Assembly: GCF_014284335.1 (NCBI RefSeq)
Contig: NZ_JACOGF010000013.1
Coordinates: 1-64,000 of the forward strand
DNA: 64,000 nucleotides
Source of the DNA: Undibacterium hunanense
Lineage (GTDB): Bacteria; Pseudomonadota; Gammaproteobacteria; Burkholderiales; Burkholderiaceae_D
Direction of reading: 5' to 3'
How positions within the stretch are numbered: position 1 is the stretch's first letter; each line of letters begins with the position of its first letter. This document shows positions 1 to 64,000 of this stretch, piece after piece. The notes under the pieces were generated by a model, which had not been told where the DNA came from, did no database searches, and saw only the letters and a list, made by a program, of their open reading frames with translations. The translations under genes and the position numbers were made by a program.

Positions 1-3000
1 AAAACGGTGTGAACCTCAATGCACAATCCACAGCAACAGCAGTGGCCCGTGTAGTGACAGACACCATCAACCTGGGTAACGGTAACGATACACTGGTCAC
101 TTACGGTGCGATCAACCTGGCTGGTGCACAACTGTCCGGTATTGAAAACATTACCTCTAATTCAGCCGTGGTCATTACAGCTAGCCAGTATGCAGCCCTG
201 ATCGCTGCACGTGCTGCATTGAACCTGTCCGGCCCTGTGCTGACTTTCGCTGGTGCCGGTCCGCATCAACTGACTATCGTTGATGATGTGGCGGGTGTGA
301 ATAATATTGATCTGTCCTATATATCCATCACTGGTGGCGTATTGGTCTATGACGTGACATCAGCTTCCAATGCGACCGGTGGTGGTATCAATAACACGAC
401 GACTTCCGGTACTGTAACGGTATCTGGCAGCGGTGCCGCGATTGCAGGCACGATAGGTACGAGCCCGACGAATGGCGGTGGCCAGGCTTCCAATTCCACC
501 GCGTTGACTGCGGGTGGCACATTCAACGGCAAAGCCGGTCTGAATGAAAATTTCACCGGCAGTGTCGCGTCGCTGGTTGGCACTACCGTCAACGGTAACA
601 ACGGTGACTCTGACACTATCACCATCTCTGGCGGTGGTACGGTGAATATTGGTAGTGGTAATACCATCACCAATATCAAGACACTGACGATGGACAGTAC
701 CGCTGCCAATGTTGTTTTCTTCTCAGTAGCGAATTCTGGCATTACCACCATCAATGGCGGCTCAGGCAGTGATTATGTTGATCTGGCGAATAGTGGCAAC
801 TCCATGCTGGCTGGCAATGTCAATCTGGGGGCTGGCACCAATACCCTGGTCATGGAAGGCAAAACCTATACCGGCACCTTTGTGGCTGGTTCGGGCACAT
901 CTGATACCTTGTATCTGTTCAATGGCAGCAATATCAGCGCGGCCAATGTCAGTGGTTTTGAAGCCGTCAATATCAACAATAACGCGTCTGTCACCATGAC
1001 AGCGGCACAGTTTGCCGGCTTTACCACCTTCACGGCCGCAGGCACAGAAACAGTCAACATCACGACTACCGGCAGTATTACTGGTAATAGCAATGTAGAA
1101 AATTATGTACTGGCAAATGGCGGCAACACCTTCACCGCAGCAAGCGGTCTGGTTTCTGTAACGGGTGGCACGGGTAATGACACCATCACTGCGAGCTCAG
1201 CCATCATCGCTGCTGCTGCAACCATCAATGGTGGTGCGGGGACGGATACTCTCAATGTCGGTGCTGTGACAGCGGCTCTCGACCTGTCTGCCAAAGTCAG
1301 TGGTGTAGAGGTCATTAACGTCACTGGTGGTACGACGCCAACCTGGACCGTGACAAATGAGAATGGCGCAGGTGTAACTCTGAACTACACCAAGTCTGCT
1401 GCTAACGACATCAACAACATCACCCTTGGCTCAGGCGGTCAGACCCTGAATATCCTGGGTACAGGCACAGGGCGCACGACCATCACTGGCGGTTCTGGTG
1501 CGGATATCATCAATTTGTCTACCACTGCAACTGGTGCGGATGTCATTGCGGTTGGCTCAAACATCGCTGCTATTGATACGGTCAATAATTTCAAGGCAGC
1601 AGGTGCCGACATTTTTGCTACCGGTGTTTTGCCAACTTCATTGTTTAATCTGACTATTGCCAATGCCGACAGCAGCAGTCTGGCAGCAGCCATCGCTACA
1701 GCAGCAACTGCAGCGGGTGCGAGCCTGGCAAATACAGGTCAGGCTTATACCATCACCGTGAACAGCGGTACCGCGGCAGGCATTTATGCCTTCCAGAATA
1801 TTGGCGGCAGTGTCGGGACAGTTGATGCCAGCGATTTCATCGTCAAACTGGGTGGCACAACAGGTACTATCTTTGCCACGGATTTTGGCATTGCCAATGC
1901 GGTTTCAGTCACAACAGGCGGTACTTACAACGGTACGGCGAGTACCAACGACATCTTCATGTCCACCATCCCTGGCCTCAATGGTACTACCATCGCTGGT
2001 AATGCTGCGGACACCGATATACTGACCCTGACTACGGCAGGCACAGTCAGCATCAACAATGGCTCGACTGGCGGCACACTCAGCAATCTCAAGGTATTGA
2101 ACCTGGCTAATGGTACCAATACCATCACCTACAATACTTCTGCGGGCTTCACCACCATCAACGGTGGCTCAGGCAACGACACCTTCATCCCTAATACTGC
2201 CTTGCTGCCTATCGTGATCAATGGTGGCCTGGGTACCGACACCATCGTGCTGTCGGCAGCCTATGCTGCTGTTGCCTCCGGCTCGGGTACTTTCGCCGGC
2301 AATGTGACAGGTTTCGAAAAATTGCGTCTGACCAGTGGCACCACCCAGACCGTAGACGTACAAACCCTGGGTAACTACACCGACATTACTCTGGGCGCAG
2401 GTGCTAACGGGCTGACCTTGAGCAACCTGGCCAGTAATAGTACCGTGACACTGACGGGTTCCAGTACCGCAATGACCTTTTCCAATCCGGCATTTACCGG
2501 TGGTGTCAACGATATCGTCAACCTGGTACTGACAGATGCCAGTACTACTGCCGTTGCCTTTGCCACCACTGGCATTACGGCATCCGGCGTCGAGACTTTC
2601 AATATCACCACCGTTGACGGCCAGGCCACGCCTACAGGTCTTTTCAATGACACGCTGACCATACTCGGTAACTCGGTCAAGAACATCTATGTCAGCGGCA
2701 ATGCAGGCCTGACCATGCCAGCCACCAGCACCTCGCTGATTAATGTCGATGCCAGCGGCATTACCCTCGGTGGCTTTACCTGGACAGCCAATGCCCTGAC
2801 AAGTACGGCGACCGTCAAAGGCAGTGCCACCGGTACCAATACCGTCAACATGAACTCCGCTACGGCGGGTGTTGACTACACTGGTGGTAGTGGTAACGAC
2901 AATATCACGATCAACGGCACGGTTTCCAGCACAGCGGCATTGGGTGGCGGCAATAACAGCCTGGCCTTGAATGGCGTGACCATCCTCGGCACTTATACTG

Positions 3001-4016
3001 CTGGTAATACTGGTACAGACAGCCTGGCGTTCTTCTCGTCCATACCAGATATCAGCAATGCCACCGTCACAGGTTTTGAAAACCTGACCGTGGTCAATAA
3101 TGCCAACATCACCATGACAGCAGCGCAGATGGCGCAATTTACCGGCACCGTCAATGCATCAGGAACCGAGACCATTAACCTGACAACCGCTGGTACGGTC
3201 ACAGCCTTTAGTACCGTAGAAAAGTACAACCTCGCCAACGGCACTAACAACTTCACTTCAGCCAACGTGGCTGTCAGTGTTATTGGCGGTACCGGTACGG
3301 ATGTCTTCAATTTCACGGCCAACCAGATCGCCAACTTCCTGACCACCATTGATGGCGGCAATGGTATTGACGTTCTCAATGTTGGCACCACCAGCGTCCA
3401 GAATCTGGACTTCAGCACCAAGATCGCCGGCATAGAAATCATCAGCGTGGCGGGCAGTACAGGTACAACCAGCATCACCAACCAGGATGGTGCGGGCGTG
3501 ACCTTGAACTATACGAAGAGCACAGGCGACAACACCATTATCATGGGTAGTGGCGGCCAGACCCTGAACCTGCTGGGTTCCAGCTCCTCTTCCACGACCA
3601 TCACAGGTGGTGCGGCGGTGGATACCATCAACCTGCAGTTCTCCGGTGCTGGTTCTGAAACGCTGATAGAAACCGGTGCCAATATGTCGAACAGGACACA
3701 GGTCGACATCGTGGGTAACTTCAACTCCACAGGCACTGACTACTTCAAGACTGGCGTCAATGCGTCGATTGTGGGTTCCTTCATCATTGGTAATGCCGAC
3801 ACGGGCAATTACCAGACCACCATCGCTGCAGGTCTTGCCGTCGTTTTGAACCAGGCAAGCCAGGCTTACCTGATCACCATACAAACAGGTACAGCAGCCG
3901 GTACTTATCTGTTCCAGAACACCGGTACAGATACCAGCCAGTTTGACAATACTGACTTCTTTGTACAATTGACGGGAACGATTGGTACCATCACTACTGG
4001 CAATCTGATTGCATAA
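1..4016 (+). CDS. Large repetitive RTX-like surface/secreted protein, 5' end outside the window
   Basis: The frame is open from base 3, so the GTG at base 9 is probably internal and the true start lies upstream. The visible 1,335 residues are rich in Gly, Thr, Asn, Ala and Val and lack Cys. Single GGxGxDxhx-type nonapeptides are scattered through it, for example GGSGSDYVDLAN, GGTGNDTITA, GGSGADIINL and GGSGNDTFIPN, each in a stretch of predicted beta strands. That pattern fits S-layer-like or RTX adhesin proteins exported by type I secretion. Residues about 316-628 and 1022-1335 are clearly duplicated; both contain TMTAAQ, GAGVTLNYTKS and GGQTLN, and both end in a Phe-rich TGT/GTYLFQN-like segment. 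No membrane anchor is seen at the C-terminus. The fold class is fairly sure; the specific role (S-layer, adhesin or biofilm matrix) is not visible. Confidence 0.8.
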   Translation, partial: NGVNLNAQSTATAVARVVTDTINLGNGNDTLVTYGAINLAGAQLSGIENITSNSAVVITASQYAALIAARAALNLSGPVLTFAGAGPHQLTIVDDVAGVNNIDLSYISITGGVLVYDVTSASNATGGGINNTTTSGTVTVSGSGAAIAGTIGTSPTNGGGQASNSTALTAGGTFNGKAGLNENFTGSVASLVGTTVNGNNGDSDTITISGGGTVNIGSGNTITNIKTLTMDSTAANVVFFSVANSGITTINGGSGSDYVDLANSGNSMLAGNVNLGAGTNTLVMEGKTYTGTFVAGSGTSDTLYLFNGSNISAANVSGFEAVNINNNASVTMTAAQFAGFTTFTAAGTETVNITTTGSITGNSNVENYVLANGGNTFTAASGLVSVTGGTGNDTITASSAIIAAAATINGGAGTDTLNVGAVTAALDLSAKVSGVEVINVTGGTTPTWTVTNENGAGVTLNYTKSAANDINNITLGSGGQTLNILGTGTGRTTITGGSGADIINLSTTATGADVIAVGSNIAAIDTVNNFKAAGADIFATGVLPTSLFNLTIANADSSSLAAAIATAATAAGASLANTGQAYTITVNSGTAAGIYAFQNIGGSVGTVDASDFIVKLGGTTGTIFATDFGIANAVSVTTGGTYNGTASTNDIFMSTIPGLNGTTIAGNAADTDILTLTTAGTVSINNGSTGGTLSNLKVLNLANGTNTITYNTSAGFTTINGGSGNDTFIPNTALLPIVINGGLGTDTIVLSAAYAAVASGSGTFAGNVTGFEKLRLTSGTTQTVDVQTLGNYTDITLGAGANGLTLSNLASNSTVTLTGSSTAMTFSNPAFTGGVNDIVNLVLTDASTTAVAFATTGITASGVETFNITTVDGQATPTGLFNDTLTILGNSVKNIYVSGNAGLTMPATSTSLINVDASGITLGGFTWTANALTSTATVKGSATGTNTVNMNSATAGVDYTGGSGNDNITINGTVSSTAALGGGNNSLALNGVTILGTYTAGNTGTDSLAFFSSIPDISNATVTGFENLTVVNNANITMTAAQMAQFTGTVNASGTETINLTTAGTVTAFSTVEKYNLANGTNNFTSANVAVSVIGGTGTDVFNFTANQIANFLTTIDGGNGIDVLNVGTTSVQNLDFSTKIAGIEIISVAGSTGTTSITNQDGAGVTLNYTKSTGDNTIIMGSGGQTLNLLGSSSSSTTITGGAAVDTINLQFSGAGSETLIETGANMSNRTQVDIVGNFNSTGTDYFKTGVNASIVGSFIIGNADTGNYQTTIAAGLAVVLNQASQAYLITIQTGTAAGTYLFQNTGTDTSQFDNTDFFVQLTGTIGTITTGNLIA

Positions 4017-4138
4017 GAGGGCATTGTTACCGGGTAGCCAGGGCGTATTGACGGTGCCATTGCTGCTGGTTATATCCGCTTAAGCGTATCTGATGATACG
4101 AGCAGAATAGCCTTGGAATGAGTGTGTTTGGAAAAAGA

Positions 4139-4172
4139 ACGGCCCGGTCAGATTGTTGACCGGGCCGTTTTT
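4139..4172 (+). terminator. Rho-independent terminator of the surface-protein gene
   Basis: A perfect 12-bp stem (4139-4150 with 4157-4168) encloses a 6-base loop and runs into a T tract at 4168-4172. It lies about 120 bases past the stop codon of the surface-protein gene. Confidence 0.9.
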
Positions 4173-4604
4173 CTTTATGGAGAAAGATGCGCCTGCTTCG
4201 CGTTCAGCTTTAGTAGCCGGAAGGGGAAAATGGGCCGCAGCAATGTAGCAGGCAAGCGAACGGATTGCAATCCATGCACGGGAAGTATCTGCTCAGAAAA
4301 TGATGATGGCTAAACTAAAGAGTATCTGTTGAAGCAGAGGGATTTTTGCGAGCTTGCTTTTGAATGCTGACTGGAAGAGAGGGGAGGCTTGTACAATTTT
4401 TGGGGGCCGGAGATGTACTTTAACCGGTAAATTTGTAGCAGCCGCCATATCTGAATTGCCTGTTTGATTTTACGCCGCGTACATAAAAAACAAAGCTTTG
4501 AATTCTGACAGACTGACTGTGCCATGGAGCATGGCGGAAAAAGAACGAAAAAAGGGCGGAAAAAAAAGAGTTACTGGCCTGGGCAAGTAACTCTTTCCTA
4601 AATT
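4173..4604. other. Intergenic stretch, no gene seen
   Basis: These 430 bases separate the terminator from the first tRNA. Short open frames on both strands lack ribosome sites and protein-like composition. No repeat or RNA gene was recognised. Confidence 0.6.
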
Positions 4605-4680
4605 TGGCTCCCCGACCTGGACTCGAACCAGGGACCTGCGGATTAACAGTCCGTCGCTCTACCAACTGAGCTATCAGGGA
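4605..4680 (-). tRNA. tRNA-Asn (GTT)
   Basis: Read on the minus strand, this is a full 76-nt cloverleaf: acceptor 5' TCCCTGA pairs with TCGGGGA, the D arm is GCTCAG..GAGC, the anticodon loop reads CTGTTAA with anticodon GTT, the T arm contains GGTTCGAGTCC, and the 3' CCA is encoded. A second, almost identical copy lies about 76 bases upstream in the same orientation. Confidence 0.96.
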
Positions 4681-4756
4681 ATAGAAGATTTGATCATCTT
4701 CGTTAAACTTTTTTGTAGTGATTTTTTATTAAGTTCACTACTTACTTCAAATTCTG

Positions 4757-4832
4757 TGGCTCCCCGACCTGGACTCGAACCAGGGACCTGCGGATTAACA
4801 GTCCGTCGCTCTACCGACTGAGCTATCAGGGA
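4757..4832 (-). tRNA. tRNA-Asn (GTT), second tandem copy
   Basis: Same structure and anticodon as the copy at 4605-4680, with CCA encoded. It differs by one base in the D loop (CAGTCGG here, CAGTTGG in the other). Being upstream in transcription, the two are probably co-transcribed as a tandem array. Confidence 0.96.
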
Positions 4833-4891
4833 ACAGAGACAAAGATTATATTCGTCGGACCCGTGTTTGTCAACACTCTGGCCAAATCGAA

Positions 4892-6106
4892 TTACAAAAC
4901 CTGAGTAATCGCTGCTATGACATTGTCTATATTTTTGCTGTTGAGGGCAGCAACGCAGATGCGTCCTGTATCAACGGCATAGATGGAGTTCTTGTCGCGC
5001 AGCTGGCCAACCTGTTCTTTTGTCAGGCCCGAATACGAGAACATGCCGCGTTGCTGGATGACGAAATCAAAGTTGTGGCCCGGTGCCTTGTCCTTGAGCT
5101 TGCTGACGAAGGCAGTGCGCATTTCGCGTATGCGTACACGCATGCCTGCCAGTTCTTCTTCCCACAACTGACGCAGTTCTGGTGTTGCCAGCACAGTTGC
5201 CACGACCTGCCCACCATGGGTAGGCGGGTTGGAGTAGTTGGTACGGATCACGCGTTTCAATTGTGACATGATGCGTGCAGCTTCTTCGGCGCTGGATGCG
5301 GCAATGCTCAGGGCGCCTACACGTTCGCCATACAGTGAAAAAGACTTGGAGAAGGAGTTGGATACAAACAGGGCACCGCCAGCCTCTGCAAAGCGGCGTA
5401 CGACCTTGCCATCCGCTTCGATGCCGTCACCAAAGCCCTGGTAAGCCATATCGAGGAAAGGAACCAAATTGCGTGTGCTGACGACTTCAATCACTTGTGT
5501 CCATTGATCATCAGTCAGGTCGGCACCGGTAGGGTTGTGGCAGCAGGCGTGCAACAGGACGATAGAGCCTTCAGGCATGGATTTCAGTGCATCCAGCATG
5601 CCGACGAAATTAACGCCACGGGTGCTTGCATCGTAATACGGGTAAGAATTGACCTTGAAACCAGCCGATTCAAACAGGGCACGGTGATTTTCCCAGCTTG
5701 GATCGCTGATCCAGACTTCAGAAGTCGGGCTGAAACGTTGCAGGAAATCAGCACCCAGCTTCAGGGCACCTGTGCCACCGATGGCTTGTGCGGTAATCGC
5801 CCGTTTTTCCCTGACGACATCGCTGTCTGCGCCAAATACCAGTTCCTGCACTGCCTTGTCATAGGCCGCCAGGCCTTCGATAGGCAGGTAAGTGCGTGGA
5901 GAGAATTTTTCCATCAAAATAGCTTCCGCTTTTTTGACGCATTCCAGCAATGGCACTTTGCCATTGTCGTCATAATATACACCTACGCCCAGGTTGACCT
6001 TGGTGGCGTTCTGGTCAGCATTGAAGGCTTCGGTGATGCCCAGGATAGGGTCGCGGGGGGCCATTTCTATGGCAGAAAACAGGGGGGAAGAAGCAGGAGC
6101 GGTCAT
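4892..6106 (-). CDS. Aromatic/aspartate aminotransferase (class I, PLP)
   Basis: The 404-residue protein is a fold-type I PLP aminotransferase of the aspartate/tyrosine (AspC/TyrB) group and matches their usual length of about 400. Visible hallmarks are the NLGVGVYYDD segment near residue 38, HNPTG at 190-194, the Asp219/Tyr222 pair that contacts the cofactor, and SNSFSKSFSLYGERVGAL with Lys254 as the Schiff-base lysine. A Tyr-Ala-Val-Asp-Thr-Gly-Arg segment near the C-terminus carries the arginine that binds the substrate carboxylate. It would move amino groups between aspartate or aromatic amino acids and 2-oxoglutarate in the cytoplasm. AspC and TyrB activities cannot be told apart from sequence by eye, so no symbol is given. 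It is divergent from uvrB. Confidence 0.93.
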   Translation of the reverse strand: MTAPASSPLFSAIEMAPRDPILGITEAFNADQNATKVNLGVGVYYDDNGKVPLLECVKKAEAILMEKFSPRTYLPIEGLAAYDKAVQELVFGADSDVVREKRAITAQAIGGTGALKLGADFLQRFSPTSEVWISDPSWENHRALFESAGFKVNSYPYYDASTRGVNFVGMLDALKSMPEGSIVLLHACCHNPTGADLTDDQWTQVIEVVSTRNLVPFLDMAYQGFGDGIEADGKVVRRFAEAGGALFVSNSFSKSFSLYGERVGALSIAASSAEEAARIMSQLKRVIRTNYSNPPTHGGQVVATVLATPELRQLWEEELAGMRVRIREMRTAFVSKLKDKAPGHNFDFVIQQRGMFSYSGLTKEQVGQLRDKNSIYAVDTGRICVAALNSKNIDNVIAAITQVL

Positions 6107-6204
6107 CGTGATAATATTGAAAGAGTTGTCGTTGCCGACAGTAAAGGTTGGAATCAGGCAGATTGCATAGTACAGCCACCTATTTTAGCAAAGGTAATAG
6201 CATC

Positions 6205-8310
6205 ATGGCGGTAGCACCAGTCAATTCAGTCGCTTTGTCAGAACAGCTGGACGAAGCAAAATTTATCAGTTTTCCAGATTCACCCTATCAGCTGTACCAA
6301 ATGTTTCAGCCAGCCGGGGATCAGCCAGCGGCGATTGCGCAACTGGTAGAGGGAATCAGTGACGGTTTGTTTTTTCAGACACTGCTGGGGGTGACGGGGT
6401 CGGGTAAGACCTATACGATGGCGAATGTCATCGCCAGAACCGGCAGGCCGGCGATTATTTTTGCACCTAATAAAACCCTGGCGGCACAGTTGTACAGTGA
6501 GTTCAGGGAATTCTTTCCACGCAATGCGGTAGAGTATTTTGTCAGTTATTACGATTACTATCAACCAGAAGCGTATGTTCCGCAGCGCGACTTGTTTATT
6601 GAGAAAGATTCTGCCATCAATGAACATATAGAACAGATGCGTCTGTCCTGTACCAAATCGTTGATGGAAAGGCGTGATGTAATCATCGTGGCAACTGTCT
6701 CGGCCATCTATGGTATCGGTAACCCCAGCGAATACCACAAGATGATTCTGACCCTGCGCGCCAAGGACAAGGTCAGCCAGCGTGATGTCATCGCCCGCCT
6801 GATACAGATGCAGTACAAGCGCAATGAAGTCGATTTTGGGCGTGGTACTTTCCGTGTGCGTGGTGATACGATCGACATTTTCCCAGCCGAACATGCTGAA
6901 ATGGCCGTGCGTGTGGAAATGTTCGATGATGAAATCGAAAATCTGCAATTGTTTGACCCGCTGACCGGGCGCATCAAGCAAAAGATACCGCGTTTCACGG
7001 TCTACCCCAGCTCGCATTATGTGACACCGCGCGAAACTGTCTTGCGTGCCATCGACACCATCAAGGAAGAATTGCGTGAGCGTCTGGATTTCTTCCGGCG
7101 TGAAAACAAACTCATAGAAGAGCAGCGCATAGAACAGCGTACCCGTTTTGACCTGGAAATGATGGCCGAGATCGGCTTCACCAAGGGCATTGAAAATTAT
7201 TCGCGTCATCTGAGCGGTGCCAAGGCCGGTGATCCGCCACCAACCCTGGTGGATTATCTGCCGGCAGATGCCCTGATGTTCCTGGATGAGTCACATGTAC
7301 TGACCGGTCAGTTGAATGGCATGTACAACGGCGACAGGGCGCGCAAAACCAATCTGGTGGATTATGGCTTCCGCTTGCCGTCGGCGTTGGATAATCGTCC
7401 GCTGAAGTTTGCCGAATTCGAAAGCAAATTACGCCAGACCGTATTTGTTTCGGCCACGCCGGGTGATTATGAAGACAAGCATTCTGATCAGACGGTAGAG
7501 CAGGTGGTCAGGCCTACTGGCCTGGTGGATCCGGAAATCGAAGTACGGCCAGCCCTGACCCAGGTCGATGATCTGATGAACCAGATTATCGAACGTGTAA
7601 AAAAAGAGGAACGTGTACTGGTCACGACCCTGACCAAGCGCATGTCAGAACAGTTGACCGAATTCCTGGGTGAAAACGGCATCAAGGTACGTTACCTGCA
7701 TAGCGATATCGATACGGTTGAACGGGTAGAGATTATCCGTGATCTGCGTCTGGGTACGTTTGATGTGCTGGTCGGTATCAACCTGTTGCGCGAGGGGCTG
7801 GATATTCCTGAAGTGTCTCTGGTGGCGATACTGGATGCGGACAAGGAAGGCTTCCTGCGTTCTGAACGCAGCCTGATCCAGACCATAGGCCGCGCAGCGC
7901 GTAATTTGCACGGCAAGGCTATCTTGTATGCCGACAAGATGACAGATTCCATGCGGCGCGCCATAGGCGAAACTGAACGCCGTCGCAACAAGCAACTGGC
8001 CTTCAACCTGGCCAATAATATTACCCCGGTTGGCATACGCAAACAGATCAAGGACATCATCGACGGCGTCTACAATCCACAAGAAGCGCGGGAAGAACTG
8101 GCCGTGGCGCAAGAGCAGGCGCGTTATGAGGTCATGAGTGAGAAACAGATCAGCCGCGAAATCAAGCGCCTGGAAAAACTCATGCTGGATCATGCGAAAA
8201 ATCTGGAATTTGAAAAAGCAGCGCAGGTAAGGGATCAGCTTGCCCATGTCAAACAGCAGTTGTTTGGGGCAGGTGGGCATGACTCACTTGAATCTGTTGG
8301 CGTTAAATAA
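6205..8310 (+). CDS. uvrB: UvrABC excinuclease subunit B
   Basis: UvrB loads onto DNA damage delivered by UvrA and presents it to UvrC in nucleotide excision repair. Motifs are complete: Walker A GVTGSGKT at residues 62-69, the beta-hairpin region [26 protein letters not shown], the helicase motif QTIGRAARN, and a C-terminal UVR domain with [24 protein letters not shown]. The frame is open to 6148, but the ATG at 6205 is chosen because it follows a purine-rich AAAGG site and gives 701 residues with a family-like N-terminus. No LexA box was seen in the 98 bases upstream. The DinB-fold gene starts directly after its stop codon. Confidence 0.97.
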
Positions 8311-8817
8311 ATGATGACTATGAATACCCTTACCCTGGATGCACTTGCAAGCTTCCCGCAGCAGCTGGAAGCACATTATTCACTTATCCCGCAAGGTTTT
8401 CAGCATTGGGCACCTGCATCCTGGGATGGTGTGCCCAGCGAGCCGTTTACCGCCATTGAGCAAGTCTGTCACATCAGGGATATCGAAATAGAAGGCTATC
8501 ACCTGCGTTTTGAACGTACGCTGAATGAACACCATCCCTTGCTGGCATCCATTGATAGCGAACCGCTGGCCAAAGAACGTGATTATGCCGGCCAGGACGT
8601 GGCTGAGGTGTTTGCTTCATTCCGGGCTGCCAGATTAAAAACCATGGGCATCATCCGTGATTTGCATGATGCGCAGTTGAACCGTACTGCCGAATTTGAA
8701 GGCTATGGGCCGTTGACTTTGCGCAGCCTGATTCATTATTTATGCAGCCATGATCAGCAGCACTTGGCGGGATTGCAGTGGCTGCTTGGCAAGATAGAGG
8801 CGTCGCGGAGCAGGTAA
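8311..8817 (+). CDS. DinB-fold (DfsB/YfiT-type) metal-binding protein
   Basis: This 168-residue protein has the four-helix DinB/YfiT pattern. Candidate metal-binding histidines lie in the CHIRD segment near residue 55 and in the SHDQQHLAGLQWLL segment near residue 150. Despite the fold name it is not the Y-family polymerase DinB; family members are often thiol-dependent transferases or of unknown function. The start codon abuts the uvrB stop codon (TAAATG), so the two are surely co-transcribed and perhaps translationally coupled. The link to repair is from position only. The next ATGs at codons 2 and 4 are also possible starts. Confidence 0.85.
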   Translation: MMTMNTLTLDALASFPQQLEAHYSLIPQGFQHWAPASWDGVPSEPFTAIEQVCHIRDIEIEGYHLRFERTLNEHHPLLASIDSEPLAKERDYAGQDVAEVFASFRAARLKTMGIIRDLHDAQLNRTAEFEGYGPLTLRSLIHYLCSHDQQHLAGLQWLLGKIEASRSR

Positions 8818-8820
8818 GCA

Positions 8821-8849
8821 GAACTCAGTTTATCAATAGGACTGAGTTC
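8821..8849. terminator. Hairpin between converging genes
   Basis: A 9-bp perfect stem (8821-8829 with 8841-8849) with an 11-base loop lies between the converging DinB-fold and GGDEF genes. It is followed by an A/T-rich run rather than a clean T tract, so it is a modest terminator candidate for both strands. Confidence 0.5.
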
Positions 8850-8869
8850 CAATATTATTTACCTGAAAT

Positions 8870-10183
8870 TCATTTACCCGAAATACAGACCTGATTCCGC
8901 CCGCCTTGCTTGGCCAGATAGAGCATTGCATCTGCCCGCAAAAACATTTCATTCTCGGTCTTGCAGGCGGGGAAGTCAGCGACACCGCCACTGAAGCTGA
9001 AGTTTTTATGTTCACGGAGTTTGACTTCAAAAGCAATTTTGCCAAAGGCCTCGCGCATGGCATCCAGCTTTTGCTTGCCCTGTTCCAGCGTACTGTCCCA
9101 GAACACGACGACAAATTCTTCGCCACCAAAGCGGCTTAACAGGTCGCGCTCGCCCAGTTGTGCCGACAACACCAAAGACAGGCGTTTAATGACGATGTCG
9201 CCAAAATAATGGCCCCAGGTGTCATTGATGGTTTTGAATTTATCGATATCGATGATGCCATAGGCCAGCGGTTTGTCTTCCCGGGTGGCGCGGCGTATCC
9301 ATTCCTGGGCTTTCTTTTGCAGGCCCACCTTGTTCAGCAGGCCGGTGGCACGGTCACGGCTGATCAGGTCTTTGCTGGCGCGGATTTTATTGATGCGGTT
9401 CAGTAACTGACGGGTCAGGACATCGGCATCATTGGGTGTCAGGATTTCATCGAAACCGCTGTCCAGCGCACGGCGGGCGAGGGCAGGGTTCAGGCTGTTT
9501 TGCAGCAGGATGATTTCGCGGCCAGGGTCAAATTCTATGTTTTTCTTCAGCACGCGCACCAGTGCTTCGGTCTGCAGGTACTGGGCTTCTTCTATGAGCA
9601 CCACATCCGGTTGTACTTCCTTGACGCGCACATGCAGTGAACGACCATCCTGATAGTGCAATAGCTCTATCTGGTTGGCGGCCAGTAAATCGACATCCAG
9701 CATGGGCTTGTCGCCAAGATAGACAACGGTATTCGATTCACCGCGCTTATTCTGGGCAAAAATATTGAACAGTTTGTCGACCAGCACATCGTTGGTGATC
9801 GGTTTTTCTGCATAGGCCTGGCAGTTGCTGTCGACCAGTTTTTGTTGCAGCAGGAAGCGTTCACCCTGACGCACCGTTTGCAGATAGATGTAATTTTTGT
9901 CGGCAGGCAGGCGTTGCAGCAAATCACTCAGGAACATGGTTTGCCGACGATTATGCTGCATGTCGTCCTGCATGTTGTAAAGCACATCGAGGTCAATCAC
10001 AAACAGATTATTACTCTCGGAACTTTGCACTGCCATGACGAAATCACTCATCTGGTCAAAAAACAGGATGTCGAAATCGTATTTGTGCGCGCCCAGTAAT
10101 AATTCGTTTCTATTGTCCTTGATGAAAAAGGTCTGTGTGAGCAGCATTACCTGATTCTTATACAATAATCCCGCTTCCGCCAT
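8870..10183 (-). CDS. GGDEF diguanylate cyclase with two receiver-like N-terminal domains
   Basis: The C-terminal ~170 residues are a GGDEF domain that would make cyclic di-GMP from GTP. The signature is FGGEEFVVVF at residue 353, preceded by DIDKFKTINDTWGHYFGD, which carries the metal- and nucleotide-binding residues. The inhibitory RxxD site usually found five residues before the signature is absent (GERD here), so product inhibition may be lost. Residues 1-130 and about 150-270 look like two degenerate receiver (CheY-like) folds, with FVIDLD and DVVLIEE at the expected strand ends. The 437-residue length supports this architecture. The ATG at 10183 has a GGAG site 7 bases upstream. No membrane segment is present, so it is a cytoplasmic signalling protein. 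Confidence 0.9.
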   Translation of the reverse strand: MAEAGLLYKNQVMLLTQTFFIKDNRNELLLGAHKYDFDILFFDQMSDFVMAVQSSESNNLFVIDLDVLYNMQDDMQHNRRQTMFLSDLLQRLPADKNYIYLQTVRQGERFLLQQKLVDSNCQAYAEKPITNDVLVDKLFNIFAQNKRGESNTVVYLGDKPMLDVDLLAANQIELLHYQDGRSLHVRVKEVQPDVVLIEEAQYLQTEALVRVLKKNIEFDPGREIILLQNSLNPALARRALDSGFDEILTPNDADVLTRQLLNRINKIRASKDLISRDRATGLLNKVGLQKKAQEWIRRATREDKPLAYGIIDIDKFKTINDTWGHYFGDIVIKRLSLVLSAQLGERDLLSRFGGEEFVVVFWDSTLEQGKQKLDAMREAFGKIAFEVKLREHKNFSFSGGVADFPACKTENEMFLRADAMLYLAKQGGRNQVCISGK

Positions 10184-10539
10184 TTTGTCTCCATACGAGT
10201 GGTGCTGTGCTGAACTTCATTTTGAGGCGCTTGCTCTTAATACATGATGAATTTTATACGAGTTCTTGTCATCTCCTGTAGATAGCCAGAACAATTATGT
10301 CAGATAAGACAATTATGTAACGTTATCTGCGCATTCGCAGCTTAATTCACCCTTAAGTGTGTCTGGAGCAACAAATTGATCCACTGCAAAACCGTCCTAG
10401 CTTTGCTTGCTGGCAAAGAGGCAGATTGCCCTGATGTTGAAAGGCAATATTTTTGTCCAATGTAGTAACCAGTCATTACCACCTTGCGCAGAATTTGCTC
10501 AACAATCAGTTTCCATTTATACATAAATCAGGAGACATC
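10184..10539. promoter_or_regulatory. Divergent intergenic region
   Basis: These 356 bases separate the divergent GGDEF and PfpI genes and must hold both promoters. The sequence is A/T rich. I saw no convincing operator or RNA. An open frame from 10453 runs into the PfpI gene but lacks a ribosome site. Confidence 0.4.
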
Positions 10540-11109
10540 ATGGCTGCCAAAAAAATTCTTATGCTGGTGGGTGATTTTGTGGAAGATTACGAGGCCATGG
10601 TGCCTTTTCAAAGCCTGCTGGCAGTTGGGCATGCGGTACACGCAGTCTGTCCGGATAAAAAGCCGGGGGATTATGTTGCCACTGCCATTCATGATTTTGA
10701 AGGCCAGCAGACTTATACAGAAAAGCCAGGCCACCGCTTCACCATTACGCATGACTTTGCCAGTGTCCAGGCGCAAGAGTACGATGCCCTGTTGATACCG
10801 GGTGGGCGTGCACCTGAATATCTGCGCCTGAATCCGCAAGTGATCGCCATCGTCCAGCATTTTGCGCAGGCAAACAAACCCATTGCAGCGGTATGCCACG
10901 GCGCGCAGATTCTGGCAGCCGCCAAAGTGCTGGAAGGCATCAAGTGTTCAGCCTATCCGGCGTGCCAGCCAGAAGTTGAAGCGGCAGGCGGTCATTACGC
11001 CAATATTGCCGTGACTGACAAGAATTTTGTCACTGCACCAGCCTGGCCTGCACACCCTGCATGGATAGGGCAGTTCCTGCAATTGCTGGGTACGGAAATC
11101 AAATTGTAA
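10540..11109 (+). CDS. DJ-1/PfpI family protein
   Basis: The 189-residue protein has the DJ-1/PfpI alpha/beta fold. The nucleophile-elbow cysteine is Cys119 in [10 protein letters not shown], followed by His120; Glu15 in DYEAM is the acidic residue that tunes that cysteine, and [12 protein letters not shown] at 84-95 is the usual oxyanion loop. Members act as glyoxalase/deglycase-type enzymes, chaperones or peptidases, and sequence alone does not decide which. The start is the ATG behind an AGGAGA site at 10530-10535; the frame extends upstream but without a ribosome site. It is probably a stress-response protein in the cytoplasm. Confidence 0.9.
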
Positions 11110-11167
11110 ATCAGGCATTGACGTATAATCATCAAATAGACCTACTTGATGTTATGCGGGAGGGATG

Positions 11168-11512
11168 ATGTGTGAAATCTTTGTAAAAGCCGATCCGGCC
11201 CTGTACGAATCCAAGGCTCGTTCGATACGCCTGCATGGTGTCGTTACTTCGATACGGCTTGAAAAACTGTTCTGGCAAGTCTTGCAGGAAATCGCGGAGC
11301 GCGATGGCATGAATATCAATCAACTCATTACCAAGCTATATGATGAATTGATGGCTTATCGCGGGCAGATCGACAATTTTTCATCTTTCCTGCGGGTTTG
11401 CTGCCTGCGCTACACGTCACTGATGCTGGACGGCGAGATCGTCAACGACAAGCATATGCCGTTGGCTGGTTTGCGCAATAGCAAGAACGGCAGCAGCGGT
11501 TTCCTTATTTAG
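11168..11512 (+). CDS. Ribbon-helix-helix domain protein
   Basis: A 114-residue protein. Residues ~20-65 (RSIRLHGVVTSIRLEKLFWQ, then an ERDGMNINQLITKL helix pair) match the ribbon-helix-helix fold seen in small DNA-binding regulators of the aryl-sulfate/RHH_4 type. Two consecutive ATGs are available at 11165 and 11168; the second sits better behind the GGGAGG site at 11158-11163. It lies 55 bases after the PfpI gene and may share its transcript, and it is followed by a strong terminator. Its target is unknown. Confidence 0.8.
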   Translation: MCEIFVKADPALYESKARSIRLHGVVTSIRLEKLFWQVLQEIAERDGMNINQLITKLYDELMAYRGQIDNFSSFLRVCCLRYTSLMLDGEIVNDKHMPLAGLRNSKNGSSGFLI

Positions 11513-11578
11513 GGCGCTTATTGGGGTGTTGATTTAGATGTTGATTCATGGCGTATTGATCTTGGGTTTCAAGAATAA

Positions 11579-11614
11579 AAAATGCCGGGCTTTTTATTAA
11601 GCCCGGCATTTTTT
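11579..11614. terminator. Bidirectional terminator between RHH gene and cphA
   Basis: A perfect stem AATGCCGGGC (11581-11590) with 11601-11610 is flanked by A and T runs on both sides, so it can stop transcription from both converging genes. Confidence 0.9.
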
Positions 11615-11633
11615 ATTGGTGCATTATCGAGAT

Positions 11634-14204
11634 TTATCCAGCCGCAACACGTTTCGCAATATGCGCCAGGGCTTCTTCTACCTGATCGATGAGGATCAGG
11701 CAGAGGTCGCCCGCTTCCAGTCGGTCCATGGCCAGATCAATGGCGATGAATTCACCGGTGATTTCATCAACGCGTGAGGTTTTGCTGGCATTGCCCAGGC
11801 CTTCACGCAAGAGGGCGATGACTTCACCGTCGGCACGGCCGCGCTGACATTGATCCTGGTACAGGACCACATCATCGAATGATTCACCGAGGATTTCGGT
11901 TTGCTGACGGATGTCCTGATCACGACGGTCACCGGCACCGCTGATGACGACAGAACGGCGCTTGGCGGGCATGGTTTCTACCGCACGTACCAGGGCCAGA
12001 ATCGCGTCCGGATTATGGCCATAATCGGCAATCAGGGTCGCACCACGGAAATTGAAGACATTAAAACGACCCGGTGCATTGTCGGCTTCATTCGCAAATG
12101 TTTTCAGGCCGGCGCGTATGCTGTCCCAACTGATATTGATGGCCCAGGCGGCGGCCACCGATGCCATCACGTTTTCCACCTGGAAGCCTATGCTGCCATT
12201 GCGGGTGATGGGAATATCGGACAAGGGGATGTTGTGGCGCATTTTGCCTTCTGCCGCCACCAGGTGACCATTTTCAACATACACGGCACGCCTGCCCTGG
12301 GCACGATGGGCAGACATCACAGGATGCTGGTGATCGGCCGCAAAGAAGATAACGGGAGAAGGGCAGTTGGATGCCATGTTGGCGACAATCGGGTCCGCCG
12401 CATTCAACACCGCGTAACCATTGTCAGCCACGTTTTGCACGATGACGCGCTTCAGCACAGCCAGATCTTCAACGGTAGTAATGTAGTTCAGGCCCAGATG
12501 GTCACCAGAACCGATATTGGTGACCACCGCCACCTGACAACGGTCATACGCCAGACCTTCGCGCAGGACACCGCCACGGGCGGTTTCAAAGACGGCAGCA
12601 TCAACATCAGGGTGTGACAATACATTGCGGGCGCTGCGCGGGCCGCTGCAATCACCACTGTCTATCTGGCGGCCTGCCACGTAGACGCCATCGGTATTCG
12701 TCATGCCGGTACGCAAACCGCTGGCGGTCAGCAGGTGGGCGATCAGGCGTACGGTGGTGGTTTTGCCGTTGGTGCCGGTGACGGCAATAATCGGAATTCG
12801 TCCGTCATCATTGTCATCAAACATGGAGGCAATAATGGCTTCGCCCACCTGACGTCCCTTGCCAAAGGAGGGCGACAGATGCATGCGCAGGCCAGGTGCA
12901 GCATTGACTTCGACGATGCCGCCGTTTTGCAATTCTATGGGTTTCAATACACTGTCGCAGACCAGATCAACACCGCAGATATCAAGGCCAACCATGTGTG
13001 CAGCAGCCACGGCACGTGCAGCGACTTCGGGGTGCACATCATCGGTGACATCGGTAGCGGCACCACCTGTCGACAGGTTGGCATTGTTGCGCAAGACAAC
13101 GCGCTGGCCTTTGGGTGGGATGGAATCAGCTTCAAAGCCCTGTTTAGCCAGGCTGGCAAGGGCAATATCATCGAAACGAATTTTTGTCAGGGAAGTGGAA
13201 TGACCACTGCCGCGACGTGGGTCTTTATTGACCTGATCAACCAGTTCCCGGACGGTTTTCTTGCCGTCACCCACCACTTGCGGTGGGTCGCGGCGGGCGG
13301 CAGCAACCAGCTTGTTGCCGACCACCAGCAGGCGGAAATCATTACCGGGCAAAAAGCGTTCAACCAGGATGTCATCACGGAATTCGCTGGCGGCATGAAA
13401 ACCTGCATCCAGTTGTTCACGGGTGGTGACGTTGACGGTTACCCCTTTGCCCTGATTGCCGTCCTTGGGTTTGACGACTACTGGCAGGCCAATTTCCAAA
13501 GCTGCTGCCCAGGCATCGTCGGGGTCGGATACCGAACGCCCCAGCGGCACGGGTACACCGGCTGCATGCAGCAATTTCTTGGTCAGTTCCTTGTCCTGGG
13601 CAATGGCTTCGGCAATCGCGCTGGTGCCATCCATTTCGGCGGCCTGTATCTTGCGTTGACGGCTGCCCCAGCCAAAGGCGACCAGGCTGCCATCGGTCAG
13701 GCGGCGATATGGAATATTACGGGCCACGGCCGCATTCACGATGGAGCCGGTTGATGGGCCCAGACGCACGTCTTCATCCAGTTCACGCAACTGGTCAAGG
13801 GCAGCGGTCAGGTCAAAGGCTTCGTGCTTCAATGCGGCCTGTATGAGTTTGTCTGCCAGTTCGACTGCAAGGCGGCCTACTGCTTCTTCGCTGTATTCAA
13901 CCACTACCTGAAATACACCCGCTTCCAGCGTTTGCGTGGTACGGCTGAATGTAACAGGGCAACCGGCTTCTGCCTGCAGGCCGAGGGCGGTCAGTTCAAA
14001 TACATGGGCCATGGGGATGGCGTCATCATGACCAGTCGGCTGCAAGATGCTCAATTCAGGGAACAAGGCACGCAAACGGTCTTCAAATCCGTTCAGGCCA
14101 GCAATTGACAGTTCTTCCTGGGTGCAGGTAACAATCGCTTCTACGGCCGTGTGGTGGCTCCAGAGATTTGGACCGCGCAGGGCACGGATGCGTGATACTT
14201 CCAT
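11634..14204 (-). CDS. cphA: Cyanophycin synthetase
   Basis: CphA makes the nitrogen store cyanophycin by adding Asp and then Arg to the polymer with ATP. The 856-residue protein has the standard three regions: an N-terminal domain, an ATP-grasp domain (KDGNQGKGVTVN near residue 250) and a Mur-ligase-like domain whose P-loop TGTNGKTTT near residue 478 is intact. The C-terminal Mur lobe (ADYGHNPDAI, SGAGDRRDQD) is also complete. In the N-terminal domain the long-form HxxEH motif is not preserved: the matching segment is HVFEL at 67-71. It is downstream of cphA' in the same direction, 219 bases away, and the two probably form one operon. An AGGA site precedes the start. Confidence 0.95.
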   Translation of the reverse strand: MEVSRIRALRGPNLWSHHTAVEAIVTCTQEELSIAGLNGFEDRLRALFPELSILQPTGHDDAIPMAHVFELTALGLQAEAGCPVTFSRTTQTLEAGVFQVVVEYSEEAVGRLAVELADKLIQAALKHEAFDLTAALDQLRELDEDVRLGPSTGSIVNAAVARNIPYRRLTDGSLVAFGWGSRQRKIQAAEMDGTSAIAEAIAQDKELTKKLLHAAGVPVPLGRSVSDPDDAWAAALEIGLPVVVKPKDGNQGKGVTVNVTTREQLDAGFHAASEFRDDILVERFLPGNDFRLLVVGNKLVAAARRDPPQVVGDGKKTVRELVDQVNKDPRRGSGHSTSLTKIRFDDIALASLAKQGFEADSIPPKGQRVVLRNNANLSTGGAATDVTDDVHPEVAARAVAAAHMVGLDICGVDLVCDSVLKPIELQNGGIVEVNAAPGLRMHLSPSFGKGRQVGEAIIASMFDDNDDGRIPIIAVTGTNGKTTTVRLIAHLLTASGLRTGMTNTDGVYVAGRQIDSGDCSGPRSARNVLSHPDVDAAVFETARGGVLREGLAYDRCQVAVVTNIGSGDHLGLNYITTVEDLAVLKRVIVQNVADNGYAVLNAADPIVANMASNCPSPVIFFAADHQHPVMSAHRAQGRRAVYVENGHLVAAEGKMRHNIPLSDIPITRNGSIGFQVENVMASVAAAWAINISWDSIRAGLKTFANEADNAPGRFNVFNFRGATLIADYGHNPDAILALVRAVETMPAKRRSVVISGAGDRRDQDIRQQTEILGESFDDVVLYQDQCQRGRADGEVIALLREGLGNASKTSRVDEITGEFIAIDLAMDRLEAGDLCLILIDQVEEALAHIAKRVAAG

Positions 14205-14423
14205 AAAACTTAGTCCTGTTGAAAAAGGCTTTAAATGACAGTGCGCTGCATTTCTGCATGCCGGCTTTTTATAAGCCGGGGATCACAGTGTCAGAGGAAT
14301 AGCAAATAAGCAGCAAATTCTAAAAAAATACGTAAATAATTATTTGTGTCAGTGTTGTGTCAGTGTTTTTAATGCCCACCAGATGCGGCATTCACTGACA
14401 CGTCACTCAGTACACTCAGACAC

Positions 14424-16601
14424 TCAGTAAGCAGGTTTCTGGCTGGAATCAAATGTCCTCAGTCCTGCGCCTATCAATTCTGGCGTGATGTTCAAAGCCC
14501 AGGCTGCAGCAACTGCTGCCAGTACGCTGTCCAGTTGCGCGACCTTGGCAGGTTTCAGCGCGCTCAGTGACAGCAGGGCAGATTCGTTTTCACCATCGGC
14601 CAAAACAATATGCTGATCACGCAAAAACACCACGCGTTCACCCAGTGCACGATGGTTGACGATGGCTTCCAGTGTCGGGTCCAGGCCGTAATAAATCACC
14701 TTGCCATCACACAGTTCTGCCAGATCCACCACTGCCGGGTCAGCTGCATTCAATACCGCCACGCCGTCCGGCAGGATGACATCAACCTGGGTGCGGATGA
14801 TCTTGCGCATCTGGTCCGGGCTGTCTATGTAGTGGGCTGCCAGATCGGCATAACCTTCGAGGTCGGTTACGACACCAACGGCGCATTTGTCATAGGCCAG
14901 GCCATCCGTCAGTATGGTTTTGGCATTGGTTTCAAACACGGCAGCCTGTACCGAGCGGTTGATAAGCAAACGCTGGCCAGCTTCCCAGTTGGCGCAGTTG
15001 CCGTCGGTGACCAGGCGCTTGTTCAGGTACAGACCCTGGGCGCAGGCAACACCGGTTTCCTTGCCGCTGATATGGATCAGTGCACCGATCAGACGGGCGA
15101 TCAGGCTGCAGCCTTTGGTACCGGCGACACCGACAATGCTGATGCGGCCGGTTTCATCCGGGGCAAACAAATGATTGATGATGGCCTTGCCAACCGGACG
15201 GCCTTCGCCATTCGCCGGTTTGATGTGGGCCAGCAGGCCGGGGCTGGCGTTGACTTCGATAATCGCGGCACCTTGTTCTAACATGGGGCGCGAAATATCT
15301 TCAGCAACCAGATCAACGCCGGCAATATCCAGGCCGATGATGCGGGCTGCGAGTGTCGCTGCATAGGCAATATCGGGATGTATCTGGTCGGTGACATCCA
15401 GTGCGACGTTACCGTTGGGCTGTATCAGGACTTTTTGTCCGGCCAGCGGGATGGAATTGGCATCCATGCCCTGACGTTTTAATTCCAGTATGATTTCTGC
15501 ACCAGCAGCAGGGTCCAGCGCATTCAGCGGACAATCTTCGGTAGTGCCACGGCGCGGATCAGTGTTGATCTGGCTGTCGACCAGGGCAGTGATATTCGAC
15601 GTACCATCGCCGGTCACCCACAGCGATTCACCTTTGCCAACGGCGACCACCTGGTTGCCAACGACCAGCACGCGATGTTCGTCACCAGTGACAAAACGCT
15701 CGACGATGACGCTCTTGCTTTCACCCTTGCGGGCTGCCAGTTCATAGGCAGCAAACACGTCTTCCTTGCTCATCAGGTTTAATGAAACACCACGGCCATG
15801 GTTGCCGTCATAGGGTTTGATGACGACCGGCAGGCCGATATCCTGTGCTTCTTCCCAGGCTTCTTCGGCACTGCGTACCAGTGAACCTTCAGGCACCGGC
15901 ACGCCGCAGGATTGCAGCAGGGTCTTGGTCAGGTCCTTGTCGCTGGCGATGCTTTCGGCAATTGCACCGGTGCGATCTGTTTCTGCTGTCCAGATGCGGC
16001 GCTGGGCAGCACCATGGCCCAGTTGCACCAGGTTGCCGTCGGTCAGGCGTATGGAAGGAATGCGGCGTTCAGTCGCGGCATCGACGATGCTGGCGGTACT
16101 CGGGCCCAGGCAACGGTCATCGACCAGCTCACGCAACTCGCTTACTTTGGTTTGTACATCAAATGGGCGGTCTTCTATCGCAGCCATCAGCAGATCACGT
16201 CCTGTTTCCAGTGCAGCACGGCCAACCTGTTCTTCACGGGTGCGGAATGCCATTTTGTAGACACCGGTCACATTGGTAGAGCGGGTCTGGCCAAAACCCG
16301 TGCGCATGCCTGCCAGGTTTTGCAATTCCAGCACCACATGTTCAAGGATATGACCCGACCAGGTGCCTTCACGCAGACGCTCAAGAAATCCGCCACGCTC
16401 ACCGACACCGCAGCGATGTTCTATGATGCCTGGCAACCAGGCAGTCAGGCGTTCGTAGAGGCCGGGGATCTTATTCGATGGAAACTCTTCCAGCGCACCA
16501 ATATCCAGCACTGCTTCTATCACAGGGCGGTAAGTCCAGATATTCGGGCCACGCAAGTGCGTTGCGCTAAGAATGCGGATGTCTTTCTTGTTTGTTGTCA
16601 T
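14424..16601 (-). CDS. cphA': Second cyanophycin synthetase, CphA'-type with degenerate Mur domain
   Basis: The 725-residue paralogue keeps the N-terminal domain with HILEH at 84-88 (an HxxEH pattern) and an ATP-grasp domain with IKPYDGNHGRGVSLN. The Mur-ligase P-loop has decayed to GTKGCS near residue 492, where CphA has GTNGKT, and the protein stops about 130 residues short of CphA, lacking the C-terminal Mur lobe. Paired cphA'/cphA genes are known in Betaproteobacteria such as Ralstonia. The loss of one ATP site resembles cyanobacterial CphA2, which joins ready-made beta-Asp-Arg dipeptides. Whether this enzyme does that, or primes or assists CphA, is inference. No strong ribosome site precedes the ATG. 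Confidence 0.9.
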   Translation of the reverse strand: MTTNKKDIRILSATHLRGPNIWTYRPVIEAVLDIGALEEFPSNKIPGLYERLTAWLPGIIEHRCGVGERGGFLERLREGTWSGHILEHVVLELQNLAGMRTGFGQTRSTNVTGVYKMAFRTREEQVGRAALETGRDLLMAAIEDRPFDVQTKVSELRELVDDRCLGPSTASIVDAATERRIPSIRLTDGNLVQLGHGAAQRRIWTAETDRTGAIAESIASDKDLTKTLLQSCGVPVPEGSLVRSAEEAWEEAQDIGLPVVIKPYDGNHGRGVSLNLMSKEDVFAAYELAARKGESKSVIVERFVTGDEHRVLVVGNQVVAVGKGESLWVTGDGTSNITALVDSQINTDPRRGTTEDCPLNALDPAAGAEIILELKRQGMDANSIPLAGQKVLIQPNGNVALDVTDQIHPDIAYAATLAARIIGLDIAGVDLVAEDISRPMLEQGAAIIEVNASPGLLAHIKPANGEGRPVGKAIINHLFAPDETGRISIVGVAGTKGCSLIARLIGALIHISGKETGVACAQGLYLNKRLVTDGNCANWEAGQRLLINRSVQAAVFETNAKTILTDGLAYDKCAVGVVTDLEGYADLAAHYIDSPDQMRKIIRTQVDVILPDGVAVLNAADPAVVDLAELCDGKVIYYGLDPTLEAIVNHRALGERVVFLRDQHIVLADGENESALLSLSALKPAKVAQLDSVLAAVAAAWALNITPELIGAGLRTFDSSQKPAY

Positions 16602-17051
16602 GTATGTAAACTTTTATAAGCCTGGTTATACAGACCAGATCTTGTCATTTTTTGCAGGACTTGCATAAAACTGCCACTAGGCCTTGCTGTAACTTGCCAC
16701 AGCTTGCCGGAACATGTTGTCTGAGTCCAATTTTAGAGCTTTTCTTCGTTTCCCTGAATGAACTGCTTTTCCCTATAGAAGAAAGTCTTGCCAAAGTCAT
16801 AATGACGCGTTGTATATCGTAGTGAAAGCGAATTGGAAAGGCACGCTTGCTGATATACTTGCGCGCCAGCGCAAAAGCAGTTCATCCTCTTGATCAGATT
16901 GATCTGATTATTTTTCTTTCGATAGAATACCGTAAATTGCTGCTTCCGTGACATGGCTTATGCCTGAAACGGAAACCAAGTTATCCCTTTTGCTAAAAAA
17001 TATGTCCTGATTTTGTTCAGGACCAGCTCTTGAGCCGGAGTTCGTTTCACG
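16602..17051. promoter_or_regulatory. Divergent cyanophycin control region with two palindromes
   Basis: This 450-base region lies between cphA' (minus) and the cyanophycin-associated ABC gene (plus) and must carry both promoters. It holds ATCAGAT-TG-ATCTGAT (16893-16908), a perfect 7-bp inverted repeat with a 2-base spacer, and TTGCGC-GCCA-GCGCAA (16859-16874). Both have the size of operators for dimeric regulators. No regulator gene lies beside them. A 73-codon open frame on the minus strand looks non-coding. Confidence 0.45.
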
Positions 17052-19322
17052 ATGACCACAACACAATTCAATCCCGGGCAGCCTGTTCTGTCGCTACCTG
17101 CGAGTTGGCAAGCCGAATTGAGCAAGCAGATCGCACAAGGCGAAAACGTTTTAAGTACCCTTGAGGTTGACCTCGACAGCAAACTTCGCTTTCGCAAAGG
17201 CATGCTTGTCCTGACCGATCGCCGTTTGCTGACAAAATTATCCGGCTCCACTGACTGGCAGTCATGGGAATTTCGCCAAGGATTGCAATTAAGTCATCAT
17301 GACCATGCCGGTGTCGGTCATCTGGAATTGACCGATGAGCAGGGTTTGCTGGCCAACTGGCGTTTTACCCTGGGCCAGAACCTGCATGCAATACGCTTGC
17401 TGGATCAATTCAGAGAACAGTTGCAAAGCCATATCACGGGTATGCCGGTAGTCCGCGCAGAGCAAAATATCTGCCCTAGCTGCAAGGCCGTGCTGGAACC
17501 AGATCAGGAAGAATGCCCGGTTTGCACCAAGGTGATCTATACACCGCCGTCCACCTGGACGCTGTTGCGTCTTTGGCGCTTCGCTCATCCTTATCGCCTG
17601 CAGCTGTTCATCGGCTTTACGCTGATGTTGCTGGGTACGGCGGCGCACATGATCCCGCGTTACCTGACCAAGCCGTTAACGGATGAGGTGCTGATTCCTT
17701 ATCAAAACGGTGCGCATGTTGATCCTAAACTGGTGGTGTTTTACATCGGTGGTTTGCTTGGTTCTGCCGTTATTGCATGGCTGCTGAGCTGGGGCAAGAC
17801 TTATATCCTGGCACTGGTGTCAGAGCGCATAGGCGCAGATTTGCGTACCGCCACCTATGAACATTTGCTGAAATTGTCGCTGGAATATTTTGGCGGTAAA
17901 CGCACCGGTGACCTGATGTCACGCATAGGTAGTGAAAGTGACCGCATTTGCGTTTATCTGTCGCTGCACTTGCTTGACTTCGCGACTGACGTGCTGATGT
18001 TCATCATGACTGCGGCTTTTCTGTTGCAGATTAATACCAAGCTGGCTCTGGTGACCTTGCTGCCGCTGCCATTTATTGCCTGGATGATCCATCTGGTGCG
18101 TGACAAATTGCGTACCGGCTTTGAAAAGATAGACAGGGTATGGGGCGAGGTGACTAATGTCCTGGCCGACACCATTCCGGGTATACGTGTGGTCAAGGCC
18201 TTTGCACAAGAGAAGCGTGAAGCAGGTCGTTTCCGTGAAGCCAACAAACATAATCTGGCGGTCAACGACAAGCTTAACAAGGTCTGGTCACTGTTTTCAC
18301 CTACCGTGTCGTTTCTGACTGATCTTGGCATTCTGGTGGTCTGGGGTTTTGGTATCTGGCAAATTTCAAAAGGTGATATTACTGTCGGTTCTCTGGTGGC
18401 TGCGGTTGCTTTCATCAGCAATTTCTATGGCCGTATCGATTCCATGAGCCGCATCGTTTCTGTCACCCAGAAATCGGCATCGGCTGCCAAGCGTATTTTC
18501 GATATTCTTGACCATGTATCCAGCGTGCCAGATCCGCAAAATCCGGTGAAGGTAAAAGAAGTCAAGGGCCAGATAGAATTGCGTGAAGTCGGTTTCCGTT
18601 ACGGTAACCGGGCGGTGAACCGTGGCATCAATCTGAACATCAGGCCGGGTGAAATGATTGGTCTGGTAGGACATAGCGGTTCCGGCAAAAGTACGTTGGT
18701 GAATTTGATCTGCCGTTTCTATGATGTATCAGAAGGCGCGATTTTACTGGATGGTGTCGACATACGCTCGTTTGCCGTATCCGACTACCGCAGCAACATT
18801 GGCCTGGTATTGCAGGAACCCTTCCTGTTCTTTGGCACCATCGCCGAAAATATCGCCTACGGCAAGCCAGATGCGACCCGCGACGAAATCATTGCCGCAG
18901 CGCGTGCTGCCCATGCCCATGAATTCATACTGCGTTTGCCACAGGGTTATGATTCCATGGTGGGTGAGCGTGGTCAGGGCTTGTCGGGTGGCGAACGTCA
19001 GCGCATTTCCATCGCTCGTGCCTTGTTGATCGATCCGCGTATTTTGATCATGGATGAAGCCACGTCTTCTGTCGATTCACAGACAGAAAAAGAAATCCAA
19101 AAGGCGCTGGACAATCTGGTGCAAGGCCGTACCACCATCGCCATCGCCCACCGCTTATCAACACTGCACAAGGCAGACTGTCTGGTCGTACTGGACCGTG
19201 GCCAGGTAGTGGAAGTGGGCAGCCATGATGAGTTGATGGCGAAAGAAGGGGCCTACTACAATCTGTATCAGGCACAGGCCCGGAATGCCGCAGAAAACGT
19301 GGCAGAGCTGGCGGAGGATTGA
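17052..19322 (+). CDS. Cyanophycin metabolism-associated ABC transporter (fused permease-ATPase)
   Basis: The 756-residue protein is an exporter-type half transporter. Residues 1-130 form a soluble N-terminal domain (LEVDLDSKLRFRKGMLVLTDRRLL, PH/GRAM-like). A zinc ribbon follows, with Cys141, Cys144, Cys155 and Cys158, then about six membrane helices (~180-450). The ATPase has Walker A GHSGSGKST near 540, signature LSGGERQR near 642, and Walker B ILIMDEATSSVD near 663. Transporters with this layout are repeatedly found beside cphA and a DUF1854 gene, as here. The substrate is unknown; peptide or amino acid traffic linked to cyanophycin is inferred. The N-terminal additions are unusual for an ABC exporter. 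It overlaps the same control region as cphA'. Confidence 0.92.
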   Translation: MTTTQFNPGQPVLSLPASWQAELSKQIAQGENVLSTLEVDLDSKLRFRKGMLVLTDRRLLTKLSGSTDWQSWEFRQGLQLSHHDHAGVGHLELTDEQGLLANWRFTLGQNLHAIRLLDQFREQLQSHITGMPVVRAEQNICPSCKAVLEPDQEECPVCTKVIYTPPSTWTLLRLWRFAHPYRLQLFIGFTLMLLGTAAHMIPRYLTKPLTDEVLIPYQNGAHVDPKLVVFYIGGLLGSAVIAWLLSWGKTYILALVSERIGADLRTATYEHLLKLSLEYFGGKRTGDLMSRIGSESDRICVYLSLHLLDFATDVLMFIMTAAFLLQINTKLALVTLLPLPFIAWMIHLVRDKLRTGFEKIDRVWGEVTNVLADTIPGIRVVKAFAQEKREAGRFREANKHNLAVNDKLNKVWSLFSPTVSFLTDLGILVVWGFGIWQISKGDITVGSLVAAVAFISNFYGRIDSMSRIVSVTQKSASAAKRIFDILDHVSSVPDPQNPVKVKEVKGQIELREVGFRYGNRAVNRGINLNIRPGEMIGLVGHSGSGKSTLVNLICRFYDVSEGAILLDGVDIRSFAVSDYRSNIGLVLQEPFLFFGTIAENIAYGKPDATRDEIIAAARAAHAHEFILRLPQGYDSMVGERGQGLSGGERQRISIARALLIDPRILIMDEATSSVDSQTEKEIQKALDNLVQGRTTIAIAHRLSTLHKADCLVVLDRGQVVEVGSHDELMAKEGAYYNLYQAQARNAAENVAELAED

Positions 19323-19326
19323 ACAC

Positions 19327-19797
19327 ATGAGCACCACAAAATTTGAACTCAGCCGCAATGCGTTTGGCAAACTCATTCTGACCAATGAAGCCGGTGAAGT
19401 CTTTGAAGGCGTCAGCCCGGTCAGGGCGTTTCCTATCCAGTCGCCATTGATCAGCATCTCCATGGTACTGACCGATGGCCGCGAGGTCGCCTGGATAGAT
19501 CAACTGGATGACTTGTCGGAAGAATCAAGGATACTGGTACTGGAAGAGCTGGAAGGGCGCGAATTCATGCCCGAAATCAGCCGCATAGACAGTGTCACCA
19601 GCTTTGCCTTGCCCTGTACCTGGAAAGTCAGCACCGACAGGGGTGAGACAGAATTTGTCCTGAAAGGCGATGAAGACATCCGCCGTATCGGCAGGGCATC
19701 TTTACTGATTACCGATAATCACGGCATACAGTTTTTGATACGCGACATGTTTGAAATAGACCGGCATAGTCGCAAAATTCTGGACCGTTTTCTGTAG
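19327..19797 (+). CDS. DUF1854 protein associated with cyanophycin metabolism
   Basis: A 156-residue protein with no signal peptide or membrane segment. It matches the DUF1854 family, recurrent next to cyanophycin synthetases and their ABC transporter. The ATG at 19327 lies 4 bases after the transporter stop codon, implying one transcript and probably translational coupling. The frame is open further upstream but would overlap the transporter without need. Acidic stretches (DQLDDLSEESRILVLEELEG, residues ~58-77) and a basic C-terminus are visible. Its activity is unknown; it may be a cytoplasmic partner of the transporter. Confidence 0.88.
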   Translation: MSTTKFELSRNAFGKLILTNEAGEVFEGVSPVRAFPIQSPLISISMVLTDGREVAWIDQLDDLSEESRILVLEELEGREFMPEISRIDSVTSFALPCTWKVSTDRGETEFVLKGDEDIRRIGRASLLITDNHGIQFLIRDMFEIDRHSRKILDRFL

Positions 19798-19836
19798 TAC
19801 TGCTTTGCAGCCTGTAACTGATTCCTGCCCAGGGAA

Positions 19837-20358
19837 TCAGTTCCTGCCAGCAAATTCATACCCATACAGGTTGGTGTTTCTGGTTTCACCATCCAGTACC
19901 ACTACCGCTTCCAGTACAAAGCCCAGGCTTTGCAGTAATTTGTTGGAACTGTCATTTGTCGGTGAAGTGATGGCCGCCAGCTTGGGTAACTGCAAATGGC
20001 TGCGCGCATACTCGACAGTTGCCCTGGCGGCTTCTCTGGCATAACCCTGACCCAGATACTGCGGCAGGAAAGCATAGCCGATGTCTATATTTTTCAGAGT
20101 CTCGCGTTTCACCAGGCCGCATAGCCCCATGGGCTGCGCATCGTCCTTGCGTTCAACCACATACAGACTGAAACCATTTTTTGCCTGACTGACCAGCGGG
20201 CCATTGATGATGGATTCAGTCGCCGCTCCCAGCGTGCGTATACCCTTGTCGTGAATATTCGCAATGAAGGCCGGGTCGTTGATCAGCGCCAGATAAAAGC
20301 CTGCATCACCAGTGGTGATGATTCTTAGATTCAATCTTTCAGTGCTCAGTATCCGCAT
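19837..20358 (-). CDS. GNAT family N-acetyltransferase (RimJ/RimL-like)
   Basis: The 173-residue protein starts TERLNLRIIT, typical of RimJ/RimL-type GNAT enzymes, and has the acetyl-CoA loop QYLGQGYAREAA near residue 110 followed by a TSPTNDSSNKLLQSLGF segment. It would transfer an acetyl group from acetyl-CoA to an amine, possibly a protein N-terminus or small molecule; the substrate is not readable. It converges on the DUF1854 gene and stands alone. Confidence 0.9.
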   Translation of the reverse strand: MRILSTERLNLRIITTGDAGFYLALINDPAFIANIHDKGIRTLGAATESIINGPLVSQAKNGFSLYVVERKDDAQPMGLCGLVKRETLKNIDIGYAFLPQYLGQGYAREAARATVEYARSHLQLPKLAAITSPTNDSSNKLLQSLGFVLEAVVVLDGETRNTNLYGYEFAGRN

Positions 20359-20598
20359 TTTTCTTGTCCCCGGAGAAATGTAAAGTCTAAAGCCTGCAAA
20401 TGAAAAACACCAGCACCTGTGTGTTTGATGCCGCTGGTGTCGGACTGACGGGTTTGCGTAGAGGCATTGTCATATGTCGTAATCCTCTTGATGCTTACAT
20501 TGTTTTTACCAATTCCTGATTAGAGTAATAAGATCACTATCCGTTAGTTTTTATTTGTGTAATGATCTATTTAATAAATTAATGTAATAAAGGAATTT

Positions 20599-21036
20599 AT
20601 GCAAAAAAAATACCTTTCCATTTTCCTGGCTTTCTTATTCTGTGCATGTACACCAGTTGAACAAAAGCAGGCTAGAGAGTTCGTCGCATCTAAATTGAAA
20701 GACCCGCAATCAACACAGTTTCGAAATGAGGTTTTAAAGATCGGAATACTTTGTGGAGAGTTAAATTCAAAAAATAGCTATGGTGCGTATGTGGGATTTA
20801 AGCGTTTCATCGCATCCGGTAAGCAGTTTGCTTTTGTGGATGGGATGGGTTTGGTCGCAGGCAAAGAGCCTGAACTCAATGCTGCTGAAGTGACCAAATT
20901 TGTGGGTTTTGAAATAGAAATTTTTCACATAATGGTTGAGGATTTAAAACAAGGAAAAGATAGAATTAGTGAAGCGGAAAAACAAAAATTGATTGAGTCA
21001 AAAAAATTCGCCTATTTTTGGGAAAAATACTGTTGA
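20599..21036 (+). CDS. Small putative lipoprotein
   Basis: A 145-residue protein starts with a basic tip and hydrophobic stretch (MQKKYLSIFLAFLFCAC) ending in a Cys that could be lipidated, though FCAC is a weak lipobox. The mature part is Lys/Glu rich with one further pair of Cys. An AGGA site lies just before the ATG. Base composition is clearly more A/T rich than the neighbours, suggesting a recent arrival. I do not recognise a family. Confidence 0.7.
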   Translation: MQKKYLSIFLAFLFCACTPVEQKQAREFVASKLKDPQSTQFRNEVLKIGILCGELNSKNSYGAYVGFKRFIASGKQFAFVDGMGLVAGKEPELNAAEVTKFVGFEIEIFHIMVEDLKQGKDRISEAEKQKLIESKKFAYFWEKYC

Positions 21037-21143
21037 TCAGCTTTTAATAAGCAGGTAAGTTATTAGACTGCAATAGGAAGCCAATAGATGTGTTTTTTTA
21101 AGATTTGCCAAGCATAAAATGGCGAAATTACTCTATCGCTTTT

Positions 21144-21170
21144 ACACCTTTGCAATACTGGCAAAGGTGT
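21144..21170. terminator. Terminator-like hairpin
   Basis: A perfect 10-bp stem (21144-21153 with 21161-21170) with a 7-base loop lies about 110 bases after the lipoprotein gene and before the converging xth gene. The T tract is poor on both sides. Confidence 0.55.
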
Positions 21171-21283
21171 ATCCTTCTATGTTTTCTGCAAAATATACGG
21201 TTAGTTCAATCTTTTGATATTTAGAGAAACTGAGATTTAGTTACGTTGCTTGGAAGGCTGCTTGCAAGTACATACCACAACGA

Positions 21284-22057
21284 TTAATTTGATAATTGTA
21301 GGGTGGCAATCACCGGCGCATGATCCGATGGTTGCTCCCACTTGCGTGGCACGCGGTCGATGACGCAGGCGGTGCATTGTTTTGCCAGCTCCGCTGACAA
21401 CAGGATGTGGTCTATGCGTACACCTTTATTCAGGCGGAAACCCAGAGCGCGGTAATCCCACCAGCTGAATGATTTTTCTGCCTGTTCAAACTGCCGGAAG
21501 CTATCTGTCAGACCCAGGGCGATCAGGTTTTTCAGGGCAGTTCTTTCTTGCGGTGACACCAGGTTCATGCCTTCCCAGGCGGCAGGGTCATGCACATCGC
21601 GGTCTTCCGGGGCGATATTGTAGTCGCCCAGCAAGGCCAGTTTTGGGTGGCGTGTCATTTCATCCCTGACCCAGTTTTCCAGCGCCGCCAGCCATTTCAA
21701 TTTGTACTGGAACTTGTCGGAATCCAGTGCCTGGCCATTTGGCACATAGGCGCAAATGATGCGTATGCCTTCTATGGTGGCAGCAATGATGCGTTGCTGT
21801 TCATCTTCAAATTGCGGATTGTTTTTCTGCACATCTGTGATCGGATGCTTCGATACAATTGCCACGCCGTTGTAGGTTTTTTGCCCGGTAAAGACCACAT
21901 GGTAACCAGCGGCTTCTATCTCTGCCTGCGGGAATTTGTCATCCGTCAGTTTGGTTTCCTGTATGCACAGGACATCGACAGGATTGGTTTCCAGCCACTG
22001 CAAGACTTGCGGCAGCCTGACCTTCAGGGAGTTAACATTCCACGTAACTAATTTCAT
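21284..22057 (-). CDS. xth: Exodeoxyribonuclease III
   Basis: The 257-residue protein is an ExoIII/APE1-type nuclease for abasic-site incision and 3' end trimming in base excision repair. Motifs: WNVNSLKVRLPQ at the N-terminus, CIQETKL (catalytic Glu) near residue 32, GDYNIAPED near 143, and the C-terminal SDHAPV with the catalytic Asp-His. Length is normal for the family. It stands alone between a terminator-like hairpin and a repeat region. Confidence 0.95.
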   Translation of the reverse strand: MKLVTWNVNSLKVRLPQVLQWLETNPVDVLCIQETKLTDDKFPQAEIEAAGYHVVFTGQKTYNGVAIVSKHPITDVQKNNPQFEDEQQRIIAATIEGIRIICAYVPNGQALDSDKFQYKLKWLAALENWVRDEMTRHPKLALLGDYNIAPEDRDVHDPAAWEGMNLVSPQERTALKNLIALGLTDSFRQFEQAEKSFSWWDYRALGFRLNKGVRIDHILLSAELAKQCTACVIDRVPRKWEQPSDHAPVIATLQLSN

Positions 22058-22092
22058 GTTTTTATCGATTTGATTGATGTGTTTTTATTAAA

Positions 22093-22121
22093 ACTCACCC
22101 CTATTTATGAAATGAGTTCTA
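22093..22121 (+). repeat. Solo copy of the terminal repeat of the element at 22268-22537
   Basis: These 29 bases match the end repeats of the palindromic element starting 147 bases downstream, in the orientation of its right end, with a few mismatches near the outer side. It looks like a relic of a second copy or an alternative end. Confidence 0.7.
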
Positions 22122-22267
22122 CGCATCCGGATTAATGTGGCTGCACAGTCACAGCTTGTCTGTTCGATATTATACGGCGTCTACTGAAAATGAAGCGGCT
22201 CACTGGTGCCTGCAATGTCGTTGCGCCAGTTAATACGCAAAGCGAAGTCAAAAGTGAGTAAATTGCT

Positions 22268-22537
22268 TAGAACTCATTTCATAAATAGGAGTGAGTGCGA
22301 ACAAGACGATTTGGGATGTAGTGCAAGGCGTGACGCGCAGCTAAGGCTGGTGCCTTAGCAAGCGGCACAACGCTGCAATACGCCCAAATCGTCAGTTCCC
22401 GAAGGGTTTGCCTCATAACGCGTGCTGGACTGCGTTGGACTCGTTGTCAATAGGCCCACTATTGACTGCCTCGTCCGCCTTGCCAGCCCACGTTATGAGG
22501 CAAACGCATCTCGCTCCTATTTATGAAATGAGTTCTA
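22268..22537. mobile_element. MITE-like palindromic element with terminal inverted repeats
   Basis: A ~270-base non-coding element is bounded by inverted repeats 22268-22296 and 22511-22537 (shared core CTCCTATTTATGAAATGAG on one strand). Inside are two nested perfect stems: 22305-22315 with 22383-22393 (GACGATTTGGG), and 22406-22420 with 22491-22505 (GTTTGCCTCATAACG). It contains no ORF. Size, inverted ends and lack of coding potential suggest a miniature transposable element or large REP-type element moved by a transposase elsewhere. A solo end copy lies at 22093-22121. Confidence 0.75.
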
Positions 22538-22635
22538 GTTTTGTTTTCAATTCTTGACTTTTATACTGGAGTTTCTCGATTGCATCATACTGGAATGAGA
22601 CTAAAATCCAGTCTACTGCACTTATTATTCCAATT

Positions 22636-23496
22636 ATGAACAAGTACTCAGCAGTCCTGTTTTTTTGCCTGTCTATCCTGGGTGTGCAACTTGCTGTGGC
22701 GGATGCGAATGTCATTCGCTACCCGCGCCCCTCGGCCAAGACAGACAGCCATTTTGACTATATCCATGAACTATTGACCGAGGCGCTTTCTTTTTCGGCC
22801 AATAAATACCAGTTATTACCCAGTCATGCACAGATGCAGCAAGGGCGGGCCGTGCATGAAATGAAAAACGGCACGGGGGAAGTCGATCTGTTGTGGAGCA
22901 TGTCCACCGATGAAAGGGAAAAATCGCTGATTGCGATCAAGATACCCATCGATAAAGGCTTGCTGGGTTGGCGCATTCCCCTGGTACGGAGCGAACAGAA
23001 AAACCTGTTCAAGGATGTAAAAACGCTTCACGACATGCATGCCTATTCTGCAGGGCAGGAACTGGATTGGCCGGACGTCAAAGTCCTGGAAAGCAATGGC
23101 CTGACGGTGGCGACAGCTAATTCATATGAGGCATTGTTCAGCATGCTGGAAGCAGGGCGTTTTGATTATTTTCCACGCTCCATCCTGGAAATCTGGAAGG
23201 AGCAAGAACTGCATGCCGGTAAAAAACTGTTTATCAGCCCGGATATCGCGCTGCATTATCCCGCTGCGTACTATTTCTTTGTCGCCCCGAACAAACGGCA
23301 ATTTGCCGACGATTTGAACAATGGCCTGGAAATGATGATCAGGAACGGGCAATTCGAAAAGATTTTCCTGAAATACCATCAAACATCCATACAGAAAGCC
23401 GGTTTGAAGCACAGAACCATACTGGAATTGCGAAACCCCTTCCTGAATCCGGCCAGTATGCCACTCAGTCGTAGTGAGTTATGGTTTAAACCATAA
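22636..23496 (+). CDS. Periplasmic substrate-binding protein, family 3-like
   Basis: A 286-residue protein with an N-terminal signal peptide (MNKYSAVLFFCLSILGVQLAVA, cleavage near 22). The mature part has the order of strands and helices of type 2 periplasmic amino-acid-binding proteins, with DLLWSMSTDEREKSL, VATANSYEALFSMLEAGRFDYFPRS and NNGLEMMIRNGQFEKIFLKYH as recognisable segments. No permease or ATPase gene is adjacent, so it may be an orphan binding or sensor-like protein. Its ligand is unknown. The MITE-like element ends about 100 bases upstream and may influence its promoter. Confidence 0.82.
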   Translation: MNKYSAVLFFCLSILGVQLAVADANVIRYPRPSAKTDSHFDYIHELLTEALSFSANKYQLLPSHAQMQQGRAVHEMKNGTGEVDLLWSMSTDEREKSLIAIKIPIDKGLLGWRIPLVRSEQKNLFKDVKTLHDMHAYSAGQELDWPDVKVLESNGLTVATANSYEALFSMLEAGRFDYFPRSILEIWKEQELHAGKKLFISPDIALHYPAAYYFFVAPNKRQFADDLNNGLEMMIRNGQFEKIFLKYHQTSIQKAGLKHRTILELRNPFLNPASMPLSRSELWFKP

Positions 23497-23525
23497 TTTT
23501 GGTTCCGGGGGCAAGCAGGCTAATT

Positions 23526-23626
23526 AGGACTTACGTAAAACCGCCCCACCGGCGTTGCAGATATTTGCCGTACCAAAGTACCGTCTTCGTCGCTGCGCCT
23601 TGTTGGGGCGGTTTTGCGTAAGTCCT
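23526..23626. repeat. Long palindromic repeat (REP/BIME-like)
   Basis: A near-perfect 22-base inverted repeat (23526-23547 with 23605-23626; core ACTTACG.AAAACCGCCCC) flanks a 57-base centre. It lies in the gap between converging genes, the usual place for REP-type elements. Confidence 0.75.
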
Positions 23627-23640
23627 GCTAATAAAACTAG

Positions 23641-23675
23641 AAGGTCCCGGTCTGGATATTCCAGACCGGGACCTT
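23641..23675. terminator. Terminator hairpin of pepA
   Basis: A perfect 15-bp stem (23641-23655 with 23661-23675) with a 5-base loop sits 34 bases past the pepA stop codon. The T tract on the minus strand is short and offset, but the stem is very stable. Confidence 0.75.
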
Positions 23676-23708
23676 TCAGTTCAGCTTTACGCTAGCCGGG
23701 TAGTCTGA

Positions 23709-25217
23709 TCAGCCTGCGCGGTTGATCAGGAACGTGGTCAGCAAAGGCACTGGGCGACCAGTGGAACCTTTGGCTGCGCCAGATTTCCAGGCTGTACCAG
23801 CGATATCCAGATGCGCCCAGGTGTATTTCCGGGTGTAGCGTTCCAGGAAGCAGGCTGCGGTGATACTGCCACCGGCTGGACCGCCAATATTTGCCATGTC
23901 AGCAAAATTGGATTTCAGTTGCTCGTTATAAGCTTCTTCGATAGGCATGCGCCATGCGGTGTCGCCAGTTTGCTTGCCTGCTGCCAGCAATTCTGCTGCC
24001 AGTTTGTCATGTGCTTCGTCATGGCGGGTGAACAGGCCGGAATTATGGTGACCCAAAGAAGTCACGCAGGCACCAGTCAGTGTAGCTACATCAACTACGG
24101 CAGCCGGCTTGAAGCGTTCGGCATAGGTCAGTGCATCACACAGGATCAGGCGGCCTTCGGCATCCGTATTCAGGATTTCAATGGTTTGGCCAGACATGGA
24201 AGTGACGATGTCGCCAGGACGGGTAGCACTGCCGGATGGCATGTTTTCGCAAGTAGGGATGACGGCGATGACGTTCAGCTTCAGCTTCATTTCACCGATG
24301 GCACGCATGGTACCCAGTACGGAAGCCGCACCACCCATGTCGTATTTCATTTCATCCATGCCGGCGCCAGCTTTCAGCGAGATACCGCCAGAGTCAAAAG
24401 TGATGCCTTTGCCAACCAGAACGACTGGCGCATCCTTGGCCTTGCCACCATTGTGCTTGAGCACGATGAATTTCGGTGGTTCTACCGTGCCATTGGTTAC
24501 AGACAGGAAACTGCCCATTTTCAGGGCCTGTATCTGTTTGCGGTCCAGCACTTCAGCAACCATTTTGTAGTCAGTTGCGATTTTCCGGGCGGTGTTCGCC
24601 AGGTGAGTAGGCGTGCAGATATTCGGTGGCAGGTTGCCCAGTTCCTTGGTCAGATCCATGCCGTTCGCGAGGGCTTCGCTTTGGGATAATGCATTTTTGG
24701 CAGCAGTGGCTTCTGCGGCAGAGACAGCAAATGCGACTTTCTTGACGCCTGCAGTGGATGTATCTTTCTTGCTTTTCAGTGCATCAGCACGGAAAATACT
24801 TTCGCGGAAGGCCAGTACCGCGCTACGGATGGACCAGCCCAGGTCACGATCCTTGACCGCTGGCAGGGCCAGAACGGCGTCATTGGCACCAAGCGCAGCC
24901 AGTGTACGGGCAGCAGCCTGCACGGCCTGATTGTAGGCTTTGTCGCTCACGGTGGACGCTTCTTCACCCAGACCTACCAGCAATACGCGTTCGGCCGCAA
25001 CATCAGCGATGTTGCGCAACAACAGGGAAGTACCCGCTTTTCCTGTAATATCGCCGGATTTGAGGGCTGCGGCGATGTCGCCAGCCTTGTCCAGGCTTGC
25101 TGCAACGACGGAAAGTTTCTTGTTTTCGAACACACCGACCACGATACAGCCAGTTTTAATTGCTTTATGGGCAGTCGAGGCACTTTTTGCGTCGATTGTT
25201 TTTATGCTAAAGTCCAC
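23709..25217 (-). CDS. pepA: Leucyl aminopeptidase (cytosol aminopeptidase)
   Basis: The 502-residue protein is an M17 di-metal aminopeptidase. The metal and catalytic motif [14 protein letters not shown] is present near residue 345, with [11 protein letters not shown] near 268 and [10 protein letters not shown] near 292. It removes N-terminal residues from peptides in the cytoplasm; some relatives also bind DNA in site-specific recombination. The start is a GTG with an excellent AGAGGAG site 6 bases upstream. It is divergent from lptF, an arrangement shared with many proteobacteria. Confidence 0.96.
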
Positions 25218-25267
25218 GTATTACTCCTCTTTGTAAGTCTCGTAAAACAGACATTATAATCCTACTC

Positions 25268-26401
25268 ATGATTTTTCAGCGCGCGCTTCGACGTGAATTA
25301 AACAGTGCCGCAGGCGCAGTCTTCACTACATTGTTCACCATCACGATCTCCGTGATGCTCATTAAAATCCTTGGACAGGCAGCAGGAGGTAAAGTTGCGT
25401 CGTCCGATGTAGTAGCCCTGATCGCCTTCACCGCCCTCATGAACATGCATATCCTGCTGTTGCTGACCGGCTTTATTTCGGTACTGCTGGTGGTGACCCG
25501 CAGCTATCAGGATTCGGAAATGGTAGTCTGGTTTGCCTCTGGCCTGAGCCTGACACAGTGGATAGCGCCAGTCGTACGCTTTGGGGCACCTCTTATTATC
25601 CTCACCGGTTTGCTTAGTTTTATCGTCACCCCCTGGGCCAACCAGCAAAGCGTGGAATTTCGTGAACGCTTTGAAAAACGCTCGGATATCGCCAAGGTAG
25701 CGCCCGGTAAGTTTCAGGAATCCGCCTCGTCCGACCGGATTTTCTTTGTCGAAGAAGTCGCAGGTGATCTCAGCAAGGTGCAGAATATCTTCATCAATAC
25801 GTATAAAGATGGCCGCTCCAGCATCGTCGTCGCCAAGGAAGGCATGATAGAAATCGACAAGCTGGGCGACAAGTTCCTTGTCATGAGCCAGGGTCGCCGT
25901 TATGACGGCGCACCGACGGCACCGGATTTTCAGATGATGCAGTTTGAAAAATACGGTGTGCTGGTATCCGGTCAGAATGCCAGCGTGGCCAGTGACAAGT
26001 CGGCCAAGTCCATGCCACTGATGGCTTTGGTCGAAAATCTCGACAGTACCAAGATGGGTGAATTACTGTGGCGTATTTCGCTGCCAGTGATGTGTGCGGT
26101 ATTGCTGCTGCTGGCTATTCCGCTGGGTTATGTCAATCCCCGTGTCGGCCGGTCGGCCAACCTGATCGTGGCTTTATTGCTGGTGGTGATGTATCTGGCA
26201 ATCACGAATATTTTGCAGGCGCTGGTGGTGCAGGAACGCAGCAGCTTTGCCATGGCGTGGTGGCCGCACCATCTGGTTGTCAGCCTGCTGGTCATTGGCC
26301 TGTTTTTCTGGCGTTTGAAAGTCAATAGTCGCTGGCATCCGCTGGTGTTGTGGTCCCGCTGCAAATCGAGTTTCCGCGGCAAAGAAAAGTGTGCAGCATG
26401 A
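25268..26401 (+). CDS. lptF: LPS export ABC transporter permease LptF
   Basis: A 377-residue inner-membrane permease of the YjgP/YjgQ family. It starts MIFQRALRRELNSAAGAVFTTLFTI and has three predicted helices at the N-terminal side, a periplasmic beta-jellyroll-type middle (about residues 130-270) and three at the C-terminal side. With LptG and the LptB ATPase it extracts lipopolysaccharide from the inner membrane and feeds the LptC-A-D bridge. It overlaps lptG by 4 bases (ATGA), and only 50 bases separate it from the divergent pepA. Confidence 0.94.
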   Translation: MIFQRALRRELNSAAGAVFTTLFTITISVMLIKILGQAAGGKVASSDVVALIAFTALMNMHILLLLTGFISVLLVVTRSYQDSEMVVWFASGLSLTQWIAPVVRFGAPLIILTGLLSFIVTPWANQQSVEFRERFEKRSDIAKVAPGKFQESASSDRIFFVEEVAGDLSKVQNIFINTYKDGRSSIVVAKEGMIEIDKLGDKFLVMSQGRRYDGAPTAPDFQMMQFEKYGVLVSGQNASVASDKSAKSMPLMALVENLDSTKMGELLWRISLPVMCAVLLLLAIPLGYVNPRVGRSANLIVALLLVVMYLAITNILQALVVQERSSFAMAWWPHHLVVSLLVIGLFFWRLKVNSRWHPLVLWSRCKSSFRGKEKCAA

Positions 26402-27531
26402 AAATTTTACAAAGATATTTTGGCACTGAAATCCTGCGTGCCGTGTTGTTCGTCATGCTGGCTTTGCTGGCCCTGTTTTCATTTTTTGACCTGGTTTCAG
26501 AACTGCAGTCTTCCGTCAATAAAGGCGGTTACCAGCTCAAGCATGCGGTCTTGTATGTCTTGCTGGGATGGCCGGGCTATATCTATGAATTCATGCCGAT
26601 TGCGGTTTTGATTGGCACTATTTATGTGCTGGCGCAATTCGCTTCCAATTCGGAATTTACCATCATGCGCGCATCCAGCATGTCGACCATGATGGCAGGC
26701 AGTATCTTGCTGAAGATAGGTATGCTGTTTGTCTTGCTGACTTTCTTGTTTGGGGAAGTGATTTCTCCGGTATCAAGCAAGTTTGCAGAGAAGATTAAAC
26801 TCAATGCCATCGGTGAGGCCCTGGCGCAGGAATTTCGTACCGGCTTGTGGACCAAGGACTTGGTGCGTGAAAACGGCCTGACCGGTGAAGTGATAGGTTC
26901 ACTGTTTCTGAACGTGAAAGAGATACTGCCAAACCGTCATTTGAAAGGTGTCAGGATCTTTGAGTTTGACAAGAATTTCCACCTGTCCCGCGAGGTGACC
27001 GCGACCGATGCCGAATACTTGGGCAAGAATACCTGGCGCCTGTTTGACGTGTCTGAGACATCGTTCCCCAAGACGTTGACGAGTGAAGATATCGCCGCAG
27101 TGAAAAGCCAGAAGCTTGACAGCCGCGACATTGTGTCCGAAGTTACACCAGATATTTTATCTGTCCTGTTTGCTGACCCTGACCGCATGTCTGCTACCGA
27201 CCTGGCTGCATTTACCAAGCATCTGGCGGACAATAAACAGGATGGCGAGCGCTATGAAATCGCCTTCTGGAAAAAAATCACTTATCCGTTTGCGGTACTG
27301 GTGATGATGGCACTGGCGTTGCCCTTTGCCTACCTGCACGTCAGAAGCGGTGGCGTCAGCTTGAAGATATTCAGCGGCATCATGATAGGCATGGTGTTTT
27401 ACCTGATCAATTCACTGTTTTCACATGTGGGTCTGCTCAATACCTGGCCCGCGCCAGTAACAGCGCTGGTACCCAGCGTGTTGTTTTTGGTGATTGCGGC
27501 CGTGGGTTTGCGTTACGTGGAAAGAAATTGA
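26398..27531 (+). CDS. lptG: LPS export ABC transporter permease LptG
   Basis: The 377-residue partner of LptF starts at the ATG overlapping the lptF stop codon (ATGA), giving MKILQRYFGTEILRAVLFVML, a typical LptG beginning; an earlier in-frame start would overlap lptF by more. The same six-helix layout with a periplasmic domain is visible. lptB and lptC are not in the window. Its stop codon overlaps the next gene by one base. Confidence 0.94.
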   Translation: MKILQRYFGTEILRAVLFVMLALLALFSFFDLVSELQSSVNKGGYQLKHAVLYVLLGWPGYIYEFMPIAVLIGTIYVLAQFASNSEFTIMRASSMSTMMAGSILLKIGMLFVLLTFLFGEVISPVSSKFAEKIKLNAIGEALAQEFRTGLWTKDLVRENGLTGEVIGSLFLNVKEILPNRHLKGVRIFEFDKNFHLSREVTATDAEYLGKNTWRLFDVSETSFPKTLTSEDIAAVKSQKLDSRDIVSEVTPDILSVLFADPDRMSATDLAAFTKHLADNKQDGERYEIAFWKKITYPFAVLVMMALALPFAYLHVRSGGVSLKIFSGIMIGMVFYLINSLFSHVGLLNTWPAPVTALVPSVLFLVIAAVGLRYVERN

Positions 27532-27902
27532 TGGGTACCCAATCCGCAATGATTCTGTTTGCCCATGGCGCACGCGACCCGAGATGGGCGCAGCCTTTCC
27601 AGCGCCTGCAAAAAATGACACAGGAAAGTTTGCCAGGCACCACGGTGGCACTGGCATTTCTTGAGTTCATGCAGCCATCGCTGCCAGAACTGGTTGCCAG
27701 TCTGGTAAAAGAAGGCTGTCAGCAAGTCACACTGGTGCCGATATTTTTGGGGCAGGGCGGCCATGTGCTGCGTGATTTGCCAGTGTTGGTGGATGAACTG
27801 CGTGTCAGTCATCCTGCACTTGAGGTAAAACTTGTCAGTGCTGCGGGTGAAGATGACAGCGTGTTGTCAGCTATCCGGGATTATTGTCTGAAAGCTTTGT
27901 AG
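27531..27902 (+). CDS. cbiX: CbiX-type sirohydrochlorin chelatase
   Basis: A 123-residue protein, the short single-domain CbiX form. It carries LFAHGARDPRWAQPF with the metal-binding His near residue 12 and VTLVPIFLGQGGHVLRDLP with the second His near 79. Enzymes of this type insert cobalt or iron into sirohydrochlorin. The ATG at 27531 overlaps the last base of the lptG stop, so it is translated from the lptFG transcript. The sulfite reductase operon with cobA lies just beyond on the other strand, so supplying siroheme is a reasonable inferred role. Confidence 0.87.
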   Translation: MGTQSAMILFAHGARDPRWAQPFQRLQKMTQESLPGTTVALAFLEFMQPSLPELVASLVKEGCQQVTLVPIFLGQGGHVLRDLPVLVDELRVSHPALEVKLVSAAGEDDSVLSAIRDYCLKAL

Positions 27903-27984
27903 TGTCTTGTTTTTTGTGCAGCAAGCATACGCTGGCACGATTGATTGCGATTTTCTGCGCAAATATGCTAAACCCGGGGATGCC

Positions 27985-28755
27985 ATGCATATGACATTGC
28001 TGAAACTGGCACTGAGTTCCCTTCTGTTTGCATCGCTGAATCTGGTGGCACCTGCCAGTCAGGCCGCCCGGGTACTGGCGGTAGGTACCGAATTTGCCAG
28101 CGTATTTGAACGCAATGCTGCTGGTGAATACACTGGGCTGGGCGCAGACATACTGCGCGCGCTGGCGAAGCAGAATGGTGATGACATCCGGTTTGAAATC
28201 TACCCCTGGGCCAGGGCACAGTGGATGGTTGAAAATGAACAGGCACAGATACTGATAGGTCCGTACAGGACAACAGAAAGAGAAGGCAAATTTGCCTTTG
28301 CCAAAAGAGCCTTTTATCGTGACCTGATCGTGCTCTACGTTCGCAAGGGATCAGACCTGAGTTGGGATGGCAATTACGCCAGCTTGCACGGCCCCAGGCT
28401 GGGTGTCATCAATGGCTGGATATATGGCGCGCAATTTGAAAGCATGCGCTCTGGTATCAAGCCGGTGCTGGCAAATACGCTTACCAACGGTCTGAACATG
28501 TTACTGGCAAAAAGGGTGGATTTTCTGGCCACAAATATACGCAATACCGAAGCCGCCATGAAAGCCATGGGCATCAGTAATGAACTGCAGATGATAGAGC
28601 CGCTTATGGATATCCAGGATGGCTATCTGGCTTACTGCAAGAATGCCGGTTGCGAGCAACTGCGTAGCCGTTACGATGAACTATACGAACAGCTAAGAAC
28701 AGGTGGTGTCCTGCAACTGATGGCGCGCAAGCAGGGCGTCAGATTGCCGCCCTGA
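27985..28755 (+). CDS. Periplasmic substrate-binding protein, family 3-like
   Basis: A 256-residue protein with a signal peptide (MTLLKLALSSLLFASLNLVAP, cleavage after ASQA). The mature part carries type 2 periplasmic-binding segments: YTGLGADILRALAKQNG, FEIYPWARAQWMVE and GPYRTTEREGKFAFAKRAFY. The start at 27985 is chosen because it places the signal peptide at the N-terminus; the frame is open upstream. There is no adjacent permease, making this a second orphan binding protein in the window. It converges with cobA. Confidence 0.82.
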   Translation: MHMTLLKLALSSLLFASLNLVAPASQAARVLAVGTEFASVFERNAAGEYTGLGADILRALAKQNGDDIRFEIYPWARAQWMVENEQAQILIGPYRTTEREGKFAFAKRAFYRDLIVLYVRKGSDLSWDGNYASLHGPRLGVINGWIYGAQFESMRSGIKPVLANTLTNGLNMLLAKRVDFLATNIRNTEAAMKAMGISNELQMIEPLMDIQDGYLAYCKNAGCEQLRSRYDELYEQLRTGGVLQLMARKQGVRLPP

Positions 28756-28780
28756 AGATTCTTGAGTAGTAGTCAAGATA

Positions 28781-29536
28781 TCAGGATGATTTGCGTGCCC
28801 GCATCGCTTCACCCATCATGACAAGCACAGGTCCGGTACTGCCGGGCAGGCCATTGGCCAGATCATTCAGGCTCATGGCCTGACTGCATTCATCTGGGCG
28901 GCTGCAATTTTCAATAATGATGACAGGCAGATTGCCAGGGAAATTGGCGGTCAGCATGCGCTGCGCAGTCAACATGGCTTCCTTGCCGCCCATATACTGC
29001 ACCAGGGTGTCACATTCGGGTATGCGGGTGTCGGCAGTTTCGCCAGGGGCGGTACTTGATGTGAACAGGGCGACGCTGCGGGCGATGCCACGCTTGGTCA
29101 GTGGCTGGCGCACGCTGGCAGCCGCCGCCAGGGCGGTGGTAATGCCGGGCACGATTTCATAGGTAACGCCAGCAGATTCCAGTGCCGTCAGTTCTTCGTC
29201 GGCACGCCCAAACAGCATGGGGTCCCCCCCTTTGAGGCGCACTACCAACTGATATTTAGTGGCAGATTCCAGCATCTGCTGATTGATATGCTCTTGCGCC
29301 GCTGAGCGTTGTCCGCTGCGTTTGCCTACCGGGATTTTGACAGCCTGCGGACACAGTTCCAGCATTTCAGATGTGACCAGTGCATCGTACAGCACCACGT
29401 CTGCTGCTGCCAGCAGACGGGCACCCCGTACGGTAATCAGATCTGCCGCACCGGGGCCGGCCCCGATCAGATAGACCTTGCCTGTTGCTGTATTCACTGC
29501 TGTACTCGTCACTGTATTTGTCAACGTATTTACCAC
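28781..29536 (-). CDS. cobA: Uroporphyrinogen-III C-methyltransferase
   Basis: The 251-residue SUMT adds two methyls from SAM to uroporphyrinogen III, giving precorrin-2 on the way to siroheme. Motifs: YLIGAGPGAADLITVRGARLL, GKRSGQ, and RLKGGDPMLFGRADEEL. It lacks the dehydrogenase/ferrochelatase half found in CysG, so oxidation and iron insertion must come from other genes. It is the last gene of the minus-strand sulfate operon, 12 bases after cysN, matching the need of the sulfite reductase for siroheme. Confidence 0.95.
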   Translation of the reverse strand: MVNTLTNTVTSTAVNTATGKVYLIGAGPGAADLITVRGARLLAAADVVLYDALVTSEMLELCPQAVKIPVGKRSGQRSAAQEHINQQMLESATKYQLVVRLKGGDPMLFGRADEELTALESAGVTYEIVPGITTALAAAASVRQPLTKRGIARSVALFTSSTAPGETADTRIPECDTLVQYMGGKEAMLTAQRMLTANFPGNLPVIIIENCSRPDECSQAMSLNDLANGLPGSTGPVLVMMGEAMRARKSS

Positions 29537-29548
29537 TGTATTTACACT

Positions 29549-30865
29549 TCAGCCAATACGTATCATACCTGCCGCGACGGTCTGATGGGTCACTTCATCA
29601 ATGAGGATGAAGGCACCAGTAGAACGCAAGTCCCGATAATCATCCGCAGCCAGTGCCTGGGCAACGTTCAGTGTTACAGTCGCAATATCATTCAGTTTGA
29701 GGCTGTCTGCAGGGCGACGTTCCTGGGTATTGATATCCAGCAGGGTGTCAATGGCCGTTACCCTGGCAGCAATTTGTCTGGTGGTATGTTTCAGCCAGTA
29801 TTTGCGACGGATGTCCAGCGCATCTTCTGACAGCCAGCACAAATCGGCATTCACGGTTTTCAGCAGGGTTGCCGGGCGATCTGCACCCACCAGCATGTCA
29901 CCGCGTGAAATATCAACATACTCATCCAGCAAGATCGTGACCGACTGACCGACGACAGCAGTATCCAGCGATGTATCCAGTGTCAGAATATCTTTGACAG
30001 TGGCAGTCTGGCCACCAGGCTGCACCAATAATTTGTCGCCCTTGCTGACTTTACCTGCTTCGATACGACCCATATAACCACGGAAATCATTTGCTTCATG
30101 GCCATTGTGACGCGCTACCAGTTGTACCGGGAAGCGGAAGGGTTCGTCATGGCAGGCGTCATACACGCTCAATGATTCCAGCAGTTCAATCAGGGTTGGT
30201 CCCTTGTACCATGCCAGTTTGTCGCTGGCCGTCACCACATTGTCACCCGCGAGGGCAGACAAGGGAATAGGGCGGATGTTCTTCAAACCCAGTTGATCTG
30301 CAAATGCCTGATAGGCAGCGATGATGCGGTCATACACGGTCTGGTCATAGTCGATCAGATCCATTTTGTTGACGGCTACAATGACATGTTCTATCTGCAG
30401 CAAATGGGCAATGGTGGAATGGCGTTTGGTTTGCGTCAGTAAATCCACACTGCCATCATCATTCAGCTTGACCTTGGAAACGTCGATCAGAATGATCACC
30501 GCATCTGCCGTTGATGCGCCGGTCACCATATTGCGCGTGTACTGTTCATGGCCAGGTGTATCAGCAATGATGAACTTGCGTTTTGGTGTGGCGAAATAGC
30601 GATAGGCTACATCAATGGTGATGCCTTGTTCACGTTCAGCTTCCAGGCCATCTGTCAGCAAAGACAGGTCTATGGTATCGCCGACGGTACGCTTGTGTTT
30701 GGCGCGTGAAATGGCATCCAGCTGGTCGGCAAAAATACCCTTGCTGTCAAACAGCAGGCGACCGATCAAGGTGCTTTTGCCATCATCCACTGAACCCGCC
30801 GTGATGAAGCGCAACAGGCCACGTTCTCTACCAACGGTGGCAGTCAATTGTTCTACGGCGTTCAT
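29549..30865 (-). CDS. cysN: Sulfate adenylyltransferase subunit 1 (GTPase)
   Basis: The 438-residue EF-Tu-like GTPase subunit of ATP sulfurylase powers APS formation by CysD. G motifs: GSVDDGKSTLIGRLL, DTPGHEQYTRNM and NKMDLI, followed by two beta-barrel domains. It is the CysN-only form without a fused APS kinase. Its start overlaps the cysD stop codon by one base. Confidence 0.96.
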   Translation of the reverse strand: MNAVEQLTATVGRERGLLRFITAGSVDDGKSTLIGRLLFDSKGIFADQLDAISRAKHKRTVGDTIDLSLLTDGLEAEREQGITIDVAYRYFATPKRKFIIADTPGHEQYTRNMVTGASTADAVIILIDVSKVKLNDDGSVDLLTQTKRHSTIAHLLQIEHVIVAVNKMDLIDYDQTVYDRIIAAYQAFADQLGLKNIRPIPLSALAGDNVVTASDKLAWYKGPTLIELLESLSVYDACHDEPFRFPVQLVARHNGHEANDFRGYMGRIEAGKVSKGDKLLVQPGGQTATVKDILTLDTSLDTAVVGQSVTILLDEYVDISRGDMLVGADRPATLLKTVNADLCWLSEDALDIRRKYWLKHTTRQIAARVTAIDTLLDINTQERRPADSLKLNDIATVTLNVAQALAADDYRDLRSTGAFILIDEVTHQTVAAGMIRIG

Positions 30866-31800
30866 TAGAAATATCCTTCTTTTTTACGTTTTTCCATCGA
30901 TGCTTCTGATGTCTGGTCATCCATGCGGGTAGCGCCACGCTCGGTAATCTGGGTGATAGCGGTTTCGGCGATGATGGCTTCAACCGTTGCAGCGTCAGAT
31001 GATACCGGGCAGGTGCAGGAAATATCACCCACCGTGCGGAAGCGCACGATCTGGGTTTCTACCGTTTCACCGGCACGTGGTGGCGTCAGGTCCGTCAGCG
31101 GTACCAGTAAGCCATTGCGCGGGATGACCTGACGTTCATGAGCGAAATAAATCTGTGGCAGTTCGAGTTTTTCACGGGCTATGTATTGCCATACGTCGAG
31201 CTCGGTCCAGTTTGAGATAGGGAAGACGCGCATGTTTTCACCAGCGTGCACGCGGGTGTTATACAGATCCCACAATTCCGGGCGTTGTGCTTTCGGATTC
31301 CATTGGCCAAATTCATCACGGAAAGAGAAAATTCTTTCCTTGGCGCGTGCTTTTTCTTCATCACGACGGGCACCACCTATGCAGGCGTCAAATTTATGCT
31401 CAGCAATGGTTTCCAGCAAGGTCACGGCTTGTGCCGCATTGCGTGAATCCGTTGCCGGATTGCGCAGACGCACCGTACCACGGCGTATCGATTCTTCGAC
31501 CGAACCAACGATCAGACGTTCACCCAGTTCGGCTACGCGCTTGTCGCGAAAGGCAATGACTTCTGGGAAGTTGTGGCCAGTGTCAATATGCACCAGCGGG
31601 AAAGGGAATTTACCCGGGCGGAAAGCCTTTTCTGCCAGACGCAGCAAGACGATAGAGTCTTTGCCACCGGAAAACAGCAGGGCAGGGTTGCTGCATTCGG
31701 CCGCGACTTCACGCATGATATGGATGGCTTCGGATTCCAGCCAATCCAGGTGGCGATTGCTCGCAGCATCAATAAAATGGTTTTCCACGACAGTATTCAT
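30865..31800 (-). CDS. cysD: Sulfate adenylyltransferase subunit 2
   Basis: The 311-residue PP-loop enzyme has SGGKDSIVLLRLAEKAF near residue 45, then FPLVHIDTGHNFPEVI and the NWTELDVWQYI segment near 180. It joins sulfate and ATP to APS with CysN. It sits directly between cysH and cysN in the assimilation operon. Confidence 0.96.
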   Translation of the reverse strand: MNTVVENHFIDAASNRHLDWLESEAIHIMREVAAECSNPALLFSGGKDSIVLLRLAEKAFRPGKFPFPLVHIDTGHNFPEVIAFRDKRVAELGERLIVGSVEESIRRGTVRLRNPATDSRNAAQAVTLLETIAEHKFDACIGGARRDEEKARAKERIFSFRDEFGQWNPKAQRPELWDLYNTRVHAGENMRVFPISNWTELDVWQYIAREKLELPQIYFAHERQVIPRNGLLVPLTDLTPPRAGETVETQIVRFRTVGDISCTCPVSSDAATVEAIIAETAITQITERGATRMDDQTSEASMEKRKKEGYF

Positions 31801-31812
31801 GATTTTTCTTCT

Positions 31813-32526
31813 TCAGACAGCTTGTTTAATTCGGATCAGTTTGCCATCAACTACATGCAGGCCACATTCCTTGGAATCGGGGTTTTCCCACCACCATCGC
31901 CCAGCCCGTACATCTTCACCTGGCTGTATCGCGCGGGTGCAGGGTTCACAGCCTATCGACGGATATCCTTTATCGTGCAGAGGATTGTAAGGCACATTGT
32001 TGCTTCTGAGATAGTGCCAGACATCGTCTTCTGACCAATCCGCCAAAGGATTGAACTTTTGCAGGCCATGGCTGGCATCATCTTCTTGCACAGCCAGTTC
32101 GGTACGGGTAGCCGACTGCGCACGGCGCTGACCCGTGACCCAGGCCTTGTTGCCTGCGAGGGCGCGTTTCAGCGGTTCCACCTTGCGTATGCGGCAGCAT
32201 TCCTTGCGCATTTCCACGCTGTCGTAAAAAGCATTCAGGCCATGCTGGCTGACATAATTTTCTACCGCAGCGGCATCAGGCTTGAACAGCGTTATTTCTG
32301 TGCCATAAATTTCTTTGACTTTATCCAGCATACCCAGGGTTTCTGCATGCAGGCGTCCGGTTTCCAGCGAGAAAATCGAGATATTCAGTTTCTTGCGCAA
32401 AATCAGATCAGTCAGCACCATATCCTCTGCTGCCAGACTGGAAGCAAATACGGCTGGTTGAAAGTCGTTGGCGATTCTTTCCAATATAGCCTGTGTTGCG
32501 GAAAGACGCTCCTGAAAATCACTCAT
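31813..32526 (-). CDS. cysH: Assimilatory APS reductase
   Basis: A 237-residue PP-loop reductase. It has the paired cysteines CCRIRKVEPL near residue 110 and GCEPCTRA near 193 that hold a 4Fe-4S cluster, so it should reduce APS directly rather than PAPS. This agrees with the absence of an APS kinase (cysC) in the operon. The C-terminal active-site cysteine is in KECGLH near 228. It overlaps the DUF934 stop codon by 4 bases. Confidence 0.94.
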   Translation of the reverse strand: MSDFQERLSATQAILERIANDFQPAVFASSLAAEDMVLTDLILRKKLNISIFSLETGRLHAETLGMLDKVKEIYGTEITLFKPDAAAVENYVSQHGLNAFYDSVEMRKECCRIRKVEPLKRALAGNKAWVTGQRRAQSATRTELAVQEDDASHGLQKFNPLADWSEDDVWHYLRSNNVPYNPLHDKGYPSIGCEPCTRAIQPGEDVRAGRWWWENPDSKECGLHVVDGKLIRIKQAV

Positions 32527-33044
32527 GCTTCAGCTCCTGTGCGTTCAGCACGACGGAACAAAGGATTCTTTTCATCCCACGAGGTCTGGTATTTTTCAGA
32601 AAAATCGGTCAGGCCCTTGATGGCGTCATGGATATTCTTGTCTTCACGAGTGGCAAAAGCATTGAAGCCCACACGCTGCATGTAAAACAACTGGTCACGC
32701 AAGACATCGCCGATGGCGCGCAATTCACCAGTGAAGTTGAAGCGTGAGCGCAGGTTATAGGCGATGGAATAACCACGGCCATCTGCAAATTTTGGGAAGT
32801 CCACAGCAAGCAGGCTAAAGCGGCTGATGTCTTCTTTTAATTCTTTTGCCTGCTCATCGCTGCTGAACCACACAGCAATATCAGTACGGTTCAACAGGCT
32901 TTCGCGTTGCAGCAACCATACTTTCAGCGGGATGATGACTTTGCCTGCGGGTACGCTGATGGCATCCGGGGTTTCACTCTCTGTCAGGCGCAGTACTGTC
33001 CAGTCGTCGCTGACGATGGCTTTATCTTTAATAATTTCTCGCAT
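32523..33044 (-). CDS. DUF934 protein of the sulfite reductase operon
   Basis: A 173-residue cytoplasmic protein of the DUF934 family, always found beside cysI-type sulfite reductases in proteobacteria. It has the typical FADGRGYSIAYNLRSRFNFTGELRAIGDVLRDQLFYM core. It lies between cysI (17-base gap) and cysH (4-base overlap). It is thought to be an accessory or electron-transfer partner of a siroheme reductase, but no activity can be read from the sequence. Confidence 0.92.
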   Translation of the reverse strand: MREIIKDKAIVSDDWTVLRLTESETPDAISVPAGKVIIPLKVWLLQRESLLNRTDIAVWFSSDEQAKELKEDISRFSLLAVDFPKFADGRGYSIAYNLRSRFNFTGELRAIGDVLRDQLFYMQRVGFNAFATREDKNIHDAIKGLTDFSEKYQTSWDEKNPLFRRAERTGAEA

Positions 33045-33061
33045 GATGCACTTTCTTTATT

Positions 33062-34768
33062 TCAGTAGCTGACAGCAGTACCGGCGTCTTCACCATGATG
33101 TTCATTGGTACGTATCGGCGTTGCATACACAAATTCCTTGAATGGCGCGATGCCCAGGCGTTGTGCAGTATCGATGAAACGTTCGTTTTCGAGACGGTCA
33201 CGCACATACACCTGAATGATGCGGTCTATCACTTCCGGCATTTGTCCGGCAGCGAAAGACGGGCCAATAATCTTGCCTATGGCCGAGCTATTGCCTTGTG
33301 CGCCACCGATGGATACCTGGTAAAACTCGCTACCGTCTTTGTCCACACCCAGAATGCCGATATTGCCGACATGGTGGTGACCGCAGGCATTGATACAGCC
33401 AGACATATTCAATTCGATGTCGCCGATATCATGCAGATAATCAAGATCGTTGAAGCGGTCCGTGATATCCAGTGCGATAGGAATGGATTTGGCATTCGCC
33501 AGTGCGCAAAAGTCACCGCCAGGGCAGCAGATCATGTCCGTCAGCAAACCGATATTCGGTGTCGCCAGGCCATGGGCCTTGGCTTCTTGCCAAACGGTAA
33601 ACAGGTCTGCGACTTTGACATCAGCCAGTACCAGGTTTTGCTCATGCGTGACACGCAGTTCGCCAAAACTGTATTGGTCAGACAGATCGGCAATGAAATC
33701 CATTTGTTCAGAACTGGCATCTCCCGGCGGTACGCCTGGCTTCTTCAGTGACAAGACCACAGCCGCATAGCCAGCCACCTTATGTGGTTTGACATTGCGT
33801 TTGACCCAGTTGGCGAAGGATTTATTGTCTTGCAAATGCTGCTCATAAGCGGCATCTTGCGCAGGCAGGTTTTCATAGTCTGGCGTCGTGAAATAGCTGG
33901 CCACGCGTTTCAATTCAGCTTCTGTCAAAGTAGCCGGGCCATCCTTGATGTCTTGCCATTCTTCTTCTACCTGGCGACCAAATTCTTCAGCGCCGATCGC
34001 TTTCACCAGTATCTTGATACGTGCTTTGTAGATATTGTCGCGACGACCGTACTGGTTATAGATACGCAATATCGCTTCCAGGTAGGTCATGACATGCTTC
34101 CATGGCAGGAAATCACGTATCACGCTGCCCAGAATAGGGGTACGACCCATGCCGCCACCCACCATGACCTTGAAGCCGACTTCGCCAGCTTCGTTGTGCA
34201 CCACAGTCAGGCCGATATCATGCACGGCAATGGCGGCGCGGTCTTCTTTGGCACCATTGATGGCGATCTTGAATTTACGCGGCAGATAGGCAAATTCCGG
34301 ATGAAAGGTAGTCCATTGACGCAGGATTTCTGCATAGGCGCGCGGATCTATCACTTCATCCGCAGCCACACCGGCAAATTCATCCGAAGTGATATTGCGC
34401 ATGCAGTTACCAGAGGTCTGGATGGCATGCATTTCTACCGATGCCAGTTCTTCCAGTATGTCTGGTGTATCTTCCAGGTTGATCCAGTTGTACTGGATAT
34501 TCTGACGTGTCGTAAAGTGACCATAACCACGGTCATATTTGCGGGCAATATGGGCAAACTTGCGTACCTGATTCGACGACAGCATGCCGTAAGGCACCGC
34601 CACCCGTAACATATAGGCATGGCGCTGCATGTACAGACCGTTTTGCAGACGCAAAATACGGAATTCATCTTCGCTCAATTCATTCGAAAGCCGGCGGCTA
34701 ACCTGGTCGCGGAATTGTGCAATACGTTCCTTGATGATTTGGTGATCGTGCTGGTCGTAACGATACAT
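33062..34768 (-). CDS. cysI: Nitrite/sulfite reductase, siroheme hemoprotein subunit
   Basis: The 568-residue siroheme/4Fe-4S protein has the cluster-siroheme ligands in CCPGGDFCALA and GCINACGHHHVGNIG near residues 410-475, and the N-terminal half shows the matching repeat. It reduces sulfite to sulfide with six electrons. Context (cysHDN, cobA, DUF934) argues for sulfite, not nitrite. No cysJ flavoprotein is in the window, so electrons may come from ferredoxin or another partner such as the DUF934 protein. Confidence 0.94.
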   Translation of the reverse strand: MYRYDQHDHQIIKERIAQFRDQVSRRLSNELSEDEFRILRLQNGLYMQRHAYMLRVAVPYGMLSSNQVRKFAHIARKYDRGYGHFTTRQNIQYNWINLEDTPDILEELASVEMHAIQTSGNCMRNITSDEFAGVAADEVIDPRAYAEILRQWTTFHPEFAYLPRKFKIAINGAKEDRAAIAVHDIGLTVVHNEAGEVGFKVMVGGGMGRTPILGSVIRDFLPWKHVMTYLEAILRIYNQYGRRDNIYKARIKILVKAIGAEEFGRQVEEEWQDIKDGPATLTEAELKRVASYFTTPDYENLPAQDAAYEQHLQDNKSFANWVKRNVKPHKVAGYAAVVLSLKKPGVPPGDASSEQMDFIADLSDQYSFGELRVTHEQNLVLADVKVADLFTVWQEAKAHGLATPNIGLLTDMICCPGGDFCALANAKSIPIALDITDRFNDLDYLHDIGDIELNMSGCINACGHHHVGNIGILGVDKDGSEFYQVSIGGAQGNSSAIGKIIGPSFAAGQMPEVIDRIIQVYVRDRLENERFIDTAQRLGIAPFKEFVYATPIRTNEHHGEDAGTAVSY

Positions 34769-34817
34769 CTTTAATTACCCATAAAATGCGTGTGTAAGTA
34801 CGCGATTGCAAACAGAT

Positions 34818-35591
34818 TCAAAGGACAAGCTTGGCAGCAACCAGAGTCAGAGTGGTTGCCAGCAGGCCACGTAAAAATTTTTCAGGTACGGCACGGGCTG
34901 CCAGGGAGCCCAGTGTGATGCCCGGCAGGGAGCCGATCAGCAGGCTGCCCAGCAAGACCCAGTCTATAGAGCCCAGCCACCAGTGTCCAAAGGCGGCAAT
35001 GGCGGTCAATGGTACTGCATAGGCAATATCAGTGCCGGCGATGTGCGCAGCAGACATGCGCGGATACAGCATGACCAGCAAGGTTGCGCCTATGGCACCG
35101 GCACCGATGGAAGAAATGGTGACCAGTGTTCCCAGCACTGCACCCGAGACAATAGTCGCAATGGCCAGGTTTTTGCCTTGTAATTGCTTTTCAGGATGAT
35201 TATTCAGCCAGTTCAGCATCTTGCCCTTGAACAGCAGGGCAACCACGGTCAGCAGTACGGAAACAGCAATGGAATAGCGTATGAGCTGGCCAATTTCCTT
35301 GTCCAGTGCGCCAAAATGCTTGAGGAACAAGGTAGCAACGACCGCCGCAGGCAGCGCACCGTAGCACAGCAGGCGTACCACATTCCAGTCTACCGTACCA
35401 CGCAGGCGATGGGTAAAGGTGCCCGTGGCCTTGGTGATCGAAGCAAAGGCGAGATCTGTGCCCACGGCGACTGTCGGCGAGACGCCAAACAGCAGGGTAA
35501 GCAGGGGCGTCATGAGCGAGCCGCCACCGACGCCGGTCAGGCCGACCAGGGTGCCAACAGCAAATCCCGAAAATATATAGGTTAAAGTCAT
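34818..35591 (-). CDS. TauE/SafE family sulfur-compound exporter-like membrane protein
   Basis: A 257-residue membrane protein with seven to eight predicted helices and the duplicated Gly-rich TauE/SafE signature: VGLTGVGGGSLMTPLLTLLFGV near the start and VTISSIGAGAIGATLL in the second half. It is the first gene of the cys operon, 49 bases before cysI. Members move sulfite, sulfoacetate or other sulfur compounds across the inner membrane. Here it could export excess sulfite or import sulfate; direction and substrate are inferred. Confidence 0.88.
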   Translation of the reverse strand: MTLTYIFSGFAVGTLVGLTGVGGGSLMTPLLTLLFGVSPTVAVGTDLAFASITKATGTFTHRLRGTVDWNVVRLLCYGALPAAVVATLFLKHFGALDKEIGQLIRYSIAVSVLLTVVALLFKGKMLNWLNNHPEKQLQGKNLAIATIVSGAVLGTLVTISSIGAGAIGATLLVMLYPRMSAAHIAGTDIAYAVPLTAIAAFGHWWLGSIDWVLLGSLLIGSLPGITLGSLAARAVPEKFLRGLLATTLTLVAAKLVL

Positions 35592-36114
35592 ATGGTCTCG
35601 CGCAAAGTAGGTGCATCGTAATGAATTCAGGCTTTATTCCAAACTACTTAGTATTCATTTGCTTATATACGTATTTGATATATACAAAATCACTGACCTG
35701 ATATTGTCTTTAGTTTAATTCACGAACCCGGGATAAGTGATTTAAAAGCCAGGTTAAGCAGGAAAGTTTGTACTTTTGATGTGTTTTTATCTGAATGACC
35801 GAAGCCTGCCATTGCGTCTGATATGCCCCGCACATGTATGAAGAGATCGGGACTCCTTCAAGAATGAGCATAGATGTTGCTGCGTAGAAATGCCATCTAA
35901 ATCAGACAACATTTTTAACAATTGTACTTATTGGTGCTACTGCTGAGTGTTGTTAAAAATTTTGCAATAGATCAAGTTTACAGATCTGTGCGCCTGAGCC
36001 AGGTTTGAATGAATGCTTGCTCAACGCCCGTTTAAGTGATCAAACGATGTCATTGGTTTTATGTGTGAAAATGCGGTGTTTGCGCGGCCCTCGGTAAGCC
36101 CGGGAATTTTTACG
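35592..36114. promoter_or_regulatory. Divergent region upstream of the cys operon and ribB
   Basis: About 520 bases, A/T rich near the tauE-like gene, where the cys operon promoter must lie. I could not pick out a CysB site by eye. No gene is seen in it; a short minus-strand frame (36021-36365) overlaps the riboswitch and is rejected. Confidence 0.4.
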
Positions 36115-36120
36115 TATAAT
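36115..36120 (+). promoter_or_regulatory. -10 box of the ribB promoter
   Basis: A perfect TATAAT lies about 30 bases before the start of the FMN riboswitch. The -35 region is weak (CGGTAA at about 17 bases spacing). Confidence 0.5.
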
Positions 36121-36149
36121 CTGCATGCCGAATAATTCGGCAGGTTGTA

Positions 36150-36346
36150 CGTCTTCAGGGCGGGGTGCAATTCCCCACCGGCGGTAAATTTGCAGTTATT
36201 TCCTTTTATGTCATGGTGATAGCTGCCGACAAGCCCGCGAGCGCTTGCAGTCAAAGGCAGATTCAGGAAGTAGCTGGATTTGTTTGCAAGGTCAGCAGAT
36301 CTGGTGTGATTCCAGGGCCGACGGTCATAGTCCGGATGAGAGAAGA
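36150..36346 (+). ncRNA. FMN riboswitch (RFN element)
   Basis: The conserved RFN parts are present in order: TCAGGGCGGGGTGCAATTCC at the 5' side, CCCACCGGCGGTAA, AGCCCGCGAGCG, AGCAGATCTGGTG, and the closing CCGACGGTCATAGTCCGGAT with GAGAGAAGA. It lies in the leader of ribB and should shut off the gene when FMN is plentiful. Downstream, TGAAACG (36417-36423) can pair with CGTTTCA (36451-36457) next to the GGAG ribosome site, so control of translation is likely. Confidence 0.95.
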
Positions 36347-36459
36347 TGCGCCTTATGCAAAGCACCTATGGTCACCACCACGGGGGCTCGCGTCTGGCTA
36401 TTCGTTTTTTACTCCCTGAAACGTCTTTTGCACATTTACTTTTGCCGGAGCGTTTCATT

Positions 36460-37140
36460 ATGTTGAATACCATTAATACCCATCCTTCTTCCAGTTCTGC
36501 TGAACCGGAAATGCTTTTCCTTAGTCCATTTGAACAACGTCTGCCCAGGGCGCTGGAAGACCTGCGCAACGGTCGCCCGGTGTTACTCATGGATGACTTT
36601 GACCGCGAAAACGAGGCGGACCTTATCGTCGCCGCCGAAAAGATCACGCTTGAATCCATGGCCAGGCTGATACGTGATTGCAGCGGCATTGTCTGTTTAT
36701 GCCTGACTGACGACAAGTTGCAGCAACTCGATCTGCCCCCCATGGTCAGCAATAATGAAAGTCGCTATGGCACGGCTTTTACCGTGTCGATAGAAGCCAG
36801 GCAGGGTGTGACCACAGGTGTTTCTGCTGCTGACCGTGTCACTACCATACTGACTGCCATCGCGCCGGATGCCAGGCCTGAACATCTGGCCCGGCCTGGC
36901 CATGTCTTCCCCCTGAGAGCGGCTCCTGGCGGTGTTCTCAGCCGGCGTGGACATACCGAGGGGTCAGTTGATCTGGCTCAGATGGCGGGCTTGTCCCCGG
37001 CCGCTGTCCTGTGCGAATTGATGAATCCCGATGGCAGCATGGCCAAGGGCGAACAGATCATCGAATATGCCGTCACCCATGACATGGTGGTGCTGACAAT
37101 CGATGAACTGGCACGCTATCGGGAACAAACCGGGGTGTAA
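36460..37140 (+). CDS. ribB: 3,4-dihydroxy-2-butanone 4-phosphate synthase
   Basis: A 226-residue single-domain enzyme that converts ribulose 5-phosphate to the four-carbon precursor of riboflavin. Motifs: [12 protein letters not shown] with the acidic metal-binding loop near residue 42, and [16 protein letters not shown] near 160. There is no fused RibA (GTP cyclohydrolase II). The frame is open from inside the riboswitch, but the ATG at 36460 is chosen for its GGAG site at 36447-36450. It is controlled by the upstream FMN riboswitch. Confidence 0.95.
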
Positions 37141-37185
37141 AATCAGGCAAACATAAATCATATGTTCATGTCAGGAGTGACGGTT

Positions 37186-37398
37186 GTGCATAGAAGCAGA
37201 AAAATGTGGTTGCTGGCCACTTTGTTGACCGTCACGTTGGTGCCTGCCGCGATGCGTGCCGAACCGGCAGCCTGGTATAAATGGCGCAGCAAACTAACTG
37301 CGCATGTAGTCTGTTCCCAAACCTCGCCTGGCGAGGGCTGGGAACAGTTAAGCACCGCTTACCGTGATGCACGCTGCGAAAAGCCAAAGAAAGATTGA
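37186..37398 (+). CDS. Small putative exported protein
   Basis: A 70-residue frame with a basic tip and hydrophobic segment MWLLATLLTVTLVPAAMRA that looks like a signal peptide, followed by a short mature part with two Cys that could pair. A GTG start is preceded by AGGAG at 9 bases; an in-frame ATG lies further up at 37162. It lies 45 bases after ribB and may share its transcript. No family recognised. Confidence 0.55.
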   Translation: MHRSRKMWLLATLLTVTLVPAAMRAEPAAWYKWRSKLTAHVVCSQTSPGEGWEQLSTAYRDARCEKPKKD

Positions 37399-37701
37399 GG
37401 GCACAGCTTTGCAATTCATCTGGTAAATTCTTCTGCAGTTCCTCTTGCACATCACTACTTCTTTGCATAAAGTTAATTCATCGGTAAATGGCATGCCTGC
37501 ATCTTTACCATAAGCAAGAATTGACGCCGATTCTTCGTTCAACTCCACGATTCGCTTCTTCATAAGCCAAGGATAATCAATCACTCGGGCCGCACGCAAA
37601 ATGCTATACAGGATTGCATATTTGCCGGCGAAGAATTGACTGCCCTGCAGCACTTTTCAGACGGCAGCCACATCATGAAACCAGGAAACGAAGGAGTTAC
37701 C
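37399..37701. other. Gap with a doubtful minus-strand ORF
   Basis: This 300-base gap separates the small exported protein from the methyltransferase. A minus-strand frame, best read from an ATG at 37563 to 37348 (71 codons), has fairly protein-like composition (RIVELNEESASILAYGKDAG). It lacks a ribosome site and overlaps the small gene, so it is not called. Confidence 0.35.
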
Positions 37702-38625
37702 ATGTTGAACGAACGTGAGGCAGAGAGCTGCTACCTCGGTCAGTTTATTCCCCTGCAATACCATCACAATATGCTGATGGATTTGAATCGTATGGACAAC
37801 TTCAAGGCGGCCATACGACGCCAGGTTTTTGAAGGTGCCAAAGTGCTGGAACTGGGCGGTGGCACTGGTGTGCTGTCCTGGTTTGCTGCGCAGGCTGCAT
37901 CCAAGGTCTATTGCGTCGAATTTAACCCGGACATGGTAGATGAAGCACGTCGTTTGTTGGCCATGAACCGCGATGGCGAAAAGGTTGAAGTCATCCATGC
38001 TGATGCCTTTGAATACCTGCCGCCAGAACCTGTGGATGTTGTCATCTGCGAGATGATACACGTGGCCATGCTGCGTGAAAAACAGGTGGAAGTCATCGAG
38101 AATTTTAAAAAGCGCTATGCGGCCAAATTTGGTGGTCCACTGCCAGTGTTCATTCCTGAAGCCATCGTCATGGCGGTGCAACCCTTACAGCAGACCTATG
38201 ACTTTTCAGGTTACCAGGCACCGATCATTCAATTCCAGCAGGCAGGTGTATTTTCAGCCGATACCGTGGAACTGGCACAGCCAGCCTTGTATAGCATTAT
38301 CGATTTTAATCAGGACAATGAGCTGCAAATTCGCTGGGAAGGCAATTTCACCATAGAACGCGCCGGCACCGTCAGCGCCTTGCGTTTTGTCACCAAGAAC
38401 ATCCTGGCAGTGTTGATGGAAACCTCATCCACCATAGACTGGTTGAATAATTACATGGCCTTGCCGGTAGCACAGCCGGTGGCGGTAAAAGAGGGCGATA
38501 TTCTACAAGTCAGCTTCCAGTATCGCGCAGGTGGTTCTATTGCATCCTTGCAGAATTCCATGCGTGTAGAAGTCAAATCCAGCGCATCGGCCCGCGCCCG
38601 GCATTTGTCGCTGGCATATGGTTAA
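37702..38625 (+). CDS. Class I SAM-dependent methyltransferase, PRMT-like
   Basis: The 308-residue protein has the SAM-binding motif I VLELGGGTGVLSWFAAQAA near residue 51, then YCVEFNPDM, and a CEMIHVAMLREKQ segment like the acidic double-E loop of arginine methyltransferases, followed by a C-terminal beta-rich half. It may methylate a protein side chain, but the substrate is unknown. The ATG at 37702 is selected for its AAGGAG site; earlier in-frame codons lack one. A strong terminator follows. Confidence 0.85.
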   Translation: MLNEREAESCYLGQFIPLQYHHNMLMDLNRMDNFKAAIRRQVFEGAKVLELGGGTGVLSWFAAQAASKVYCVEFNPDMVDEARRLLAMNRDGEKVEVIHADAFEYLPPEPVDVVICEMIHVAMLREKQVEVIENFKKRYAAKFGGPLPVFIPEAIVMAVQPLQQTYDFSGYQAPIIQFQQAGVFSADTVELAQPALYSIIDFNQDNELQIRWEGNFTIERAGTVSALRFVTKNILAVLMETSSTIDWLNNYMALPVAQPVAVKEGDILQVSFQYRAGGSIASLQNSMRVEVKSSASARARHLSLAYG

Positions 38626-38662
38626 ACAGGTCGGCAGGTACTGATTTCACAGATATAAAAGA

Positions 38663-38708
38663 GCCTGTACTTGTTCATTTTTACTTGAACAAATGCAGGC
38701 TTTTTTTT
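38663..38708 (+). terminator. Rho-independent terminator of the methyltransferase gene
   Basis: A 15-base imperfect stem (38663-38677 with 38686-38700) is followed by eight T residues at 38701-38708. Confidence 0.9.
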
Positions 38709-38732
38709 AGGGTGATCCTGGTGTATGCGTAT

Positions 38733-39191
38733 TTATTCCTGAGAAATATCTTCATTGTCCCGGGGATGCGCCAAAGCCTGTTGTATCAGTTCTTCATCAC
38801 TAATCGCAGGTATTTCATCAAGTTCTTCTGGTGTCGGTTGATCCGCTAATTCAAGTGCGTGTTCACCAAGAAATGCCAGGGGAGTTTGCGTGTTCTCTGG
38901 CGCATCAGTTGGACCGATTTCGTCATTTGTCTGGTGTTCCCCACGATCATCCAGATCATATTCATTGCTGACGCCTTCACATGCCAGGGCTTGCTGCAAT
39001 AAATCATCATCTGATATCGGTGGAAGCTCAGCAAGTTCCTGACCAGTTAAGTCCTCACCATCTGAATTTTGAAAAACCGGCAGACTGGCATTTGTGACTG
39101 TATCTGACGGTGTTTTTGTTTTGCCAGACTTATCCAAATTTTTTAGATAAGCAGCAAAATCGCCATTGTCTGGAGCATCATTATTCATCAT
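38733..39191 (-). CDS. Acidic protein with a duplicated short motif
   Basis: A 152-residue, strongly acidic, probably disordered protein. A segment occurs twice: ELPPISDDDLLQQALACEG near residues 54-72 and EIPAISDEELIQQALAHPRD near 124-143. Each looks like a helical binding motif. There is no signal peptide, membrane segment or known domain. It converges on the methyltransferase gene and lies upstream of nothing obvious. The start uses one of two adjacent ATGs. Confidence 0.65.
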   Translation of the reverse strand: MMNNDAPDNGDFAAYLKNLDKSGKTKTPSDTVTNASLPVFQNSDGEDLTGQELAELPPISDDDLLQQALACEGVSNEYDLDDRGEHQTNDEIGPTDAPENTQTPLAFLGEHALELADQPTPEELDEIPAISDEELIQQALAHPRDNEDISQE

Positions 39192-39247
39192 CTTTAGCGT
39201 CGTTTGGTAGTCCGGATCAGCGCATCAGCAGGTGAGCGCATCAGTTT

Positions 39248-39703
39248 TCATGATTCATGTCCATCATGCATGGGCATGGTATCTGCGCCAGACCTGATCA
39301 GGCCCATGTCACGCACGTTTTTCTGTACCGCGACAGCGGCAAACAGGCTCAGCAAAAATGCCATGGCGAAGAAGCCTTTTTCGCTCCAGTTCAGCGTTGC
39401 ATTCCATAATCCTACGCTCAGCAATAAAATCGACAGGCCCAGAGACAGCCAGCACAAACCAAAATAAATGCCGGTGACCGGTATCCCTTCCAGCTTGTCG
39501 CGCACCGATTTTTGCAGCGACACGGCAGAAAACAAGCCATACATCAGTAGCGTGAAATAATAGCCTTTTTCGTTCAATTGCATGGCTGCATTCCAGACGC
39601 CAGCCAGGTAGGTGATGCCACCGATAAACAAGGCTGCCCATGATGCGCCGACAAAGGCACCGGTTGGTTGTTGAGGCTGAGGTTTCAAGTAGGGCTCCTT
39701 CAT
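39248..39703 (-). CDS. yiaA: YiaA/YiaB family inner membrane protein
   Basis: The 151-residue protein has four predicted helices made of two repeats of the YiaAB unit; each repeat contains G.WNA...(N/S)EKG.(F/Y)F followed by SLQKSVRD or AVQKNVRD at the cytoplasmic end. This is the two-domain YiaA layout. Function is unknown; it is a small inner-membrane protein of the cell envelope. Confidence 0.88.
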
Positions 39704-39951
39704 GGTGAATGAAATTCGTCAACAAGCTTGTACCGGATTCGCCAGATTTTTGCAATATGACAAGTCAGGCTAGTGCAAAATAAGATGCGTAACGATGAAA
39801 AAATCAGCAGCAATATATCTTTTTGCACGGTGATTTTAGGTTGCCCGATATATTTTTGGTATATGGACAAAACTATTTCCTTCGCGTATGGTCTCAAATC
39901 CTTAAGCTTGCGCTTATCCCTTATTTTCCGCATCTTACCTGGAGTCAAACA

Positions 39952-40896
39952 ATGTCTTTACGTTTTGCTGTTCCACATGCCCGAAAATTACTGATTGCCC
40001 ATCTGCTTGCCAGCCTCACGGCGGCGGGTCTTGCCCAGGCTGCGCCTGTTGCTGCCAAGGCTGCACCGCTTAAATCAAAACAGACGATGGCGGATTTAAT
40101 CAAGGCTTCCAGTGCGACTGACTGGCGCCCTTTGAATCCAGACAATACCTTGTATATGGAACTGGAAAAAGGCCGTGTCGTGATTGAACTGGCGCCGGAT
40201 TTTGCGCCCAATCATGCACAAAACATCAAGGCACTGGTGCGGGAGGGGTATTTTGATGGCCTGGCCATCGTGCGCTCACAAGAAAATTATGTCGCGCAAT
40301 GGGCAGATCCGGATGAGAAGCGGGAAATAAAAACTGCCAAACGCAAACTGGATGGTGAATTTACGGTCAAATATGCATCCAGCCTGCCTTTTACACGTTT
40401 GCCTGATGTCGATGGTTTTGCTCCGCAAGTCGGACATGCTAATGGTTTTCCGGCCGGGCGTGATCCTAAAGCAGGTACTGCGTGGCTGACCCATTGTTAT
40501 GCCAGCGTTGGTGTCGCACGTGGTACGGAATCGAATAGTGGTGATGGTACTTCCCTGTATGTTGTCACCGGCCATGCGCCAAGGCAGCTGGACAGAAACA
40601 TCACTGTGGTGGGTCGTGTCATGCAGGGCATGGAATTATTGACGACGCTGCCGCGTGGCAAAGGTAATCTGGGCTTTTATGAAAAAGCGGAAGAGCGCAC
40701 GCCTATCAAATCCATCAAGATTGCGGCTGATGTGCCCGAAGCAGAACGCAGCAAGCTGGAAATCATACGTACGGATACTGCGACCTTCAAATCCATCGTT
40801 GAAGCACAAAGAAATCGTGGCGGCGACTGGTATAAAGTACCGGCAGGCTATATCGATCTGTGTAATGTACCAGTACCGGTACGCGCACAGAAATAA
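39952..40896 (+). CDS. Periplasmic cyclophilin-type peptidyl-prolyl isomerase
   Basis: A 314-residue protein with a signal peptide (MSLRFAVPHARKLLIAHLLAS, cleavage near QAA). The mature part has a cyclophilin domain: NTLYMELEKGRVVIELAPDFAPNHAQNI, YFDGLAIVRSQENYVAQWADP and RNITVVGRVMQGMELLTTLPRG. It is longer than simple cyclophilins (PpiA about 190), with an insert in the middle and a C-terminal extension. It would speed Pro isomerisation during periplasmic folding. The ATG at 39952 is chosen because it gives the signal peptide and has a GGAG site. Confidence 0.88.
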   Translation: MSLRFAVPHARKLLIAHLLASLTAAGLAQAAPVAAKAAPLKSKQTMADLIKASSATDWRPLNPDNTLYMELEKGRVVIELAPDFAPNHAQNIKALVREGYFDGLAIVRSQENYVAQWADPDEKREIKTAKRKLDGEFTVKYASSLPFTRLPDVDGFAPQVGHANGFPAGRDPKAGTAWLTHCYASVGVARGTESNSGDGTSLYVVTGHAPRQLDRNITVVGRVMQGMELLTTLPRGKGNLGFYEKAEERTPIKSIKIAADVPEAERSKLEIIRTDTATFKSIVEAQRNRGGDWYKVPAGYIDLCNVPVPVRAQK

Positions 40897-40937
40897 GTTG
40901 TTTGCGGTGAGTTTGGCAGGTTAAAGAAGTAAACGAG

Positions 40938-40975
40938 AATGCAGGCACAGAAAAATTTCTGGCCTGCATTTTTAC
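40938..40975. terminator. Bidirectional terminator
   Basis: The stem AATGCAGGC (40938-40946) pairs with 40962-40970 and is followed by T residues on the plus strand. It lies between the converging cyclophilin and small membrane-protein genes. Confidence 0.75.
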
Positions 40976-40994
40976 TTTTCCACAGTGAGATTGA

Positions 40995-41336
40995 TCAGGC
41001 AGTCTGGTCAGGCGTGCCTGCCTGTTTTGCTTTGGTAGACAGGGTAGTGACGTCAATGCCGTTTCTCATTGCTTCCAGTCCTGGTGGTTCGGCATTAAAC
41101 CAAAGCCAGCCGAGATCAGTAGCGCCATTGTTGAGGCTCCATTGCTTGAATTCGCCAGTGATATACACACTGACTATGCCCAGCGCAAGAACAGCAATCA
41201 TGACGATGGCAGAAAAATACGCCATTTTGAACAGCGATGCGCCAGGAAAGGCGCTGTATGCAAATGTCATCAACAATCCCATAATGGCCAGGATGCAGAC
41301 GGCAAGTTTGATGATGGTGATACGCAATTGGGACAT
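40995..41336 (-). CDS. Small two-helix membrane protein
   Basis: A 113-residue protein with two clear membrane helices (about residues 10-30 and 38-60) and a soluble C-terminal tail of ~50 residues with several Trp and Gly (QWSLNNGATDLGWLWFNAEP). No family recognised. It is monocistronic, between a terminator and the tas-like gene, with no obvious partner. Confidence 0.65.
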   Translation of the reverse strand: MSQLRITIIKLAVCILAIMGLLMTFAYSAFPGASLFKMAYFSAIVMIAVLALGIVSVYITGEFKQWSLNNGATDLGWLWFNAEPPGLEAMRNGIDVTTLSTKAKQAGTPDQTA

Positions 41337-41483
41337 CTCGGTTCTCCGGTAAAAGGATCAATAGGCGTTTGTTGCAATTGCAACTTCATTCTACGCCATA
41401 TTTACCGGATGTGTCGAATCTGCCTGACAGTAGGCAACAACGGCCCAACTGCCCGGCAGAAAGTTGCTTTACCCTGGTATTAT

Positions 41484-42527
41484 TTATTGCCCGGGATTTT
41501 GGAGTTCTTCATGGATCTGGTTGATTCCTGCAATCAGTTCATCATTGAGACTGATTTCGAGGGCATCAATGTTTTCTTTCAATTGGGCCAGATTGGTCGC
41601 GCCGATGATGGTGCTGGCGACGAACCAGCGTGAATAGCACCAGGCCAATGCCAACTGGCTGGGTGTCAGGCCGTTGGCACGTGCCAGTTCTGCATAACGT
41701 TTGCTGGCAGCAAACACGCTGGCACGCAGGTAGCGCGGGCTCCAGCTGGGTGGGAACAGGGTCAGGCGACCAGGAGCCTGGGCATTATCCGTATATTTGG
41801 CACTGAGTTGACCAAAGGCCAGCGGGCTATAGGCCAGCAAGCCGACTTTTTCACGGTAACAGGTTTCATCCAGACCCTGTTCAAAAGAACGGTTCACCAG
41901 GTTGTAGGCATTCTGTATGCTGGCGATGCGCGGTGCACCTTGCAGGTCGGCCTGTTTGACAAATTCGCTGACACCCCAGGCACTCTCGTTTGATACGCCA
42001 AAAGCACGAATCTTGCCTTCCTTCACCAGCGCATGCAAGACAGCCACGGTATCGGCAATGGCTGTGCACGGGCGTTCCAGTTCAGGATTGAACTGTTTTT
42101 GACCAAAGATGGGAACATTGCGGCTGGGCCAGTGCAATTGATACAGATCGATATAGTCAGTCTGCAAGCGTTGTAGGCTGGTTTCTACTGCTGCGCGCAG
42201 GTTTTTTTCATTCAGGTCTGTCTCACCATTACGCATCCAGTTCATGCCGCGCGACGGGCCGGCTGCCTTGGTCGCCAGTATGATGTCACTGCGCCTGCCG
42301 GATTTTTTCAGCCAGCTGCCTATGTATTGTTCTGTCCTGCCCTGGGTTTCGGCGCGTGGCATGACGGGATACATTTCAGCCGTATCGATAAAATTGATAC
42401 CGCGTTCCAGCGCATAGTCCAGCTGTTCATGTGCCTGTGCTTCGGTATTCTGTTCGCCAAAGGTCATGGTGCCCAGGCAGATCGTGCTTACATTTAACTG
42501 GCTGTCGCCTAAAAGTACTTTTTTCAT
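41484..42527 (-). CDS. tas: NADP(H)-dependent aldo/keto reductase, Tas-like
   Basis: The 347-residue TIM-barrel oxidoreductase has the Tas-type start KVLLGDSQLNVSTICLGTMTFGEQNTEAQAHEQLDYA, catalytic Asp-Tyr in FIDTAEMYP near residue 50, and Lys in ATKAAGPSRGMNW near 90. It reduces aldehydes or ketones; the natural substrate is uncertain. It lies 19 bases after pyrD and is likely co-transcribed with it. Confidence 0.9.
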   Translation of the reverse strand: MKKVLLGDSQLNVSTICLGTMTFGEQNTEAQAHEQLDYALERGINFIDTAEMYPVMPRAETQGRTEQYIGSWLKKSGRRSDIILATKAAGPSRGMNWMRNGETDLNEKNLRAAVETSLQRLQTDYIDLYQLHWPSRNVPIFGQKQFNPELERPCTAIADTVAVLHALVKEGKIRAFGVSNESAWGVSEFVKQADLQGAPRIASIQNAYNLVNRSFEQGLDETCYREKVGLLAYSPLAFGQLSAKYTDNAQAPGRLTLFPPSWSPRYLRASVFAASKRYAELARANGLTPSQLALAWCYSRWFVASTIIGATNLAQLKENIDALEISLNDELIAGINQIHEELQNPGQ

Positions 42528-42546
42528 AGTTGCTTTTTATCTCAAT

Positions 42547-43593
42547 TTATTTGTTTAGCCGTATAGCGTCGGCGCATTCCTTAACCAATGCCGGTCCTTG
42601 ATAAATCAGGCCAGAATACAATTGAACCAGTGCCACACCCGCCTGCATTTTCGTCACCGCATCGGCGCCAGAGAAAATTCCGCCCACACCGATGATGGGC
42701 AATTCATTTCCCAGTTCTGCCTTCAGGGCACGTATGACGCGATTGGATGCTTCAAACACCGGTTTGCCCGACAGGCCGCCAGCTTCTTCTGCATGCGGCA
42801 AGCCTTGCACCGCGTCACGGGTAATCGTGGTGTTGGTGGCGATGACCCCATCGAGCTTGTGGCGCAGCAGGGCTTCGGCAATGGTCTTGATCTGTTCTGC
42901 ATCAATATCCGGTGCAATTTTAAGTGCAACCGGCACATAGCGCTTGTGCTCGTCTGCCAGACGCAATTGGGCTTCCTTTAATTGTGACAGCAAGGCATCC
43001 AGCTCGCTGGCACCCTGCAATTGCCGCAGATTCTTGGTGTTGGGTGAAGAGATGTTCACCGTCACATAACTGGCATAAGGGTAGACCCTGGACAGACAAT
43101 GCAGGTAATCGTCGGCTGCGCGTTCTATCGGCGTGTCAGCATTTTTACCTATGTTTAACCCCAATACGCCTTGCTTGTCCTGATAAAAGCGTGATGCCTG
43201 TACGTTGTTGACAAAGGCATCCACACCACTGTTATTGAAACCCATGCGGTTGATGATGGCTTCAGCCTGCGGCAGGCGAAACATGCGCGGCTTGGGATTG
43301 CCCGCCTGCGCCCGTGGCGTCACTGTGCCGATTTCAATGGAGCCAAAACCCAGCGCTGCCAGGCCATCAATGTAAGCGCCATCCTTATCCAGGCCAGCAG
43401 CCAGGCCGACAGGGTTGGGGAAACGTACGCCCATGACCGTGCGTGCGTCATCGGTGGGTTTGCTGCCCAGCAGGCCACCCAGGCCCAGTTTGCTGGCACG
43501 TTGCAGTGCGGGTAAGGTCAGGTGATGTGCATTTTCCGGGTCCATGGCAAACAGGGCAGGGCGGACCAGAGAATAAAGAAGTTTCGCGGACAT
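42547..43593 (-). CDS. pyrD: Dihydroorotate dehydrogenase (quinone), class 2
   Basis: The 348-residue FMN enzyme of pyrimidine synthesis oxidises dihydroorotate with membrane quinones. The N-terminal helical extension ([27 protein letters not shown]) marks class 2. [11 protein letters not shown], the [14 protein letters not shown] loop with the catalytic Ser, and [13 protein letters not shown] are present. It is the third gene of aat-bpt-pyrD. Confidence 0.96.
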
Positions 43594-43679
43594 GAAATTA
43601 TGAGGGGAATAAAAGGTGAAAAAATAATGATGGTGAATGTGGCGGATGCACAGGCCTGCATCGGACGATCAATAACGCG

Positions 43680-44411
43680 TCAAACCTCGCGCAATGTCTG
43701 CCAGCGTCCCTGCATCAAGGCATCCAGTGGCCGGAAATTGGTTTTGTAAGCCATCTTGGGGCTGGCCGCAATCCAGTAACCCAGATACACATACGGCAGC
43801 TTCAACAGCCGGGTTTGCTCTATCTGCCACAGTACATTGTAGGTACCGTAAGATGCCGACATATCGTCCGGGTCATAAAAGGTGTAGACCGAAGACAGGC
43901 CATCAGTCAGTACGTCGATAATGCTGACCATGCGCAAGACCTGCTGCTCATCCCTGAACTCGACCAGGCGGGTATTCACACGGCTTTGCAGCAGGAATTG
44001 CGCATACTGGTCACGGCTGTCATGATCCATGCCACCACCGGCATGGCGTTCGCCCTGATAGCGCTGGTAGAGTTCATAATGTTCTTGCGCATAGCTGAGG
44101 CTGGTGACACGCGCAGTCAGCCCGGTATGTTTTTTCCAGGCGCGACGCTGGCTGCGGTTGGTTTCAAATTCCTGCACACGTATGCGTACCGGCGTGCACG
44201 CCTGGCAGGTATCGCAATGCGGCCTATAGATGAAAATGCCACTGCGCCGGAAACCACTTTTCACCAGTTCTGAATACGCATCCGCATTGATCAGATGGGC
44301 AGGCGTTGCTACCTGCGAGCGCGCCTGCAAGCCTTCCAGATAACTGCAAGGGTAGGGCGCTGTCGCATAAAACTGTATGCTGGCGAAAGGTAGCTCGTTT
44401 AGTTGGGTCAC
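43680..44411 (-). CDS. bpt: Aspartate/glutamate leucyltransferase (ATE-type)
   Basis: A 243-residue aminoacyl-tRNA-protein transferase that adds Leu to N-terminal Asp or Glu of proteins and feeds the ClpAS N-degron pathway. It has the N-terminal [19 protein letters not shown] segment, the Cys cluster [15 protein letters not shown] and the C-terminal [17 protein letters not shown]. An upstream ATG at 44438 is in frame, but I choose GTG at 44411: it gives a family-like TQLNELPF start and overlaps the aat stop codon as GTGA. It is translated in coupling with aat. Confidence 0.93.
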
Positions 44412-45124
44412 AGACTGATCTTGTTGGTGATGGTCCAATTGCTAATGGCTGGCAGGGCGGTGGCATGTTCCAGTCGGCGCAAAAACTCGCTGCGTGCAAT
44501 CGGTTTTGCGCCCAGAGATGCCAGATGCCCTGTCTCTTGCTGGCAGTCTATCATTTTCACGTCATGTTCACGCAAGAAAAATACCAGATGGGTCAGCGCT
44601 ATTTTGGATGCGTCGGTAACCCTGGCAAACATGGATTCACCATAGAACATGCGCCCTATGCAAACACCATACGCCCCGCCCACCAGTTCACCATCCAGCC
44701 ACACCTCTGCCGAATGGGCATACCCCTGTTTGTGCAAATCACAATAACCCGCCACGATGCCTTCTGAAATCCAGGTGCCTTCCCTGTCTTTGCGTGGTGC
44801 TGCACAGGCGCGCATGACCTGTTCAAAGGCGGTATCAAAGCGTAGCTGCCAGCGGTCATCCTTGCTGACCTGGCGCAGGCGTTTTTTCAGACTGGCGGAT
44901 ACCTTAAAGTCTTGCACTTGTAACACCATGCGCGGGTCGGTAGACCACCAGAGTATTGGCTGCCCTTCAGAAAACCACGGGAAAATACCATTCCGGTAGG
45001 CATACAGCAGGCGGCTGGCCGATAAATCAGCGCCCGCTGCCAGCAAACCTGCGGCACCGTCTTTCTCTGTCAGCGCCGTGCTGGGGTGGGGGAAGGGGCT
45101 ATCCGTTTCCAGCCAGGGGATCAC
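44408..45124 (-). CDS. aat: Leucyl/phenylalanyl-tRNA-protein transferase
   Basis: The 238-residue enzyme adds Leu or Phe to N-terminal Arg or Lys of proteins, the other entry point to the ClpAS N-degron route. It has [50 protein letters not shown], then [27 protein letters not shown] and GESMFAR. With bpt it makes a two-enzyme N-end-rule unit. It is divergent from amtB. Confidence 0.96.
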
Positions 45125-45243
45125 GCTGCCATCCCATGGGTATGCACCAAAAAAACGCCATCTTTCGGTGCGCAGAAGTGCAAGAGAAAACCGCTCAAAC
45201 TTAAATTCTTCATTAAATCAATCACTTATCAATTTGCACCAAA

Positions 45244-45260
45244 TTGGAATGTATTTTGCT
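45244..45260 (+). promoter_or_regulatory. Sigma-54-type promoter of amtB with NtrC-like half-sites
   Basis: TTGGAATGTATTTTGCT has GG and GC at the exact -24/-12 spacing and matches the TTGC-T side well; the -24 side lacks the CAC. TGCACCA repeats, the NtrC half-site, occur at 45235 (TGCACCAAATTGG) and 45268. The start codon is 53 bases downstream. Nitrogen control of an ammonium transporter is expected from other proteobacteria, which supports this reading. Confidence 0.5.
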
Positions 45261-45312
45261 TTATCAGTGCACCACATCCATAAATCTGCACTTTTATTGG
45301 GAGACTTTTTGC

Positions 45313-46515
45313 ATGACTGCACAAAATAGTAGCGCCGATGCATTGTTTATCTTGCTGGGCGCCATCATGATTCTAGCAATGCATGCTGGCTTTGCGTTTT
45401 TAGAATTAGGCACGGTACGCAAGAAAAACCAGGTCAATGCCCTGGTCAAGATACTTGTTGATTTTGCCGTATCCACCATTGCCTACTTCTTTGTGGGTTA
45501 TACCGTCGCTTATGGCGTACAGTTTTATTCCGGTGCCGAGCTGCTGGTTGCCAAAAACGGTTTTGAACTGGTCAAATTCTTTTTCTTGCTGACCTTTGCC
45601 GCTGCCATACCTGCCATTATCTCAGGTGGTATTGCCGAACGGGCAAAATTCCATCCACAACTGATTGCTACCGCCTTGCTGGTCGGTATTTTGTATCCCT
45701 TCTTTGAAGGCATCGCCTGGAACCAGCGTTTCGGCATACAGGCCTGGCTGAAGGCTGCATTTTCTCAAGAATTTCATGATTTTGCCGGTTCTGTCGTTGT
45801 GCATGCCTTTGGTGGCTGGGTTGCCTTGCCCGCCGTCCTGCTGCTGGGCGCACGTCGTGGCCGGTATATGAAAAATGGCGCGATTGCCGCTCATCCGCCT
45901 TCCAGCATTCCTTTCCTGGCCCTGGGTGCATGGATACTGACGGTAGGCTGGTTCGGCTTCAACGTCATGAGTGCACAAACGCTGGACAAAATGAATGGCC
46001 TGGTTGCCATTAATTCCCTCATGGCCATGGTCGGCGGTACGCTGGTAGCGTTCTTGATGGGCAAGAATGACCCCGGCTTCGTCTATAACGGCCCGCTGGC
46101 TGGCCTGGTGGCGGTCTGTGCCGGTTCCGACCTTATGCATCCGCTGGGTGCACTTGTCACCGGTGGCATCGCTGGTGCCATCTTTGTCTGGATGTTTACC
46201 TGGACCCAGAATAAATGGAAGGTGGACGATGTTTTGGGTGTCTGGCCTCTGCATGGTCTGTGCGGTGCCTGGGGTGGTATCGCCGCCGGTATTTTCGGCA
46301 TGAAGTCTTTGGGCGGTCTGGGTGGCGTCAGCTTCATGTCGCAACTGCTGGGCACCTTGATGGGTGTGGCGATTGCGTTTGCTGGCGGCTATGTCATCTA
46401 TGCCAGTCTGAAGAAACTCATAGGCATACGCCTGGACCCGGAAGAAGAATTTGAAGGTGCAGATTTGTCTATCCACAAAATTTCATCCACTGCTGAACGC
46501 GAAACCAGTTGGTAA
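45313..46515 (+). CDS. amtB: Ammonium transporter (Amt family)
   Basis: A 400-residue membrane protein with about 11 helices. The conserved pore residues are present: Asp156 with His164 in the VVVHAFGGW segment, and His314 in WPLHGLCGAWGG, the twin-His pair. It carries ammonium across the inner membrane. There is no N-terminal signal peptide before MTAQNSSADALF. The ATG at 45313 is chosen because earlier in-frame sequence is not family-like and carries the promoter. No glnK is adjacent, which is unusual since amtB is generally paired with it. Confidence 0.93.
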   Translation: MTAQNSSADALFILLGAIMILAMHAGFAFLELGTVRKKNQVNALVKILVDFAVSTIAYFFVGYTVAYGVQFYSGAELLVAKNGFELVKFFFLLTFAAAIPAIISGGIAERAKFHPQLIATALLVGILYPFFEGIAWNQRFGIQAWLKAAFSQEFHDFAGSVVVHAFGGWVALPAVLLLGARRGRYMKNGAIAAHPPSSIPFLALGAWILTVGWFGFNVMSAQTLDKMNGLVAINSLMAMVGGTLVAFLMGKNDPGFVYNGPLAGLVAVCAGSDLMHPLGALVTGGIAGAIFVWMFTWTQNKWKVDDVLGVWPLHGLCGAWGGIAAGIFGMKSLGGLGGVSFMSQLLGTLMGVAIAFAGGYVIYASLKKLIGIRLDPEEEFEGADLSIHKISSTAERETSW

Positions 46516-46527
46516 GAAACGACGAAA

Positions 46528-46565
46528 AAAATGGGCGATCAATTCATTCAATTCGCCCATTTCTT
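46528..46565 (+). terminator. Rho-independent terminator of amtB
   Basis: The stem AAATGGGCGA (46529-46538) pairs with TCGCCCATTT (46553-46562), followed by T-rich sequence. It lies just past amtB and before the converging NUDIX gene. Confidence 0.85.
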
Positions 46566-46592
46566 ATTTCTGCCTGCCAATCTCAGGTTTGT

Positions 46593-47165
46593 TTATCCGC
46601 CGTGCCGCATCGGTTTGAAAATATCATGTGCATGCAATTCGTATTGCCCGCCCTGTTGTACCTGCGCCAGATTGGCAAAGAAAAACTTTAACGTATGTGT
46701 CGTGGTAGGGAAGGCGATGTCTTCCCATGGGATCTGTTCTTCAGAGAATAGCGCCACTTCCAGACTCTCCACGCCGGCCGCATAATTCAGGTCAAGCAGC
46801 GTGGCGCGATAAAACAGATGGACCTGATGTACATGTGGCACGTTCAGAATCGAAAACAGTTCATGCAATCTGATATTTGCACCGGCCTCTTCTTCAGTTT
46901 CACGCTGCGCCGCCTGTGACGTAGTCTCATTGTTTTCCATAAAGCCGGCAGGCAGCGTCCAGTAGCCCAGGCGCGGCTCAATTGCACGCTTGCACAGCAA
47001 GACCTTGGTCACGCCATCTTCTTCCCATACGGGAATAGACCCAACCACCATCTTCGGGTTTTGATAATGGATAGTGCCGCAAGCCGGACAGACAAAACGT
47101 TCACGGGTGTCATCGGCAGGAATTTGCAAGACGACTGGGGACGCACATTCAGAACAGAATTTCAT
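46593..47165 (-). CDS. Zinc-ribbon NUDIX hydrolase
   Basis: A 190-residue protein with an N-terminal zinc ribbon (CSEC and CPAC pairs near residues 4-30) and a complete Nudix box, GFMENNETTSQAAQRETEEEAG, near residue 79. This layout is NudC/ADP-ribose pyrophosphatase-like, acting on NADH or related dinucleotides. The frame is open well upstream through the tRNA region, but the ATG at 47165 is the family start. It is divergent from the initiator tRNA. Confidence 0.88.
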   Translation of the reverse strand: MKFCSECASPVVLQIPADDTRERFVCPACGTIHYQNPKMVVGSIPVWEEDGVTKVLLCKRAIEPRLGYWTLPAGFMENNETTSQAAQRETEEEAGANIRLHELFSILNVPHVHQVHLFYRATLLDLNYAAGVESLEVALFSEEQIPWEDIAFPTTTHTLKFFFANLAQVQQGGQYELHAHDIFKPMRHGG

Positions 47166-47292
47166 GAGAAAAAGAGTGAAAATTGGCGAATCCTCAGAGT
47201 GTAACACCTGTCCGCCCAACTGCTGCAATAGTCCGAATCCCATAAAAGGATTGCGCAGAGCAGCAAAACAATGTATAGTTTCATTCTTCAGA

Positions 47293-47369
<77 letters not shown>

Positions 47370-47375
47370 AGTTTT

Positions 47376-47408
47376 AAGCCCTTGATCAGAAATGATCAAG
47401 GGCTTTTT
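47376..47408 (+). terminator. Terminator of the tRNA-fMet gene
   Basis: A perfect 13-bp stem AAGCCCTTGATCA (47376-47388) pairs with 47393-47405 around a GAAA loop and is followed by T residues. It lies 6 bases after the tRNA. Confidence 0.92.
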
Positions 47409-47506
47409 GCTTTGCTACTGATGCTAAAAGCCTTTCGGCATTGTACATTTCAGTAATTTGGACTATTCAAGCAGTTGTAAATTTCACCAACATGTTTTTG
47501 AGGCAT

Positions 47507-48235
47507 CTATTTAATCAAGACGGTTTTCGTTATTTTTAATGATTGCAAGTAAAGCCCTCGCCAATGCGCAAGTAACGCACGCGGAAAAGAAAAAGTGACA
47601 GCCACTTTATCAAGATATCTAAAGCTTCCCGCACATGGTCCATTAGCTGCCAGACATCCAATCAAAATAGGTCTCCCATCAACTGCTCTAAAATTCTCAT
47701 CCATCGGAAGGTAGTAATAATTGCCTGCATGTTGACCACTTTGGTATGTAGCATATTCAAACAATCTTAAGTCTTCACGAACCACGGTTTTTGATGAATT
47801 CTTTTTTATATTAGCGATTTGATCTTGTTCCCACGCATCATTTTTTATGTCATTAGTCGCACCAAATTGCAACTGTAAAATTCCAATTATTTTTTTTGTC
47901 GATTGCACTTTTGATGAACTAAATTCCATGTCGTCTGTGATATCCAAACTTATGCTAGCGCTGTATGCATATCCTTTTCGAATTGATTGAGGATTTGGGC
48001 CATGTGTATTTGGTGTTTCGACAGATACTCGAAATTCTTCCGGAAAACGTAATTTCGCTTGATTCTTATTTTCATCTTTAATCAACACTATTTCGTTAAC
48101 AGTTCTCCCGTCATTAACAATGCCATGCAACCTAAGATATTCACTTGTATTTGACATTACCGGTTTTTGTTCGCATCCTGCCATCAAAAGTACGGGTGCA
48201 AATAGGCAAAGAATCGATGAAGATAATCTTTTCAT
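47507..48235 (-). CDS. Putative lipoprotein of unknown function
   Basis: A 242-residue protein with a clear lipoprotein signal peptide ending LLMAGC (Cys near residue 21). The mature part is soluble and mostly beta-like. No domain recognised. The ATG at 48235 is chosen because it puts the signal peptide at the N-terminus; 11 extra upstream codons lack one. It begins the A/T-rich accessory stretch and lies 160 bases after the gene fragment next to the IS21 element. Confidence 0.75.
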   Translation of the reverse strand: MKRLSSSILCLFAPVLLMAGCEQKPVMSNTSEYLRLHGIVNDGRTVNEIVLIKDENKNQAKLRFPEEFRVSVETPNTHGPNPQSIRKGYAYSASISLDITDDMEFSSSKVQSTKKIIGILQLQFGATNDIKNDAWEQDQIANIKKNSSKTVVREDLRLFEYATYQSGQHAGNYYYLPMDENFRAVDGRPILIGCLAANGPCAGSFRYLDKVAVTFSFPRALLAHWRGLYLQSLKITKTVLIK

Positions 48236-48394
48236 AGTTATCGGTGTTTCGTTAAAAACTGTTTCCATTCACTCACTGACAATTGCCTCGAATAGCTTCT
48301 GAATTTCATTTCCTGATTTTTTAAAGCGACAGTATTTTTTCAATTTATAGGTCGAGGTGGCATGTCGAGCACGGATGCAGTATTGTCCGAGAAC

Positions 48395-48871
48395 TTATTG
48401 TGAATTAAGGGATTTTTTTAAAATTTGAAATTTTTCCACGCTACCGACACGGTCAACCGGCAAAAGTGTTTGGATGCAAAAGTTTAAGTTTGTGGTCAAT
48501 GATTGACGTAATTCATTTGAGAAATGATATTTCTCCTTAATTCGCATGTCGATGAATCTCGGTACATATACATGGCTACATTTTTTCAAATTAGATGTAT
48601 ATCTTTCAGCGAGATCCAGGTCTACAGGGTGACAATTTGCTGAGCCCATATAGAAATTAAATAGCTGCTCTTCGATTTCAGAATTTGATTTTAAATTCTG
48701 AAGTAGCCATGCCTCCACTTTCGGTGTCGAAAACCCTTGCATTCCATTTCCACATTTTTCAATAGCCGTACCTAGAGAACTTATTTCTCCTTGAGCTGCG
48801 GCTATTGCCAACCATGTATTGGCTACACTGTACCTTTCGTTCATTCCTTCACGAATATACATTACGACCAT
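48395..48871 (-). CDS. Possible truncated gene next to the IS21 element
   Basis: A 158-residue frame begins internally: it is open for seven codons upstream of its first ATG and then ends at a stop codon just inside the IS21-end sequence. Its start (ERYSVANTWLAIAAAQGE) resembles a Sel1-type helical repeat, so the N-terminal part of a longer Sel1-like protein may have been removed when the element inserted. No ribosome site is seen. It could still be expressed from the internal ATG. Confidence 0.5.
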   Translation of the reverse strand: MVVMYIREGMNERYSVANTWLAIAAAQGEISSLGTAIEKCGNGMQGFSTPKVEAWLLQNLKSNSEIEEQLFNFYMGSANCHPVDLDLAERYTSNLKKCSHVYVPRFIDMRIKEKYHFSNELRQSLTTNLNFCIQTLLPVDRVGSVEKFQILKKSLNSQ

Positions 48872-49057
48872 TGCGTGGATATCTGCGTATTCTCACCAAA
48901 AAAGCCACCTTTTCGCACCTAAAATTAGCCATAGATTGGCATTTTAAGGTAGCCACATTTTGGTATGTCAAAGCCGCCACCAATTCTCAAAGGAACGTAG
49001 CCGCCAATTCTCATGTAGGTAGCCAGGGCATTTATAATGCCTTTGATGTTAAACAAA

Positions 49058-49081
49058 AAAAAGGACCCGAAGGTCCTTTTT
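49058..49081 (-). terminator. Terminator after istB
   Basis: A short stem AAAAAGGACC (minus strand) with GGTCCTTTTT-type partner, 49058-49066 with 49072-49081, ends in a T tract on the minus strand just past the istB stop. Confidence 0.75.
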
Positions 49082-49096
49082 GCATGCGATCGAAAA

Positions 49097-49852
49097 CTAT
49101 TTCTGCGCAGATTTTTTTTCCTTAACCGTTTTTCCTCGCATAGTTTCGCCTCGTAGTTTTACATACTGCGAACTGTGAACAAGTCGGTCTAGAATGGCAT
49201 CAGCAATTGTTTTATTGCCAATGTAATCATGCCAAAGCTCCAACGGAATTTGGCTAGTGATGATAGTCGACCGAGATCCAACTCTGGAATCGACCAATTC
49301 CATAAGATCACCTTGTGATTGGTCGGGAACCGGTGCAAGTCCCCAGTCGTCGATAATGAGTAAATCATACTTGGCTAATTGATTGAGTCGCTTCACAAAT
49401 GTTCCTGTAGCGCGCGCTGCAAATAGGTCGTCTAGCAATAAAGGCAAGCGTACAAAATATACACTCATTCCCTGACGGCAAACTTGATTTCCAAGCGCGC
49501 AAGACAACCATGATTTTCCAGTGCCAGTTGGACCCGCAAAGATTACGTTTATGTTCTGCCGAACCCAATCCCCATTTGACAAACTCAGCATAAGAGGTTT
49601 ATCTAAATTTCTAGGTTGCGCATAGTCGATGTCCTCAACACATGCGCTCGTGTGTTTTAATTTTGCATTTCTTAGCAGTGCAGTAAGCCGCTTGTTGCTG
49701 CGGTAGGTGGTTTCATAATCCACCAAACCTCCAATGCGGTCTTCGAAACTCAAATTTCGAGCACTTGGATTTGGAAGTTGACGCTCGAGTTCTTCTGCCA
49801 TTCCAAAGAGCTTTAACTCTTTTAATTTTTCCAGCGTTTGATTGATTAGCAT
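49097..49852 (-). CDS. istB: IS21 helper ATPase IstB
   Basis: The 251-residue AAA+ ATPase has the DnaC/IstB pattern: GPTGTGKSWLSCALG (Walker A near residue 109), DLLIIDDWGLAP (Walker B near 167) and a C-terminal LVHSSQYVKLRGETMRG arginine segment. IstB helps IstA choose and activate the target DNA. Its start codon overlaps the istA stop codon. Confidence 0.94.
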   Translation of the reverse strand: MLINQTLEKLKELKLFGMAEELERQLPNPSARNLSFEDRIGGLVDYETTYRSNKRLTALLRNAKLKHTSACVEDIDYAQPRNLDKPLMLSLSNGDWVRQNINVIFAGPTGTGKSWLSCALGNQVCRQGMSVYFVRLPLLLDDLFAARATGTFVKRLNQLAKYDLLIIDDWGLAPVPDQSQGDLMELVDSRVGSRSTIITSQIPLELWHDYIGNKTIADAILDRLVHSSQYVKLRGETMRGKTVKEKKSAQK

Positions 49853-51417
49853 TATTCGCTTTCTAGGCTTAGAATATTTTTATAGTAATTTTGACCGCGC
49901 AGATTTTCATGGTCTGTCGCCGTTGTCATGGATTTTGACTCATTCACCGGATTGGATTCGTCAATTTTGCTATCAAGGTTTCGAGACAAGATTGTTTTGA
50001 TCCCATCGGTGGACATTGCGCCGCATGCTAAGGCATATCTGCAAGCTGCGTTGAGTCTGACATTGCCATATTCAAGTGCGATTTTTTTAAAAGCCCCTTG
50101 CACACGATAACCAACGTTTCTGTTGTTGACTTTTAGAAGTTGATGACGCATGAATTGCTCAACATGTTCTCCAAGTCCTGCGGCCCATTTGAGACAATCT
50201 TCAACGTTCCAGCCATCGAAAATTTTATGTTGAGGTGGTTGATGATTCCTATCGGTTGTTTTCCCTCCCTTTATTTGTGACTTGTCGTGACTTGCGATTC
50301 GTTTGCCTTTGTAAATAATTTCAATTTTTTTTTCGGTCGCCCTGATCGACATTTCTAAGTTTCGATAGGTATATGGCACACTGTAATAATGGTCATTGCA
50401 ATTGACGTGATAATCCTCGCCAGCCCTGGAGATGGTCCAAATTGCGAATTCGTATTTGCTATCTGGCAGGCTTCGCAACGTTGGCTTTTCGATTTCCTGC
50501 CAGTTAGAATACCGCGACCCTGGAAGCTGTTTAAATGGACGATGATTCATGTCTTCTAGCAACAGTGCAATTTCTGCATTGAGCTCTTCGAGCGAAAAAA
50601 ACACTCTTTTTCGAAGCACAAACAAAATCCATCGCGTAATTATTTGCACCGTTAGCTCTACTCCGCCTTTGTCACGCGGCTTATAGGCTCGCGCAGCCAA
50701 TGGGTGAATGTGATAGTGCCTACAAAGCGCCTTGTAAGATTCATTAATCAGGGGCGTGTATAAGCTGGTCTTGATAACAGCAGATTTCAGATTGTCATGA
50801 ATAACTAGCTCGGGAGTGCCGGCGAAATATTCAAACATTCGCACATGAGACCCGAGCCAATCTTCAAGGCGCTGGGATTCTGATGCTTCGCAAAAAGTGT
50901 AATTTGAGGAACCTAACATCCCGACAAATATCTGCACATTCCGCGTAACACCAGTTTTCGGGTTGGTAATTTTCATGGTTTGCCCTGCATAATCAACCAT
51001 GCATATTTCGCCGGCGATTCTGGTTCTACGAAGACTTAATTTGAGCGTTTTTTTATACTGTTTGTACTGCCTGCAAAAAGCACTATAAGAAATAAGATGA
51101 CTTTTATTTTGATCAGTCACTAACTCCCGGTACATTTGAGAACGTGTAAAACCCTTTTTCTTCGATTCAACATGGACAAGCGCGTATTCAATTTCCGGAT
51201 CAGGGCGGTTATTTTTATTCGCGCTCTTTGGAAATAAATTTAATTTCAGTTGATCGTCATAAAGATCGATTGGCAGCGGCCAGGGTAGTTGCGCGAGTTG
51301 AAATCTCGTTAGGTAATCGGCTACGGTTTTTCGCGCAACATTGCATATGACGGCAGTGACGCGCTGAGATTTTTTTTGATCAAGGAGGCAATGCAAGACG
51401 TCACGTATTTTTTGCAT
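49852..51417 (-). CDS. istA: IS21 transposase IstA
   Basis: The 521-residue transposase starts with a helix-turn-helix region (MQKIRDVLHCLLDQKKSQRVTAVICNVARKTVADYL), then an RNase H-like core with Asp in VDYAGQTMKI (near 140), HDNLKSAVIK (near 212) and a Glu around KGGVELTVQI. It joins the element ends to the target. It appears full length and undamaged, so the element may still be active if both ends survive. Confidence 0.93.
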   Translation of the reverse strand: MQKIRDVLHCLLDQKKSQRVTAVICNVARKTVADYLTRFQLAQLPWPLPIDLYDDQLKLNLFPKSANKNNRPDPEIEYALVHVESKKKGFTRSQMYRELVTDQNKSHLISYSAFCRQYKQYKKTLKLSLRRTRIAGEICMVDYAGQTMKITNPKTGVTRNVQIFVGMLGSSNYTFCEASESQRLEDWLGSHVRMFEYFAGTPELVIHDNLKSAVIKTSLYTPLINESYKALCRHYHIHPLAARAYKPRDKGGVELTVQIITRWILFVLRKRVFFSLEELNAEIALLLEDMNHRPFKQLPGSRYSNWQEIEKPTLRSLPDSKYEFAIWTISRAGEDYHVNCNDHYYSVPYTYRNLEMSIRATEKKIEIIYKGKRIASHDKSQIKGGKTTDRNHQPPQHKIFDGWNVEDCLKWAAGLGEHVEQFMRHQLLKVNNRNVGYRVQGAFKKIALEYGNVRLNAACRYALACGAMSTDGIKTILSRNLDSKIDESNPVNESKSMTTATDHENLRGQNYYKNILSLESE

Positions 51418-51656
51418 CTATATCCTCTTTTTGTATCTTATGTCTGCCTGTTGCCAGCAATCGTTGGCAAGTATGTTTTTTCACAAAAAATCCTTTGCAT
51501 AGATTAATTTTTGAGGGCGCGACCCCTCCCAGACATGAAGTCCAGTTTAAGAAATTTTTGGGGACGTAGAAAGGCAGGCTCACACACCGCTTGACAGCTC
51601 AGCATGTAAGTTGTAGAGTGAGATCAAAACCCGTCAAAGTTTTTGAAGTCCCACTG

Positions 51657-51684
51657 AAAACCCCAGTTCGCCAACTGGGGTTTT
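51657..51684. terminator. Bidirectional terminator after the XRE gene
   Basis: The perfect 12-bp stem AAAACCCCAGTT (51657-51668) pairs with 51673-51684 around a CGCC loop, with T and A tracts on both sides. It lies between the IS21 region and the XRE regulator gene. Confidence 0.88.
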
Positions 51685-51709
51685 CTTTTTAGCCTCTCAG
51701 TTTTTCAAG

Positions 51710-52099
51710 TTATGAGGCTGGCATTTTTTTATCCTTCCAATTTTTACACGCGTTTATCAAAATCTGCTCTATTGCCACCAAGTCTTCATCTCCTAGTTTT
51801 GTTATATTTGCTGCAACTTGATTGATGGTCTTAAGATGCGTCATGCCCACGTCAACGGGCATCTTTATTGTTCTTTGAGAGTCCTGTGCATATAAAATAA
51901 ATTGTGCCGCTTCGTTCTCTGTCATTGAGAGTGCATCAGTCAATTTCTTTAGAAAAATATAATCTGCAGGTGTGCTAATTCCCTGTTCGATTCGCCAAAG
52001 GTATGGGGCGGTGCAATGGGCGAGCTTCGCCATCTCGCGCAAGGAAAGCTTGGCTTCGAGTCTTTTTCTTTTTAATTCTGTGCCTACTTTTGTTTGCAT
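51710..52099 (-). CDS. XRE-family regulator
   Basis: A 129-residue protein with an N-terminal HTH of the Cro/XRE type, residues ~5-60, including LSLREMAKLAHCTAPYLWRIEQGISTPA. The C-terminal half is a helical region that could pair dimers. It lies at the downstream end of the minus-strand defence-like genes and could regulate them. The start follows an AAGGAG-like site. Confidence 0.88.
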   Translation of the reverse strand: MQTKVGTELKRKRLEAKLSLREMAKLAHCTAPYLWRIEQGISTPADYIFLKKLTDALSMTENEAAQFILYAQDSQRTIKMPVDVGMTHLKTINQVAANITKLGDEDLVAIEQILINACKNWKDKKMPAS

Positions 52100-52270
52100 A
52101 TGAAGGAGTAAATGTATTTAGGCAACATCATGCACTAAATCAGCGGTTACTTCAACTGGTTACATTAAAATATCTTTTAAAATCAAATACTTAGGAATAA
52201 GAAAAAAAATTTAATTTTCTTTGCGAAATCATTGAATTCCCACATTTTCTAATCAAATTTTCGTTTTCAC

Positions 52271-52428
52271 TCAAGATTGTCGTATGGATTCATGGCATTC
52301 GCAGCAATGTCACGTAACGGTTCATAGCGTCGAAAAATAATGTGTTAGATACCAGGTCGTCTGGCGATCTCACGAAATGGAACCTGGTCACGAATGTGCC
52401 AGTATCGAATAAGACCCAGTAATGCCAC
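52271..52428 (-). pseudogene. Decayed IstA N-terminal fragment of another IS21 element
   Basis: Read on the minus strand, this gives VALLGLIRYWHIRDQVPFRE IARRPGI, a stop, then HIIFRRYEPLRDIAANAMNP and a stop. The first part resembles the HTH region of a different IS21 transposase (RYWHIRDQVPxREIARRTG). It is a relic from an earlier insertion, unlike the complete istA at 49852-51417. It lies between the XRE and Shedu genes. Confidence 0.65.
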
Positions 52429-52496
52429 GTCCTACCCATCAAGATAAGTAGTATGGTGAGCTAAACGTGATTCAATTTTCAGTGCAAATCAACAAC

Positions 52497-53744
52497 CTAT
52501 CGACCAGCTTTGAATTGTTGAATCACGAACTGTAGTCGTCGCAGTAGATCATCATAGGTTATAACGTCAATGATATTCTTATTCTGCCTACGGAAAATTT
52601 CGAAATCACGTCGCTGCGCATCAGTCAGTTCGTGATCCCGCCCCATAATGATAATGCCGCACGGGTTAGTAATCTTGATCCGCAATCCAAGTGGCAACCT
52701 GTCTGCGTACTTTTTCGTCAGATAATTTTCGCCAGCCATTCCCCACCGACAAAGATGGAAGATATATTTCTCTACCTGCATTATCGAACCGGTGAGTTCT
52801 CGAAGCGGAATATGATTTCCTCTATAATGTGCGTCTGTCATCACACATTTTCTGAGTGGCTTCTTAATCTCAATGACATCTATGTTACCCGTCGCGTCAA
52901 CAAGCATTATGTCTAATTGTTTGTCGGTATTGTTTCCTGGATCGTTGAGTGGCACCGACTTAAACGCCGCGATGTATTTTGAGTTTAAAAGGCGTACTAT
53001 ATCTAATATTTGTTTTTGCCAAACGTGTTCGGAATAACCGTCTTCGGATTCAAGCATGTCTTGCAATTGGGAATATAAAAACTCAAACTTGGCGACTTCC
53101 GCCTCACGAAATCGTCGAATGTAATTCTTTGGCTGCGTCTTTATGCGTTTCTCCAAATAGTTACTAAGCATTAGCTCGGCGTCTACCGACGCATCGGTGT
53201 ACTGACGGAGCACTGCGCTAACCCTAGCGGCGACGTAACGCTTTAGCTCATAGCCAGTCGGGAACTGCTGGACGAGCCGTTCGTACTCTGCGACGGGAAT
53301 AGCATCAGGAGCCTCCCCACCAATAACGATGCGACTGGGCATTAGTTTTGCGGCGACACGGAGGATAGAGGTTTGCGCCTCGGTGCTAAACCATTTCCAC
53401 GTTGGCTCTGCACTGCACGCGATCAATATGGGTATCTCAATGTCTAGGATATCGGAGTCAAATACGAAATAATTATCGACGGCAGTGGCAACCGTAAATC
53501 GCATTACGTAGTCATCCATTAAAGATGGATGGTCATCGTCGACCTGAGACCTTGCATTGAGTTCATCCAGATAGGCTTGCGCAAAATTTGCTCTGGTCAA
53601 ATGATACGTGCCCTTGATGAACAGCTCTTCTCCACGATTGAACTTACTGTGGACCCAGGAGTCATCATCCCTAGGACGATATAACAAATGAAGCTCATCT
53701 CCCGAAGCTTCAAATTCGACAGCCAATTTAGTCATATCGATCAA
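52497..53744 (-). CDS. sduA: Shedu-family (SduA, DUF4263) antiphage nuclease
   Basis: The 415-residue protein has the Shedu nuclease signature in its C-terminal half: WQKQIL near 242-247, Asp278 in QLDIMLV, Glu292 and Lys294 in VIEIKKP (the D-(D/E)xK catalytic pair), then LTGSIMQVEKYIFHLC with Gln323. Shedu acts as a single-gene defence with a PD-(D/E)xK-type nuclease and an N-terminal regulatory part. The N-terminal ~230 residues vary between members and here show no known domain. It is followed by the PLD-fold gene upstream in the same direction, 161 bases apart. Confidence 0.9.
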   Translation of the reverse strand: MIDMTKLAVEFEASGDELHLLYRPRDDDSWVHSKFNRGEELFIKGTYHLTRANFAQAYLDELNARSQVDDDHPSLMDDYVMRFTVATAVDNYFVFDSDILDIEIPILIACSAEPTWKWFSTEAQTSILRVAAKLMPSRIVIGGEAPDAIPVAEYERLVQQFPTGYELKRYVAARVSAVLRQYTDASVDAELMLSNYLEKRIKTQPKNYIRRFREAEVAKFEFLYSQLQDMLESEDGYSEHVWQKQILDIVRLLNSKYIAAFKSVPLNDPGNNTDKQLDIMLVDATGNIDVIEIKKPLRKCVMTDAHYRGNHIPLRELTGSIMQVEKYIFHLCRWGMAGENYLTKKYADRLPLGLRIKITNPCGIIIMGRDHELTDAQRRDFEIFRRQNKNIIDVITYDDLLRRLQFVIQQFKAGR

Positions 53745-53905
53745 TTAGTTTAGTAAAGGTCTGCACTCGCAAACCGAAATAAGAATGACAGTTTGTTGCG
53801 GCCGAACCCGGTCAATGCCATGCAGCTTGAAACCTTGTTCAACTATAAGTTACACACTGTCACGCCAAGTGCTGTCGCCGTTTACTTACTTTTTCAAGTG
53901 GTTGC

Positions 53906-55111
53906 TCATTCCTTCTTTGCTCTCTCTTCATAGAAGATGGCATCCAGCATAGCCGCACGAGCATGCCAAGCCTTTCGCTCCAGGAGGCCTGAAGGCTCAG
54001 GTGACTGCCACCACGGCGACTGCATGAGACGAACAATCACTTCTTCCCAATATTGCTCATAGTTAAGCTTGTCGGTCCTTGTTATTCCTACGTCTGCAGC
54101 AAGCTTTCGCATGTTTTGGGCATCCACACACAAAAATACATCAGGACGCTTCATGGCAAGGAGCCTGGTCGCCGTTGCAAGACCATCCTTCCCGTTTGGA
54201 TACGCCTTCAGGTACCGCTCAATATAGGCGTCATAGTGCCTTCTGCCGATGTCCCCCTTAAGCGGAATCTCATCAAGTGCAAGTGAATAAGCTTCGTTCC
54301 CAGAATTGATCAGCCCAGCGAAAGTTCCGGCCCCTTTCATGCTGCCAAACCATGGCCAGTTCTTAATTACCGTCACCTTACTTGGAAGCCCTGCAATCCC
54401 TTTTCGTACTGCAAGATCCATGTCATTGAAATGGTCGTAGGTCTGGAAATATTCCCGAATCTCTTCAATGAATGAAAGCCGCTCCTTGAATCCGTGATAT
54501 CGATCCTTTTTGACTTCTGCTAGGTAGTCTTGCCAGCCCATCGACATCACTTGGGAATGGACTGCTGGTTTAGTAGTGGCTTTATCTCCGTAGATGTCAG
54601 CCACTTTTTTCAGTTCAAGTGTTTTAAGGCTCCACAACTTTCGATAACTATCAGCTTCATTTTGATCGATTGTCTGAGCGCAACTCCAATATTGATCAAT
54701 GACCTCAGCTATATCCTGCTTCAAATTGGTACTGCCGTCACGGCTGGTAATCAGAACCGATAGCTCTGAATTTTTCGTCAAAGCACCGACAGTAAGGTTC
54801 GGACTTCCAATGACAACTTCCCATCCGTCGTTGCTCCAGAAGAGATAGACCTTAGGGTGAAATACTCCATTAGGTTGAAGCTTAAATTTTACCTTTGACG
54901 ACCCCACGAACTGATCAAGAACGTCGGGGTGTGTTTGGTAGAAATGCGTGCCAATGACGGCTTGAACAATTTGATCCTTATGCATCACCAATGATTTAAA
55001 GACTTCAGTGTCAGAGGAGGCCCATGCAGTGGCAATGGAGATGCAAGGATATTCTTCTACAAGCCGTTTCAGTTGTTGCCTTAGTATCGCGTTGGTACTG
55101 ATAAGTTTCAT
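53906..55111 (-). CDS. Phospholipase-D-fold protein, likely nuclease
   Basis: A 401-residue protein. An N-terminal PLD domain has a single HxK motif, FHPKVYLF with His85 and Lys87, then GSPNLTVGALTKNSEL with Asn105 and Glu116, the usual partners. One HxK per chain means a dimer would form the active site, as in BfiI-type nucleases. The C-terminal half (residues ~200-400) is alpha-rich with no recognised domain and could bind DNA or ligand. Located in a defence island, it may be a restriction-like nuclease; this is inference. Confidence 0.75.
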   Translation of the reverse strand: MKLISTNAILRQQLKRLVEEYPCISIATAWASSDTEVFKSLVMHKDQIVQAVIGTHFYQTHPDVLDQFVGSSKVKFKLQPNGVFHPKVYLFWSNDGWEVVIGSPNLTVGALTKNSELSVLITSRDGSTNLKQDIAEVIDQYWSCAQTIDQNEADSYRKLWSLKTLELKKVADIYGDKATTKPAVHSQVMSMGWQDYLAEVKKDRYHGFKERLSFIEEIREYFQTYDHFNDMDLAVRKGIAGLPSKVTVIKNWPWFGSMKGAGTFAGLINSGNEAYSLALDEIPLKGDIGRRHYDAYIERYLKAYPNGKDGLATATRLLAMKRPDVFLCVDAQNMRKLAADVGITRTDKLNYEQYWEEVIVRLMQSPWWQSPEPSGLLERKAWHARAAMLDAIFYEERAKKE

Positions 55112-55263
55112 CTAATTCTCATATCTAGCAAGTCAAGTAATACAGCCGTTGCATGGTCATGGTCCGTCATTCTGATTTTGCTGTCAGATTAAGTTTGACC
55201 CAATGCATTTTATTAATAATGATTTTCCCATCGAATAGCAGGACGCTTCCTCTACTTTCCATC

Positions 55264-57228
55264 TCAATAATCTCTAAGTATCTTGGTCACTTTGGATTCA
55301 ACCCATGTACCAAATTCAGTTACGTGTCGCAGAACACCTACAATTTCCAAAAGCAAAAATACAAGAATTGCTGCCCCAACAAAATACTTGGTTAATCCAT
55401 CTGGCAAATGGTGTCCACGAAATATTTCTATGGCTCCCAATAGCACAAGAATTGTTGGTACGGCAGTTACAAGATGTCGAATGATTCGCGCCCAAAATCG
55501 TACCTTTCGTTCTTTTCTAAACTCACTTTCTCTTCTAAGCTCGTCCGCTGCGTGCTCAGCAGTGTCGGCACGTTGAATCACTTCTTTCATTTGTAGAAGC
55601 AACAATTCTTTTTCTTTGTCATGAACTGCACTTTGTTCATCGATAAGTTTTTCTGCGCTCTCTCTATAGGTTGCACTAACTCGTTCGACAATCTCATTCA
55701 ATGTGGAAGCATCGATTTCGTCTGATCCTTCGTTTTGCAATTCGGCATCCCTGAGCAATTTGTCCGATAATGTTGAAATAACGAGTGATGTCGCTTCGTC
55801 TGTCGTTATCCGCTTTTCATCTTGTAGGACTTTCAAATGCTTTAAAAATCTATCCCAGGTTGATTGGGATGGACGCATTGTTGCGGCACACAAGCTGATA
55901 AGCTCCCGCAATTTGAAATCCACATTTAGGTTTGGTCTCTTTAGCCATGCTATATTTGCTAGCGCACGAATATGAGCAATTGGCTCGATTCCCGATTCGT
56001 GTTCATCATCCTGCCACCAGGCAGAACCATTTTTTATAACAAGAGGGGATGTCGTCGCAAAAATTGCGTTGGTTTCCTCGATCCGCATGGACCTTTTTCC
56101 TTTACGTAGAATCAGTACGCCTGCGACACAATCCACGTCATGTACGACTCTAGGCTCTTGCTCGTCTTGACGAATTTGGTTTGCAAATCTGAGGGCCAAA
56201 GCTGATTCGTTGTATGTATATGCTGGAACACGTGAAGGAAGTGTGCGAATGCGAAGGCCGATGGATTTGATATCAGTTTCAAGAAGTGCTGCCATCTGTA
56301 CGACGTCGCCTGGGGTGTAGCGTTTTGTGAGAAAATGACGTGCCATTGGCACTTGTTTTAATGAGGATCGCCCATTCTGCGTGGCGAGCTTCTCTTGATA
56401 CATTGCCAGGATTCTGTGTATTTCTTCAATGGTTTTGTCAAACACAATGCATTCTGCGCCAACAGTTTTGAGGACGTCTATTGTTTCTCGCATAAGAATA
56501 TTTGCTGCGTCCCCTTCATAGCCAATTGCTTGACGAACCAAGGTGCTGTCGAAAACTACAGTCAAATTCTTAAACGTTTTTTGATTCGGGTTAACGTTAT
56601 TGCTAAATGCAGCATGATATAGAACTAGACCTTCAAGCATTCTCTTCAATACTATCGAGAGCGCCAAATCATTGGCAACTATTGTTGACACGAATTCAGC
56701 GACAATGCCAGCTAAAATGTCATCCTTATGGGTAAAGTTATTTGGTTGGATTGGTTCGTTCAGCAGCAAACTAACATGGGCACGTTTGATAAAGTCAATT
56801 AGTGCGTCTAGAGCAGCATCGGTATTCTCAAGTACTAATCCACGAAGAGCTGCATGCTTCAGTAGCTGTTCAGCTAATCGGTTCTGTTCAATGCTTATCG
56901 CTGCCTTATCGCTTACGATATTCTCGGCTGAATTATATTCCGTGCTTGTCTTCCAATATCTCCCTGACTCGCGTCTTAAATTTCCTTTGGATATAGCTCT
57001 TCGTAACAAGGAAGTTATTGTTTGTTGCGGCACTTTGATTCCATGCTCTTTCAATATTAAATCTTGTACATCAGCAACAGAGAAGTGATCTGATTTAATT
57101 TTAGGCAGAACGTCCATTGCAAGTGGCATGAACATTCCTAGATGGTCACTGCCTGCATCAATTTGTGCCTTTAACAAAGCTATTGTGGAAAGCCCTGAAG
57201 AGTTAACGTTCTGTACGATTTCGATCAA
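55264..57228 (-). CDS. Unrecognised membrane-anchored protein with a PIN-like core
   Basis: A 654-residue protein with four visible parts. Residues ~35-95 look like a winged helix. Residues ~222-390 have an acidic pattern like a PIN RNase: Asp227 in VVFDSTL, Glu268/Glu269 in DKTIEEI, Asp364/Asp366 in HDVDC, and a Thr-Asn (386-387) where PIN domains often have TND. Residues ~525-600 form a coiled coil. Two helices follow near the C-terminus (about 590-640). No family is recognised. It reads in the same direction as the PLD and Shedu genes, 152 bases apart, and could be a membrane-bound toxin or defence nuclease. Confidence 0.7.
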   Translation of the reverse strand: MIEIVQNVNSSGLSTIALLKAQIDAGSDHLGMFMPLAMDVLPKIKSDHFSVADVQDLILKEHGIKVPQQTITSLLRRAISKGNLRRESGRYWKTSTEYNSAENIVSDKAAISIEQNRLAEQLLKHAALRGLVLENTDAALDALIDFIKRAHVSLLLNEPIQPNNFTHKDDILAGIVAEFVSTIVANDLALSIVLKRMLEGLVLYHAAFSNNVNPNQKTFKNLTVVFDSTLVRQAIGYEGDAANILMRETIDVLKTVGAECIVFDKTIEEIHRILAMYQEKLATQNGRSSLKQVPMARHFLTKRYTPGDVVQMAALLETDIKSIGLRIRTLPSRVPAYTYNESALALRFANQIRQDEQEPRVVHDVDCVAGVLILRKGKRSMRIEETNAIFATTSPLVIKNGSAWWQDDEHESGIEPIAHIRALANIAWLKRPNLNVDFKLRELISLCAATMRPSQSTWDRFLKHLKVLQDEKRITTDEATSLVISTLSDKLLRDAELQNEGSDEIDASTLNEIVERVSATYRESAEKLIDEQSAVHDKEKELLLLQMKEVIQRADTAEHAADELRRESEFRKERKVRFWARIIRHLVTAVPTILVLLGAIEIFRGHHLPDGLTKYFVGAAILVFLLLEIVGVLRHVTEFGTWVESKVTKILRDY

Positions 57229-57275
57229 GATGCATCCCCTTTTTTTAAATCACAAAAATAGAAATAAAGATCCGA

Positions 57276-57467
57276 TTAATCAATATGATAGTGACCAGTG
57301 ACAGGCTCATTCAGAAATCGATCCGCTTCGGCCAAGTCACCGCAAACTCGAACCCTATATCCCTGATTTTGAAAAGTGGCTGCAATGCTGCGCACGCAGA
57401 ACCTCTTTCCGACGCGTGGAGCACCAGTGATCAGAATCGCACACTGACGAGAAAACTGAGCAAGCAA
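57276..57467 (-). pseudogene. Short P-loop protein fragment
   Basis: A TTG-start frame of 63 residues (open for five more upstream codons) contains ILITGAPRVGKRF, a Walker A-like loop lacking the usual Ser/Thr after GK. It has no convincing start codon or ribosome site and stops after about 60 residues. It looks like the surviving end of a larger AAA or mobile-element ATPase. Confidence 0.4.
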
Positions 57468-57671
57468 TGGATTGGGTTGTAACTAATTGAATAATATCTT
57501 GTTATTTTTTTACATAAATTACATATAAAGCTAGATATTTAAATAATTGTTAAATAGTTGCAAAAATGATCCGTTAACTTGGCATAGCGGAAAATCTCCC
57601 TCCAACCGCCTCCATTTCCAAGAAATCAACAATCGGAAATGAAGATGACATTTAATTTTTTTTTTTGCATA

Positions 57672-57691
57672 TACTGTACATTCATTCAGTA
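57672..57691 (+). promoter_or_regulatory. LexA (SOS) box upstream of imuA
   Basis: TACTGTACATTCATTCAGTA matches the CTG-N10-CAG LexA site, with the flanking TA/TA pairs also present. It lies 40 bases before the imuA start codon, the position expected for SOS control of imuAB. Confidence 0.85.
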
Positions 57692-57730
57692 TTTAGCTAA
57701 TTCAAAAATTATTTCGTCTGCAACAAAATC

Positions 57731-58477
57731 ATGATTGCCCAGTCACTAATCCCGCCAAATCTATCCAGCGTGCTAGGCAAAATGCCACACGCCATCTGGC
57801 GTGCGAGCGAGATGGCTGTCTATAAAGCATCAACGCTTTCCTCTGGCTTCAAAGCTTTGGATACAGAGTTGCCAAACGATGGTTGGCCACGCTCTTCTTT
57901 GATTGAGCTATTAGTCCAGCAAGCAGGCATAGGCGAAATGCAGCTCTTGAAGCCAGCTCTGGCAACGATCGCCAGGTCACAGCGCATCGCCCTTATCCAG
58001 CCGCCCCATGCCCCCAATGGCCTGACATGTCAAAATTGGAATTTATCCGCCGAGCGGCTCATGTGGCTCAAAGCCAAAACCACCGCCGATGCCCTTTGGA
58101 CAACCGAGCAAATTTTGAAAAATGGTAGCTGTGGTGCAGTACTGCTGTGGCAAACGAATATCCGCGCTGAAGCCTTGCGTCGATTGAACCTGGCAGCACA
58201 GACGACCGACACTTATTTCTTTCTCATGCGCCCAATATCAGCGCAAAGAGATACTTCTCCGGCACCACTTCGTTTAGCCCTCCGACCGGCGCGAGCGGGT
58301 ATCAATGTGGAAATCGTCAAGCGGCAAGGACCACATTCAGACCTTATCCATTTCATTAACCTGCATGACATGCCTGTCAGTCGCCACAACAACTCAACGG
58401 AACACGATCATGCGCATGTGGATTTGCCTGCACCTGCGATACTTGCCACTGGCAGCAATCAGACCATCCTGGTCTGA
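57731..58477 (+). CDS. imuA: ImuA, SOS-induced translesion synthesis factor
   Basis: The 248-residue RecA/SulA-like protein has MPHAIWRASEMA, LSSGFKALDTELPNDGWPRSSLIELLVQQAGIGEMQLLKPAL, and GLTCQNWNLSAERLMWLKAKTTADALWTTEQILKNGSCGAVLLW, typical of proteobacterial ImuA. With ImuB and DnaE2 it builds the SOS mutasome. It is behind a LexA box. The downstream partner imuB is broken, so ImuA is probably orphaned here. Its reading frame overlaps the first ~70 bases of imuB. Confidence 0.9.
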   Translation: MIAQSLIPPNLSSVLGKMPHAIWRASEMAVYKASTLSSGFKALDTELPNDGWPRSSLIELLVQQAGIGEMQLLKPALATIARSQRIALIQPPHAPNGLTCQNWNLSAERLMWLKAKTTADALWTTEQILKNGSCGAVLLWQTNIRAEALRRLNLAAQTTDTYFFLMRPISAQRDTSPAPLRLALRPARAGINVEIVKRQGPHSDLIHFINLHDMPVSRHNNSTEHDHAHVDLPAPAILATGSNQTILV

Positions 58478-58858
58478 GCCTGGCCCCTATGTTTTGATGG
58501 AGCAAGACCGTGCCCTGACCGCTACCCGGGAAGCAGCAGTTGCTGCAGCCGTACCCGACGCAGTCATGATTGATCGTGATCTGCACAAGGAAGACATTGC
58601 CTTTAACACCATCGCGATGGCGCTATTGCGGTTTGCACCTGAAGTTACCTACGCTGATGATTTCTGCGTCCTCATGACGTTACTGCCAGTCTGAGTCTGT
58701 TCCGTGACCCACGAGCTATTTGCAGACAGATCAAGAAATGTATTCGAATGCTGGGATTTACCGCCACGATGGGCACCGCACCAACAGCCATGGCAGCCTG
58801 GCTTTTATCAAGGTTCCCGACCAGCAGAAAGTATCCACAAGCAAGACGAGTTATCTAG
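58410..58858 (+). pseudogene. imuB: imuB remnant (Y-family polymerase-like), frameshifted and truncated
   Basis: The ATG at 58410 begins MRMWICLHLRYLPLAAIRPSWSEPGPYVLMEQDRALTA, a good ImuB start. The frame stops at 58692-58694. The matching continuation SLSLFRDPRAICRQIKKCIRMLGFTATMGTAPTAMAAWLLSR appears in another frame from 58688 to a stop at 58856-58858, so a single-base shift broke the gene, and the rest (~300 residues) is missing. The mutasome is therefore not functional from this locus. Confidence 0.9.
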
Positions 58859-59211
58859 CTTGACACGATGACAAGATCGCTGGATCGTTACCCGCAACCA
58901 GTTGTGAGGCTTCCGCTCGACATCAATGCCTACTATCGGGCATGGGCAGACGTGTTCTGATTGTCAGCAAATCAGATTCTTGAACAAATCTTGCGTGGCT
59001 ACTATGAAACAGAGGAATTGGCTCACTCGGATCAAAATTGTACTTAAGGGAAAACTCGAATTTATCGGTCTCCCAGCAAATACTGGAACCCCAAGTATTT
59101 GATTTTATTGAAATTTCGTATTCGCGGGAACGTCGAAATCTAATACACCTACGTTTTCATAGACAAATTTGCATTGTACGGAGCATAATACTTCCTAAAC
59201 ACGGGAGGCAT
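58859..59211. other. Post-imuB gap with a short protein-like relic
   Basis: About 350 bases between the imuB remnant and the Trypco1 gene. One frame at 58871-58960 reads LDRYPQPVVRLPLDINAYYRAWADVF to a stop, which looks like a relic of a gene I cannot name. The rest carries no gene; the promoter of the following cassette is probably here. Confidence 0.5.
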
Positions 59212-59580
59212 ATGACTACATACATCGCTTTCGACAACCCTGACGGGTCACGTACGCTCGTTGAAGTCGCCGCAGAAGAAGCGGCCATCGGTTTCGGCGC
59301 GCCCGTGCGAGCAGGGTTGATAGACCGCGCAGGGGATGCTGTTCGTGCGGCGAGTGTTTCCTTGCAAGACGCTCTGGCCGCGGCGATCCGCAATAACGCC
59401 CAAGCACTGCACCGGGGTGTTCAGGAAATTTCGCCGCCGCCCACAGAAGTCGAGATTACTTTCGCTTTGAAAGCTACCGGCGAACTCGGGAACGTTGCAG
59501 TAGGCAAGGCCGGCGCCGAGGCGAACTACACTTTGAAGCTGGTTTGGAAGCCCTCCGCCGTCAAACCACCAGGAGTCTAG
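59212..59580 (+). CDS. Trypco1 (CU044_2847-like) protein, first gene of a trypsin-NACHT cassette
   Basis: A 122-residue protein, MTTYIAFDNPDGSRTLVEVA..., whose second half has a PTEVEITFALKATGELGNVAVGKAGAEANYTLKLVW segment. Size and pattern match the trypsin-co-occurring domain 1 family (CU044_2847), found next to trypsin-like proteases with NTPase modules in bacterial conflict systems. A GGGAGG site 6 bases upstream decides the ATG at 59212 over the longer frame. It probably binds or is cut by the adjacent protease; that is inferred from the family's genomic habit. Confidence 0.8.
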   Translation: MTTYIAFDNPDGSRTLVEVAAEEAAIGFGAPVRAGLIDRAGDAVRAASVSLQDALAAAIRNNAQALHRGVQEISPPPTEVEITFALKATGELGNVAVGKAGAEANYTLKLVWKPSAVKPPGV

Positions 59581-59722
59581 ATGTTTGAATTCCAGAACTA
59601 TTCCGATTTGCGAATTCGACGATTGATCTCTTTGTATTCCGCTCGTGAAGTTCTTCCCGCGCCAGTCGGTCTAGCTTTCTTGCTAACCGGCTGCCGCAGC
59701 CTGTCTTAGCTAGGTTACTACA

Positions 59723-62047
59723 ATGTACCGCGATCTGCATACCTCAGTTGTACGAGTGCTAGCAAGCAACGGTAGTACGGCGGGAACGGCGTTTTTTTGC
59801 CTGCCAAAAGGGTATCTGGTGACATGCAGTCACGTGCTTGACGTCCTGGCCGATAGTGACCAGCTAGTCGAATTGCGGTTTTCACCCGAGGTCAACGTGG
59901 AAACGGTTTGCTTGAAGGCAACGGTGTGCTGGCAATGGAGTTCCACGTCAAAGCAAGACGACATAACAATCCTTCAGTTGGTGGATGACATACCTGCGCG
60001 TGCGGCACCGCTCTCGTTCGGTGCAGGCAAGCCGCGCCTGGGTGCGCTCGTGGATGCATGGGGCTACCCTGCTCACAATCCAGAATTCGGCATGCCCGGC
60101 CAAGCCGAGTTTGTGGGCATGACACGAGAGCTAACCACTGGTGCGGAGGTGTATGTAGTGCGTGGCGACAGTATCGCCCGCGGGTTTAGCGGTGGCCCGT
60201 GTGTGCTGCGTGAGACCGGGGAGGTTCTGGGGGTTGTCACGGCCTTGACTACAGCGGACCGGGAAGGGCGTTGGCCCCTAGGATGCTTCGTTACGCCAGC
60301 GGAATCCGTGCTTCGACTCTGCCCAGTCCTTACAGTGGGAACGCCGCCCGCAGTACAGGCGCTCCTCCAACCTTGGGAGGAATGTTGGGAGCCGTTTCAG
60401 AAGTACATTGGATCTTCTGAGTTCGGGAGTGCCTTGGATGTCGACTACAAATTTCCGTTGATTGAAGAATTGTCGGACACCGCTCCTTGCTCAGTAGAGC
60501 CGGTTGAACTCTTGAGGCAGCAGTTGGCTTCGCACGAGCCAAAGTTGATGATCATTGTGGGTGCACCTGGTACTGGCAAATCGCGCCTGTTAGCGGAATT
60601 GGCTCGTGCGGTCAGTTATGCGGACCGTGACTCGGCGTTACCGCAACAACTGGTTCCCATCCTGGTTACGGCGCGCTCTTATGCTGCAGCGCGTGGTAAT
60701 TCGCCAGCAGAACACTTTGCAGAGAGCTTGCGACTCGACGGAGCGGTAGCCACCATTAAGGCCTTGGACGCTCAGGCCGTCGAAACGCTGTTTCTAGACG
60801 GACGCTACCGTTGCTTGGTCATGATCGATGGCGCCGATGAAGTTTCGAGTCCAACGGGCCGCAAGCAGTTTTTCAAGAAAGTAGCCGCCGATGCGCGGGC
60901 ACTTCTACATGAAGGCCATCTGGTCGCACTGTCCACGCGTCCACTGTATGACACAAAGAGCGACCTGCTGGATGGCCTCTGTACCGTTTATAGACTACCG
61001 TTTTTTGACCAGGGGGACTCGGCTCGCCTCGCCGATAGCACGCTGGGTTCTCTTTCCGAGGAGTTTCAATCCACAGCTACATTAACGGGACTTATCGCCA
61101 GCCTGGACACACCTTTACTGTTGAACCTGGCAATGGCGTTATTCTTGCGGCGCCCCACAAAGTTTCCCGCGACGATTATCGGCATCTATAATCAATTCCT
61201 CGAGTTGATGCGGGAGGGTTGGAAGGACGCGCCTGCGCCATCGGCTGATATTGTGGAAGTTCTTGGGAGTGCCGCTCTTGGGTCTTTAACTCCCAGCGAC
61301 AGCGGTGGTCATGTCGAAGAGTGGCTCAACGAGATCGACCATGCAATCCAGGATGCATTCCGTACTGTGCGCGAAGAATCACGCCTCGGTGTCGACGACA
61401 CACTTTGCAAAGCGCAGGCCGTAATCAATTTCGGATTGCAATCCTCCGGACTTATGTACCGACAAGCGGATGCGATCCATTGGTCACACCTACTTCTGCG
61501 AGATTACCTCGCTGCGATGCGCTTGAGCGCGATCGTGAGGACGGACGAGCAGTGGGTGCAACACTTTCTGAATACGCAACACGGCGATTCCCTCAGACGT
61601 GAGAGTCTAATCCTATTTTTGGTAAATGAGTCTATTACAGGATGCGCTGAGAGACTACTGCGAACCACTCGCGACGAGTGGAATGGATTCCCGCTTTCGC
61701 TGTTGTTGTTTATCAAGGACTGTTTGCACCGCGGTGCCATTTTCAGTTCCGACTTTCTCGATCAGCTGTTCTGCGCATTTGAAGAACTCGCGTTGGAAGA
61801 TCAGCACAGCTTTGGTAGTTGTAGATCATTGTTTTCCGGCGACTATGGCGTCTTCTCGCACCTGTTGGCATTGCAGCGAATTGCGCAAGCCCAGTCCGCC
61901 ATACTGAGAGCAGTAGACCGCGCCGGGCGCGACTGCATGATGTCTGAGTGGCCTGAATCGAGCCGTTCAAGAACATTCACACCAAAGATTCTTTACGCAG
62001 GTCCGTTGGCGACCATGCGTGCTATCTTTCCCCGTGATGAGAATTAG
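59723..62047 (+). CDS. Trypsin-like protease fused to a NACHT STAND NTPase
   Basis: A 774-residue protein. The N-terminal ~200 residues form a trypsin-fold protease with a complete triad: His37 in VTCSHVLD, Asp80 in DDITILQL and Ser156 in GFSGGPC. A NACHT-type NTPase follows, with Walker A GAPGTGKS at 280-287 and Walker B MIDGADE at 367-373 (DGxDE). The C-terminal ~350 residues are alpha-helical and likely the sensor. This is a STAND architecture: ligand binding could drive oligomerisation and switch on the protease. It is the second gene of the cassette, 142 bases after the Trypco1 gene. Confidence 0.87.
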   Translation: MYRDLHTSVVRVLASNGSTAGTAFFCLPKGYLVTCSHVLDVLADSDQLVELRFSPEVNVETVCLKATVCWQWSSTSKQDDITILQLVDDIPARAAPLSFGAGKPRLGALVDAWGYPAHNPEFGMPGQAEFVGMTRELTTGAEVYVVRGDSIARGFSGGPCVLRETGEVLGVVTALTTADREGRWPLGCFVTPAESVLRLCPVLTVGTPPAVQALLQPWEECWEPFQKYIGSSEFGSALDVDYKFPLIEELSDTAPCSVEPVELLRQQLASHEPKLMIIVGAPGTGKSRLLAELARAVSYADRDSALPQQLVPILVTARSYAAARGNSPAEHFAESLRLDGAVATIKALDAQAVETLFLDGRYRCLVMIDGADEVSSPTGRKQFFKKVAADARALLHEGHLVALSTRPLYDTKSDLLDGLCTVYRLPFFDQGDSARLADSTLGSLSEEFQSTATLTGLIASLDTPLLLNLAMALFLRRPTKFPATIIGIYNQFLELMREGWKDAPAPSADIVEVLGSAALGSLTPSDSGGHVEEWLNEIDHAIQDAFRTVREESRLGVDDTLCKAQAVINFGLQSSGLMYRQADAIHWSHLLLRDYLAAMRLSAIVRTDEQWVQHFLNTQHGDSLRRESLILFLVNESITGCAERLLRTTRDEWNGFPLSLLLFIKDCLHRGAIFSSDFLDQLFCAFEELALEDQHSFGSCRSLFSGDYGVFSHLLALQRIAQAQSAILRAVDRAGRDCMMSEWPESSRSRTFTPKILYAGPLATMRAIFPRDEN

Positions 62048-62060
62048 CCCAGGAGGACAC

Positions 62061-63245
62061 ATGTACTTGTCAAAGCTTTCAGTCTTGCACCCCAGCGAAA
62101 CGAAAAACCTACGGAGTTTCCTGGACGAGCACCCGAGTGGCGATTTACTCGTCGTCATCAACTCAACTTCCCAGGAGGGAGAATACGCATGGCTATCACG
62201 TCGAGGCAGCAAAACACAAGAGGGCTGCGGAGCTATCAACGAATCAACCAAAACCGGTGTTGAAGTAGCGAGTCATAGCACCAGAGTCTTCCACGGAGAC
62301 CGTCTCGCCTTTGTACGGTTGTTAGACCAACTTGCCGATCGGGAGCGCGCAGGTTGGAGCCGTTCGACCTTCGCAAGCGATTGCAGGTTGTCTGCAGCAG
62401 ATGGACTGCATGATGAGCAGGCATGGTGCGAGACCGCCTTTGAGCACGATGGCAGGCCAAGCGAACATACGGCGTACGTCGTACAAGTGCTCGGCAGCCA
62501 AAATTACTTTGCCTACTTCAACTTCAAATGGGTCGGAGAAGACTCAAGTTCAGTTAAGAGTTGCCATGATCTCAAGACGTGGGCAAGTGCATATGTGCCG
62601 CGAATGTATGGCGAGCGCGATGTTGAACGCTGGGTCTTTCTGTGCAAGGAAGACCTCGAGACGTTTAGCCGTGTTGCGGTAGACTATCGCCGCGCATTCA
62701 CATTGATGGACTACTCGTTTGAGGTTTTTCGGGCAGGAGGTAGTCCAAAACGGGACCCGACGCTTCATCCGGGAGTCGGCAGCGCTGCTGGCACCGGTCT
62801 TCGTGCAATCTTGCAGTCTGCACTGGGGCGTCTGGGAATGAGCACTGCCGAAACCTGGACGCCTAAAGATCAAACCATGGTCAACCGCCTGACCAAAGTA
62901 CTCGCGGACAAGGCGAGTGGACCAATCGACATGACAAAATCACCGTTGGCGCTACCAAAGTTGAAGTCATTGCTATTGAAACACCTAAATCTAAGGAATA
63001 TTCCTCCTGCCGCACTGACCCAGAACGAAGTCATTCGACTTTACCTTGGCCTCGCCCGATTCTATGAAGGTTGGGATAAGGTAAGTTGTGAAGCACTGTT
63101 CAGCAGTAATATGCGTACGTTCAATATCGAAGCGATCAATGAGTGTTTGACCGATGACAAAGTACAACACAAACTCGACAGAGCTCGTCAACTGTTAGTG
63201 GCCGAATTAATCTCTAATGGAATCGAGGTTGACGATAGCCAATGA
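62061..63245 (+). CDS. Unassigned third protein of the trypsin-NACHT cassette
   Basis: The 394-residue protein starts at the ATG behind a strong AGGAGG site, 13 bases after the trypsin-NACHT stop codon; the frame is open 14 codons earlier. No signal peptide or membrane helix is seen. The first ~250 residues are mixed alpha/beta with many Trp and Tyr (FAYFNFKWVGEDSS, YVPRMYGERDVERW); the rest is helical and Lys/Leu rich. No catalytic motif could be recognised. Tight spacing says it works with the protease-NTPase, perhaps as its substrate, adaptor or effector. Confidence 0.75.
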   Translation: MYLSKLSVLHPSETKNLRSFLDEHPSGDLLVVINSTSQEGEYAWLSRRGSKTQEGCGAINESTKTGVEVASHSTRVFHGDRLAFVRLLDQLADRERAGWSRSTFASDCRLSAADGLHDEQAWCETAFEHDGRPSEHTAYVVQVLGSQNYFAYFNFKWVGEDSSSVKSCHDLKTWASAYVPRMYGERDVERWVFLCKEDLETFSRVAVDYRRAFTLMDYSFEVFRAGGSPKRDPTLHPGVGSAAGTGLRAILQSALGRLGMSTAETWTPKDQTMVNRLTKVLADKASGPIDMTKSPLALPKLKSLLLKHLNLRNIPPAALTQNEVIRLYLGLARFYEGWDKVSCEALFSSNMRTFNIEAINECLTDDKVQHKLDRARQLLVAELISNGIEVDDSQ

Positions 63246-63391
63246 AGGGGCGCGCAGTTCCTGCTCATCATTTTCGTATGCTCATGCCAGCACCTGGCGT
63301 TGCACTGACGAGACGATTGTATTCATTGAATTCGGAAATAGATGGTGCGAAACAACCATGTCGCAGGCACCACTACCGCGCAAGGTTATAG

Positions 63392-63775
63392 CGACGAATT
63401 GTCATCATTGTTGAAACTACAACCGCCAATGTTCCACTTAATTTCTTGTTTGATCTTCATAATGGTCTTCCGCGTGACAACGAAGATCGTACTCGTATCA
63501 AGGCAATCATTAGTGCTTGAGGTGATAGCATAGCAAAAGCACATTGGACCCGTGGCATCATTGTCGATGAGAACGGTAATTTGCAGGTCGATGTTGAGTT
63601 ATATATCCTTGCCGTCTACCGTGGCAAACAGGAAACGCGAATCGCAGCGGCTGAAAAAGGGGTCGACCAACTTAATGAGCAACTTGAGTATGTCTCCCAT
63701 TTTCAGGAGTGTGAGCAGGAGTATGCGAATAAACTCGGAGGAAGAAATCTCGCTGGAATAGCTTTCATTAACTAA
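63392..63775 (+). pseudogene. Decayed ORF of unknown identity
   Basis: One frame is open for the whole stretch except an in-frame TGA at 63518-63520. Both halves look protein-like (NVPLNFLFDLHNGLPRDNED; then VDENGNLQVDVELYILAVY with a charged helix). There is no recognisable start. It overlaps the IS66 fragment at its end. Likely the tail of a gene broken when the region was rearranged. Confidence 0.45.
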
Positions 63776-63953
63776 GTTCTGCCAGCGTGGACAAACAGTC
63801 GTGGTGCGGTATTTGGCCCAGTGCTTCGGCTGCCGTCGGGTGTTGATTGGCTGCATGCAGATCAAAGAATTTACGGCGTGCATGCGCCAGACAAGCTAGC
63901 TTGGTGATGCCATGACCAAACAGTGCTTTGTAGCCAGAATAATGTTGTGCATA
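63768..63953 (-). mobile_element. IS66 transposase fragment (tnpC)
   Basis: Read on the minus strand, the frame gives YAQHYSGYKALFGHGITKLA CLAHARRKFFDLHAANQHPTAAE..., the GYxxLF..G..(R/K)..CLAHARRKFFD block that is diagnostic of IS66 TnpC. It is cut at both sides: a stop at 63768-63770 ends it and a stop at 63957-63959 precedes it. It marks the right edge of the accessory region. Confidence 0.85.
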
Positions 63954-64000
63954 ACATTACGCGGGTTATGTTGCGCCGAAATTTAGGTTGCGGCGGCGGT

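Follow-up and report, generated by a model that had tools for sequence, protein, structure and literature searches.

In the window analysed here, which comprises 64,000 nucleotides of Undibacterium hunanense, three genes following each other on the plus strand (59212-63245) code for a Trypco1 domain protein, a trypsin-NACHT fusion protein and an orphan protein, in this order, and are tentatively regarded as a defence switch of the proteolytic STAND type, already known in general terms, whose recognition module could well be a separate protein. The three open reading frames were found where the preliminary description had placed them, with a gap of 142 nt between the first two and, as also stated there, of 13 nt between the last two. 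The combination of Trypco1 with trypsin-STAND parts has already been published under the heading of predicted conflict systems and a Shedu gene occurs in the same region, in keeping with the kind of module initially proposed. The claim of a specific three-gene system is left unsupported, the searches of the sampled genomes having brought up no relative for the third protein; the trio occurs in no second genome of these samples, and the three-gene form with this third protein has thus been seen in one genome only.

The first gene (59212..59580, plus strand) codes for a protein of 122 amino acids recognized by both the Pfam profile PF19493 (60 bits for a cut-off of 24.6) and the NCBIfam model NF041216, CU044_2847 (40.8 for a cut-off of 23), which corroborates its earlier assignment to Trypco1; no other Trypco1 match occurs in the genome at E <= 0.001. 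Its start is most likely the ATG at 59212, preceded by an RBS-like GGGAGG read in the sequence (59203..59208, plus strand), the mechanical call of the open reading frame opening at TTG 59038. A scan of viruses with Trypco1 yielded no match. The domain was defined by Kaur et al. 2020 (PMC7159879) and, according to the accessible part of that paper, owes its name to its co-occurrence with bacterial trypsins; its function is described as at most that of a "predicted adaptor" in the accessible text of the literature (PMC7159879, PMC10907252). In the window, too, the Trypco1 gene is adjoined by the gene of a trypsin-like peptidase, the fusion gene located 142 nt downstream.

The fusion protein (774 amino acids; 59723..62047, plus strand) associates a trypsin-like peptidase domain, residues 21-171 (59783..60235), with a NACHT-type STAND NTPase and winged-helix region (60536..61516), and has no recognized C-terminal sensor domain. 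The peptidase domain matches Trypsin_2 (PF13365) with 42.1 bits for a cut-off of 27.6, and the full catalytic triad announced for it is borne out, H37 (codon 59831-59833), D80 (59960-59962) and S156 (60188-60190) being invariant in an alignment of the fusion with three relatives and lining up as well in a seven-row trypsin alignment. The NTPase region, delineated from profile, alignment and relatives, displays the motifs GAPGTGKS (residues 280-287, 60560-60583, including K286), DGADE (369-373, 60827-60841), STR (404-406) and H589...DYLAA (61487-61516), which we take to be the Walker A, the DGxDE Walker B, the STR sensor and the winged-helix H...YLAA motifs, respectively, the P-loop being intact. 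The intact Walker motifs ascribed earlier to a NACHT domain were thus recovered, but the profile match itself, 22.5 bits, remains under the Pfam curated cut-off of 26.7; the NACHT assignment is retained because the motifs align with those of two relatives whose NACHT scores exceed the cut-off.

Among the PADLOC profiles, the trypsin part is best matched by RT-Protease_XI (1.6e-12 and 5.8e-12) and, more weakly, by Avs1b (1.7e-4), the latter match covering residues 8-124 rather than the full length of the protein; the Avs1b model of NCBIfam gives 14.8 for a cut-off of 1500 bits. No FGE-sulfatase or WD40 match was obtained with Pfam over the 774 residues at E <= 1, and none of the PDB sequences matched at E <= 0.01. 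In the order sample, none of the 398 further genomes contained a relative of the fusion at E <= 1e-10, and neither the viral scan nor the phage search brought one up. A collection scan with a two-row alignment of the fusion returned a single locus, in a Magnetococcales MAG. Since the single-protein scans work by exact matching of 8-residue patterns and so detect nothing but close relatives, their empty results say little about more distant ones. Structure prediction of the fusion with one relative gave a mean pLDDT of 31.

Trypco1 and trypsin-STAND proteins form a recurrent pair. In all eight Streptomyces plasmid records matching the fusion, Trypco1 occurs directly upstream of a trypsin-STAND-type gene (seven read from the annotation, the eighth, a record devoid of gene annotation, from a phmmer match), and both Streptomyces relatives that were profiled are organized as trypsin-nSTAND1-WD40. 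Of eight other Pseudomonadota Trypco1 loci above the cut-off, four have an adjoining trypsin gene that comes after Trypco1 and in two cases encodes a trypsin-NACHT-FGE fusion, of 1171 and 1177 amino acids. Altogether, a large C-terminal domain of the sensor type, either FGE-sulfatase or WD40, occurs in 4 of 6 profiled trypsin relatives, which suggests that the domain usually found in this position is missing from the present fusion, in place of the order initially put forward, in which the helical C-terminal part would be the sensor and Trypco1 or the third protein would be cleaved. Depending on the locus, other arrangements occur: trypsin is the sole match at E <= 1e-5 in the 1229-residue open reading frame of locus L022 and the sole match in the 475-residue protein of L020, where the trypsin, AAA ATPase and FGE parts are each encoded by a gene of their own, next to one another and to Trypco1. 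Detached parts therefore exist, although the type of NTPase differs. The fusion and the third protein together amount to 774 + 394 = 1168 amino acids, a sum not far from the size of the FGE-type relatives and an agreement that counts as one coincidence. Downstream of the pair, the genes found elsewhere are small (183 amino acids in L005, 114 in L030 and 169 in L016) and have no likeness to the third protein.

The third gene (62061..63245, plus strand), preceded within the 13-nt gap by an RBS-like AGGAGG read in the sequence (62051..62056, plus strand), encodes an orphan protein of 394 amino acids with no family and no accepted relative. The frame is open over 394 codons, each of the five others being interrupted by 10-21 stops, so it is more than a chance opening. 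In line with the unassigned status given to it at the outset, searches of Pfam, PADLOC-DB and NCBIfam at E <= 1 assigned the protein to no family; its best PHROG match is at chance level (E 0.36), and its sole match among PDB sequences (E 0.5) was dismissed as chance. Hydropathy revealed no strongly hydrophobic, membrane-spanning segment, and a motif scan found no metallo-beta-lactamase (HxHxDH), HNH-like, CxxC, PLD, lipase, zincin or Walker pattern; what it did pick up, a loose PD-(D/E)xK-like pattern (residue 161) and three HD dipeptides, is uninformative. With this empty motif scan and no Pfam, PADLOC, NCBIfam or usable PHROG match, identification as a known effector was dropped.

Relatives of the third protein were found in 0 of 397 genomes at E <= 0.001, its own genome aside. 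Weaker matches at E <= 0.01, again with the own genome aside, appeared in 1 of 144 genomes, where a stop interrupts the match, in 3 of 368 and in 2 of 274 (one with stops), in samples which overlap, so that the counts are not additive; each spans fewer than 90 residues, and they were discounted because their number is about what such a threshold per genome yields by chance. In 11 genomes or records with Trypco1 loci, the best E was 0.25. Two weak matches, L034 and L038, cover the same residues (~142-208), but the open reading frames concerned resemble each other, presumably as cysteine-synthase-type enzymes, and hence are not independent; this 66-residue likeness, the E-values of which stem from a handful of preselected open reading frames, was taken for chance. 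Similarly, comparison with the mechanically called open reading frames of 13 loci (phmmer with all filters off, the protein itself in L024 set aside) gave a best E of 0.77, and a shuffled copy scored equally well (best E 0.13). The idea that the protein arose as the detached C-terminal end of a longer trypsin-NACHT protein was rejected, since it does not detectably resemble FGE, WD40 or the C-termini of the relatives, and the equal performance of the shuffled copy leaves an ancestral split without support. Structure prediction gave a mean pLDDT of 36 for the third protein by itself and failed as it did for the fusion, so that the role proposed for this protein derives from the position of its gene.

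The accessory character of the region, with Shedu, a PLD-fold gene and insertion sequences, was recognized as well: SduA (PADLOC, E 6e-144), a PF13091 match (28.3 bits for a cut-off of 27) and an IS21 transposase all occur there, and debris that we take to be IS66-like begins about 500 nt past the third gene. Compared with 18 long open reading frames of the window (1-48000), codon usage is foreign in all three genes, a score that binds the trio together no more than it would any other foreign genes. The third gene and the fusion gene have close codon scores (-0.073 and -0.080), with an antisense score for the third gene slightly above that of its own frame. A DNA-level search of plasmids gave no match to the cassette.

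In the preferred explanation, the NACHT NTPase would be kept off until a trigger leads it to bind or exchange nucleotide and to oligomerize, as in other systems; the trypsin domains would thereby meet and cleave a partner, and growth arrest or death of the infected cell may follow. According to the accessible text of PMC12799240, activation of a fused trypsin through oligomerization has been demonstrated for HamMAB and is a point of discussion for AVAST. Trypco1, the usual small partner of such trypsins, may act as a regulator, an adaptor or a substrate. The trigger is presumably read, in several relatives, by the FGE-sulfatase or WD40 domain at the C-terminus of the same chain, and STAND-FGE fusions with N-terminal peptidases have been described (Kaur et al. 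2021, PMC8195603, as far as its accessible part goes). Here, the third protein, translated right after the fusion, would act in trans as the recognition module or adaptor, as the position of its gene suggests. Points in favour of this explanation are the recurrent pair, the intact triad and P-loop, the end of the fusion at residue 774, the 1168-residue sum, the 13-nt gap with its AGGAGG, the L020 arrangement and the foreign codon usage of the three genes; points against it are the lack of likeness of the third protein to FGE or WD40, the lack of a second genome with the trio, the relatives devoid of a fused sensor and the sub-threshold NACHT score. Moreover, bNACHT proteins with short C-termini are protective according to the accessible part of PMC12169576, so the fusion may need no partner sensor.

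With respect to the closest known systems, parts are shared with the predicted conflict proteins of the trypsin-STAND-FGE/WD40 type and their Trypco1 (PMC7159879, PMC8195603 and PNAS 2024, PMC10907252, in their accessible parts), namely Trypco1 upstream and an N-terminal trypsin followed by a STAND NTPase; in contrast to these, the present fusion lacks FGE, WD40 or any other recognized sensor and is followed by an orphan gene. AVAST type 1 (Avs1) and HamMAB nuclease-protease systems (accessible text of PMC12799240) likewise combine a fusion of trypsin and defence enzyme with a partner encoded separately upstream, but the trio has no metallo-beta-lactamase nuclease (genes 1 and 3 match no such profile, and gene 3 lacks HxHxDH), possesses a NACHT-like NTPase and is reached by the Avs1b profile in its trypsin part only. 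The CARD-NLR system LypABC (PMC13236601) shares the three-gene operon and, in LypA, a trypsin-like peptidase and an ATPase in one chain, whereas the present fusion, matched by Trypsin_2 from residue 21 on, leaves no room for an N-terminal CARD and keeps the Walker motifs lost in LypA, and the third protein has no trypsin match such as occurs in LypC. Antiphage bNACHT proteins (PMC12169576, accessible part) resemble the fusion by their central NACHT and, in some clades, a short C-terminus, and differ by the absence of a trypsin effector, a Trypco1 partner and a third gene. The VMAP ternary system differs in that neither MoxR nor vWA was matched in nine proteins profiled between 49852 and 63245 of the window or in ten proteins of L024, the window's own genome (eight downstream of the trio and two from small open reading frames upstream).

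The detached recognition module has a close rival, rather unlikely in itself, in which the third protein is a protease-gated effector, made inactive and cut by the trypsin after triggering of the NACHT, the product harming the cell or the phage genome, with the short helical C-terminus of the fusion acting as the sensor. Such a logic has been demonstrated, according to the accessible text of PMC12799240, for the trypsin-fused HamMAB and Avs1, where the separate partner nuclease is a proenzyme, and it would suit the RT-Protease_XI and weaker Avs1b matches of the trypsin, the intact triad and the tight coupling of an independent gene. Against it, the third protein shows neither HxHxDH nor any other listed motif save the uninformative ones, nor a strongly hydrophobic segment, and the published pro-nuclease genes typically lie upstream of the protease (PMC12799240, same text), a place occupied here by Trypco1. 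It is less probable still that the third gene is a mere passenger, an unrelated gene of the island located after a two-gene Trypco1/trypsin-NACHT system. The lack of co-conservation and of relatives in the sampled genomes, the small, dissimilar downstream genes of L005, L030 and L016 and the nearby debris, presumably of IS66, would agree with a passenger; the 13-nt spacing, the strong RBS of its own, the shared strand and the codon score near that of the fusion gene disagree with it. Finally, an inhibitor or immunity factor holding the protease switch off, a tightly coupled downstream regulator that would suit an autotoxic protease, is improbable for the third protein, Trypco1 being the more natural candidate because it recurs with these trypsins.

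Beyond the separate recognition module favoured here, it is conceivable, with less assurance, that the third protein is the first member to be seen of a class not described so far: it would be a separate sensor for a trypsin-NACHT switch that has none of its own, or else a pro-effector, of unknown fold, which trypsin cleavage under NACHT control unlocks. In either form, the part by which proteolytic STAND systems recognize or kill would be exchanged through replacement of a downstream gene instead of a fused domain. The cassette, a 774-residue switch with one extra gene, is compact enough to be cloned as a whole and could serve to probe the role of Trypco1 and to ask if, like HamMAB and Avs1, trypsin-NACHT proteins have a gated partner as their target. 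If the third gene turns out to code for a sensor in detached form or for a gated effector of a new kind, it would represent a new type of module for NLR-like bacterial immunity.

Three plus-strand genes follow one another in the window, in the series originally proposed: a Trypco1 gene (59212-59580, 122 aa), a gene for a trypsin-NACHT fusion (59723-62047, 774 aa) and a gene for a third protein without any accepted family (62061-63245, 394 aa). The ATG of the third gene occurs 13 nt downstream of the fusion stop codon, a spacing already noted in the preliminary description. The Trypco1 protein matches PF19493 with 60 bits (cut-off 24.6) as well as the NCBIfam family CU044_2847, and represents the single Trypco1 match of its genome at E <= 0.001. 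With respect to codon usage, the cassette looks foreign, since the third gene (-0.073 per codon), the fusion gene (-0.080) and the Trypco1 gene (0.087) all score lower than the reference set of 18 long ORFs from positions 1-48000 of the window (0.156-0.387).

The cassette had been placed in an accessory region, and the Shedu gene SduA (52497-53744, minus strand; PADLOC, E 6e-144), a PLD-fold gene (53906-55111, minus strand; PF13091) and an IS21 transposase gene (49852-51417, minus strand; NCBIfam) do occur there. Frames with LACLAHARRKFFDLHAANQHPTAAEAL at 63760-64000 on the minus strand, downstream of the third gene, resemble IS66 transposase debris. These surroundings fit a mobile region bearing defence genes. 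The 654-aa protein encoded at 55264-57228 (minus strand), in no family above cut-off, possesses a hydrophobic C-terminus which, by eye, is probably membrane-spanning; located near the Shedu and PLD-fold genes, it is possibly the product of a further defence gene. A 63-aa fragment at 57276-57467 (minus strand) contains a P-loop-like stretch, GAPRVGK, and is perhaps the leftover of a larger ATPase. Behind the imuA gene (57731-58477, plus strand; NF033429), a short ORF at 58341-58694, devoid of any NCBIfam match, resembles what we take to be the broken-off N-terminal part of the Y-family polymerase ImuB, and the island may therefore have replaced the remainder of imuB.

The fusion scores 42.1 bits with Trypsin_2 (cut-off 27.6), and the full His37-Asp80-Ser156 triad previously attributed to it is invariant in a four-row alignment and matches up in the columns of a seven-row trypsin alignment. 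The trypsin part and the Walker motifs of the predicted trypsin-NACHT fusion are recovered, but its NACHT score, 22.5 bits, does not reach the cut-off (26.7), nor do its matches to AAA models reach theirs. Because the Walker A, DGADE, STR sensor and H...YLAA winged-helix motifs align with those of relatives, two of which exceed the NACHT cut-off by far (49.0 and 47.3 bits), we read the NTPase as probably NACHT-type despite its sub-cut-off score. Profile search of the 774 residues revealed no FGE-sulfatase (FGE), WD40 or other recognised C-terminal domain; the AlphaFold model, with a pLDDT of 31, is uninformative.

Trypco1 paired with a trypsin-STAND protein is a known arrangement. A tblastn search of plasmids with the fusion matched 8 records, all from Streptomyces; a CU044_2847 gene is annotated immediately upstream of the trypsin gene in 7 of them, and in the unannotated eighth a Trypco1-similar ORF ends just upstream of the trypsin ORF. 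Both proteins profiled, from two of these records, exhibit a trypsin-nSTAND1-WD40 architecture. Trypco1 is rare in Pseudomonadota: 9 of 398 genomes, one of them the window's own, match at E <= 0.001, and 8 of the 9 exceed the cut-off. Among the 8 other places over cut-off, distributed in 7 genomes, a trypsin gene adjoins Trypco1 at four (loci L016, L018, L020 and L022), and in two of these cases it encodes a trypsin-NACHT-FGE-sulfatase fusion (1171 and 1177 aa). No trypsin was found in the fetched stretches of L017, L019, L021 and L023 by a custom profile built from the same seven trypsin domains found with it, which tests only for additional ones; L019 contains a MoxR-type AAA gene, and Trypco1 of L021 lies at a contig end.

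The third ORF looks like a real gene, owing to the AGGAGG immediately ahead of its ATG, its short distance to the fusion gene and the 10-21 stops in each of the five other frames; its antisense frame scores slightly higher (-0.033), so that codon usage alone is no proof of the frame. Within the searches made it is an orphan. Its product (uninformative AlphaFold model, pLDDT 36) gives only chance-level matches in PHROG and PDB, and Pfam, PADLOC-DB and NCBIfam contain no family that it matches at E <= 1. Searching 72,556 plasmid and 50,697 phage records by tblastn produced no match, and pattern scans of genome and viral contigs produced no relative. Among genome samples sharing members, the phylum sample yielded a match in 1/398 genomes, the window's own. 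In the samples of the family (145 genomes), the class (369) and the order (275), that genome alone matched clearly, the remaining matches being short and about as frequent as chance. Among 11 genomes or records holding Trypco1 loci, the best E was 0.25. The recurrent part of the three-gene system first suggested is the Trypco1/trypsin-STAND pair; the third protein lacks relatives in these searches, and a single occurrence cannot establish the trio as one system.

A C-terminal sensor-type domain occurs in four of the six profiled trypsin relatives (two FGE, two WD40), a count which cuts both ways for a detached sensor. At E <= 1e-5, the 1229-aa ORF of L022 displays trypsin as its sole domain, and the 475-aa trypsin protein of L020 stands alone. 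At L020 (G133:C70, 5138-10826), Trypco1, trypsin, AAA ATPase and FGE-sulfatase are four separate neighbouring genes; the parts are detached, and the ATPase is AAA, not NACHT. L020 shows that detached parts exist, and L022 that a sensor may be unrecognised or absent. The summed length of the fusion and the third protein (1168), near that of the FGE-type relatives (1171 and 1177 aa), together with the position of the orphan directly behind the fusion, is suggestive. The third protein showed no likeness to the C-termini of relatives, a shuffled control scoring equally well.

Activated proteolysis by a defence-fused trypsin is the mode of action in two tested systems, HamMAB and Avs1, in which the trypsin cleaves a separate pro-nuclease, and the HamMAB protease becomes toxic when joined to a dimerising zipper (PMC12799240). 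In Caulobacter, lysis requires the catalytic serine of the CARD-trypsin-ATPase LypA (PMC13236601). The assignment of trypsin-STAND proteins with Trypco partners to known predicted conflict systems agrees with passages of PMC8195603 and PMC10907252, which predict such systems for STAND proteins that combine an N-terminal peptidase with a lectin-like FGE domain, and of PMC7159879, where Trypco1 is named from its co-occurrence with trypsin in VMAP systems. On these precedents, the fusion would presumably be a switch that is off by default and in which the NACHT module turns on the trypsin domain. The third protein would be, in first place, a detached recognition or adaptor part, since it sits where four relatives bear a sensor-type domain absent from the fusion; in second place comes a gated effector, and the computations do not discriminate between these roles. 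The trio is not described in the consulted passages of the two papers of the searched library that name Trypco1 or Trypco2, and the locus is filed as new as a variant, which adds an orphan third gene to the known Trypco1/trypsin-STAND pair.
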